Positions 1 through 37,050 of a stretch of 37,050 bases of DNA are shown here, in pieces. The stretch is from a virus. The notes under the pieces are model-generated. The model was not told the origin of the DNA. It saw nothing but the letters and a program-made list of their open reading frames with translations, and did not search any database. How positions within the stretch are numbered: position 1 is the stretch's first letter; each line of letters begins with the position of its first letter. The stretch spans positions 1 through 37,050 of IMG/VR virus record IMGVR_UViG_3300029787_003544; one strand, written 5' to 3'. A program made the translations under genes and the position numbers.

Positions 1-1
1 T

Positions 2-115
2 TCATTACAATTTGAGCTAGATAATAGTAGAGATATGCCACAGGAAGTGATGGAGTGGCTTGTCGAAAGAATTCAAACATTGAAAGAAGGATCAAATGTC
101 GTTGATAGGAACTGA
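2..115 (+). CDS. C-terminal end of an unknown gene (5' end outside window)
   Basis: An open frame enters from the left edge and stops at TGA 113-115, giving 37 residues. The visible tail is charged and amphipathic (contains MEWLVERIQTLKEG), which suggests a soluble helical end. The next gene starts inside it at 96, a 20-nt overlap typical of this genome, and this supports it being a real gene. The family cannot be recognised from this fragment. Confidence 0.55.
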   Translation, partial: SLQFELDNSRDMPQEVMEWLVERIQTLKEGSNVVDRN

Positions 116-308
116 GTATATTCCGTATGTTGCATCTTTGATAGGTGCAGGATTGTTTGTCATAGGATACTGGACTGGTCGTAATGTCGGCGTTGATATA
201 GGAGCTGGTGGGATGTTTGATAATCTGAGAGACAATGGATACATTACCACTGTGACAATGTATGATAGTGATGGTAATGAGGTTGAGGAGTTAGTACCGC
301 CTAAATGA
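96..308 (+). CDS. Small single-pass membrane protein, unknown function
   Basis: 70 residues. A hydrophobic stretch at about residues 9-27 (YVASLIGAGLFVIGYW) is one likely transmembrane helix. It is followed by a Gly-rich and then acidic tail. It overlaps the upstream gene by 20 nt and its TGA overlaps the next ATG (ATGA at 305-308), so the three are probably translated as one unit. I do not recognise the family. It is first of two small membrane proteins before the radical SAM pair, so a membrane-linked role with those enzymes is possible but only by position. Confidence 0.6.
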   Translation: MSLIGTEYIPYVASLIGAGLFVIGYWTGRNVGVDIGAGGMFDNLRDNGYITTVTMYDSDGNEVEELVPPK

Positions 309-613
309 GTGAACCTTTATATGATGATGATATGAATATTGTTAGACCATCTACGGTACAGAAGCAAACTCCTCTCCATGACATAACTTGGTACGTTAAA
401 TGGATAGGAACTATAATGTTAGTGTTTGCTGTAAGTGCTCGTTCAATAGGACCTGACTTAGTGTCAAACTTAGTTGACCAGACATTTAGTCTTTTAGGAC
501 TACTGTGCTGGTTCTTTGTAGCATTCAAATGGCACGACAGAGCTCTGATGACTGTCAATGCTATATGTCTTCCATTATTATTAGCAGGTATCATAAAGTC
601 ATTGTTTGTGTAA
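305..613 (+). CDS. Small multi-pass membrane protein, unknown function
   Basis: 102 residues with two or three hydrophobic segments: around 31-49 (WIGTIMLVFAVSA), 62-74 (LLGLLCWFFVAF) and 82-102 (VNAICLPLLLAGIIKSLFV). The N-terminus is acidic and soluble. It is coupled to the gene before it by ATGA, and only 3 nt separate its stop from the first radical SAM gene. No family is recognised. A phage-encoded inner-membrane protein is the safest description. Confidence 0.6.
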   Translation: MSEPLYDDDMNIVRPSTVQKQTPLHDITWYVKWIGTIMLVFAVSARSIGPDLVSNLVDQTFSLLGLLCWFFVAFKWHDRALMTVNAICLPLLLAGIIKSLFV

Positions 614-616
614 GCA

Positions 617-2773
617 ATGCAAAAGGTAAAGTGGTTCGACTTAAACAAACAACCAAAGAGCGAGCCTCCTCCTCGACCTGATGGTCAGTATCTAATTGAT
701 CGATCTACAGCTACACAAAAGCTGTTAGAGAAGTGGTCTAAAGGACCACAAAAAGGACTCCAAGAGATAGAAATACCGTACGAGGCAAATAGACAGACTC
801 GTCTATGTCTCGTTATGTGTCCTGAGTGGGATCCTGGATTCCCTCACTATGGTATTGCTAAGCTAGCTGGTGTAGCAAAGAATGCTGGGTTTCCTACTAA
901 GGCATTTGATCTCAATATAGAGGCATATAACGATTATATGCAGAACTGGGATATTGAATGGGATCCTTGGGCTGGAACGAGAGACTGGCATTGGACTGGC
1001 AATCAATACTATGAAGACCTTCATGAGTTAGTGAAACCTATCCTTGATAGTGGTATACAACGAATATATGAGTTCAATCCTGATCTTGTTGGATTTAGTT
1101 TGTACTACTGTAACAAAGGACCTACTGACTATATGATTAAACAGCTCAAGAAAGCTCTTCCAGATGTAAAGATCATAGTAGGTGGACCTCAGACTCATAT
1201 GAGTCATTTCAAGCCAGATGATATATATGACTATGTTGCTAATGGTGAGGGTGAGCAGACTCTTCTCACTACATTGTTAAAACTAGAGCAAAAGCAAGAG
1301 ATACCATATACAGAGATAAAGAATACATCTAGGATTATACGACAGGATGAGGATAAGAGGTTCAGTCTTGATAAACTACCATATCCTGACTATAGCGATC
1401 TACCTATGGGTAAGTACGTATTCTCTAATGGTGCTCTGTGTGCTATTAGTAGAGGATGTATTGCTAAGTGTACATTCTGTGAAGAGACTCATTTCTACAA
1501 ATATAGACAGCGTACTGCTGTATCAACATTAGATGAGGTACGATACATGTACTATACGTATGGTACAAATGTATTCTACTTCGTCGATAGTCTTATGAAT
1601 GGTAATCTCAAAGAGCTGAGAGCATTTTGTGAAGGAGTCAAGGCTGAGGGACTCAAGATATATTGGAGTGGATATGCACGATGTGATGGTCGTATGGATA
1701 AAGAATACTTCAAAGTACTAAGAGAGGGTGGATGTATAGCTCTTAACTATGGTACAGAGAGTGGATCCCAAGAAGTATTAGATGCTATGGATAAGAAGGT
1801 CACTATAGAAGAGATGGAGGCTAACTTCCGTGATGGATCGGATGTAGGTATTGAGGCACAGACTAATTGGATAGTTGGATATCCAAATGAGACTCCTAAG
1901 ATGCTTGAAGATACATTAACATTCTTATGGCGCAACAAAGATTATGGATTGATAACAGTATCGCAAGGCAATGGATTCACTGTCAGCGTAGACTCTATCG
2001 TAGGACAGAACTTTGATAAGTTTGAGCTTGCTCCTGTATATTACTATGATCATTGGATCAAGAAAGACTTTACTGCTAGTATAGCTCACAAACTGATAAA
2101 GATGAAGACGTTTGTCATATTCACAGAGGCTATGAAACCTCTTATGAAAGAAGAGTGTGCTATGCCTCATAGACCAAATCTAGCTTTGAAGCACTATAGA
2201 ATGAGATTCTATGATGATACGTTGCATAAGGATATGGAATATGACTACAGTGATATCAATTACAATATTATAGATCATGAGTGTCCTTTTGCTAGATCAT
2301 TAATGAATGAGATATGGCCATTCTTGAGAGCATTGTGGAGAGGACGTGGTGGATATAAATTACAGTTAAAGTTTAGACCTGAATTAGAAATGGAAGAGTG
2401 GGGTGAGCGTAACTGGGCACCAATATGGGCTAACTACGCATTTGATATTGATCACGATGGACGTTGGAATGCTCATTTTGTATTTAACTACATGCAGACT
2501 CATACAGATCACGTATACACAGAAGACAATAAATCTGAACCAGGTCCTGTTTGGAAGATAATGGAGTTTAATTTTCCAGAGATGAATAGTGCCTCATCAT
2601 TTAGAGCTAGGAAGCTAGCATGGAAAGGTGATAAGAGTAAAGAAGGGCTTGATCCATGGAATGCATGGTCTGAGGAATCCTTCGAGAAAAAGAAAGACTA
2701 CTATGGCAAGATGAAGTATAAAGACTTTAGCTTTAAGCATAAATATGTTGGAAAAGGTCACTGGACTCATTGA
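617..2773 (+). CDS. B12-binding-domain radical SAM protein (first of tandem pair)
   Basis: 718 residues. About 60-230 looks like a cobalamin-binding Rossmann domain, with PEWDPGFPHYGIAKLAG at the start, a VGGPQTH strand end near 188 and the VANGEGEQTLLTTL segment near 207. It lacks a clear DxHxxG motif, as is common in this enzyme group. The radical SAM core follows with CxxxCxxC at C281, C285 and C288, which should bind a [4Fe-4S] cluster and cleave S-adenosylmethionine. About 250 further residues, rich in Trp, Tyr and His, are of unknown role. Members of this family methylate or rearrange unactivated carbons, but the substrate is not readable here. It is followed by a second, different family member whose ATG overlaps this stop (TGATG). 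Confidence 0.88.
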   Translation: MQKVKWFDLNKQPKSEPPPRPDGQYLIDRSTATQKLLEKWSKGPQKGLQEIEIPYEANRQTRLCLVMCPEWDPGFPHYGIAKLAGVAKNAGFPTKAFDLNIEAYNDYMQNWDIEWDPWAGTRDWHWTGNQYYEDLHELVKPILDSGIQRIYEFNPDLVGFSLYYCNKGPTDYMIKQLKKALPDVKIIVGGPQTHMSHFKPDDIYDYVANGEGEQTLLTTLLKLEQKQEIPYTEIKNTSRIIRQDEDKRFSLDKLPYPDYSDLPMGKYVFSNGALCAISRGCIAKCTFCEETHFYKYRQRTAVSTLDEVRYMYYTYGTNVFYFVDSLMNGNLKELRAFCEGVKAEGLKIYWSGYARCDGRMDKEYFKVLREGGCIALNYGTESGSQEVLDAMDKKVTIEEMEANFRDGSDVGIEAQTNWIVGYPNETPKMLEDTLTFLWRNKDYGLITVSQGNGFTVSVDSIVGQNFDKFELAPVYYYDHWIKKDFTASIAHKLIKMKTFVIFTEAMKPLMKEECAMPHRPNLALKHYRMRFYDDTLHKDMEYDYSDINYNIIDHECPFARSLMNEIWPFLRALWRGRGGYKLQLKFRPELEMEEWGERNWAPIWANYAFDIDHDGRWNAHFVFNYMQTHTDHVYTEDNKSEPGPVWKIMEFNFPEMNSASSFRARKLAWKGDKSKEGLDPWNAWSEESFEKKKDYYGKMKYKDFSFKHKYVGKGHWTH

Positions 2774-4689
2774 TGAAACAGATACTAGTATCATGTCCTC
2801 CAATATCAGATAACTTTGCGTACTATCCATACATTGACTTGATAGCACGAGACGAACTACGTGACTATGACGTACAGTTCCATCAGTGCATATATCATAG
2901 ATTCACACCAGACACAGTAGGAGATTTTGATGACATCCTCATTCAGACAGATGTTTTATTACTTAGTTGTTATATATGGAATTTCCAGCTGCAGCTTATT
3001 CTTACTAAGCGGGCCCGTATCGTTAATCCTTCCATATTGGTTGTTGCTGGTGGTCCTCAGCTTCATAGACAATACTACGATTGGTTCGACCACAATGTCG
3101 TCGGGGAGGCAGAAGGTGCATTACAACAGATCATTGATGGTACAGCCGAGCACGTAATCAATACACCTCGTAAGACTGACTTTGAGAGGTCACCGTACAT
3201 CAACCAGCTACCAGCTTTGTTAGATATAAAAGACGCGTCACCTAATCCTCTTGGCATCATATTTGAGACATCTCGTGGATGCCCATATGGATGTTCATAT
3301 TGTGATTGGGGATCGCTTACTTTATCTAAGGTACACTTCTATGATATGGAGAGAGTCAAGAGCGAGCTAGAGGTGATATGTAGAGAGGTTAAACCAAACT
3401 ATCTATTCCTTGCAGATGCAAACTTTGGTATTGTGGAGAGAGATGTCGAGATAGCTCAGTTCATAGCATCTATGAAAGACAAGTATGGATATCCTAAGTC
3501 ATTCTACTATAGTGTCAGTAAGAATAATGCAGACCGTAACTTTAAGATAGGTAAGGTATTGTACGAAGGAGGAGTCGTCGACAACTATATTGTATCCGTA
3601 GTTCATGCTGACAGAGATGTTCTAAAGATAAACAGCCGTGGTAATATCAAGACAGAGCAATTCAAGAAACTATCACAAAAGTGTGTAGATAATGGTCTAC
3701 CTACTCAGACTCAGTTAGTTATGGGTATGCCTGGTGATACAATAGAGAAGTGGTTTGATAGCTTCTGCGAGACGTTTGAGTGGGGATTGCATGCAGAGAC
3801 TAAACCATACTGGTATAACGTACTACCAAATGCTCCAGCTAACAATAAGAAGTTCTGGGACGAATGGGACATAAGGACTCAAAGAGTTATATTCTCACAG
3901 GCTAGACTCAAAGCTGATGATGAGCTGATAGACAAGACAGCAGAGATTATCGTACAGTGTAAGAGCTTTAGTATAGAGGATTGGATTGTGATGAATAAGC
4001 ACTCTAGGTGGTTACAAGCACTCCATAACTTTGCTCTACTAAGAAATGTAGCAATGTACTATAGACACGTCATAGGACAGTCGTATAAGGAGTTTTACAC
4101 GGCTATAATAGACTACTTGTGGTCAACTGACCTGGGACAGCAGTATAACTCACAATACGACTCATACCTCCGTAAATTGCTAGATACACGATATCAAGAA
4201 GAATATGTACCATTTGAGTTCAATGGTAGAGAGATGAATATAGAACCAGAGGATGTGTTGTTCATGCACATACTAGACAATAAGGAACACTTCTATTGGT
4301 TAGTGAATAAGACATTTGGATATGACAGTGTGATAGTTCAAGATCTCATCAAGTATCAGAAAGATAGTATGATTGATATGTCATACAGTCCAGTAGATGG
4401 TCGTCGTGTTGCTATGGAGTATGATTGGATCCAATGGTTTGATCATCTAAGCGATAGTGCTACATTTATTGAGAAGAGAGATCCTCCACCCAAACAGAAT
4501 CAAGAGTTGGTATATTCTACTAATCAGGTACACATCAAGGGTGCCACAGAGTTTACATCATCTCGTATACTGTGGCATAAGACCAATAATCAAAAACGTA
4601 AAATGCAATTGTATGCTAAAGCTATCTTAGGTCAGATAGACTTCAGAGGTGAGAGGACACAATTCAAAGACTGGAAGAGAGTATCGTAA
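2773..4689 (+). CDS. B12-binding-domain radical SAM protein (second of tandem pair)
   Basis: 638 residues from the ATG at 2773; a TTG one codon earlier is possible but less likely. The N-terminal 130 residues resemble a compact cobalamin-binding domain (CPPISDN, then LLLSCYIWN, VVAGGPQLHR and VVGEAEGALQQII). The radical SAM motif CPYGCSYC lies at C170, C174 and C177, followed by DWGS. The C-terminal 300 residues are helical and Trp/Tyr-rich. It is only distantly similar to the upstream protein, so the pair is not a simple recent duplication and may do successive steps on one substrate. Its last 58 nt overlap the end of the minus-strand hydroxylase-like gene. The substrate is unknown. Confidence 0.87.
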   Translation: MKQILVSCPPISDNFAYYPYIDLIARDELRDYDVQFHQCIYHRFTPDTVGDFDDILIQTDVLLLSCYIWNFQLQLILTKRARIVNPSILVVAGGPQLHRQYYDWFDHNVVGEAEGALQQIIDGTAEHVINTPRKTDFERSPYINQLPALLDIKDASPNPLGIIFETSRGCPYGCSYCDWGSLTLSKVHFYDMERVKSELEVICREVKPNYLFLADANFGIVERDVEIAQFIASMKDKYGYPKSFYYSVSKNNADRNFKIGKVLYEGGVVDNYIVSVVHADRDVLKINSRGNIKTEQFKKLSQKCVDNGLPTQTQLVMGMPGDTIEKWFDSFCETFEWGLHAETKPYWYNVLPNAPANNKKFWDEWDIRTQRVIFSQARLKADDELIDKTAEIIVQCKSFSIEDWIVMNKHSRWLQALHNFALLRNVAMYYRHVIGQSYKEFYTAIIDYLWSTDLGQQYNSQYDSYLRKLLDTRYQEEYVPFEFNGREMNIEPEDVLFMHILDNKEHFYWLVNKTFGYDSVIVQDLIKYQKDSMIDMSYSPVDGRRVAMEYDWIQWFDHLSDSATFIEKRDPPPKQNQELVYSTNQVHIKGATEFTSSRILWHKTNNQKRKMQLYAKAILGQIDFRGERTQFKDWKRVS

Positions 4690-5138
4690 GTAGTCTTTGT
4701 GAATATCTTACGTAGTAGTATTCTCTCTTTACCTTTCACATCCACATAGTGTGGTACTTTACTATTCACTAGAGCAAAGTCATAGTATATCTGAAACTGT
4801 TTCTCTTTATCCATATTATAGAACTCTAGTGGTTGATGACCTTTCACAGTGACTGCTATCCAAGCTAACGACTTAGGATCTCTATGTATTGGTACAGAAC
4901 TTTCGGGTCCAAACCTGATGAATTGCCAATCCGTGTCCCTTTCAGGAAGATCAACGTCTTCTTCGAATTGTTTGCACCAGTCGTATACTGGACCTGAGCG
5001 TACTGCTCTAAATTGTATGTCGTTTCCATACTGCTCCCATTTATCGACTGCTTGTTGTTTTTTCATCTGCATCCATTCACGACAAATGTTCACATAAGGT
5101 CTATAGTTCAGATGTAGGTAGCAGTCTTGTTGATTCAT
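4632..5138 (-). CDS. Asp/Asn hydroxylase-like Fe(II)/2OG-type oxygenase
   Basis: 168 residues. The C-terminal half has the double-stranded beta-helix signature: HRD at H85/D87, a distal His at H130 in NSKVPHYV, and a basic residue for the cosubstrate in KERILLRK. This pattern fits aspartyl/asparaginyl beta-hydroxylase-like enzymes. The target is unknown. It closely resembles the gene at 23176-23718 (shared ALVNSKV and ERxLLR blocks). It is last in the primase-to-resolvase operon, coupled to its upstream neighbour by ATGA at 5138, and ends inside the converging radical SAM gene. Confidence 0.7.
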   Translation of the reverse strand: MNQQDCYLHLNYRPYVNICREWMQMKKQQAVDKWEQYGNDIQFRAVRSGPVYDWCKQFEEDVDLPERDTDWQFIRFGPESSVPIHRDPKSLAWIAVTVKGHQPLEFYNMDKEKQFQIYYDFALVNSKVPHYVDVKGKERILLRKIFTKTTYDTLFQSLNCVLSPLKSI

Positions 5139-5332
5139 GAGTTTCCAAACTTTGTATGTATGTCTCCAGTTGTGTCATCGTAACAGTACCCATCTGTTGC
5201 GTTGAACTCTCCTTTGACTGTTTCTAAGATAAAGTTACATTGTTCTAGTGTTTGTAGACCATATACAGCTGTTGCATCTAATGTCATATCAATGTCTGTT
5301 GATAGTAATAAGAATATGAATATTGTCTTCAT
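5135..5332 (-). CDS. Small protein with signal-peptide-like N-terminus
   Basis: 65 residues. MKTIFIFLLLS is a short, strongly hydrophobic leader after a single Lys, so export or membrane insertion is likely. The remainder is acidic with two cysteines (C32 and C49), which could form a disulfide in the periplasm. Both ends are coupled: its ATG overlaps the resolvase gene end and its TGA overlaps the next ATG. No family recognised. Confidence 0.55.
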   Translation of the reverse strand: MKTIFIFLLLSTDIDMTLDATAVYGLQTLEQCNFILETVKGEFNATDGYCYDDTTGDIHTKFGNS

Positions 5333-5910
5333 AGCAAGCCTTGTATTATTGGACAGTCAATCTCATCTGGGTTGTTTATTGCATACTCACAGATAAAGAA
5401 ACTATCAACTATATCACTGATTGGATTGTCTCCAGCATAATTCATAACATCATGTATGTTTACACCAGTAGTTGTAATGAAGTTAGATAGCATCATCTCT
5501 TTCTTAGCATTACCTTTACCTGTAGCATATTTCTTTATTACTGTAGGAGGTACTTCATAGAATGGTATGTCTTTGTGTAACAGTCTATACTTTAGTATAC
5601 CAGTGTTCTCACCTATATTGAATACTCTACCAGTAGCTGCATATGCATAATCTTCTAATATTACAGCATTCACATCATAGCTCTTTATGACATCCATAGC
5701 CCAGGATGAGATGTATTTGTATCTTGAAATTGTTATTGGTATGTTGGGTAGTGAATGACCAAAGAATAAGAATGGCTGATGCCAATACTCATCTGCTAGT
5801 TTCTTCTTTAACGTAAGGAAATGAATGTCCCAACTGTCACCTACTTTAACACATATAGAAGGAGATGTGGTAGAATAATCTATTCCTGCAATGTTACTCG
5901 TCTTCTCCAT
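5329..5910 (-). CDS. RuvC-like Holliday junction resolvase
   Basis: 193 residues from the ATG at 5910. An RNase H-fold nuclease: NIAGIDYSTTSPS carries the first catalytic Asp just after the start, AVILEDYAYAATGR carries the conserved Glu, and SDIVDSFFICEYA carries the closing Asp residues. The central NTGILKYRLL and PPTVIKKYATGKGNAKKE blocks are typical of phage RuvC-like resolvases. It probably cuts branched recombination intermediates before packaging, the job of T4 endonuclease VII, which I do not see here. A GTG at 5949 would add 13 residues with no conserved content. I prefer 5910 because it begins just before the first strand and has GAAGAG about 10 nt upstream. Confidence 0.8.
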   Translation of the reverse strand: MEKTSNIAGIDYSTTSPSICVKVGDSWDIHFLTLKKKLADEYWHQPFLFFGHSLPNIPITISRYKYISSWAMDVIKSYDVNAVILEDYAYAATGRVFNIGENTGILKYRLLHKDIPFYEVPPTVIKKYATGKGNAKKEMMLSNFITTTGVNIHDVMNYAGDNPISDIVDSFFICEYAINNPDEIDCPIIQGLL

Positions 5911-6061
5911 ATTCATCATACTCTTCATACTGAGGTAGTTCTGCTCCACAATACGGACAATGTGTTGGGAGCAGGTCTACTACTTCTTCATTGTGTCCAA
6001 TGACACTAAATTCAGCACCACATTCTATACAGTGCTCTGTAGCTAAATCTTCTTCTTCCAT
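5894..6061 (-). CDS. Small zinc-ribbon protein
   Basis: 55 residues from the ATG at 6061. Two CxxC pairs (CIEC near residue 11 and CPYC near residue 36) form a zinc ribbon, followed by a very acidic Glu/Asp/Tyr tail. A TTG at 6082 would lengthen it by seven residues but lacks a good ribosome binding site. It lies directly after nrdJ and overlaps the resolvase gene. Such small zinc ribbons are common in phages, and their partner is usually unknown. A DNA- or protein-binding role is likely. Confidence 0.72.
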   Translation of the reverse strand: MEEEDLATEHCIECGAEFSVIGHNEEVVDLLPTHCPYCGAELPQYEEYDEYGEDE

Positions 6062-6078
6062 AAGATTATATAGATAAA

Positions 6079-7989
6079 TCAAATCTCACAGTTGCCAGCC
6101 ACACAAGCCAACTCTTGAGCTCCTTCTGTCATATCTGTAGTTTCAAACTGTGCTAGTAGTTCAGCCCAATTGACTGCCTCTGGCATCTTAGTCTTGAACT
6201 CTTCATACTCTTCTTTAGTACAATCTTGGTATGGAGCTTGTCTGTATGTGTGATCAGAGAATGGTAGAAAGCTCACACCAGACATCCAATCCCAGTTAGA
6301 ATATACCCAAGCACCAACTTCCATCCACTCATGTTCTTTTACTGTTATAGTGACAGATGGCTTATGCTCACACCAATGCATTTGATACTTCAACCACAGT
6401 TCTAGTTGTTCGATAGCTGTCATGTCTGTACGAAATACAGCACCAGGATCTGCTTTCATAGGAAAGCTGAACACATATGTGTGCTCTGGTTTCATTACAT
6501 CATCTTCAACAGGAAACTGAGCCTCTACCATAGCCTTGGCAAGCGGGTCTTTCTTATCTGCTCTAACCGTTCTAATGTAGTACGGGTTATGTCTCGCATG
6601 AATGCCAGAGGCGCTATCGACAAGCTGAGAGACAGTTCCAGAAGGTTTAACGCAAGTAACAGCAGCAGACTGAGGTATGCCAATAGCTTCAGCATGAAGT
6701 TTATTAGTCTCGACCGCAACGTCTCTAAGTCTTTCCAACCTTTCTTCAAGTCCATTATCCTTTCCATTTGTTAGTGTGGAATCCATTATACCTGTTAGGC
6801 TAACTCCGAGTAGCCTTTCTTCTTCACAATTGACTTTCCATCTTTTCGAGATGTATTTAAAGTTTGTGAGGGTTGATTGCCATGTACCCAAGATCGAGGC
6901 CAATCTAACCTTTCTAGCGAGGTCATTTTCACTATCGGTTGGTCTGACGACGACTTCTGTGAGATTGCAGAACTCATTGTTTCTAAGGATAATCTCAGAG
7001 CATGGATTTGTTCCAAAATCATGGTTAGGGTTTCTTCGACCGAACCTTTCGACTTGCATCTTAGCTGACTCTCTGTTGAAGATGCCTCGTTCTCCACTCT
7101 TTGAGTCGTATAAGGATTTCCATTCGTCCATGAAGACCCCAATGTCTGGCTTTTCAGTGTAGCATGCAGAGTTATTGGATAAGGCTCTTTGAGCTTCGTT
7201 TTCCCACCAAGAGCCAGCTTTTGCAGCTCGCATTCTATCGTCTGATAAGTTGGATAATGATATAAGTGCACTTCTTCTTACTCCTCCTACTACTACAATT
7301 TCAGCTATTTTACATACTAAATCATGACACTCTAATGATGACAGCTTACGTCCAGCTGCACCTTTAAACTTACTTACACAAAATTTAAACAAGTCAACTA
7401 ATGGCTCTGGTCCAGAGCTTCTACCACCAAATGTCTTCAATACAGCTCCAGCTGGTCTTACACTAGAAGTATCCCAAGTTGGAATCATACCAGCATATAG
7501 ATTAGCAATTAGCTCTTTCAATGACTTTGCCCAACCAGTACGTGAGTCAGCAACCTTGATGCACGTATCACTAGGATGGAACTCATCAGCAACAGTTGGA
7601 AGTTGTTGTACGTGTTGTCTCTCTACACTAAATCCTACACCAGTACCATTCATTAGGATATATAATACTTCATCAAAAGCTGTGATACGATCAATAGCAA
7701 TATATGAACAATTGTATCCAGCAATATTGTCTCTCTTCAATGCTGGTCCAGCTGTCATAATAGAACGCATAGAAGGCATTACTTCTAAGTTAAGTGTAGC
7801 TTCTTCTAACTCTTTACGTTCTCCGTTGAGCTTGAATCCATGTTGTTCTTCTAAATGCTCTTCAAAGAAGTCATAATATCTTGTTACTGTTTCTTCCCAG
7901 GACTCTCTCCGTCCTTCGTCTTCTAGCCAACGTGAGTATCTACTTAAATGAATGTACTCTTGGTACTGAGTTGGTAGGTGGTTGCTCAT
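6079..7989 (-). CDS. nrdJ: Adenosylcobalamin-dependent ribonucleotide reductase (class II, monomeric)
   Basis: 636 residues. It reduces ribonucleotides (triphosphates in the monomeric class II enzymes) to deoxyribonucleotides, feeding phage DNA synthesis. The active site NPCSEIIL holds the thiyl-radical Cys C330 and Glu E332. C94 and C341 form the reducing pair, and the 11-residue spacing from C330 to C341 matches the Lactobacillus leichmannii enzyme. The C-terminus ends in ACVAGNCEI, the CxxxxC redox shuttle. No NrdB-like subunit is present or needed. It starts at ATG 7989, coupled to the upstream small gene by overlap. It requires coenzyme B12 from the host. The middle third (about 6540-7260) differs in codon texture from both ends. 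Confidence 0.95.
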   Translation of the reverse strand: MSNHLPTQYQEYIHLSRYSRWLEDEGRRESWEETVTRYYDFFEEHLEEQHGFKLNGERKELEEATLNLEVMPSMRSIMTAGPALKRDNIAGYNCSYIAIDRITAFDEVLYILMNGTGVGFSVERQHVQQLPTVADEFHPSDTCIKVADSRTGWAKSLKELIANLYAGMIPTWDTSSVRPAGAVLKTFGGRSSGPEPLVDLFKFCVSKFKGAAGRKLSSLECHDLVCKIAEIVVVGGVRRSALISLSNLSDDRMRAAKAGSWWENEAQRALSNNSACYTEKPDIGVFMDEWKSLYDSKSGERGIFNRESAKMQVERFGRRNPNHDFGTNPCSEIILRNNEFCNLTEVVVRPTDSENDLARKVRLASILGTWQSTLTNFKYISKRWKVNCEEERLLGVSLTGIMDSTLTNGKDNGLEERLERLRDVAVETNKLHAEAIGIPQSAAVTCVKPSGTVSQLVDSASGIHARHNPYYIRTVRADKKDPLAKAMVEAQFPVEDDVMKPEHTYVFSFPMKADPGAVFRTDMTAIEQLELWLKYQMHWCEHKPSVTITVKEHEWMEVGAWVYSNWDWMSGVSFLPFSDHTYRQAPYQDCTKEEYEEFKTKMPEAVNWAELLAQFETTDMTEGAQELACVAGNCEI

Positions 7990-8180
7990 TTACTATCTTC
8001 TCCTAATTTGTATTGACGTTCTCGTTCATCGTATCTTTTATTGTATTCAGCAACAAGAGCCATGTAAGCCATAACATCACCATCCCATTCAGGATCTTTT
8101 CTCATATGCTTTTCCATCGCTTTCCTTAACTGATCATCTGTCAGTTCTGTAATTGGTTTACCTCTGTGTAAGTATCTCAC
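7986..8180 (-). CDS. Small conserved-looking protein between thyX and nrdJ
   Basis: 64 residues, charged and helical (LTDDQLRKAMEKHMRKD then MALVAEYNKRY), with no membrane segment. It starts with GTG at 8180: AAAGGAG lies 5 nt upstream within the end of thyX, and GTGA overlaps the thyX stop. Its own stop overlaps the nrdJ ATG. Placement between two dNTP-synthesis genes suggests a helper role, but no function can be read from the sequence. Confidence 0.68.
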   Translation of the reverse strand: MRYLHRGKPITELTDDQLRKAMEKHMRKDPEWDGDVMAYMALVAEYNKRYDERERQYKLGEDSK

Positions 8181-8845
8181 ACCATCTCCTTTATCATAGG
8201 AAATACCTTAGCCAACTCCAATGCACATAACTGAGCTATTTGTCTGTGTTCCTTTTGTGTACCAGGATCCAATCTCAACTCAAGATAATGAATCCATGAC
8301 CTCACAGTACCATTCATATACATTCTACTCATTGTTAGACCTTCAGGTAGGATAGCTCTGGCTTGCTCCTTAGCAATACCATTCTGTATAGCCCACACAT
8401 AAAATGCATTTGCATAGTTAATGATCTTTTCTTGATGGGATTCCCATTCAGATATAAGGTCATTGTGATGTGGATTCTCTGAACTCAGTTCTAAGCTATT
8501 CTGTCTATTCTTATCATCTTGTAGTCTTGCATCTCTCATCACAAACTCTAGTTCTTGTGTTGGATCAGCATATCTCTGACTAAATTCCTGAAAGCTAAAT
8601 GATCTGTGTCTAAGTATTTGTCTCCCTATATCTCTTGTAGTTTCTATTTCCATACAAACATTGACCATCTCAAATGGACTCCAATGCTTGTGCTTAACCA
8701 AATACTTCAGCAGCTTATCAGCAGTATCTTTATTGTCCTGGTTTCCAGGATTAGACACTCTAGCACAATAAGCAATAATATCTGTCATTTGCATCTCTGG
8801 ACCAATAGCTCCAGAGTGGCTCACTAACTTAACGCTACCATTCAT
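8177..8845 (-). CDS. thyX: FAD-dependent thymidylate synthase ThyX
   Basis: 222 residues from the ATG at 8845. It makes dTMP from dUMP using methylenetetrahydrofolate, with FAD and NADPH as reductant. The ThyX signature RHRx7S is present (RHRSFSFQEFS, about residues 79-89), preceded by HKHWSPFEM and followed by QRYADP. The C-terminal half has EQARAILPEGLTM and the HYLELR segment of the dUMP site. A TTG four codons earlier is less likely, because ATG 8845 overlaps the primase TGA as ATGA, the coupling used throughout this operon. It is functionally paired with NrdJ downstream. Confidence 0.95.
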   Translation of the reverse strand: MNGSVKLVSHSGAIGPEMQMTDIIAYCARVSNPGNQDNKDTADKLLKYLVKHKHWSPFEMVNVCMEIETTRDIGRQILRHRSFSFQEFSQRYADPTQELEFVMRDARLQDDKNRQNSLELSSENPHHNDLISEWESHQEKIINYANAFYVWAIQNGIAKEQARAILPEGLTMSRMYMNGTVRSWIHYLELRLDPGTQKEHRQIAQLCALELAKVFPMIKEMV

Positions 8846-9870
8846 ACTTTTTGCCAATGTTGGAGTGCCATCTTAGCTGACAGTCCTTCATAAGTATTCT
8901 CATCAATAATCATTTTTATATCTGCTATCCTCATTCCACTCATAACCATATCGTTTACATCTTTATGTTCTAATGTAGATGGCCACACTACTATCTTGCG
9001 GTTCATCCCAATAGACTTGTCCATCTTTCTCACTATCTGCACACTTCGTGGCTCATTATCATAAACCATAACATAGTTGCCAAATGATAAATGTCCATCT
9101 GACCCAGCCAATGCTATAGCATTGTGTATAAACATACTATCAAAAGGACCTTCCATAACATATACTAACTTAGAATCATTGACAGTATCCAACCCAAATA
9201 GCTTTGGGTGTGGCCCAAGCATTATGGTAATGTATCTAAGTGTACTCTCTGGTGATAAACTTCGACCTTGAAAGCCAAACATCCGGCCTTTTTTATCAAG
9301 TAGTGGTATGATAAGTCTAGGTTCATCCTTGGTTCCCTTACCAAACTTACCAGGCACGAGTTGATTGACCCAAGACTGGAACTTTTGGCAATAGTATAGT
9401 TTAGCATGATACGGATTAGGTATCTTGCGTTGTGTAATATATTGTTTAACTGGATGATCCCAGTTTAATTGGCTAACCTTCTTCAACTTACTCAGCGGAC
9501 TGTTCTTCTGACCAGGTCCTGGTACTGAAGAGGTTTGTTCAGTAGAACTACTTATGGGTTTTGGTTTCTCGAGATCCGCATGAACGTCGAGAATTCTGTC
9601 GTGGTCACCTAATTTTTCTAGTCGATATTCTCTATATAATGTTATGTCCTGATCGTATAAAAATCCTTTGAAATCTTTATTCTTACCACAGTTATGACAG
9701 TAGTAGAATAGAGATCCTTTCTTAGGTAACAAGTATCCTCTAGCCTTAAACTTGTTCCTCTGACTGTCTCCACAGTAAGGACACGAGAAGTTAAACTTAG
9801 AGTCTTGCACCTTCCAGTTACGAAGACGATTAGACAGCATTAGTGCATATTTACGATCAATGTGTTCCAT
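8842..9870 (-). CDS. gp61: T4 gp61-like DNA primase
   Basis: 342 residues. It makes the RNA primers for lagging-strand synthesis with the gp41 helicase encoded at 27564-28925. The N-terminal zinc ribbon uses C30, C33, C58 and C61 (SCPYCGD and YYCHNCGK). The catalytic TOPRIM domain has VYVMEGPFDSMF followed by the VYDNEPRS acidic motif and DVNDMVM. The length matches T4 gp61. It heads the operon running to 4632. A sigma70-like promoter sits so close that transcription should begin at or next to the ATG. Confidence 0.92.
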   Translation of the reverse strand: MEHIDRKYALMLSNRLRNWKVQDSKFNFSCPYCGDSQRNKFKARGYLLPKKGSLFYYCHNCGKNKDFKGFLYDQDITLYREYRLEKLGDHDRILDVHADLEKPKPISSSTEQTSSVPGPGQKNSPLSKLKKVSQLNWDHPVKQYITQRKIPNPYHAKLYYCQKFQSWVNQLVPGKFGKGTKDEPRLIIPLLDKKGRMFGFQGRSLSPESTLRYITIMLGPHPKLFGLDTVNDSKLVYVMEGPFDSMFIHNAIALAGSDGHLSFGNYVMVYDNEPRSVQIVRKMDKSIGMNRKIVVWPSTLEHKDVNDMVMSGMRIADIKMIIDENTYEGLSAKMALQHWQKV

Positions 9871-9876
9871 TGTTAA

Positions 9877-9905
9877 AGTATCAAGTAAACTGCGGGTTAG
9901 GTCAA
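9877..9905 (-). promoter_or_regulatory. Predicted sigma70-like promoter, leaderless geometry, for primase operon
   Basis: On the minus strand: TTGACC (9905-9900), a 17-nt spacer, GATACT (9882-9877), then six bases and the ATG at 9870. With the usual spacing the first transcribed base would be the A of the ATG. The same arrangement precedes DNA polymerase. The -35 matches five of six consensus bases and the -10 four of six. Confidence 0.55.
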
Positions 9906-9908
9906 CAA

Positions 9909-10562
9909 CTAAACGTAATCTCTACTAAGAATATAATCTCTGAGAGTGAATCCTGATGTTTTTAAGTATGGTTTGTATTCTGGATCTCTTAGTGCATTTG
10001 GATTCAATATCTGTAAAAGATAGTATCTTGGTACATCACCACCATTAATGAATGTATGACGTACAAGATTGTTCACTAAGTATCCTTTGCCTGGCTCTGG
10101 AGTGAATGCCCAGGATCTATTGTCATCCATCTTGAATATGAATGAGCAATCATCATTGGTAATGACAGGTATTTGAAAACCAATAGCTTTATCAGTATGC
10201 CAGTTGTAACAACTACGAGGTTCCATTCTAGCATAGGTACCACCTATCAATTTGTACTTGTCTTTTACTTCTTGGTAATATGTGCCTTGTCTGTGATGGT
10301 AAGGAATGTCTCTTAGTCGAGCTCTCTTACCTCTAGTAGCACCTTTGTATCTGTCTTCTTGTCTGTTATCAGCAGCATCTTTCCATGCAAGAGCTACCTC
10401 ACTATCTGAATCATCTGCATCTTGGAAATCAAACCAAGGAAGATTATCATACATATTATCTAAGTCATATTGTAGTTGTTCAACATCTAAGTCGCAAAAC
10501 TCTTCAAACAACCACCCAACCTTTATACCATTTATTGTTCCATAATCTATAGTATTAACCAT
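9909..10562 (-). CDS. Asp/Asn hydroxylase-like Fe(II)/2OG-type oxygenase
   Basis: 217 residues. The N-terminal 100 residues are acidic and helical. The C-terminal barrel has NWHTDK (H122, D124), LVRHTF (H169) and PRYYLL (R179), the HxD...H...R arrangement of Fe(II)/2-oxoglutarate oxygenases and closest to aspartyl/asparaginyl hydroxylase-like proteins. It resembles the 26145-26678 product (shared YLVN and distal His blocks) more than the other copies in the window. The substrate may be a protein side chain, but nothing here fixes it. Its first 16 nt overlap a small membrane-protein gene. Confidence 0.72.
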   Translation of the reverse strand: MVNTIDYGTINGIKVGWLFEEFCDLDVEQLQYDLDNMYDNLPWFDFQDADDSDSEVALAWKDAADNRQEDRYKGATRGKRARLRDIPYHHRQGTYYQEVKDKYKLIGGTYARMEPRSCYNWHTDKAIGFQIPVITNDDCSFIFKMDDNRSWAFTPEPGKGYLVNNLVRHTFINGGDVPRYYLLQILNPNALRDPEYKPYLKTSGFTLRDYILSRDYV

Positions 10563-10690
10563 AATATACCACCTATCAAAAATATGTCAGCGCATATACT
10601 CCAAACTATGTATGCTCTGAACATCCATTTACCCAATTCATAATAAGACGAATTCCGTCTATCCTGCAAAAATCTTAACAATGTCCGCAC
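10547..10690 (-). CDS. Tiny single-pass membrane protein overlapping both neighbours
   Basis: 47 residues if begun at the GTG at 10690, which has GGGAG 6 nt upstream; an internal ATG at 10624 would give only 25. The N-terminal half is polar (LQDRRNSSYYELGKW) and the rest is one hydrophobic helix (AYIVWSICADIFLIGGILWLIL). It fills the otherwise empty gap 10563-10658, overlapping the upstream gene by 32 nt and the downstream oxygenase by 16 nt. Good residue composition and the ribosome binding site support it. The start is uncertain. Confidence 0.5.
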   Translation of the reverse strand: MRTLLRFLQDRRNSSYYELGKWMFRAYIVWSICADIFLIGGILWLIL

Positions 10691-10961
10691 TACCAACTCC
10701 CATACCTAGGACGATAGCACCACCAAGCAAGACCCATCTCCATCGTTCGAGGCTATTGAGTCTATCCATAACCTCATCTCGCAAATCACCAATACGTTTA
10801 TGTAGTTTTTCTACTTGATCGTATTGTTGTTTGTTTTTCTCTTCTTGTTGTGTTAGCTTAGTTTCATGTATAACTAAGACTTGTTTGACCTCATTACTGA
10901 CGTCAGTTAGTTTCTCTATTGCAACATCGAGACGTTTAACTATTATTTCAATAGGTTCCAT
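10659..10961 (-). CDS. Coiled-coil protein with C-terminal membrane anchor
   Basis: 100 residues. Residues 1-70 are heptad-like and highly charged (KLTDVSNEVKQVL, QYDQVEKLHKRIGDLRDEV). About 76-95 is hydrophobic (VLLGGAIVLGMGVGSAD), followed by a short tail. The layout resembles the XhlA-type proteins that act next to holins, although sequence similarity cannot be tested here. It lies just downstream of the spike and lysis genes, consistent with a role at the host membrane during lysis or DNA entry. Confidence 0.62.
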   Translation of the reverse strand: MEPIEIIVKRLDVAIEKLTDVSNEVKQVLVIHETKLTQQEEKNKQQYDQVEKLHKRIGDLRDEVMDRLNSLERWRWVLLGGAIVLGMGVGSADIVKIFAG

Positions 10962-11202
10962 TGTCTCTTATTTCCTTAAGCTCTGCTTCTAACTTATCTA
11001 GTCTGGCTTTTAATTGTGGAAACTTTGCCATTCTCTTCTCTTCATCAGTTATCAGCTTTAGTCCGTATCTATTAGCAGCCCATGTATACAATTGATCCAC
11101 CTTAGCATAGAACCATACACCTAACTTTGTATCTCTGAACCAGCTATCAGATGCTGATCCAATGATAGATCCTGCTATCGACATTATTAACCAGGTCCAC
11201 AT
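10948..11202 (-). CDS. Small membrane protein with charged C-terminal helix
   Basis: 84 residues from the ATG at 11202, which follows the stop of the PAAR gene by 1 nt. An upstream TTG- or ATG-like start would lie inside that gene and adds little. MWTWLIMSIAGSIIGSASDSW is a hydrophobic start, followed by an amphipathic middle and a Lys/Glu coiled-coil end (LKARLDKLEAELKEIR). It overlaps the next gene by 14 nt. It could be a holin-like or entry-related protein; the family is not recognised. Confidence 0.62.
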   Translation of the reverse strand: MWTWLIMSIAGSIIGSASDSWFRDTKLGVWFYAKVDQLYTWAANRYGLKLITDEEKRMAKFPQLKARLDKLEAELKEIRDNGTY

Positions 11203-11203
11203 A

Positions 11204-11491
11204 TCAGTCAGCCACAAATACGTCACTAGAGCCAGCAGCAGTAGCTGGATTGCAATGTGGAGGTATTGGACAGATACTGTCTGCAGCTGCATTATCTGGT
11301 GAATGATTTACTACTAGTTTACCCTCACAGAAGACTTGATTACAATCTGCAATTAGACCTCCACCACCATGAGTGTTAGGATCTTCATTAACAGCTACCA
11401 ATAAGGCATTTGCAAACACAGAACTCTGGCCATTGACTGTTGTCGTTGCACCACAACTTCTTCCATCTGTATCTCTGTGAATTGCAGGCAT
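11204..11491 (-). CDS. PAAR-domain baseplate spike tip protein (T4 gp5.4-like)
   Basis: 95 residues. It starts MPAIHRDTDGRSCG, with later VFANALLVAVNEDPN, HGGGGLIA and VFCEGKLVVNHSPD and a C-terminal HCNPATAAGSSDVFV. This repeated Gly/Asn/His-rich pattern is typical of PAAR proteins, small cone-shaped zinc-binding tips that cap the trimeric spike and pierce the host outer membrane. Cys and His residues suitable for the metal site are present. The gene is coupled by overlap to the lipase gene upstream, which suggests spike-borne or lysis-linked delivery of that enzyme. Confidence 0.85.
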   Translation of the reverse strand: MPAIHRDTDGRSCGATTTVNGQSSVFANALLVAVNEDPNTHGGGGLIADCNQVFCEGKLVVNHSPDNAAADSICPIPPHCNPATAAGSSDVFVAD

Positions 11492-12369
11492 TAGAAGTCT
11501 ATCTCCCTTCCTTTATTTTCCCATGTACCAAATCGTGTAGGCTCAGGTCCTGATGGTCCACCTAGTTCTTTAGGCTTTTCCATCCAATTATTATAGAGTG
11601 CTTTACAATATTTATCCATTGAATGATCTCTCAGACCATCAAAAAACTCTAGTTTCTTCCATGCTGACATATGTCCTCTGCAATGATCTTTGAACTTCTG
11701 CCACCATGTATAGTTTCTAATGTAACCATAATGGTTTATATACGTTACCTCTCCTACATGGTTGAATCCTATCCATGCTGGAGGAACTGTAGGCACTAGG
11801 TCATTGTTGTTTCTCATTCTGTGTAATCTGCCTTTAAAGTTCTTAACAAACTTACTATCTCCAGATCTAGGAGCTCCATATGTATATACTATAGGAGAAC
11901 CGTTAGGACGGCATAGTTGAGAGTATAGTGTGGCCATTGCGCCACCTAGACTGTGACCTGTGATATAAACTTGTTTTTCTGTCTTGAATATATGTGGAGC
12001 TAGACAATCAGCTAGCTTCCATACCTCAATCATAAACCCTCTATGAACTCTACCATGACCTCTATGCCAAGTCTTACGAAAAGACATATCAGCTTTTATA
12101 TCGCTCCACTCTTTAGGTTCTGTTCCTCTAAAAGCCACAACAATGTGGTCTTTATTCTCTAGTACATAACATTGAGCACCTTCTTGATCATAGAATGCAC
12201 ATACATAACCTAGCTTATCCCAATGTTTCTTTGTGCATCCAGGATCTTTATATGCTAATGCTGATATGACTGCAAAGTAGTATCTATTGTACTCCTGTTG
12301 TTTTAGCTTTAAGGTCTCCGAATCCAAATGTTCGAACAAATCCCGCCATCCCGGTTGCTTTTGACTCAT
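11491..12369 (-). CDS. Class 3 lipase (alpha/beta hydrolase)
   Basis: 292 residues. The nucleophile elbow is GHSLGG with S140, preceded by the oxyanion-site block VVAFRGTEPKEWSD. NNNDLVPTVPP carries the acid (D190), and LRDHSMDKY near H249 is the likely His. This Ser-Asp-His order and the DLVP block match fungal-type class 3 lipases. There is no signal peptide, so exit would need lysis or the virion. It overlaps the end of the lipoprotein gene by 86 nt, and its stop abuts the PAAR ATG. Probable substrates are membrane lipids of the host or a neighbouring cell. Confidence 0.88.
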   Translation of the reverse strand: MSQKQPGWRDLFEHLDSETLKLKQQEYNRYYFAVISALAYKDPGCTKKHWDKLGYVCAFYDQEGAQCYVLENKDHIVVAFRGTEPKEWSDIKADMSFRKTWHRGHGRVHRGFMIEVWKLADCLAPHIFKTEKQVYITGHSLGGAMATLYSQLCRPNGSPIVYTYGAPRSGDSKFVKNFKGRLHRMRNNNDLVPTVPPAWIGFNHVGEVTYINHYGYIRNYTWWQKFKDHCRGHMSAWKKLEFFDGLRDHSMDKYCKALYNNWMEKPKELGGPSGPEPTRFGTWENKGREIDF

Positions 12370-12784
12370 GCTCTTTTCTTTCCGTTTCAGCTTGTTTTTG
12401 TTCGCTGTTATGTCTATTTATTTCTTGTTTCTGTGCTGCATGATATTTCTCATAAGCATAGATTATAGCTCTTTGTTGTTGGACTAATGACAATATCTTT
12501 GCATTGTTGACAGACATTATCTCATAGCCTTTGTCTGTTACACCAAATATCACTTCATCATAGCCTTTTTTCTCAAGCTCTTTGAATACATCAGCTGCAT
12601 TATCTTTATTAATAATCCACCATTCAAGTTGCTCCAAGATAAGAGGATCCACTTTAGGTAATGTTAAATTGACTTGCTTAACAGGAGATATCAATATCTC
12701 CAATGGCTTTACGCTACTGCATCCTACGGTTAGGGTTAGCAACGCTAGGGCAGCTATTGTTAAGCTGACTCTTCTTCTCAGCAT
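12284..12784 (-). CDS. Outer-membrane lipoprotein, o-spanin-like
   Basis: 166 residues. A basic start and hydrophobic stretch end in a lipobox (LTLTVGCSS, lipidated Cys near 22), so the mature protein should be an outer-membrane lipoprotein. The middle contains LEWWIINKDNAADVF and GVTDKGYEIMSVN, and the end is a polar helix rich in Gln, Glu and Lys. It starts inside the upstream membrane/coiled-coil gene by 71 nt, the overlapping arrangement typical of Rz/Rz1 spanin pairs. It is larger than most Rz1 proteins, so the spanin role is an inference. Confidence 0.68.
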   Translation of the reverse strand: MLRRRVSLTIAALALLTLTVGCSSVKPLEILISPVKQVNLTLPKVDPLILEQLEWWIINKDNAADVFKELEKKGYDEVIFGVTDKGYEIMSVNNAKILSLVQQQRAIIYAYEKYHAAQKQEINRHNSEQKQAETERKEHESKATGMAGFVRTFGFGDLKAKTTGVQ

Positions 12785-13199
12785 TTTGTTCTTTCTCCGT
12801 CAACGGTTGACCACTTAGAATCTCAAAACATCGTAATACGTTTTTAGTCCCTTTGTCGATTATCTTCTTGATTGGTTTAGGTTTATGAGTTGCTAGTTTA
12901 CCAATATCTCTGTTACCAAGTAACTTTGATTGTTTGTTAAACTTATTTCGTACTGATTCTATCTGTTGTCTAGCTACTTGAAGTTCTTTTTGAGCTTCGA
13001 CTGCAAGCTGGCTAGCGAGCTTAACATCTGCTTGCATCTTATTGATAGTTTCGGTTTGTATTTTGGTGGCAGTTTCTAACTTAGCATTGTTTTCATGGAG
13101 TATAGCTAGTTTCTTTTGTGTATCAGTATAGTACCAATACCCAACTCCTCCTAGTGCTATCATTATTGCTGCCATCAAGGCTGCAAGTTTCAATCCCAT
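12714..13199 (-). CDS. Inner-membrane coiled-coil protein, i-spanin-like
   Basis: 161 residues. It has an N-terminal signal anchor (LAALMAAIMIALGGVGYWYY), then about 75 residues of Gln/Lys/Glu-rich coiled coil, then a basic segment (KPKPIKKIIDKG) and two Cys in the tail. One membrane anchor plus a periplasmic coiled coil is the i-spanin plan. The partner lipoprotein gene begins within its last 71 nt. It sits directly after the Cys-rich miniprotein (TAATAA then ATG). Together the pair would fuse inner and outer membranes in the last step of lysis. Confidence 0.7.
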   Translation of the reverse strand: MGLKLAALMAAIMIALGGVGYWYYTDTQKKLAILHENNAKLETATKIQTETINKMQADVKLASQLAVEAQKELQVARQQIESVRNKFNKQSKLLGNRDIGKLATHKPKPIKKIIDKGTKNVLRCFEILSGQPLTEKEQNAEKKSQLNNSCPSVANPNRRMQ

Positions 13200-13202
13200 T
13201 TA

Positions 13203-13325
13203 TTACTCTGGTATTGATACGCAATGGCCACAAGGATCATTCTCAGTACAGAGACATGGATCACAATCACATTCTGGATTCATACATTCACATTCTGGAT
13301 TCATACATTCATCGTTGTTACACAT
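13203..13325 (-). CDS. Cys-rich 40-residue miniprotein, metallothionein-like composition
   Basis: 40 residues with ten Cys (2, 7, 12, 14, 19, 21, 24, 26, 32, 35), mostly in CxC, CxxC and Cx4C spacing, with Asp/Glu/Asn/Pro between them and one His. A seven-residue unit (MNPECEC / MNPECDC) is repeated directly. There is no signal peptide or membrane segment. AAAGGA lies about 8 nt before the ATG, and two stops separate it from the next ATG by no gap, so it looks like a real gene. It lies between an intrinsic terminator and the spanin pair. Metal binding is inferred from composition only. Confidence 0.66.
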   Translation of the reverse strand: MCNNDECMNPECECMNPECDCDPCLCTENDPCGHCVSIPE

Positions 13326-13339
13326 ATCGCATCCTTTCT

Positions 13340-13367
13340 AAAAAAACGGCAGCCATAAAGCTGCCGT
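13340..13367 (-). terminator. Intrinsic terminator (minus strand)
   Basis: An 8-bp GC-rich stem (ACGGCAGC at 13346-13353 with GCTGCCGT at 13360-13367) and 6-nt loop are followed, in minus-strand direction, by seven U. It lies 9 nt after the end of the small gene at 13377 and only 15 nt before the Cys-rich gene, so that gene depends on read-through. Confidence 0.85.
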
Positions 13368-13376
13368 CTGTTAGGG

Positions 13377-13562
13377 TTACTTTTGTTTCAAATTTTTTAA
13401 ATCATCTTGCATTTTGTTGAATAGGTCAAATAATGTACGCACCTTATCTTCTAATGTTTTAACCGCATAATACGTCTGCGAGAGTACTATTACAAGACCC
13501 ACAAAGGCTACCAATATCGGCCATAGAGCCCCTATGGCATCAAATGTAGTGGCAGTATCCAT
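13377..13562 (-). CDS. Small membrane protein with coiled-coil tail (holin candidate)
   Basis: 61 residues. One hydrophobic helix (about 12-32, LWPILVAFVGLVIVLSQTYYA) is followed by a charged coiled-coil-like segment (LEDKVRTLFDLFNKMQDDLKNL). The upstream sequence has AAAAGGAG before the ATG. Size, single span and position next to the spanin-like pair make a holin or antiholin role plausible, but there is no family signature. It is immediately followed by a strong terminator. Confidence 0.65.
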   Translation of the reverse strand: MDTATTFDAIGALWPILVAFVGLVIVLSQTYYAVKTLEDKVRTLFDLFNKMQDDLKNLKQK

Positions 13563-13619
13563 TATTGATCTTCTCCTTTTCTACAAATTGTTTCATTTCA
13601 TAGCAAAAGGTATTATAGA

Positions 13620-13781
13620 TTAGTCTTCTTTTGTTACCATAGTCCAGAAGCCCCATCCAATAGCTGCATATGCAGCATAATGTGCCCAAGGACTAAGGAA
13701 TAAGAAAATCAAACCTATTGCCATTAAAGAAACTCCATCCCAGGTTGTTCTTTCGGCAATACGATCTTTGATCCAATCCAT
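13620..13781 (-). CDS. Small hydrophobic membrane protein (holin-like)
   Basis: 53 residues: a basic amphipathic start (MDWIKDRIAERTTWDG) then a hydrophobic segment that can form one long or two short spans (LMAIGLIFLFLSPWAHYAAYAAIGWGFW), ending in TKED. AAGGAG lies 6 nt upstream of the ATG, a strong ribosome binding site. It fills the gap between 13562 and 13807. Small two-span proteins of this type often serve as holins, and the lysis genes are adjacent, but the role is inferred. Confidence 0.66.
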   Translation of the reverse strand: MDWIKDRIAERTTWDGVSLMAIGLIFLFLSPWAHYAAYAAIGWGFWTMVTKED

Positions 13782-13806
13782 TGTCTTCTCCTTATATAGT
13801 TTACAA

Positions 13807-14304
13807 TCAGGAGATACCGTGTCTTCGAACCAACTTTCTCTTCTGTTTTCTGTTAAGCCAGCTCACTCCAGAATCTCCTGTTCCTACCACAGATGCACCA
13901 GTTGCATTTGCAGGCGCATCCTCAATAAAACGTCTGAACTTTTGGAACCTCTCATTACGGATGTCATTGACATATTTAAGATAGTCAACATCTTCTGTAA
14001 GTATCTGCTCCTCAGACTTCTGCTCATTGTATTCACGGATCAGCCACAAAGCGGCTGCATAGCTTGCTATTCTTGTTTTTCCTCCAGGTACCTTTGCAAG
14101 TAACCTTTTAAGTTTCAATATCATAACATCAAACACCTTAAATGATCGTACCTGTTGTTGTGTACGTTTGTTCTTTGGTGTTATGATATTGCCCTCTCTA
14201 TCAATCACTCCCTCTTTGTATGCATCCCAACTAGTAAAAGGCTGTGCCAGTCTCTTTAGAAACTGATATACTAAAAATATGTCAACTGCACCAGTGCTAG
14301 CCAT
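13807..14304 (-). CDS. Conserved-looking phage protein, probable virion-associated
   Basis: 165 residues, basic. Helical N-terminus (VDIFLVYQFLKRLAQPFTSWDAYK), then GVIDREGNIITPK, a helical core with LKRLLAKVPGG and ASYAAALWLIREYN, and a Gly/Ser-rich C-terminus that ends in KQKRKLVRR. There is no membrane segment or enzyme motif. It is coupled to its upstream neighbour by TAATG at 14304, and a late-type promoter motif lies 38 nt upstream. Its position among virion genes suggests a structural role; the function is not recognised. Confidence 0.65.
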   Translation of the reverse strand: MASTGAVDIFLVYQFLKRLAQPFTSWDAYKEGVIDREGNIITPKNKRTQQQVRSFKVFDVMILKLKRLLAKVPGGKTRIASYAAALWLIREYNEQKSEEQILTEDVDYLKYVNDIRNERFQKFRRFIEDAPANATGASVVGTGDSGVSWLNRKQKRKLVRRHGIS

Positions 14305-14696
14305 TAGATATCTCTTAACTTGTTAACTATGTTCATATCCATATTTATATGACTTGTGTGTATGATCTCACCATTTAATATAACTCTCTCAGGCAAACAT
14401 CCAGTAAGTAGTAAGAATGGCTTGAGATAGTGTAAATAATCTTCTAATCTGAAAAAAAGCAGCTTTACTGCAGGCTGAGGTGAAAACACATTGGTCAATA
14501 CTATTATGTGATTTAAGATGAGTCTTTCTTTCAACTCACCAGTCTCAGCATATTTATTAAACAATCTCTTTATATACTTGAACTTCTTTAAATCATCATA
14601 AAACTCTTCAGTAGAACTACATTGAGGGTTATCATAATGTTTTGCAGCATACAGAAGAAAATTATCTTCATTCAAAACGTCCATCATCAATTTCAT
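14304..14696 (-). CDS. Conserved-looking phage protein, unknown function
   Basis: 130 residues, mainly helical and without membrane segments or catalytic motifs. Notable blocks are DVLNEDNFLLYAAKHYDNP, a FYDDLKKFKYIKRLFNKY helix, LILNHIIVLTNVF and LKPFLLLTGCLPERV. Met residues at 1, 4 and 5 leave the start slightly uncertain. It lies between the fibre-like gene and the basic protein at 13807, with overlaps on the downstream side. The composition is that of a soluble folded phage protein; the role is unknown. Confidence 0.63.
   Translation of the reverse strand: MKLMMDVLNEDNFLLYAAKHYDNPQCSSTEEFYDDLKKFKYIKRLFNKYAETGELKERLILNHIIVLTNVFSPQPAVKLLFFRLEDYLHYLKPFLLLTGCLPERVILNGEIIHTSHINMDMNIVNKLRDI
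14342..14349 (-). promoter_or_regulatory. TATAAATA late-promoter-like motif
   Basis: TATAAATA on the minus strand, 38 nt before the ATG at 14304, matches the T4 late promoter consensus recognised by gp55-type sigma factors. It lies within the coding end of the upstream gene, so it may be fortuitous. Its spacing fits the other motifs listed. Confidence 0.4.
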
Positions 14697-14698
14697 AA

Positions 14699-15514
14699 TT
14701 ATGTAATAGTAACCCCCAGATTACCTTCCTGTAACAACTCATCTCCAGCATCAGCTCCGCCAGATGTTGTTCTATCTAGTATTATATTTCCAGTCTGATC
14801 TTCCATTATAATTCTACCAGTTGAACCAGATACATTCTGTTGTGCAAAATTACTATGTACAGTTAGTATTGTCCATGCTGCTCCAGTCCAAAGACATTGA
14901 ATACATGTACCAGCTTCATGAAATGTATATGTTGCTCCAGCTCCGAGGCTAGTAGCAAAGTCAACATCAACAGTATTTGTCACATCTATTGAAATAATAT
15001 ACTTTATTTGTCCTGTGATAGTACCATTTGCTAGAGTAGTCTGACATGTGGCAGAAGCCCCAGACAGTGTATGGACAGTTTTAGTTAAATCAAGAGCTCC
15101 ATCAGCCGTAACTGCTTGTACTGAATGAGCAATTGTATCAGATGATAAATTTGAAAATGCACCAGTGCCTGCTGTTGTACCACCAATAGCTGTAACATTA
15201 GCTATTGTAACTAGCCCGCCATCAGCAATAGCAATCGCATCATCTCCATCAGTAAACTCAATGAGAGGTGTCTTAACTGATGTAGTACCTTGTACTGTAG
15301 TGGCTGTGACTGAAGAGGCATTGATAACTCCATTGACTACATTAGCCAATGTGATCTCTGCATTTGCAAACTTAGCATTTGCTGTTATAGATGAAAAGAA
15401 AGTATTGACTGTTACCTTTTGGGTATTAGCAGTTCCAGCAGTATTTGATACGAGTACTAAGACATCTGCGTTTGCTGGAGCTGATCCAGCTCCTAATCCA
15501 GTAATTTTTGGCAT
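14699..15514 (-). CDS. Fibre or decoration-like virion protein A
   Basis: 271 residues dominated by Ala, Gly, Thr, Val, Asn and Ser, with beta-type strands and almost no charged helices. This is the texture of phage fibre or head decoration proteins. Residues about 132-220 (ADGALDLTKTVHTLSG onward) are closely related to residues about 53-141 of the next gene, so they share a module of about 90 residues. The N-terminus (MPKITGLGAGSAP) also resembles that gene's KKITALTDLSSG. AAGGA lies before the ATG. It is downstream of a UUCG-type hairpin, so it is probably expressed less than its paralogue. Confidence 0.75.
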   Translation of the reverse strand: MPKITGLGAGSAPANADVLVLVSNTAGTANTQKVTVNTFFSSITANAKFANAEITLANVVNGVINASSVTATTVQGTTSVKTPLIEFTDGDDAIAIADGGLVTIANVTAIGGTTAGTGAFSNLSSDTIAHSVQAVTADGALDLTKTVHTLSGASATCQTTLANGTITGQIKYIISIDVTNTVDVDFATSLGAGATYTFHEAGTCIQCLWTGAAWTILTVHSNFAQQNVSGSTGRIIMEDQTGNIILDRTTSGGADAGDELLQEGNLGVTIT

Positions 15515-15535
15515 TATACTTCCTTATAAAATGGA

Positions 15536-15551
15536 GGGGGCCGAAGCCCCC
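15536..15551 (-). terminator. GGGGGC-UUCG-GCCCCC hairpin between the two related virion genes
   Basis: On the minus strand a perfect 6-bp G/C stem closes a UUCG tetraloop and is followed by UCCAUUUUAUAA. The U tract is short and displaced, so this is either a partial terminator or an mRNA-stabilising or processing hairpin just after the 15562-16041 gene. Confidence 0.6.
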
Positions 15552-15561
15552 ACCAATATAC

Positions 15562-16041
15562 TTATGTAGCGTCTTGAGTACCACCACCACGGTTAGTACC
15601 AGTAGCACCGGAACCGTAAGAAATGACAACCCAATCCGTACCCATCCAAAGAAGAGTAACTGTTTCACCAACAGCCTGGAAAGTAATTGTAGCAACCTGA
15701 CCAAGAGTCTCAGCAATGTCAACGTCAACAGCGTTAGTAACGTCTGTAGCAACGATGAATTTGATTTGACCGGTCAATGTTCCGTCTGCAAGAGTTGTTT
15801 GTGCTGTAGCTGTAGCACCACTAAGAAGGTGAACCGTCTTAGTAAGAGACAAAGCTCCATCAGCAGAAACTGTTTCTGTAGCATTGAATGCTACAGCAGA
15901 TGGAATGTAGTTAAACAAGTTGTCAACAGACAACTTCTTGTTAATGGGAGTACCCGTAGGGTCATCCACTACGTGCAACAGATCAGCACCAGCAACACCA
16001 GAACTTAGATCTGTTAACGCGGTAATCTTTTTATCAGCCAT
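15562..16041 (-). CDS. Fibre or decoration-like virion protein B
   Basis: 159 residues. MADKKITALTDLSSGVAGADLLHVVDDP is followed by the module shared with virion protein A (ADGALSLTKTVHLLSG, TLADGTLTGQIKFIV, DVTNAVDVDIAETLG, LLWMGTDWVV) and a Gly/Thr tail. It has a very strong ribosome binding site (AAAGGAG 7 nt upstream) and a stable hairpin after it, and it uses favoured codons such as GTA and GCA. High expression is therefore likely, as for a capsid decoration or short fibre protein. Confidence 0.75.
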   Translation of the reverse strand: MADKKITALTDLSSGVAGADLLHVVDDPTGTPINKKLSVDNLFNYIPSAVAFNATETVSADGALSLTKTVHLLSGATATAQTTLADGTLTGQIKFIVATDVTNAVDVDIAETLGQVATITFQAVGETVTLLWMGTDWVVISYGSGATGTNRGGGTQDAT

Positions 16042-16089
16042 TTGGCTTCTCCTTTTACCGTTATTAACCCAGGATTGGGAATTCTACTC

Positions 16090-16118
16090 CATGCATTTAC
16101 ATGGATCACTTATGCATG
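16090..16118 (-). repeat. 7-bp inverted repeat (hairpin) between virion genes
   Basis: CATGCAT at 16090-16096 pairs with ATGCATG at 16112-16118 across 15 nt. There is no U tract, so it is not a standard terminator. It lies in the 83-nt gap after the 392-residue virion gene and could be an RNA-processing or stability hairpin. Confidence 0.4.
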
Positions 16119-16124
16119 ATAATC

Positions 16125-17303
16125 TTATGTGGTTGTGACACCAGTTAGAATGGCAGCACTACCAGAACCAGAACCACTAGTAGTAGTTGTAACTGCTACA
16201 GTATCACCAGTCTTAGTTGCTGATGTACCAATAACACTAGTTGCTCCATCAAAGCCTTCTATATCAAGATCGATAGCTTCTAGTAGTAGGTTATCACCAC
16301 TTTGCTCGTCTAATAGAAGGTCAATGTTGGTAGCAACTGTTACAGCTTCACTAACGGTGAAACTTGTTTGTGATGCAACAGCAACAACTGTTAATGTTCC
16401 ATCTGTACTTATACCTGTATCACTAAAGGCATCGGATATAGCAGCTGAAGCACCAGGCTTAACTGTAATTTTCTGACCAACAGCAATTGTACCTGTGACG
16501 TTATCAACTGTAAACGAAGTAGATCCAGAGACTGCACCATTTGTTTTAACAATTGTACCATCTGTACCATCAAGTACTATTCGTCCAATAACTGACTGGT
16601 TACCAGAAGCACCACCAGTTGTATCAGTACCAGACTCAATAGCTATTTGGTTGATTCTATCTCCATTGTTGTTTAACAACAGTTCTTCACCATCGTTATC
16701 AAGAGCAACTGGTACTCTTTCTCCAGCAGTAGAGTCTTCCATAACCAACGATCCAATAGAGGATTTATCAATAATAGAAGCAGAACCATCTATTTCCAAT
16801 TGACCTGTTGTGAATGCTATATAACCATTTGGAGTTGTAGGTAGTAAACCTCTGAATGTAATGTCGTTAGTACCAGTACCAGAGTAGTATTGTAAGTCAA
16901 CTGTATCATCTGCTACCATGTCTGTGGCACCAAGAAGATCCATGGTGATATAAACTCTGTCTGTTTTAGAATCAGTAGATGCGGCATATGCTTCTGAATT
17001 AACATATACTGCTTCATCAAATGTTAAAGTCATATCAAATGTTGCGCCATCTGCATAAGCAGCAGCAGTAAAGTCAACACCAATAACATTGGCGCTTCCA
17101 AGTACTCCTTCTGTTGCTAGGTCTTTGATCCAAACAAGGATCTCAGGATCGGCATTTGCGTTATCGTTTCCGGTAGCGACTCCTCTGACAACCCAGCCCT
17201 TATTTGTCGCAAAAATGTTTTCACGAGCATATTTGGAATTGGAGTCATCAGGAAAGCCCTTCGGCCGGGATTCAGCTGAAAGTGATTTTCCCCATAAGCT
17301 CAT
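16125..17303 (-). CDS. Large beta-rich virion structural protein
   Basis: 392 residues. The N-terminus (WGKSLSAESRPKGFPDDSNSKYARENIFATNKGWVVRG) resembles marine T4-like virion proteins that carry a ...VFATxKGWVRR block. The rest is Thr, Val, Asp, Gly and Ala-rich with many predicted strands and short similar blocks (DGTDGTIV, SGSTSFTV, SQTSFTV). It is acidic with almost no Cys. Good ribosome binding site (AAGGAAAA) and a CTAAATA motif 33 nt upstream fit late expression. It may be a decoration or fibre protein; the exact place in the particle is unknown. Confidence 0.75.
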   Translation of the reverse strand: MSLWGKSLSAESRPKGFPDDSNSKYARENIFATNKGWVVRGVATGNDNANADPEILVWIKDLATEGVLGSANVIGVDFTAAAYADGATFDMTLTFDEAVYVNSEAYAASTDSKTDRVYITMDLLGATDMVADDTVDLQYYSGTGTNDITFRGLLPTTPNGYIAFTTGQLEIDGSASIIDKSSIGSLVMEDSTAGERVPVALDNDGEELLLNNNGDRINQIAIESGTDTTGGASGNQSVIGRIVLDGTDGTIVKTNGAVSGSTSFTVDNVTGTIAVGQKITVKPGASAAISDAFSDTGISTDGTLTVVAVASQTSFTVSEAVTVATNIDLLLDEQSGDNLLLEAIDLDIEGFDGATSVIGTSATKTGDTVAVTTTTSGSGSGSAAILTGVTTT

Positions 17304-17304
17304 T

Positions 17305-17472
17305 TTAGTTTTCCTTTTGTATTAATGTGTTTATGTATTTAGACGTCTTCATAAACTTCAATCTGCCATGTTCATCCGTCAGTCTATTAGTCTCTCTGTC
17401 AATCTTGTCGACTTTCATGACAGATTTCTTAACAGACTTTTTACCTTGACGAACTCTACTAGGTGTTTTCAT
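17305..17472 (-). CDS. Small basic protein, unknown function
   Basis: 55 residues, strongly basic (KKSVKKSVMKVDKI, LKFMKTSKY). It starts at ATG 17472, overlapping the TAA of the large upstream gene as TAATG, and ends one base before the next ATG. This tight coupling on both sides supports a real gene. No transmembrane segment. The charge suggests nucleic-acid or scaffold binding, and it sits between virion genes. A late-promoter-like CTAAATA lies inside it. Confidence 0.62.
   Translation of the reverse strand: MKTPSRVRQGKKSVKKSVMKVDKIDRETNRLTDEHGRLKFMKTSKYINTLIQKEN
17336..17342 (-). promoter_or_regulatory. CTAAATA late-promoter-like motif
   Basis: CTAAATA on the minus strand, 33 nt before the ATG of the 392-residue virion gene. 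The same heptamer precedes the 874-residue gene (34 nt) and the 40-residue gene at 33017 (37 nt). It resembles the late promoter core of T4-like phages. Confidence 0.42.
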
Positions 17473-19166
17473 TAATTATAATGTCCAGACTTGCTTTGTA
17501 CACCGTGTCTCTTCATTTGAGTCACATCTACTCCACCAATGCCTTTAGACTTACTAGCTCCAGGGCTAGATTTCAAATCACCACCTTTAGCAACGTGCTT
17601 CAATGCATCATGAGAATGAGAAAGATGCTTTTGTATCTCCTCTCTCTCAGCAGGCTTTGCACTATTGTATTTACTTAAAGCTGCTCGAGCATGGCCAGGA
17701 TCTACTTTTGCTTTCTTACCATCCTTGAACTCAACTCCTGGGTGTCGATTACCCATAGAACCTACTTTACGAAGTTGCATTACAATGTGTTCAGGTCCTT
17801 CTTTACTTGTCTTACTGACTCGAAGTCCGGACCTTTCGGACTCCCCCACTTTGGCACCACCACCTTTCACGGCTTCATCAAGATTTACATCTTCAGCAGC
17901 TTCAATTTCTTGTACTTCTAACTCGTTAAAATAGAATTGGCCAACGCCAACATCCTCGGAGCTCTCAGCAGCAGCTACTTGCTTACCACCTTTTTCTTGA
18001 GCGCTATCTTTTTCCGAGGCTCTATAGAACTTTTTTGCAGCGGACATCATCTTTGATGCTGTTTCACTAGAACCAGATTGCTGAGCTTGTTTAGCTTTCA
18101 TGTAGTAATGTTTGGCTAACTGAGCTGCTTGTGCAGAACTTCTAACTTTCTCATCACCCATACCTTCAGATACTGTAGGACATCCTTTAGACATATCTAC
18201 TTTTTCAGCACCCATAGCATCTTTGCCCATCTTCTTGACCATCATCTCATGAGCTTCTTTATTGATAGCTTTCTTTATAGTTTTCCTACGATTATGCAAA
18301 TAGCTATCACTAGAATCAACATCACCATCGTTGTCTATATCCTTATCCTTACGTTGAGCATGCGTACCTTTCAATGCTTTTTGATCAACAGGATCAAGGT
18401 GCTTTTTTCCTTGATGTGCCTCCGACATCTTCTTTTTACGAGAATGACCATGAGACATTTCTTTTACAATTTCTAACTCTTCGACAGGAACATCTTCAAT
18501 AATTTGTGTTCCAAACATAACATCATAGTGTGTTACGTATCCTTCACCTTCTTCTGTCTCAACAATTGTATGCATACCAGGAATACAAGTTCCTTCGCCA
18601 TGTTCTTTATGAACTACGTGAGATGCACAATCATGTTTAAGAGCTTTATCTACATTTGCGTCATCTAAATCTGCTGCTTCTGGAACCATTGGAACTCGAC
18701 CAGTTTGTGCAAAAGACTTAGTGCCACCAAATTTAGTAGAACCAATACGAGGATCTCTTTTCTTGAATCCTTCAAGTCCAGAACCTTTTACTTTTGTAGG
18801 ACCAAGTCTATCTCTTTCAGCAGCTTGAGTTGCCATACGCTTCATGGCACCTTCTTCTACTTCCTCTTCAGTATCTTCTTTCATATGACGAACACGAATA
18901 CCAGATTCTCTAGCGTCATCTACTTCTGTATCAGATAGTCGTTCCCCTACTTTGATACCACCATGAGCAGCTAACTTTTTACCTACTGCATGAACCTTAT
19001 AGTGTGTACCAGCAGTACCATGAGGTTTTAGATGCATTTCCATTGCTTCTAGTAGGTCTTCTGATTTCTCTTCAACCTCTGCAACTGCTTCTACCTCTGG
19101 TTTCTCGCCTCTCAGAACAGCTTTGACTGAGTCTAGGACGCTGTCTGAAAATCCAAATCTATTCAT
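17472..19166 (-). CDS. Large hydrophilic internal virion or scaffold-like protein with EF-hand-like loop
   Basis: 564 residues, low hydrophobicity, rich in Lys, Glu, Gly, Ser and His. A segment near 180-235 (DCASHVVHKEHGEG, THYDVMFG, VPVEELEIV) looks like a small beta domain. D276, D278, D280, D282, D284 and D287 around GDVDSSDSYLH form a perfect EF-hand/dockerin-type calcium loop, followed by a basic helix. The remainder is probably disordered or helical, with Ala/Lys repeats near 360-400. This suits a prohead core or internal head protein. It is followed by a small basic gene. No enzyme motif seen. Confidence 0.68.
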   Translation of the reverse strand: MNRFGFSDSVLDSVKAVLRGEKPEVEAVAEVEEKSEDLLEAMEMHLKPHGTAGTHYKVHAVGKKLAAHGGIKVGERLSDTEVDDARESGIRVRHMKEDTEEEVEEGAMKRMATQAAERDRLGPTKVKGSGLEGFKKRDPRIGSTKFGGTKSFAQTGRVPMVPEAADLDDANVDKALKHDCASHVVHKEHGEGTCIPGMHTIVETEEGEGYVTHYDVMFGTQIIEDVPVEELEIVKEMSHGHSRKKKMSEAHQGKKHLDPVDQKALKGTHAQRKDKDIDNDGDVDSSDSYLHNRRKTIKKAINKEAHEMMVKKMGKDAMGAEKVDMSKGCPTVSEGMGDEKVRSSAQAAQLAKHYYMKAKQAQQSGSSETASKMMSAAKKFYRASEKDSAQEKGGKQVAAAESSEDVGVGQFYFNELEVQEIEAAEDVNLDEAVKGGGAKVGESERSGLRVSKTSKEGPEHIVMQLRKVGSMGNRHPGVEFKDGKKAKVDPGHARAALSKYNSAKPAEREEIQKHLSHSHDALKHVAKGGDLKSSPGASKSKGIGGVDVTQMKRHGVQSKSGHYN

Positions 19167-19443
19167 TTGTTTTACCTTTCTGAACTCTGTTTCTCATTCG
19201 TCGAAATATTTCGTTGTCATCTTCTACAGCGTCAACAAATTTACCCAACAAGTCGACTAATATCTTTCTTAGTTTAGGGTTAGCTAATGATCTTTCACCA
19301 CTTCTCAAGGCACGTCTAGTTGTTTCTAGCTCCTCCTTGTTAGATAAACCCATCCTAAGTAGCCTATGTAACTTAGGAGGAAGTGGGTTAGACACAGCTT
19401 CATCTATGTTATCTGTATTTATAATATCTTTAAAGTTATGCAT
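19159..19443 (-). CDS. Conserved-looking small virion-region protein
   Basis: 94 residues from the ATG at 19443, 4 nt after the upstream stop; an upstream start at 19512 would add 23 residues inside the upstream gene and is less likely. Contains NPLPPKLHRLLRMGLSNKEELE, RRALRSGERSL and LVDLLGKFVDAVEDDNEIFRRMR, giving a compact helical protein. Marine T4-like phages carry similar short proteins in this neighbourhood. Function unknown. Its stop overlaps the next ATG by 8 nt. Confidence 0.66.
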   Translation of the reverse strand: MHNFKDIINTDNIDEAVSNPLPPKLHRLLRMGLSNKEELETTRRALRSGERSLANPKLRKILVDLLGKFVDAVEDDNEIFRRMRNRVQKGKTNE

Positions 19444-19447
19444 GAAA

Positions 19448-20506
19448 TTAACAGTTCCACCTTCTTCTAGCAGCTTTTCCACGAGGTCCTGTCCAACTTC
19501 TTGATCTTGCACAAAATGACTTACGTCTTCCTGCAGCCTTACTACCTGCCTTTAGTTTAGAAGGAGGAGTTGTAACAGCTGTTCCTAATTTACTACCAGG
19601 ATTCCTTCTTCTATATGCTGCAACGCCTTTCTTAGTCATTCCAGCACCTTGCTTAACTGATCTCTTATGACCAGATGATACTGACATACCTTTCATGTCA
19701 TCTTCATTCATATTCTCTTCTGGTACACAGTTAGGTACCATCTTAGCACCTTTCTTCTTCATACCAGCTTGTCTATAACCATCCCAGCACTTCTCTAGAA
19801 ATGGTATTAGAGTACTCTCTTCTTGAGCTCTTTTCATCTGAGATGGTGTTGGAGCGCCTTTAGAACCAGGCTTTCTCATTCTCTCTCCGCTACCTCGCTT
19901 AATTCTTTCTCGTTTAGCATGAATGTTAGCCCAAAGGCCGTTACCTTCTAATAAATCTTTCGCTTCCATATGAAAAGTTCCTTCATTCAGTTTGTTTTCC
20001 CACCAAGGAATCTCTGGATCAGTCTTCTTATCATCAATTATTCTTTTAAGACGCTTATCATATTCTTCTCTGGTAGGAGGTGCATCACCATTAACAGCAT
20101 CTATAACAAATTGTATAGTTGCAGCACAAATAGTAAGACTTGCACATTTACCAACAACATATCCATTTAACTCATCTATCATAATTGTAGGAGATGCTTC
20201 TTTTAACTTTCCAACCATATCTTGAGGAACTTTAAAATACAAGTAACCTTCAACATAAATCTTAGCAGGATATGGATGGAGCTTATTAGTATTTGAATCA
20301 ACAATACGTACTAGATCAAATCCATCAATATCCATAAATGTAACAGAATAAGTTTCGTTGGTTCCTGGATTCTTCTCAATATAATCTGGTTGACCAAACT
20401 TATCCATTAGTTTCATAGCAAATTCTTTAGGACCATCAAACTCCCAAGTCCCAATGTCAATGCCATTGTGAGTATCTTCTTTAATATATGATGAGAACTT
20501 AATCAT
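19448..20506 (-). CDS. Virion-region protein with basic SFCARS-type C-terminus
   Basis: 352 residues from the ATG at 20506; a second ATG two codons earlier is equally possible. The N-terminal 150 residues are a folded-looking beta domain (MIKFSSYIKED, YSVTFMDIDGFDLVRIVD, YVEGYLYFKVPQDM). The C-terminal half is basic: GLWANIHAKRERIKRGSGERMRKPG, KKGVAAYRRRNPGSKLGTAV and RRKSFCARSRSW then GKAARRRWNC. Such basic tails recur in marine phage head-region proteins and probably contact DNA. No catalytic motif seen. The gene overlaps the end of the 874-residue gene. Confidence 0.66.
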   Translation of the reverse strand: MIKFSSYIKEDTHNGIDIGTWEFDGPKEFAMKLMDKFGQPDYIEKNPGTNETYSVTFMDIDGFDLVRIVDSNTNKLHPYPAKIYVEGYLYFKVPQDMVGKLKEASPTIMIDELNGYVVGKCASLTICAATIQFVIDAVNGDAPPTREEYDKRLKRIIDDKKTDPEIPWWENKLNEGTFHMEAKDLLEGNGLWANIHAKRERIKRGSGERMRKPGSKGAPTPSQMKRAQEESTLIPFLEKCWDGYRQAGMKKKGAKMVPNCVPEENMNEDDMKGMSVSSGHKRSVKQGAGMTKKGVAAYRRRNPGSKLGTAVTTPPSKLKAGSKAAGRRKSFCARSRSWTGPRGKAARRRWNC

Positions 20507-23123
20507 ATGCATAACTTGCGTCTAGTGGTTTCTCGTCTTCTGAATTATCTTTCTTTCTCTTACCACGTTTGGCAAAAGCTTTTGATACATTAGCAACTCC
20601 AGCAACGTCTACGATTGGGGTTCCGGTACCACCAGCTCCACCAGTCAATCCCTCTTTAACTTTTTCAGGCTCCTTTTTCTTACCAAAAAACCTATCTTTA
20701 TCTATTGGCTTAGATTTGATACCTTTAGACCTTCTATCAATGAATCCTTGCATATGTGTCTTACCTTGATTAACTTCCTGTACCTTTTTCTTTGGTACCA
20801 TCCTAGGTCTGGTTTGTGCCATTGGAGAAACACCACTTCCTGTTGCTACAAAGTTTTCAAATGCATCATCAACCTCTTCTTTATTCATTCTACCATAAAA
20901 TCTAGACTTCTGGAAATCAGGATCAGCCATACGTTTCTTATGTAATTCTGCTTTTCTTTGGGCATTCTTTTCTGGGTTAAACTCTTTCTTTATAGCAGCA
21001 ATTGCATCATCCATAGCTTTGCCTTCGTTCTGCTGATCTTTCTTTATTACACTATCTATGTACTTTGCTTGGCTAGCATGACCTTTACTTGAACCTTTTA
21101 AACCTTTAGACATTTTCTTTAGCTTTTTTTCAACTGGTTCTGGTAGTTCTACAGCCTCAGAAGAATAAGAAGAAGATGGTCCAGTCTTTCTATTCTTATT
21201 GATAGTATCTCTTAGACGAGCACGATCTTTCATTGCATCATGCTTTCTTGCATCTCTCATCTTTTCTTGATTGATACGTTGTTTAACCATCTTCATACGC
21301 ATATTTTCAGTTAGACCTTGTCCAGGAGTTACTTTCTTTGCATGAGCAGCAGCTTCTGGTGTACCTTCCAACTTCATATATGGATTAGATGGCTTATCTT
21401 TCTTAGCTTTCTTTGGCATACTATCAGCAGCAGCTACAGCATCTGTATGTGTATCAAAACCTAGCTTCTCAACAAGATCCTTATCCATTTCATATGCAGC
21501 ACCCTTAGCTATGAATGAGTTGACTCTACCAAAACCATTCTGTGTTGGAGTTTGTTGCTCATATAAATTTGATTCAACACCTCTTATGAAGACCTCAAGC
21601 ACTACTTCAAGAGGATAACCTCCTTTTTCTGCTTTTAGATATAGATTGTGGATATCTTGTTCAGATACCGACTTAGCATTCTCACCTTTTTCTGTCTTCA
21701 CTTTATATGTGTGTTTGGTCTTGGTGGCTTTTGTAGGATTATTTTTTCTTACTAATGTCTTACCATCTTTTCTCTTCATGTCATGAGGATTAGGATCAAC
21801 TTTCAGCACAGCTTTATCAGCTTCACCTACTTGTATGATTGCCTCTGTCATATGGTATGAAGCAGCTTTAGCTTCTCCACCTTTGTATTTGTTTCCTACA
21901 CCACCTATAGGTCTTACATTGTATGTTCCGTCACCATGATCTTTAGTAACAACATGATGATCGCCTTTGTGTGGACCAGTGTTGATTCTTACTTTTTGTC
22001 CTACCTTATGTGAACCAGGAAGTGGTTTTCTTTTTCTTGAAGGACCTGACCAACTAGCTTCTCCACCTTTTGTTCCTCTAACTCTTGGAGCAGCTTTGAA
22101 TGTAGATGTACCAGCAGTCGTTGTCTTTGCTGCTGAACCATATGATCCAACATAGTTCTCTAAGAATACCTCAAAGGACTCTTTCATTCTACGTTTTGTA
22201 AGCCTATACAATTCAGTCTTTCTAGCTGTAGGCATATTCTTCTTAGCAAGACGATTAACTATATTCTGTCTTGATGCAACTCTCTTATCAACATGCATCT
22301 TAGCAGCTGCACTGAGTTTGTTATAGTTCTGACCCATCTTGCCAGCAACTCTCTTACGAACAGCACGTATAGCTTTCTTACGAGACCTTTGCTTTAGATT
22401 CTTCTCAGGTACTTTTCTGTTCTTGAATAACTGCTTTGCTCTCTTGAGCTTAGGTCTGATTCGTCTCATTATAAGACGTCTCTTGATTCTTTGCTGTAGA
22501 GTCATAGCTTCAAAGACAAATTCTTCTTCTACAAACTCTGCAAAGTCAGAATCTATATCTTCGTTAACTTTTTTAATGTGATGCATTATTTCGTCCTTAT
22601 GAGGATGAAGTGCCTTTGGAAGGCCTTTCTTGAATGATTCATGATCGTTATTGTGTGCATGTTGTCTCATCTTAGTACCAGATACACCTTTTGTATCGTG
22701 AGAGTCAGGATCTCTTTGTCCTGCTGAATGCACTGTAATAGATTTGAAGTTGTAATGACCATGAGCTCCACTCTTTCCATTATATTTATGTAATGTTTTG
22801 TGAAACTCTTCTTTTCTATCACCACCAGCTACAACATGAAGATGCTGATGACCAGCAGCATGGAGCTTACTTGCGTGATGTAGAATAGATGGACTATCCT
22901 TTGATGAACCAGATACGTGCACATCTTTATGTGCTACCTTTTTGAGGTACTCTAGTTTCTTTTTCTGTGGAATTGGATTCTTAGCGTTACCTTCGCTGTG
23001 AGAAGCTACTACATGAGCTTTTCCGCCAACTTTTTTGGCTATGTCATGAGTCTTCTTAATAAACTTTTCGTGGCCAGTTGTAGGAGGATTCATCCTACCA
23101 AAAGCTAATACTGCATGTGTCAT
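20499..23123 (-). CDS. Nucleotidyltransferase-like domain fused to long scaffold-like polyprotein
   Basis: 874 residues. Residues 1-185 resemble NMNAT/cytidylyltransferase-type enzymes: FGRMNPPTTGHEKFI has the (H/T)xGH motif (T15-H18) and GVSGTKMR (146-153) matches the ISGTxxR motif. Residues 205-325 are a very basic Arg/Lys helix-rich segment. About 372-410 is a KOW/SH3-like module (KVGQKVRINTGPHKGDHH). About 515-565 contains YPLEVVLEVF and FGRVNSFIAKGAAYEMDKDL. The rest is Lys-rich and disordered. The fusion of an adenylyl- or cytidylyltransferase fold with prohead-core-like regions is unusual. Substrate unknown; the enzyme could be packaged in the virion. Confidence 0.8.
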   Translation of the reverse strand: MTHAVLAFGRMNPPTTGHEKFIKKTHDIAKKVGGKAHVVASHSEGNAKNPIPQKKKLEYLKKVAHKDVHVSGSSKDSPSILHHASKLHAAGHQHLHVVAGGDRKEEFHKTLHKYNGKSGAHGHYNFKSITVHSAGQRDPDSHDTKGVSGTKMRQHAHNNDHESFKKGLPKALHPHKDEIMHHIKKVNEDIDSDFAEFVEEEFVFEAMTLQQRIKRRLIMRRIRPKLKRAKQLFKNRKVPEKNLKQRSRKKAIRAVRKRVAGKMGQNYNKLSAAAKMHVDKRVASRQNIVNRLAKKNMPTARKTELYRLTKRRMKESFEVFLENYVGSYGSAAKTTTAGTSTFKAAPRVRGTKGGEASWSGPSRKRKPLPGSHKVGQKVRINTGPHKGDHHVVTKDHGDGTYNVRPIGGVGNKYKGGEAKAASYHMTEAIIQVGEADKAVLKVDPNPHDMKRKDGKTLVRKNNPTKATKTKHTYKVKTEKGENAKSVSEQDIHNLYLKAEKGGYPLEVVLEVFIRGVESNLYEQQTPTQNGFGRVNSFIAKGAAYEMDKDLVEKLGFDTHTDAVAAADSMPKKAKKDKPSNPYMKLEGTPEAAAHAKKVTPGQGLTENMRMKMVKQRINQEKMRDARKHDAMKDRARLRDTINKNRKTGPSSSYSSEAVELPEPVEKKLKKMSKGLKGSSKGHASQAKYIDSVIKKDQQNEGKAMDDAIAAIKKEFNPEKNAQRKAELHKKRMADPDFQKSRFYGRMNKEEVDDAFENFVATGSGVSPMAQTRPRMVPKKKVQEVNQGKTHMQGFIDRRSKGIKSKPIDKDRFFGKKKEPEKVKEGLTGGAGGTGTPIVDVAGVANVSKAFAKRGKRKKDNSEDEKPLDASYAYD

Positions 23124-23156
23124 TCAGGTTTCCCGTAGGCTTACTGTCAATGTATA

Positions 23157-23179
23157 TATTTAGTATACTACATATTTAG
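23157..23179 (-). promoter_or_regulatory. Two tandem CTAAATA late-promoter-like motifs
   Basis: On the minus strand CTAAATA occurs at 23179-23173 (overlapping the stop of the upstream gene) and again at 23163-23157, 34 nt before the ATG of the 874-residue gene. The 52-nt gap contains nothing else recognisable. Confidence 0.45.
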
Positions 23180-23718
23180 ATCAAAGTCAACGCTGTATTG
23201 AAATAATTTTTGATTTGATAGAAGTGATTTAACGTAAACATTCGTCTCAAAAGCAGTCTTTCTCCACCATCAGATGTAGGTGCATGATACACTTTACTGT
23301 TAACTAATGCTACAGAATAGTTTCTAAAACCAATTGGCGTCTCTTTATCATCCTCGTAGAATCCTAGTTCTTGTTCACCTCGTATGTTGAATGCAACCCA
23401 ACAAAAAGATGCAGGATCTTTGTGTATTGGCATTTGTGTTGCACCTTGTATATATTGCCATGACCATAGATGTCTGCCATCTGGTTCAACATGAGCTATA
23501 ATTTGATTTTCTCCTGGAACAGGAATCATATCAGTAGTTTCATCTACTATTGTTCTTTCTGGAACAAAAGGATGCATACCTTGCATAGTATCATATTCTT
23601 CATGCGTGGATAAGAATGTGTGTGGCATATCCAATTGTCTAGTAAATTCTTTTGATAGTGCCTCTCTATCAAACCTTATATAAGGAGAGAGATCAAAAAA
23701 TGCATCATCAATGTCCAA
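23176..23718 (-). CDS. Asp/Asn hydroxylase-like Fe(II)/2OG-type oxygenase
   Basis: 180 residues, beginning with TTG at 23718 (no earlier ATG fits; it overlaps the upstream gene by 11 nt). Motif set: IHKDP (H99, D101), NSKVYHAP (H145) and GGERLLLRR (R154). The closest relative in this window is the 4632-5138 product, which shares ALVNSKV and the FYxxDKE block, so these two probably arose by duplication. The upstream gene is another family member, making a tandem pair. The substrate is unknown. Confidence 0.7.
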   Translation of the reverse strand: MDIDDAFFDLSPYIRFDREALSKEFTRQLDMPHTFLSTHEEYDTMQGMHPFVPERTIVDETTDMIPVPGENQIIAHVEPDGRHLWSWQYIQGATQMPIHKDPASFCWVAFNIRGEQELGFYEDDKETPIGFRNYSVALVNSKVYHAPTSDGGERLLLRRMFTLNHFYQIKNYFNTALTLI

Positions 23719-24298
23719 GACTCTTTAATCCTTCTTTTGCTTGATAGAAATCAGAAGGAGGAAAGATTGCCATTCTGAAAACTATTCTTTCTTTGTCACC
23801 ATTTACTATGTAATGAGGCCATGATGTGTTAATCAAGGCTGCGTTGTACTCATATTCGTAGTCCAATGGTCCTTTCTCATATGGAGGACCATCAATTTGT
23901 AGATCTTGTGTGAAACGTATTGGAACAGCTTCATCAGATAGTATAACATTGAGAGATGCTGTTGGTCCATTACCTTTCAACACACCACCTTGATCTGTAT
24001 GTACAGGATACTCAAAATTTGGTACTGTATGAAAGAAACCTATGCTCATGTGACCCATAGGTGAAAAATATTCAAGTAAGTCAAAAACAAATCTTGGTAC
24101 AGAGTCTCTAGGAGCTCTACCTGCAATTATATTGTATAAGAATTTAACTGAATAACCTCTTTTAGACCATGGCCCATCTGGATTGTTCATATGCCAAGGC
24201 CAACTCTTCTGTGTTCTAGCTAGATCATCATATAACTTGAGGAGTTGAGGTTTGTTGAATTCATAATTTAAAGCATATATTCTATCATTATCTATCAA
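23708..24298 (-). CDS. Asp/Asn hydroxylase-like Fe(II)/2OG-type oxygenase
   Basis: 196 residues from a TTG at 24298 that overlaps the upstream TGA (TTGA). The barrel carries YPVHTDQGG (H100, D102), NTSWPHYIVNG (H162) and KERIVFR (R171). The N-terminal 90 residues (WPWHMNNPDGPWSKRGYS) may form the substrate side. It forms a tandem pair with the next gene but has diverged widely from it. Probably protein or small-molecule hydroxylation; the target cannot be read. Confidence 0.7.
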   Translation of the reverse strand: MIDNDRIYALNYEFNKPQLLKLYDDLARTQKSWPWHMNNPDGPWSKRGYSVKFLYNIIAGRAPRDSVPRFVFDLLEYFSPMGHMSIGFFHTVPNFEYPVHTDQGGVLKGNGPTASLNVILSDEAVPIRFTQDLQIDGPPYEKGPLDYEYEYNAALINTSWPHYIVNGDKERIVFRMAIFPPSDFYQAKEGLKSLGH

Positions 24299-24612
24299 GT
24301 CGTGGTAGCTTCTACAATCTCAAATGTTGCTCTTTTGGTAATACCTTTTTCAGCAAGTTTTTCTCTGTACTTAGCTGTAGAGGCAACATAGTCTGCTTCA
24401 CTAGGATATTCTACAAACATATACACTATACCATCTTCAACTTCCATATGAGGTGCTTTGTTCTTGAAACTTCTGGTTTCATCAAGCACATCAGGATCAA
24501 AGTCTTTATCTCTATCTGGATCAGTGGCATCTAAAAACTCATTACCACTTACCCAATCGTCTTTATCAGGTTGAGCATGATCTATACATTTGAATTTGAT
24601 AGTGTATGGCAT
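24295..24612 (-). CDS. Acidic protein of unknown function
   Basis: 105 residues. MPYTIKFKCIDHAQPDKDDW is followed by an Asp-rich segment (DATDPDRDKDFDPDVLDE) and a C-terminal part with VYMFVEYPSEADYVASTAKYREKLAEKG. There is no membrane helix or known motif. Its stop overlaps the TTG of the next gene. It follows the small gene at 24816 by 3 nt and should share the late-type promoter there. Confidence 0.6.
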   Translation of the reverse strand: MPYTIKFKCIDHAQPDKDDWVSGNEFLDATDPDRDKDFDPDVLDETRSFKNKAPHMEVEDGIVYMFVEYPSEADYVASTAKYREKLAEKGITKRATFEIVEATTT

Positions 24613-24615
24613 TTA

Positions 24616-24816
24616 TCAACCTCCGCGATAGGCTGCCGTAGCTTCATCCCATTGGTCATCATTGCCTGCTTCTGCAGACATTATGTATGCAAGTCTTACA
24701 GCATCACGACCTGCAACTGGGTGTTTGTAACCATCATCCTTTTCGATGATCTTTTCAGCCGCACCTAAGAAGTCCTCACGAACTATAGAGTGCATGGCTT
24801 CTACTGGAATACTCAT
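24616..24816 (-). CDS. Small soluble protein of unknown function, first gene after a late-type promoter
   Basis: 66 residues, helical and acidic (MHSIVREDFLGAAEKIIEKDDG, GRDAVRLAYIMSAEAGNDDQ). It has an excellent ribosome binding site (AAGGAG 6 nt before the ATG) and TATAAATA 24 nt upstream, so high late expression is likely. No family recognised. It leads the unit that continues into the tandem hydroxylase-like genes. Confidence 0.63.
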   Translation of the reverse strand: MSIPVEAMHSIVREDFLGAAEKIIEKDDGYKHPVAGRDAVRLAYIMSAEAGNDDQWDEATAAYRGG

Positions 24817-24839
24817 GTTTATCTCCTTGTTAATACTTT

Positions 24840-24847
24840 TATTTATA
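24840..24847 (-). promoter_or_regulatory. TATAAATA late promoter motif
   Basis: A perfect TATAAATA on the minus strand, directly after the stop codon of the 444-residue gene and 24 nt before ATG 24816. This intergenic position makes it one of the best late-promoter candidates in the window. Confidence 0.6.
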
Positions 24848-26182
24848 CTAATAAATTTTGAGGTGTACCGAGCTTATCTCGGTTTCACTACCTGCATATC
24901 CTACAGCAGCAGATAGTACTTTGTTCTTTTTTTCTTTAGATAGTTTGATGAAAGCACTGAGTAAGTCACCAACTTGATACTTAGAAATGACAAAGTTGAT
25001 CTTATTACCTTTTACTTCAACCTCTGATGCTAACTCATCTCTTGTCATCTTTTCATTTGTAAGAGCTAACATATCTTTGTGAAGTTTATCATACAACATT
25101 GTAGGTGTTTTTTCAAACATGGCTCTTATCTCTTGGTGTGTTTTAGTTTTCATGTTTCCACCAAGTCTATTGATAGCATCTACAAATATACTTAACTTTA
25201 CTTTTCCTCCTTGAGCAAACTGACCATTAATCTCACCAGATATACTTTCTGGTCTACCAAAGTTTCTCAAACTAATAGAACCTCCTGAGTAATATATGTT
25301 ACCATACAATGAACCAGTGTACCCTGTCTTACCCATATCATATTTTTGATAATCAAACATCTTATCAACTGTGTTTGGATTCTTGAGCTCATACTTAACA
25401 TTTTTACCTGTCAATTTTAATGATACAGGTATTAATTTACCTTGTTGAAAATGATCCAATATCCATTTGTTTAACTGAACTATACCTGTAAATTGATCAA
25501 AGTCTGTTTTTAACAATGATGGGCTACACAACCATATATCTGCAGGATTCCATTTATCCAGACCCATTCTAAATCCAGCTTCTTTCATTAACTTGCCAGC
25601 AGCTTTGCTTATGTTATCAACAAACTTACTGTTTGATCTTTGTTGTACTCTAAAGTCACTTTTTATTCCAAACTTACCCTTCAATTCATATGTTTTATCT
25701 GCAGTTCTAATAGAAGAATCGATCCACATTTTCTTTGCTTTTATATACAAACTGTCTATTGAATACTTACTATCAGTTTTTGGATCACCATACTTTTTCA
25801 GATCATCAAGTTGATAGGTTGTATTTGGATTGTTAAACTTTGTTGCTATGAATATACCTTGTAGTGTTTCTTGTTCATCTGTGTTGAGAGATGTATCTTT
25901 ATATGGTTTGACAGCAAGTTCTAATCCTGCATAGTCTCCTTCTGTCCACACTGCAGTGCCTTTACTTGATATGTTACTAGCACTTCTGTACAATGCTTTT
26001 GTTTTATCAATGATATCTTCTAGTGTAGATTTAATAAGTTTGTTATCAGTGTATACATATACATAATTTCCTGAAATCACAGGTTCACGACTTGGGCCAG
26101 CAACAAACTTTGCAAATCCTAAATCTTTTTGTAAATCAGTTAACTTACCAGTTAGCAGTTTTTTCTGAGCCTCTAAAGCCAT
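24848..26182 (-). CDS. Conserved-looking phage protein with NPADIWL block
   Basis: 444 residues, soluble, no membrane helix. The N-terminus is helical (LEAQKKLLTGKLTDLQKDLG). The centre has GFRMGLDKWNPADIWLCSP, then QFTGIVQLNKWILDHFQQGKLIPVSLKLTG, which suggests a folded catalytic or nucleic-acid-related domain, and GSISLRNFGRP. I cannot name the family. Proteins with a similar KWNPADIW block occur in other tailed phages without assigned role. It starts inside the preceding hydroxylase-like gene (38-nt overlap) and ends next to a late promoter motif. Confidence 0.65.
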   Translation of the reverse strand: MALEAQKKLLTGKLTDLQKDLGFAKFVAGPSREPVISGNYVYVYTDNKLIKSTLEDIIDKTKALYRSASNISSKGTAVWTEGDYAGLELAVKPYKDTSLNTDEQETLQGIFIATKFNNPNTTYQLDDLKKYGDPKTDSKYSIDSLYIKAKKMWIDSSIRTADKTYELKGKFGIKSDFRVQQRSNSKFVDNISKAAGKLMKEAGFRMGLDKWNPADIWLCSPSLLKTDFDQFTGIVQLNKWILDHFQQGKLIPVSLKLTGKNVKYELKNPNTVDKMFDYQKYDMGKTGYTGSLYGNIYYSGGSISLRNFGRPESISGEINGQFAQGGKVKLSIFVDAINRLGGNMKTKTHQEIRAMFEKTPTMLYDKLHKDMLALTNEKMTRDELASEVEVKGNKINFVISKYQVGDLLSAFIKLSKEKKNKVLSAAVGYAGSETEISSVHLKIY

Positions 26183-26678
26183 ATTCGATGTTTCCTACAA
26201 TGTGAATTCTATCAGTTTTACTTCCATTGAAAAAGGAATGCTTCTTCGTAGTATTTACCAAATACACATATCCTGGCTCGAGTCTTTCAAGACCGTGTTC
26301 AAAGGCAAAGAAGTTTCCTGGATCGCTGTATACTGGTATGTGTAATCTAAAGTCATTATCATTATGCCATTGGTAGCAAGTACCACTCTTTCTAGTTAAG
26401 AATCTTGATCTGTAGCATTGGTATTGTGTAAGTACGCCTTTGATTAATGTATTATGATATTCTTCATTATACAACATATAATCCTTTTGGAAAACATGTC
26501 CTCTAGTAAAATATTCCTTATGCCAGCCACATCCACCAAGATGCTTATCTTCATCTTCTTTATCTCTATAATTTATAGATGTTTGTCCATTCTCCCATGG
26601 TACAGTATCTTTGATCTTTTCATACTCATCTCTTATCCTATCAATATCAATCCTCTGTACAACTCTCACTACTTCCAT
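26145..26678 (-). CDS. Asp/Asn hydroxylase-like Fe(II)/2OG-type oxygenase
   Basis: 177 residues. CYQWHNDND gives H105 and D107, TTKKHSFFNG gives H147, and TDRIHIVGN gives R157. The spacing and the YVYLVN block relate it to the 9909-10562 product (YLVNNLVRH), which makes a second subgroup distinct from the 4632/23176 pair. The N-terminal part has Cys/His residues (GGCGWHKEYF) but no clear extra domain. It overlaps both neighbours. Substrate unknown. Confidence 0.7.
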   Translation of the reverse strand: MEVVRVVQRIDIDRIRDEYEKIKDTVPWENGQTSINYRDKEDEDKHLGGCGWHKEYFTRGHVFQKDYMLYNEEYHNTLIKGVLTQYQCYRSRFLTRKSGTCYQWHNDNDFRLHIPVYSDPGNFFAFEHGLERLEPGYVYLVNTTKKHSFFNGSKTDRIHIVGNIEYGFRGSEKTANW

Positions 26679-26881
26679 TCTGTCTTATCCTCGAATGCAT
26701 TAATGCAAAATTGTAATATCTCTCTGTCTCTAGGTCTTAGAGCTATGTTCATTCTATTCAACCATGATAGGTCATCTAGTATTGTATCTCTTTTGTTTTC
26801 GTCAAGATGATCCTGTCTACTAAATGCATTTTCAAGAACGCACATTTTGTCAAAGATAACATCTTGTAGACTTACGGTCAT
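26669..26881 (-). CDS. Small helical protein of unknown function
   Basis: 70 residues, charged and helical (LQDVIFDKMCVLENAFSRQDHL, LSWLNRMNIALRPRDREILQFCINAFED). The ATG overlaps the upstream stop (ATGA at 26881), and the stop lies inside the start of the next gene. No motif recognised. It is probably co-expressed with the hydroxylase-like gene that follows. Confidence 0.6.
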   Translation of the reverse strand: MTVSLQDVIFDKMCVLENAFSRQDHLDENKRDTILDDLSWLNRMNIALRPRDREILQFCINAFEDKTEWK

Positions 26882-27075
26882 ATCAATTCCAAATTATACG
26901 CATGAGTGTCTACTTCCTGTGTAGCCAACCTTATTGCGTTATTCTTACTATATTTGGAATTGCCGGTCACTTTATATGTCTCCAAGAAGAATTGTACATA
27001 TGCTTCTGAAACCTTATGTTTTTTTGTATAAGCATACCCATCTAAAAAATCTTGTGATTCAGGATATAAATCCAT
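26878..27075 (-). CDS. Small protein of unknown function
   Basis: 65 residues from the ATG at 27075, which has GAGGAG 11 nt upstream; a GTG at 27087 directly abuts that ribosome binding site and is unlikely. Helical and charged (DFLDGYAYTKKHKVSEAYVQFFLETYKVTG). It is first in a unit of small genes and a CATAAATA motif lies 71 nt upstream. Function not recognised. Confidence 0.6.
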   Translation of the reverse strand: MDLYPESQDFLDGYAYTKKHKVSEAYVQFFLETYKVTGNSKYSKNNAIRLATQEVDTHAYNLELI

Positions 27076-27145
27076 TTTTTTTATCACTCCTCTTCATTAT
27101 CAGGACTAAATATCTTTATGATATCAACCTCTAACCGATGAGAAT

Positions 27146-27153
27146 TATTTATG
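27146..27153 (-). promoter_or_regulatory. CATAAATA late-promoter-like motif
   Basis: CATAAATA on the minus strand, between the replication-operon terminator and the small gene starting at 27075. It lies in a true intergenic gap, and a new promoter is expected just after the terminator. The exact start site is unknown. Confidence 0.45.
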
Positions 27154-27185
27154 CGTTCTCCCAAGTCCCCAGAAAATTCAGTTAT

Positions 27186-27223
27186 AAAAAAAGGCCCATT
27201 GTGTTATTAAACCAATGGGCCTT
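27186..27223 (-). terminator. Strong intrinsic terminator of the replication operon
   Basis: An 11-bp stem (AAGGCCCATTG at 27191-27201 with CAATGGGCCTT at 27213-27223) and an 11-nt loop are followed on the minus strand by seven U. This ends the polymerase-UvsX-helicase unit. Confidence 0.9.
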
Positions 27224-27360
27224 CGCAGTTATCAACAATGGATTGGCTGAACCCCACAGGTCCCTTCGGACATCCCAATCATTTCCTTCTATGTAGATAG
27301 ACTACACGCTTGCCTCTAGTTACGCCGCCCCCACGTCGAAACTAACAAATGTTGATATAT
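27224..27360 (-). other. Structured 137-nt gap between replication operon and its terminator (possible ncRNA or 3' UTR element)
   Basis: No open frame of useful length. An 8-bp perfect inverted repeat (TATCAACA at 27230-27237, TGTTGATA at 27350-27357) encloses it. Inside are GATTGG/CCAATC (27241-27246 with 27275-27280) around a GTCC/GGAC hairpin (27260-27271), and TGTAG/CTACA (27292-27306). A GC-rich block, GCCGCCCCCACGTCG near 27324-27338, stands out from the AT-rich surroundings. On the transcript it would directly precede the terminator, as in a processed small RNA. It is not a recognisable tRNA, and a tmRNA is not supported. Confidence 0.4.
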
Positions 27361-27564
27361 CTATTTAGCTGGCTCATCAGACAATGTCACCACGTTTTGA
27401 ACAAAAAAACGTGGTGTTTCTCCTGCAAATCCCCCACCTTGCTCTAAAAATCTAGCTACCATAGTAGCTTCACTTCTAAAGTCATACTTCTGTATAACTT
27501 GATTGGTTTTCAATTCAATTACAGAAAATAAACCACTTTGCTTTCTTACAGAATATTTTGCCAC
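27361..27564 (-). CDS. Small protein coupled to gp41 helicase
   Basis: 67 residues starting with GTG at 27564. The start is supported by AAGGAG 8 nt upstream and by overlap with the helicase stop (TAGTG). It is basic and beta-like (YSVRKQSGLFSVIELKTNQVIQKYDF) with a Gly-rich turn. Last gene of the polymerase operon. It may assist the replisome, but nothing in the sequence shows how. Confidence 0.62.
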   Translation of the reverse strand: MAKYSVRKQSGLFSVIELKTNQVIQKYDFRSEATMVARFLEQGGGFAGETPRFFVQNVVTLSDEPAK

Positions 27565-28925
27565 TATACAAACTCCTTAAACTTGTCAATCATTGCCTGT
27601 CCAGTTGGTGTCTCATCAAAGATAGCATCATCTAAGATATCATCCTGAGCACTTTGCTCAGTGTCGTATAGAGTCATCTTTGCTCTATCAACTCCTAGAA
27701 CAAATCTCTTATCCATACCTGGATCACTGTATCTGTTCTTTAACTGTTTAACAAGTAACTGGTTTAAGTTCTCTAATTCTTCTGTGCTAATAATCGCAAA
27801 CATAAAGTCAGCAGTGGCCGGAAGACCGAAGCTCTCTGAGGTGTCTTCAAGCCCCAAGTCACTAGACGTGTAGCCCGATCTTGTGGTTTGTGTCGCTGAG
27901 ACGATTGGCACGTCATATTCCACAGCGAGGCCTCGTAACTCTTCTGCAATTGCTTTAATGTACGTGTACGAATTGACTCCTGCTCCATATTTAATCCTCG
28001 CAGACATGCATATATTCAAATAATCAACATAGATGATATCAGGTATAAAGTTCTTCTTTACCTTGAGTTCCTGCAACAAGTATCTAAAGTGGTTAGATCC
28101 AGCTCCAGTAGTAGGATACTCTTTGATAACAATCTTACCTTTGTAATTATTCTCAATACGCTTTATCTTTTTATCATACTCTTCTTTCTCATATCCTCTT
28201 ACTTCATCGATTGTACTACTCATCATGTTAGCATCAATACGTTCAGCAATTCTTTCTTCAGCCATCTCCAATGTGATATACAACACATTCTTCTGATCTC
28301 TAAGATTAGCAGCTGCACAGTGACACATAAACATACTCTTACCAACACCAGTACCAGCAAGACATATATTCAGAGTCTTCTTAGACAGACCACCCTTAGT
28401 GATCTTATTCATTAACTCGAGATCGAACTTTATCTTTACTTCTTCAGTATGATAGAACTCCCATCTCTGTTCAGCATCATCTATGAAGTCATGCCCAATA
28501 TGTGGGTCAAAGCTAACACTAAGAGCATCAGATAGAATAGTAGGGAGTGCTCCCCTTCCTTTGTCAGTCTTTCCATCGATGATAGAAATAGACTCCATAA
28601 TGGCATTGTATACTGCTTTGTCTTGGCAAAACTTTTCTGTCTCATCTAACAACCATCCTTCATCGTTATCATTGGGTTCAAATCCTTTGACCAGTTCAGT
28701 AGTAGCAATATACTGTTGTTCTGATAAGTTTGACTTATTACTCAGCTCAACGTTAATCGCTTCCACTGTAGGTGGTTTATTATACTTATCAAAGTACTCA
28801 CATATAATATTATAGACAGTTTTATCTGCGTGATCATGAAAGTAATCACCTTTAAGATAAGGTATTACCTTACGTACATAATCCTCATTCTGAATAAGAC
28901 TGTTCAGTATCGTCTTCTCTATCAT
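27564..28925 (-). CDS. gp41: T4 gp41-like replicative DNA helicase
   Basis: 453 residues, close to T4 gp41 (475). A DnaB-type hexameric 5'-3' helicase that unwinds the fork and works with gp61 primase. The N-terminal 150 residues are the helical domain. Walker A is AGTGVGKS (190-197), Walker B is in DIIYVDYLNIC, and the later core has VSATQTTRSGYTSSD and LPATADFMFA. It overlaps uvsX by 41 nt. The stretch 27800-27990, encoding that conserved core, is visibly richer in G and C than the rest of the gene. Confidence 0.93.
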   Translation of the reverse strand: MIEKTILNSLIQNEDYVRKVIPYLKGDYFHDHADKTVYNIICEYFDKYNKPPTVEAINVELSNKSNLSEQQYIATTELVKGFEPNDNDEGWLLDETEKFCQDKAVYNAIMESISIIDGKTDKGRGALPTILSDALSVSFDPHIGHDFIDDAEQRWEFYHTEEVKIKFDLELMNKITKGGLSKKTLNICLAGTGVGKSMFMCHCAAANLRDQKNVLYITLEMAEERIAERIDANMMSSTIDEVRGYEKEEYDKKIKRIENNYKGKIVIKEYPTTGAGSNHFRYLLQELKVKKNFIPDIIYVDYLNICMSARIKYGAGVNSYTYIKAIAEELRGLAVEYDVPIVSATQTTRSGYTSSDLGLEDTSESFGLPATADFMFAIISTEELENLNQLLVKQLKNRYSDPGMDKRFVLGVDRAKMTLYDTEQSAQDDILDDAIFDETPTGQAMIDKFKEFV

Positions 28926-29943
28926 CTACTTCTCCGCCATAGCTAAACTTATTCTTTACATATCCTTCAACAGCATCTAACACATCTTGTGTAAAATACT
29001 TCTCAGGTTCTTTTAAGATAGCCTTAGGGTATGCTTTACCCTGTGCGGTCTCAACTCTATTAGCTGATGTAGTCCAGGCACCAGCTTGTACAGCCAGTTC
29101 TGTAAGGCCATAGTATTTGTCAAGGCCTGTGTCATAATTAAGTAAGCATTCAACTTCTTGGTTCTCCTTGCTCAATCTAGATTTAAACATTTTGACTTTA
29201 ATGATACTACCAATAATATCTTTACCATCACGTTCTTTCTTCTTAGATAAGAATGCAATAGTACTAGCAGCATATTTAAGTCCACTACCACCACCCATCT
29301 CTTTCATTGGAATATAACTTCCAATCACTTCATAGACATGGTTAGTAACTATCATAGGTACTTTCAGCTTAGCTAACTTCAAAGTTAACACTCTAAAGGT
29401 ACCACGAATCAATTGAGCTTTAGTCATATCTCTCGTATCGTTACCTGCTGCACTATCAGCAAGTTCTTTCTCTGAAGAGAGTATGCCAAGGGAATCTAGA
29501 ACCATCATCATAGGCGGTCGTTTGCCTTCAGCAGTCTTTTCATACTCATCTAGTACTTTGATAGCATGAGTTCTAAACTGTTGTATAGATTGTGGCTCAC
29601 TAAGTATAATTCTTTGTGTATCAATACCTCTACTCTCCATCATCTCTTTAGTGACAGCAGCTTCAGTATCATAGTAGACAACACCTCCAGTAGGATTGTC
29701 TATCAAAAATTGCTTTACAACAGCCAATGCAAAGAAAGTCTTACCAGTAGTAGTTTCTCCAGCAAAAGCTGTTATCTTATTATTAGGTACTCCTCCGTAT
29801 ATGCTACCAGACATTACAGCATTCAAGATATACGATCCCGTATCAACAGTACCAGTATACTCAGCAGAACCCATACCGTCTGCAGCAATACTAGTGTCTT
29901 CATCTTTAAGGTCTTCAGCTAAATTACGAAAAAAGTCACTCAT
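28885..29943 (-). CDS. uvsX: UvsX recombinase (RecA/Rad51 family)
   Basis: 352 residues. It forms filaments on single-stranded DNA and drives strand exchange for T4-type recombination-dependent replication and repair. Walker A is GETTTGKT (62-69), Walker B is in MMMVLDSLGIL, and the L2-like region is PMKEMGGGSGLKYAAS. The acidic C-terminus (EVDDREDDTEQ) may bind partner proteins. It lies between polymerase and helicase in one operon. No uvsY-like gene is recognised in the window. Confidence 0.94.
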   Translation of the reverse strand: MSDFFRNLAEDLKDEDTSIAADGMGSAEYTGTVDTGSYILNAVMSGSIYGGVPNNKITAFAGETTTGKTFFALAVVKQFLIDNPTGGVVYYDTEAAVTKEMMESRGIDTQRIILSEPQSIQQFRTHAIKVLDEYEKTAEGKRPPMMMVLDSLGILSSEKELADSAAGNDTRDMTKAQLIRGTFRVLTLKLAKLKVPMIVTNHVYEVIGSYIPMKEMGGGSGLKYAASTIAFLSKKKERDGKDIIGSIIKVKMFKSRLSKENQEVECLLNYDTGLDKYYGLTELAVQAGAWTTSANRVETAQGKAYPKAILKEPEKYFTQDVLDAVEGYVKNKFSYGGEVDDREDDTEQSYSE

Positions 29944-29947
29944 TCAA

Positions 29948-30220
29948 TCATCCTTTATAAACTGCAGTCAAACTATCTCCAAAAGCCTCAACCTTCTCAA
30001 GTCGGTTGGGCCAATAGATATAGTCTTTCTCAGGGTTCTTCTGTAAGTTGTTCAGCAATGGCTGAATCATATTATACAGTGTATCACATTTCTCTTGTAA
30101 AGACAACGCTTCTTTAGAAGAAACTTCTGCCTCTTGTTTTACTGATTGGACTGCATCAAGCTCATCAGCATCCATTGCTGTGAACCCAAAGTCAAAGTCC
30201 ATGGTTGGTTTTACTGCCAT
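29948..30220 (-). CDS. Small conserved-looking protein between polymerase and UvsX
   Basis: 90 residues from the ATG at 30220, which shares one base with the polymerase stop (TAATG). MAVKPTMDFDFGFTAMDADELDAVQ is followed by a coiled-coil-like segment and MIQPLLNNLQKNPEKDYIYWPNRLEKVEAF. Similar short proteins with an NPEKxYIxWPNR block occur next to uvsX in marine T4-like phages, to my knowledge without assigned function. Position suggests replication or recombination support. Confidence 0.75.
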   Translation of the reverse strand: MAVKPTMDFDFGFTAMDADELDAVQSVKQEAEVSSKEALSLQEKCDTLYNMIQPLLNNLQKNPEKDYIYWPNRLEKVEAFGDSLTAVYKG

Positions 30221-32733
30221 TAGAAAAAATCCTCCAACGTTGCTTGGCCCTTCTCCATCTTCCATTGTATAGCACCACAAACAGTTCTCATTGGTTCAAG
30301 GAATGACTTCTCAAACTGAGTATCAAAGTCAATGTATCGTTCCATGTTGAACTTTTCTGGTAGACCTGTAGATACCGCAATCACATTCTCTCTTCCAGGA
30401 TTAGGTACCTTTAGATAACAAAACTTAATCTTGTCACCATCATAGATTGGATTGTATATATTACCTAGACCATGATGTTCAAGTAAATAATTATATACAA
30501 GAGCTCCTCGTACGTGTATTGGTGTTCCTTTATTATAAAGGGTTACACTATTTTTATATTTATCTATTCCACGAACACCTCTAGGAAACGCAATATCCTC
30601 AAATGGCTTAGACTTGAATTCTTTTCTAAAGTCTTCAACAAACTCCACAAGAGCTTTCTCGTCTTGTGTCATAATTAACTGCATTGCAGCTTTCATCTTA
30701 TCTCTACAGATCTGTGGTACAGAAGACCTTTGAGTCTCCATGCCTTGGATCTTCATGTATGGTTTCTTGAACCTAACACCTTCCATATCATGAACATGCA
30801 ATGCGTATCTTTTCTTAGCAGTCCATATACCTTTATCGGCAAGAGCTTCTCGCTTCATGAACATCTTCTGTTCATATGCATTTGTGAGGTCAGCTAGTTG
30901 TTGATAACACTTATCAATGAATGGTTCAAAGACTTGTTCAGCAACCTTATCCATCCAGTCAATGATCTCTGATTGTTTTGGATCCTTGCCTTCAAATACT
31001 TTCTCTACCATCTTATCAAGAGTCAAGTACATAGAGTCAGTATCACAAGCAATCACATAGTCTATATTATCTGTCTTTAGTGTCTTGTTTAGATACTCAT
31101 TGATATGCTTCTGCATCCAACGAATAGACAACTGACCAGATAGAGTTATCGACTCTGCATATCTTACATCAAACCATCTAAAATAGTTGTTACCCAAAGC
31201 ACCATAAGCACTGTTAAGTTGAATCTTTTTAGCCATCTGCATGTTGTGAGCTTTAGCAATCTCTGCAGAATAGTCCTCACCAGTATCTTCTTGCTTCTGC
31301 TTATATTCGTTCATCTTGTTCTTGAATACAACTCGGTCAGAATACATCTTATCCATAAGAGTAGCCAAGAAACTTCTTTTATCTTTTGAATACATTGCAC
31401 CAGAACCAGTACAAGATAGATTATGTTCTTCAAGATAATGTCTATGATTATCTAATTGACCATCTATAATCTCTTGTACAGAGACAGGTAGTTTAGTCTC
31501 ATGGAATGTATCAGGTCCAATGTTATACTGCATAATCAGATGGGGATACAAACTATTCAAATCAAACGAAACAATCCATTTATGCATACCAGTCTGTGGA
31601 TCTTTAACATATGCACCATCAACTCTTCGTTCTTTATCTCTAACATCTAGTTGAGGAATAACAATCTTCTTACGCCACAAATGATTGTGAATAATGATGT
31701 CCCACATACGAACAGAAGTGTATGCATCAACATAGTTAACCTTACCATCGTAAGCGATAGCATATACTAACTCAAGCAATCCAAGTTTATTTTCTAACTT
31801 ATCAACAAGCTCAACGTCTTTGATATTATAGTCAATAAACTTCTGATAGTTGTTCTTATACAAACCAAGTAAGCCATCATACTCACTGTAATCTAATTTC
31901 TTCTCACCAAGCTCAACAGAAGCAATGTTATCCAATCTATATGACTCTTGTTGTACATATGTAAACTTACGATACATTACCAAGTAGTCGAGAATAGTAA
32001 CGCCAATGATATCAGGTCTTACAGCTTCTGTACCATCAGTTCTACTTACAACAAATCTTCTATCGTTTATGATACCAAAAGGACTCATCTCTTGTGCATC
32101 ATCAAACCCAAGTATGTTTGTAATCCTGTTAACCATATACGGAACGTCAAACATCTCTACGTTCCATCCAGTTACAACATCAGGATCCAAAGCCTTCCAA
32201 ATGTCTATAAACTTTCTAAGTAGATGAGCTTCGGTCTCACACTTTACATATGTAACATTCTCATTATTGTTTTCATACTCACCACAACCAAGCACATATA
32301 TCTTATCATCATTGATTATCTTCATAGTGACAGCAGTCACAGGTTTAGTTGCATCCTCGATAGAAGGAAACCCTTCATCAGCTGCAACCTCAATATCAAT
32401 GTTAAGAGCTTTGATTAGACTAACATCATAGTCTATCTGCTCGCCTTCCCAAGCATCGTTGAGATAGGTGTATAGATCGTTTGTTAATCCATATAAGTTG
32501 AATCCAGAGACCTTATTGTAGCTCTTATAGAACTCTCTCTTCTCATGTATATTAGGAAAGTCCATTCTCTCAACAGGCTTACCTTTAATGGTTTTCCATC
32601 CAGTGTTACCTGTCTTAGATTCAACGAACATATATGGTTTGTACCGTATGGTGTCAACGAACCTATGTCCGTTGTCATAACCCACAACGAGTATTTTAGA
32701 CTTATAAAGCCAAGCGCCAGTATAGAATTTCAT
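30220..32733 (-). CDS. gp43: T4 gp43-like family B DNA polymerase
   Basis: 837 residues from the ATG at 32733. Exonuclease motifs: NIDIEVAADEG (Exo I), GWNVEMFDVPYM (Exo II) and YNIKDVELV (Exo III). Polymerase motifs: DLNSLYPHLIMQYNIGP (A), QLNSAYGALGNNYFRW (B) and ACDTDSMYL (C). The C-terminal QATLEDFF should bind the sliding clamp. The ATG at 32733 is preferred over the one at 32751: homologues start near M-FYT, and a promoter with GATACT six bases upstream of 32733 would initiate at that ATG. The operon continues to uvsX and gp41. Confidence 0.94.
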   Translation of the reverse strand: MKFYTGAWLYKSKILVVGYDNGHRFVDTIRYKPYMFVESKTGNTGWKTIKGKPVERMDFPNIHEKREFYKSYNKVSGFNLYGLTNDLYTYLNDAWEGEQIDYDVSLIKALNIDIEVAADEGFPSIEDATKPVTAVTMKIINDDKIYVLGCGEYENNNENVTYVKCETEAHLLRKFIDIWKALDPDVVTGWNVEMFDVPYMVNRITNILGFDDAQEMSPFGIINDRRFVVSRTDGTEAVRPDIIGVTILDYLVMYRKFTYVQQESYRLDNIASVELGEKKLDYSEYDGLLGLYKNNYQKFIDYNIKDVELVDKLENKLGLLELVYAIAYDGKVNYVDAYTSVRMWDIIIHNHLWRKKIVIPQLDVRDKERRVDGAYVKDPQTGMHKWIVSFDLNSLYPHLIMQYNIGPDTFHETKLPVSVQEIIDGQLDNHRHYLEEHNLSCTGSGAMYSKDKRSFLATLMDKMYSDRVVFKNKMNEYKQKQEDTGEDYSAEIAKAHNMQMAKKIQLNSAYGALGNNYFRWFDVRYAESITLSGQLSIRWMQKHINEYLNKTLKTDNIDYVIACDTDSMYLTLDKMVEKVFEGKDPKQSEIIDWMDKVAEQVFEPFIDKCYQQLADLTNAYEQKMFMKREALADKGIWTAKKRYALHVHDMEGVRFKKPYMKIQGMETQRSSVPQICRDKMKAAMQLIMTQDEKALVEFVEDFRKEFKSKPFEDIAFPRGVRGIDKYKNSVTLYNKGTPIHVRGALVYNYLLEHHGLGNIYNPIYDGDKIKFCYLKVPNPGRENVIAVSTGLPEKFNMERYIDFDTQFEKSFLEPMRTVCGAIQWKMEKGQATLEDFF

Positions 32734-32739
32734 CTTAGT

Positions 32740-32768
32740 AGTATCTCTCATTTACTGATAAAAGTCAA
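32740..32768 (-). promoter_or_regulatory. Predicted sigma70-like promoter, leaderless geometry, for DNA polymerase operon
   Basis: Minus strand TTGACT (32768-32763), 17-nt spacer, GATACT (32745-32740), six bases, then ATG 32733. The layout is the same as before the primase gene. It overlaps a possible longer start at 32751, which would be upstream of the transcript start and so unused. Confidence 0.55.
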
Positions 32769-32792
32769 CACTTATATTTATCAGCCCATAAT

Positions 32793-32819
32793 AAAAAAGA
32801 GGAGCTTGCAAGCTCCTCT
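32793..32819 (-). terminator. Intrinsic terminator upstream of the polymerase operon
   Basis: A perfect 22-nt palindrome, AGAGGAGCTTG/CAAGCTCCTCT (32798-32819), is followed in minus direction by six U. It ends transcription from the lysozyme and small-gene unit before the polymerase promoter. On the plus strand the T run is weaker. Confidence 0.85.
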
Positions 32820-32894
32820 CTTTACATACACAAATCGTGATACCTTGTTGTGTATAATCGATGCTTGGCTAGATCGCCATGCTTTGGTATTAGT

Positions 32895-33017
32895 TTATTG
32901 AGTAATCTTTTTATCATATTTTTCGTTCCAATACATTTTCATTCTTCGTCTTGCTTCTGCTTCTCTAGCAATTGCAACAGAGTTGCAGAACGCGATAAAC
33001 CATTTGCCTATTGACAT
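32895..33017 (-). CDS. 40-residue basic protein
   Basis: 40 residues: MSIGKWFIAFCNSVAIAREA then a highly basic stretch (RRRMKMYWNEKYDKK). The amphipathic, partly hydrophobic start could associate with membrane. TAGGAAAG lies just upstream of the ATG, and a CTAAATA motif lies 37 nt upstream. It fills most of the otherwise geneless 32752-33102 stretch, whose remainder holds a terminator and a short unassigned spacer. Confidence 0.5.
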   Translation of the reverse strand: MSIGKWFIAFCNSVAIAREAEARRRMKMYWNEKYDKKITQ

Positions 33018-33053
33018 CTACTTTCCTATCTATATCTTGTTAATGGATACAAA

Positions 33054-33060
33054 TATTTAG
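33054..33060 (-). promoter_or_regulatory. CTAAATA late-promoter-like motif
   Basis: CTAAATA on the minus strand, 37 nt before the 40-residue gene at 33017 and in an intergenic gap. The spacing agrees with the CTAAATA motifs at 17336 and 23157. Confidence 0.42.
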
Positions 33061-33102
33061 AATGAAGACAATGGGTTTAGATATACCTTTTTTGGGTAGC
33101 TG

Positions 33103-33342
33103 TCATACCGACGAATCAACTAAACCACCAACTACTGGTGGTGCATACAAGTTTCCAAACCTATCATAGATCTGTACAATTGTATCCTGTTCACCTATTA
33201 CCTTTCCGGTTTCAGTTTCTATAACATTAGTGTAGATGTGATTTGTACCTGTTTCAGTCTGCTCTTGGTGAGAGTAACCAGTTTCCAATTTAGGATGGAT
33301 AGCTCCAATTGGTTGCACAGCATCAATAGATATATCACTCAT
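33103..33342 (-). CDS. Small protein of unknown function coupled to lysozyme
   Basis: 79 residues, Thr, Glu and Gly-rich and beta-like (TGYSHQEQTETGTNHIYTNV, VQIYDRFGNLYAPPVVGG). The ATG overlaps the lysozyme stop as ATGA, so it is translated with it. No membrane segment or motif. It could be a small virion or lysis accessory protein. Confidence 0.6.
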   Translation of the reverse strand: MSDISIDAVQPIGAIHPKLETGYSHQEQTETGTNHIYTNVIETETGKVIGEQDTIVQIYDRFGNLYAPPVVGGLVDSSV

Positions 33343-33791
33343 GCTTCAGCAACTGCTTCCATTCTTGCTATCAAACGATCGGCTCGATTGGTTACTTGTT
33401 CGTACCACTTAGAGTCTTTCATCTGAACAGCAGCCTCTTCCCAGTCGTGCATAGCAACAGCTGATCTTAATTTTACAAATTTACTAAGTCTTGTAGCACC
33501 CATATTGAACATCATGTTAGCTAGAATCTGCTGTACTTCTTCTGGTAACTCAAAGTATCCTGGAAAGATACCTTCAGCTTCTTTGATAATAACTTTCAAG
33601 TCTTCTTCAAATACTTCAAATACTCTTTCAGGAGTTACAGCTGTTCCAACTGAATATTTGTGCTCAGGGTCACTCTCAGTTATTAAATGTCCTATACCAA
33701 ACGTAGGAAGACCAAGATGATCCAAATAGATAACATCTACTCTGCCTTCATCTTCTTCCAACGTTGTTCTTAGTTTAACCATATCTACCAT
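33339..33791 (-). CDS. T4-type lysozyme (glycoside hydrolase family 24)
   Basis: 150 residues. The catalytic triad of T4 lysozyme is conserved with exact spacing: E15 in EEDEGR, D24 in YLDHLG and T30 in PTFGIGHL (spacing 9 and 6, as E11, D20 and T26 in T4). It cleaves the glycan chain of peptidoglycan. No signal peptide, so release needs a holin, or the enzyme could ride on the virion. AAGGAAAA precedes the ATG. A TATAAATA motif and a 10-bp hairpin lie just upstream. Confidence 0.93.
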   Translation of the reverse strand: MVDMVKLRTTLEEDEGRVDVIYLDHLGLPTFGIGHLITESDPEHKYSVGTAVTPERVFEVFEEDLKVIIKEAEGIFPGYFELPEEVQQILANMMFNMGATRLSKFVKLRSAVAMHDWEEAAVQMKDSKWYEQVTNRADRLIARMEAVAEA

Positions 33792-33807
33792 TGTTTTTTC
33801 CTTATGT

Positions 33808-33839
33808 TAGGGGCAGAAGTTTATCTGCCCCTATTTATA
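33808..33839 (-). promoter_or_regulatory. Late promoter motif overlapping a hairpin in front of lysozyme
   Basis: TATAAATA (33839-33832) on the minus strand is followed at once by a 10-bp hairpin (33833-33824 with 33817-33808) containing GGGGCAG/CTGCCCC. There is no U tract. A late transcript would start inside the hairpin's 5' arm, so only longer early transcripts could form the full stem just upstream of the lysozyme ribosome binding site. Confidence 0.58.
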
Positions 33840-33842
33840 AAG

Positions 33843-34328
33843 CTATTCAGTCAGAAGTTCTGCTAGCTTTTCTTTAGGACTCTGCTCTTTCAATCCTAGT
33901 TCTATCTTTCTTGGCTTCATAGCATCTGGTACTTTTCTTTCAAACTTCAGAACAAGGATTCCATTTACGATATCACCTTCAATGACTTCAACATAGTCTG
34001 CCAACGTGAATGATCTTTGGAACTTTCTGGTTCCAATCCCTTTATGAACAAAGGTTTCCTTCTCTTCTGTTTCTTTCTTTTCACCTCGTACAGTGATGAC
34101 ATTTTGCTTAACTTCAACGTCGATCTCCTCTTTAGTAAAACCTGCAACTGCAAGTTCAATTGAAAATGTTTCATCACCAGTCTTGATGATGTTGTATGGA
34201 GGATATGTGGATTCTAAATGATGGGCATTATTTATCACATCTAGTTGATTAAATAGCCTGTCAAATCCTACACTGTGTTTAAAAAATGGATCATTAAGAT
34301 CAAAAGAAAATAGTTGTCTATTTACCAT
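33843..34328 (-). CDS. hsp20: Small heat shock protein Hsp20
   Basis: 161 residues from the ATG at 34328, chosen because GAAAGGAG lies 7 nt upstream; an in-frame TTG at 34349 is inside that leader. Alpha-crystallin domain at about 43-133 (PYNIIKTGDETFSIELAVAG, GDIVNGILVLKFER), with a short C-terminal KIEL segment. It holds unfolding proteins for refolding during infection. Hsp20 genes are common in marine T4-like phages. The sigma70-like promoter upstream suggests early expression. Confidence 0.92.
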   Translation of the reverse strand: MVNRQLFSFDLNDPFFKHSVGFDRLFNQLDVINNAHHLESTYPPYNIIKTGDETFSIELAVAGFTKEEIDVEVKQNVITVRGEKKETEEKETFVHKGIGTRKFQRSFTLADYVEVIEGDIVNGILVLKFERKVPDAMKPRKIELGLKEQSPKEKLAELLTE

Positions 34329-34387
34329 AGGTGAACTCCTTTCAAGCAAGTTCTATGTTATGCGACCCAATATGGCATCGCATCTAT

Positions 34388-34416
34388 AATATAGGGCTTT
34401 TGCGCTACAAAGTCAA
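34388..34416 (-). promoter_or_regulatory. Predicted sigma70 promoter for hsp20
   Basis: Minus strand TTGACT (34416-34411), 17-nt spacer, TATATT (34393-34388). The leader of about 55 nt contains TGCGA...TCGCA able to form a small hairpin before the ribosome binding site. The -35 overlaps the regA stop codon. Confidence 0.6.
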
Positions 34417-34790
34417 CGCTTTTTCCCTATGTTATATTTAGGTACTAACTCCCATTGATCCTTATCCTTAAATGGAATTATTTTTGTTTGGTTCAATGGA
34501 GCTACAGGTTCCGCAGTTTGATCTGGGTTGCGTAGTTCAACAAGGCCCCACTCACTCAAAAGATTTGCAATCGTGTTACGTCTTGCCACATCTTCATCTG
34601 TAAAGTTTGTTGGTTTACCATCCAATGCAAATAGTTCTTTAAAATGTACTATATAATACTTTTGCTGTTTATGGAGAATATGGCAACTTTGATAAAGTGC
34701 TCTATTCTTACGAGATGCTACACCAATCCTTGTTAAGGTCTCTTTTACTTTTAAAAAGTCTTCGTCCTGGGTGAGAGCCACCTCGACCAT
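34413..34790 (-). CDS. regA: RegA translational repressor
   Basis: 125 residues from the ATG at 34790, chosen because MVEVALTQDEDFLKVKETL aligns without gaps to the T4 RegA N-terminus; an ATG eight codons earlier lies inside gp62. It binds the start regions of early phage mRNAs and blocks translation. Diagnostic blocks are TLTRIGVASRKNR and YQSCHILHKQ, then YYIVHFKELFALDG. It follows gp62 as in T4, with a 4-nt gap. Its likely targets here are the replication mRNAs, but no operator is proved. Confidence 0.93.
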   Translation of the reverse strand: MVEVALTQDEDFLKVKETLTRIGVASRKNRALYQSCHILHKQQKYYIVHFKELFALDGKPTNFTDEDVARRNTIANLLSEWGLVELRNPDQTAEPVAPLNQTKIIPFKDKDQWELVPKYNIGKKR

Positions 34791-34794
34791 AGAA

Positions 34795-35202
34795 TCAACT
34801 GATCCTACGCTCATCTGTTGTTCCTCTTATTATCTTGTTTCTGATGTTTGAAAGTTGATCAGAGGAGAGTACTTTGAGAGCTTGTTCAGCTTTCTTATTG
34901 CTATAACCATAATATAACTTCACCATCTCTAAGTCTTCTCGCTGATCATTCTTTACCCATTTAGCAAACCGCTTCTTGGATCTAACAGTATTTAGAAGAA
35001 ATTCATATTGGAGAAGTTTATCTGCCTCACCATACATATTCATTTGATTGGCAGCAAATAAGGTGTCAGGAAAGTATGATAGAGCTTTATTAGCAAAGTA
35101 TGGTATATATCCAGCCTCAGCAAGCTCATCATTATCAGTACCACGCATAATATTCTTTTTCTTGTGGTTTATATCATTAACATAATCAAATGGGTTTGAC
35201 AT
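34795..35202 (-). CDS. gp62: Clamp loader small subunit (T4 gp62-like)
   Basis: 135 residues. It works with gp44 to load the sliding clamp onto DNA for gp43; gp44 and gp45 are not in the window. Blocks typical of marine T4-like gp62 are SNPFDYVNDINHKKKNI, ALSYFPDTLFAANQMN, FLLNTVRSKKRFAKW and KLYYGYSNKKAEQAL. The 17-nt overlap with the upstream TauD-like gene and the close regA downstream place it in one unit. Order 62-regA as in T4 supports the call. Confidence 0.9.
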   Translation of the reverse strand: MSNPFDYVNDINHKKKNIMRGTDNDELAEAGYIPYFANKALSYFPDTLFAANQMNMYGEADKLLQYEFLLNTVRSKKRFAKWVKNDQREDLEMVKLYYGYSNKKAEQALKVLSSDQLSNIRNKIIRGTTDERRIS

Positions 35203-36079
35203 TATCTACTCCGTGAGCTAGCCTCCACATGAGTCTATCCGACATTCTATCATATGTCCATCTTTTGTGCAATGTGATATCTTGATCCGACAACACGAGG
35301 TCGCCATCATCCCAATAATGATGATACATATACTTGTCTTTAAGTATGTGATCTTTAAGATACTCTTTTTCTGACTCAAAGTCAACTCCTGTTATTGAAT
35401 CATAACCAAGTTGAAATTCAAATACTTGATGGAATGGAAAGAACAAACCTTTTCTTCCATACTTTTCTTGTACTAATGGCCATGTTACATCATGGTTTAT
35501 ATGATCAACGAAACTAGCATCGTCACTATAATTGCCCCTCTTATGACCGCAGATAACTTCCAGTTTCTCATAATAATCTTTCTTCTCTTGTGGCAGATCA
35601 TCATATGCGTCTGCCATGTTTAACCAACTAGTCTTACTACCTTTGCTACCATAAACAGAGTAGAGCGTGACATATGAGTGTCTCTGGTGGTTAGACGCCT
35701 TGTTACAGTGCCAATCTAACTCTCTATCATGTCCAAAGAACCCTGTCTGTCTACCTTCTGGTGTCAGATGACCTGTGACTCTCATCACTCCTGGTGCAGC
35801 ACTATAGTCTCTATATCTTTGTCTTCGTGATTCTGATTCAATCCTATTGGCCCAATCTTCTTTTGCTTCTGGACTATTTGGATCATCATACAACTCTAGC
35901 TTTGCTGTATATCCTTCTAAGTCACCTATTGTATGACAAAGTCTTTGCAAATCTTCTGGCTGCAAATCTTTTTGGTTCTTTATAACAACAACCTGATTAT
36001 CTACTAGTTTTTGACCAACTTGCAACATCTCATGCTTTGTTGCAAAGTTTAATCTTATCATTTCGTGTTGGACATACAT
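35186..36079 (-). CDS. TauD-like Fe(II)/2OG oxygenase with altered HxN metal motif
   Basis: 297 residues. It resembles TauD/TfdA oxygenases: LDWHCNKASNHQ at the HxD position, then SKTSWLNMADAYDDLP, and distal DGDLVLSDQDITLHKR (H271) with R282/R286 near RLMWRLAHG. The facial triad reads H124, N126 and H271: the usual Asp is Asn (codon AAC at 35704-35702). This could weaken iron binding, change chemistry, or leave an inactive scaffold. An internal ATG at 36061 overlaps the upstream stop as ATGA and may be the true start. Confidence 0.72.
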   Translation of the reverse strand: MYVQHEMIRLNFATKHEMLQVGQKLVDNQVVVIKNQKDLQPEDLQRLCHTIGDLEGYTAKLELYDDPNSPEAKEDWANRIESESRRQRYRDYSAAPGVMRVTGHLTPEGRQTGFFGHDRELDWHCNKASNHQRHSYVTLYSVYGSKGSKTSWLNMADAYDDLPQEKKDYYEKLEVICGHKRGNYSDDASFVDHINHDVTWPLVQEKYGRKGLFFPFHQVFEFQLGYDSITGVDFESEKEYLKDHILKDKYMYHHYWDDGDLVLSDQDITLHKRWTYDRMSDRLMWRLAHGVDNVKPI

Positions 36080-37050
36080 GCGTCTATTTTATCCTCCATT
36101 TCATATGATAATGCATCGTGACTAGCTGGACCTTGGTGCATACCATCTCTAGCAAAATCACAAAAGTGAGCTGAGTTAACTTTAACTCTTGTCTTAGTAA
36201 TTGCAGTGGCCATTTCATTATGTGTCTGCCAAACCAACTGAGCACCTTGTTCATGACACATCCATGATATAGCTTCTTTATGTTTCATATAACGAAGTAT
36301 GGATGGTTCCTTAGAGAACAGAGACATTCTTGTAAACCAATCCATCTCTTCCATTGTCATATCTTTGTTCTGGTTTCTAATCATCATAAGCAAATATCCT
36401 TTTGGAACACTCATGAATAGATCATTCCAATCTCCTATCTTTGGATCAAACATCTCTGCTCTTGAACTAGACCATGGATATGTAACTACAACCAATTCTG
36501 GTTTAACAATACCAATATATGCCTTCAGCATTCTATAGTATGTTTCAATACCACAACCAGGATTACCAAAGTTCATATATCTTTTTTCAGGCCACTTTCT
36601 TTGATGTAAAATCCATGACCACGTTTGTTCTAAATTAACGCCAATACCAAAAGTAATGCTACAACCAAGGTACAGCACGCCACCCTCTTCGGAGTGGTAA
36701 TCCTCCATCTGTCCATTATCTTGCTTTCTAAACCCATTATTGTTAAAACTATATTTTATCTCAACATCTTTCCAATGTTCAACTTGCGGACCTTTTATTG
36801 GATCCTTTAACATCTTATTGAATCTATCTTCAGTATCTGATGGACACCAATCGATAGTAGTGTTACGATGTTGAAAATTGTTATTCAGTATATTCTGTGG
36901 AAATTTACATCCATAGTTGTATGTCCAGGTTGAATCATAAGGTCCATCAATAATTGGATCAACATCTATAGCTTGTGATGTGTTTCCATTGTATTCATTT
37001 TTTCTTGTTAGCCCAGTGTCTCCAGCCCACTTTTTCGAGCGGTCCCCATT
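36058..37050 (-). CDS. SGNH/GDSL-hydrolase-like protein (5' end beyond window)
   Basis: The frame stays open from the stop at 36058 to the right edge, so at least 330 residues are present and the ATG at 36813 is probably internal. Counting from that Met, LYLGCSITFGIGV carries the likely nucleophile S52 (block I), NPGCGIETYYR the Gly/Asn blocks, and ARDGMHQGP the Asp-His pair D223/H226. Such enzymes are esterases or acetyl-hydrolases, often acting on carbohydrate. The extra N-terminal part (GDTGLTRKNEYNGNTSQ) resembles a separate small domain. It overlaps the TauD-like gene by 22 nt. Confidence 0.7.
   Translation of the reverse strand, partial: NGDRSKKWAGDTGLTRKNEYNGNTSQAIDVDPIIDGPYDSTWTYNYGCKFPQNILNNNFQHRNTTIDWCPSDTEDRFNKMLKDPIKGPQVEHWKDVEIKYSFNNNGFRKQDNGQMEDYHSEEGGVLYLGCSITFGIGVNLEQTWSWILHQRKWPEKRYMNFGNPGCGIETYYRMLKAYIGIVKPELVVVTYPWSSSRAEMFDPKIGDWNDLFMSVPKGYLLMMIRNQNKDMTMEEMDWFTRMSLFSKEPSILRYMKHKEAISWMCHEQGAQLVWQTHNEMATAITKTRVKVNSAHFCDFARDGMHQGPASHDALSYEMEDKIDACMSNTK

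Follow-up and report, generated by a model that had tools for sequence, protein, structure and literature searches.

Two dissimilar, translationally coupled cobalamin-dependent radical SAM genes in a T4-like virus fragment and their possible role in stepwise C-methylation

The stretch of DNA analysed here (the window) is a 37,050-base fragment of a T4-like virus, which has gp43, UvsX, RegA, gp62 and a DnaB-like helicase among its gene calls and whose hosts are probably marine bacteria. Near its left end, two genes for radical SAM proteins, gene 1 and gene 2, follow two small-protein ORFs on the same strand and lie beside the replication genes RNR, ThyX and primase, where no tail-fibre region was recognised (Table 1). 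The operon is truncated by the left contig end, at which the tail of a further ORF precedes the small-protein ORFs. Across the window we found no tRNA genes and recognised no queuosine genes, and promoter and terminator scans gave no more matches than shuffled sequence.

Table 1. Coordinates of the features at the locus
Feature	Position	Strand	Description and basis
Upstream ORF, C-terminal end	2..115	+	Cut at contig end; open frame SLQFELDN...VVDRN, then TGA (stop 113-115)
Small protein	96..308	+	70 aa, one weak hydrophobic segment; ORF list, hydropathy
Membrane protein DUF6552	305..613	+	102 aa; Pfam PF20189 2e-13, over cut-off; hydrophobic segments
Gene 1	617..2773	+	718-aa member of a virus-borne family of cobalamin-dependent radical SAM proteins; Pfam, family alignment, predicted fold
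Gene 1 C165	1109..1111	+	In alignment at the place of the Trp that lies under cobalt in TokK; varies across the family (C/I/T/F/M)
Gene 1 CxxxCxxC	1457..1480	+	C281/C285/C288; 39/39 family sequences
TGATG stop-start overlap, gene 1/gene 2	2771..2775	+	Sequence; gene 1 TGA at 2771-2773
Gene 2	2773..4689	+	TokK/CysS-like cobalamin-dependent radical SAM protein, 638 aa; phmmer, Foldseek
Gene 2 W69	2977..2979	+	= TokK W76 / CysS W75, under cobalt; alignment, 24/24 family members
Gene 2 CxxxCxxC plus W179	3280..3309	+	C170/C174/C177 (cysteines 3280-3303), W179 = TokK W215; alignment
Hydroxylase-like gene	4632..5138	-	HxD...H...R pattern by eye; shares 58 bases with the 3' end of gene 2; uncertain association

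Both genes of the pair are intact and, as an earlier note on this DNA had read from its letters, each encodes a CxxxCxxC motif and a cobalamin-type N-terminal domain. In Pfam, gene 1 matched Radical_SAM (1e-14) and B12-binding (3e-10), both above cut-off, and gene 2 matched Radical_SAM above cut-off (8e-10) and B12-binding below it (1e-5). The structural comparison proposed in that note gave a cobalamin-radical-SAM architecture in both predicted models, and both folds matched cobalamin enzymes rather than lacking a cobalamin pocket. The two proteins are also as dissimilar as had been claimed, their direct match amounting to about 46-48 bits only, and the TGATG overlap bears out their translational coupling; gene 2 starts with the ATG at 2773, the TTG listed at 2770 lying one codon too early.

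Gene 2 resembles two known methylases in sequence, namely TokK, which methylates carbapenem C6 (PDB 7KDX/7KDY; phmmer 7e-63), and the cystobactamid methylase CysS (PDB 9N1B; 7e-40). Its predicted structure (pLDDT 76.4) matched TokK over the full length in Foldseek (E=8.8e-40, TM 0.76), and its alignment with 7KDY (TM 0.76/0.73, 645 columns) included the C-terminal domain, residues 584-638 of the model being of low confidence. The likeness to TokK and CysS comprises the three-part layout, the C-terminal region and a Trp two residues after the last cysteine, as well as the Trp beneath the cobalt, whose role has been described for TokK W76 and CysS W75 (PMC9692996, PMC12846815), as has that of TokK W215 at the last Cys+2 (PMC9692996). 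Within the gene 2 family, the CxxxCxxC motif and W69 are present in all 24 members and W179 in 21 of the 24. Identity to TokK and CysS is, however, about 23%, and the phage gene lies outside any antibiotic cluster. The NCBIfam model of the KedN5 family, NF033712, gave gene 2 143 bits against a cut-off of 700, and no closer bacterial relative was found, none exceeding about 32% identity in the best segment or 27% across the tree alignment; a broader mixed alignment (A5) proved too heterogeneous for use as a scan query. Comparison with the related locus L005 yielded a dN/dS of 0.11, revealing purifying selection on gene 2. From its sequence and modelled fold, gene 2 is a probable methylase.

Gene 1 belongs to a family of proteins of about 720 aa with at least 181 confirmed viral matches, in which a 39-sequence alignment showed an invariant E289-E290-T291-H292 directly after the CxxxCxxC motif. 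No close relative was found among isolate phages in about 50,000 phage records. We rejected the idea that gene 1 is a recently acquired cellular gene, since there was no full-length match in 12 genomes bearing gene 2 relatives and none at E<=1e-60 in 398 Pseudomonadota genomes; the profile used on the latter scores >1200 bits on G003 and G019. The predicted structure (pLDDT 86.4) matched TsrM, OxsB, AprD4, MgmA and TokK in the PDB. With the first four gene 1 has the cobalamin Rossmann domain and radical SAM core in common, at a TM-score of about 0.4 over the query and 13-18% identity, whereas its C-terminal approximately 270 residues were unmatched, PDB profile matches falling only in the cobalamin and radical SAM domains. 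It further resembles TsrM in the Glu at the last Cys+2 (TsrM E236, PMC9692996), but the lower-face Arg69 of TsrM is replaced by Cys, Ile, Thr, Phe or Met at position 165 of the gene 1 family. The NCBIfam equivalog and subfamily models ApyD, PhpK and BchE stayed below their cut-offs, with 116 of 750 bits for ApyD, 100 of 600 for PhpK and 96 of 481 for BchE, and rSAM_ocin_1 scored 89 bits, far under its cut-off. Since some cobalamin-dependent radical SAM enzymes, among them OxsB, AprD4 and BchE, do not methylate, it is not certain that gene 1 does.

Two small membrane proteins had been reported upstream of the pair, and this holds for the ORF at 305-613, which overlaps the preceding ORF by 4 nt and leaves a gap of 3 nt to gene 1; the protein at 96-308 has only one, weaker hydrophobic segment and no Pfam or PHROG match. 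A functional tie of these proteins to the enzymes was not supported. In a survey that confirmed 87 viral relatives of the DUF6552 protein, none of the 80 other viral loci inspected had a member of the gene 1 or gene 2 family nearby, so we reject such a tie as a general rule; DUF6552-type membrane proteins are a family independent of both radical SAM enzymes. The convergent hydroxylase-like gene, which has no Pfam or PHROG match, has a paralogue at 23176-23718, and L005 keeps it adjoining gene 2.

The gene 2 family is present on 13 of the 49 contigs with distant gene 1 relatives (group B) but on 0 of the 33 with the closest ones, and the coupling is not conserved; the tandem pair is thus unusual. 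Other tandem arrays of cobalamin-radical-SAM type occur at L104 and at the clostridial loci L135, L136 and L140. In the best contigs members of the gene 1 family usually lie within islands of further radical SAM genes together with sugar-nucleotide, C-methyl-, sulfo-, carbamoyl- and aminotransferase genes. All 21 other dereplicated close gene 1 loci (group A) contain 3-8 additional radical SAM genes each, and 25 of the 36 distant loci contain 1-5. Near relatives we recognised nucleotide-sugar dehydrogenase, C-methyltransferase (Methyltransf_13/14), carbamoyltransferase, DegT, Stf0 sulfotransferase and cytidylyltransferase/mannose-6-phosphate isomerase genes, and recurrent neighbours of gene 1 relatives matched NCBIfam NF033640 (N_Twi_rSAM; 374.5 bits, cut-off 170), a type that, unlike the present pair, is without a cobalamin domain and is absent from this window. 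A cluster of N_Twi-type radical SAM genes also occurs in an isolate, Vibrio phage K566. Up to 12 radical SAM genes have been described in environmental genomes of T4-like type and, for pelagimyophages, cassettes of such genes within the host-recognition cluster (PMC5332604; PMC7029224); in the parts of those reports that deal with the cassettes, cobalamin-dependent types and TokK-like enzymes are not named, and the pair here lies instead beside replication genes. A search of the open-access literature found no description of phage cobalamin-radical-SAM enzymes.

We agree with the earlier note that the sequence does not reveal the substrate. Multi-step modification, as proposed there, is plausible because both families occur together on those group B contigs, and our leading, still tentative, reading is that the two enzymes act one after the other in radical C-methylation, the probable substrate being a glycan or nucleotide sugar. 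The enzymes would probably be co-produced from one message. In each, one SAM would methylate cob(I)alamin, and a second would give the 5'-deoxyadenosyl radical, which would abstract hydrogen from an unactivated substrate carbon; the resulting carbon radical would then be methylated by methylcobalamin. Gene 2 would act in the manner of TokK and CysS, perhaps iteratively, and gene 1 may act at another position or on an earlier intermediate, with specificity from its distinct C-terminal part. The likeliest class of substrate would be sugar nucleotides, glycans or comparable building blocks of the envelope or virion, given that in other phages both genes have relatives located among genes for sugar nucleotides and tailoring. 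These neighbourhoods point to glycan-type biosynthesis over lipids; among the neighbours of relatives we recognised no lipid gene, and HpnJ/HpnR models match weakly. Sequential glycan methylation must be set against the 0/33 count, and against the finding of only two radical SAM matches across the 37 kb: N_Twi_rSAM and sugar genes adjoin gene 1 in most relatives, and neither sugar genes nor other radical SAM genes lie beside the pair on this contig, whose left side is cut 617 bases before gene 1.

It is unlikely that the pair instead modifies a peptide or protein (a tail fibre, virion or host protein) in the manner of PoyB/PoyC or Mmp10/MgmA. The best NCBIfam matches of gene 1, all far below cut-off, include the RiPP or P-/C-methylase models ApyD, PhpK and rSAM_ocin_1, and MgmA, a methylase acting on a glutamine of methyl-CoM reductase, matches gene 1 in both fold and profile; relatives are also surrounded by radical SAM genes of the SPASM type, which is common in peptide maturation. 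The neighbour genes, however, are of sugar-tailoring rather than peptide-export type, and inspection of the surroundings of relatives, which covered small ORFs unsystematically, revealed neither a precursor peptide nor a peptidase. We give a similarly low probability to two separate pathways whose enzymes adjoin only because the slot gathers metabolic cargo. Between the same flanks (DUF6552 46%, RuvC 60%, RNR 76%), the syntenic relative L231 holds a radical SAM protein of 306 aa that is unrelated, along with a TauD dioxygenase and further genes, and gene 2 is missing from the contigs of close gene 1 relatives, but the one-base stop-start overlap and the group B co-occurrence argue against mere adjacency. 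Least probable is that the pair hypermodifies DNA bases or nucleotides, 7-deazaguanines perhaps among them. The nearest viral sisters in the gene 2 tree (L101 and L124, support 96/97) adjoin a phosphoribosyltransferase and a QueE-like gene, a point that also counts against a glycan; a PTPS/QueD-like gene lies in their vicinity, and one of the two has a SAM synthetase close by. QueE-like genes occur in 10 of the 36 gene 2 loci, and the gene 1 fold match OxsB has a nucleotide substrate. Against this, L101 and L124 are only 25-28% identical to gene 2, sugar and SGNH-type genes are more abundant in most gene 2 loci, and the window itself has no recognised queuosine gene.

Cobalamin-dependent radical SAM methylases are known chiefly from cellular antibiotic, cofactor and peptide pathways. 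A more speculative possibility is that gene 1 founds a virus-specific cobalamin-radical-SAM class which, alongside TokK-like methylases and as many as eight further radical SAM enzymes, might build a carbon-branched glycan or other hypermodified non-host molecule, its modules being swapped as phage cassettes. A viral family of the size found here, lacking close relatives in the phage records, together with TokK-like enzymes in phages, would imply that uncultured viruses perform demanding, oxygen-sensitive and B12-consuming carbon chemistry while infecting; this would be a source of new enzymes and offer a testable route by which phages may change host surfaces or their own particles.

Gene 2 encodes a protein that phmmer matched to the carbapenem C6 methylase TokK (7e-63) and the cystobactamid methylase CysS (7e-40), and its AlphaFold2 model, computed from an alignment of 25 viral sequences (pLDDT 76.4), retrieved the same two enzymes from the PDB with Foldseek: TokK at 8.8e-40 (TM 0.76) and then CysS at 2.2e-29 (TM 0.67), with a wide drop before the following fold. 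Beyond the fold, gene 2 shares with them the tryptophan that blocks the lower face of the cobalt (TokK W76, CysS W75; roles in PMC9692996, PMC13331322 and PMC12846815), which is W69 here and is present in 24/24 family sequences; with TokK it also shares a tryptophan at the +2 position from the final cluster cysteine (W179, equivalent to TokK W215; 21 of the 24). It differs in scoring well under the curated KedN5-family cut-off of NCBIfam, and because this cut-off was missed we claim membership of no named family and call the protein TokK-like, the manner in which it is predicted to operate. Compared with its nearest relative (locus L005, 83% identity), gene 2 had a dN/dS of 0.11 over 444 common codons, and is therefore maintained for its protein. 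Its dS between these two phages was about 0.95, well below the approximately 2.5 of the adjacent RNR; possibly the cassette was exchanged more recently, a reading that saturation renders uncertain.

In gene 1 both the Radical_SAM and the B12-binding Pfam domains scored over cut-off, while every named NCBIfam model fell far under its own. The model (pLDDT 86.4) matched TsrM, OxsB, AprD4, MgmA, TokK, CysS and MiaB-type proteins. At the site beneath the cobalt gene 1 has C165, where family members carry C, I, T, F or M, and a glutamate two residues after the last cysteine, in common with TsrM, is found in 39/39 sequences. The C-terminal approximately 270 residues of gene 1 contain many residues invariant in the family alignment and matched no PDB profile. 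A viral contig scan confirmed 181 relatives, 80 of which were retained; among phage isolates the sole match was partial (27%, Streptomyces phage SF3), a search of the isolates with a second family member found none, and 398 Pseudomonadota genomes yielded none at E<=1e-60. Gene 1 represents a distinct viral family. Both proteins very probably perform cobalamin-dependent radical chemistry, judging from fold and motifs. Gene 2 probably methylates carbon. T4-like marine genomes are reported to carry up to 12 radical SAM genes (PMC5332604), and pelagimyophages to have radical SAM cassettes within the host-recognition cluster (PMC7029224); we found no description of phage cobalamin-dependent or TokK-like enzymes in the open-access literature.

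Dereplication at 95% identity left 58 gene-1 loci, 22 in a close group at least 50% identical (the window included) and 36 in a distant group. Three to eight extra radical SAM genes lay within about 8 kb in 21/21 close-group loci besides the window, and one to five in 25/36 distant loci. The most frequent neighbour belongs to N_Twi_rSAM and combines a SPASM domain at its N-terminus with a radical SAM domain; also recurrent were nucleotide-sugar dehydrogenase, Methyltransf_13/14-type SAM-dependent C-methyltransferase, carbamoyltransferase, Stf0 sulfotransferase, DegT aminotransferase and sugar epimerases, together with families that drew no Pfam hit but by eye resemble DxD glycosyltransferases or SGNH esterases. 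The substrate is deduced from neighbours only, and tentatively we favour a glycan or nucleotide sugar, at somewhat under an even chance. A peptide or protein substrate would be unlikely, as would, to the same degree, two enzymes running unrelated reactions. A nucleobase is less likely still, and is retained because, in the closest viral sisters that gene 2 has in the tree (support 96/97), a phosphoribosyltransferase flanks the gene on one side and a QueE-like gene on the other. Viral sisters at L101:7257-10693 and L126:7317-10773 have these two as immediate neighbours; QueD/PTPS-like genes occur in the vicinity, and L101 also has a SAM synthetase.

Counted only at >900 bits, since weaker hits came either from the gene-1 protein or from different radical SAM proteins, the gene-2 family occurred on 0/33 close-group and 13/49 distant-group contigs, many of them so short that absence is weak evidence. 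The gene 1-gene 2 tandem order was not found elsewhere among the loci of relatives. Another coupled pair in a phage consists of two tandem gene-2-type genes that overlap by 4 bases (L104:5809-9797), with sugar epimerase genes and SPASM radical SAM genes around them, and cellular genomes of rumen and gut Clostridia (L135, L136, L140) each have a group of three neighbouring TokK-like genes. One very large viral contig (L002; 518,643 bases) gave 22 matches to radical SAM, distributed over several clusters. The isolate Vibrio phage K566 (L312, record 161548-165950) has several N_Twi-like radical SAM genes in a row and may offer a cultivable model for a multi-radical-SAM island. In a Nitrosopelagicus genome (L167:5088-9959), a gene-2-like enzyme follows PEP mutase-, phosphonopyruvate decarboxylase part- and nucleotidyltransferase-like genes (by eye), possibly a phosphonate methylation locus.

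The window is a 37,050-base fragment of a T4-like myovirus, with gp43-type polymerase (47.9% identical to that of cyanophage S-SM2), UvsX, DnaB-like helicase, RegA, gp62 clamp loader and Hsp20. Its ribonucleotide reductase is the B12-dependent class II enzyme, closest to that of Puniceispirillum phage HMO-2011 (65.7%); its B12 dependence fits a cobalamin-supplying host. Five plus-strand ORFs overlap or abut at the left end, genes 1 and 2 through a TGATG overlap, and the GC content and codon use of these two resemble core phage genes. Multiple hydroxylase/dioxygenase-type genes are also present.

Left-end ORFs, in order, and hydroxylase/dioxygenase-type genes of the window
Feature	Position	Strand	Remark
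Cut ORF	left end	+	
70-aa protein	left end	+	
DUF6552 protein	305-613	+	102 aa
Gene 1	617-2773	+	
Gene 2	2773-4689	+	
Hydroxylase-like	4632-5138	opposite to gene 2	unassigned; covers last 58 bases of gene 2
Hydroxylase/dioxygenase-type	9909-10562		weak
Hydroxylase/dioxygenase-type	23176-23718		unassigned; related to 4632-5138 (40% identity across 94 aa)
Asp/Asn hydroxylase	26145-26678		over Pfam cut-off
TauD	35186-36079		over Pfam cut-off

One syntenic relative, L231, shares with the window the gene order DUF6552 (46%), RuvC (60%), reductase (76%), but where the window has genes 1 and 2 its interval (L231:5905-13701) carries a different radical SAM protein of 306 aa, a TauD dioxygenase and further genes, among them two for small proteins in which motifs like those of 2OG oxygenases were recognised by eye. 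At 80 loci with DUF6552 relatives, no gene of the gene-1 cluster, the gene-2 cluster or the three companion radical SAM clusters turned up. Because of this difference in a single syntenic relative and the 0/80 count, the interval holding genes 1 and 2 looks like a cargo site flanked by the membrane proteins, and the comparison with L231 suggests that this metabolic slot beside the replication genes is exchangeable.
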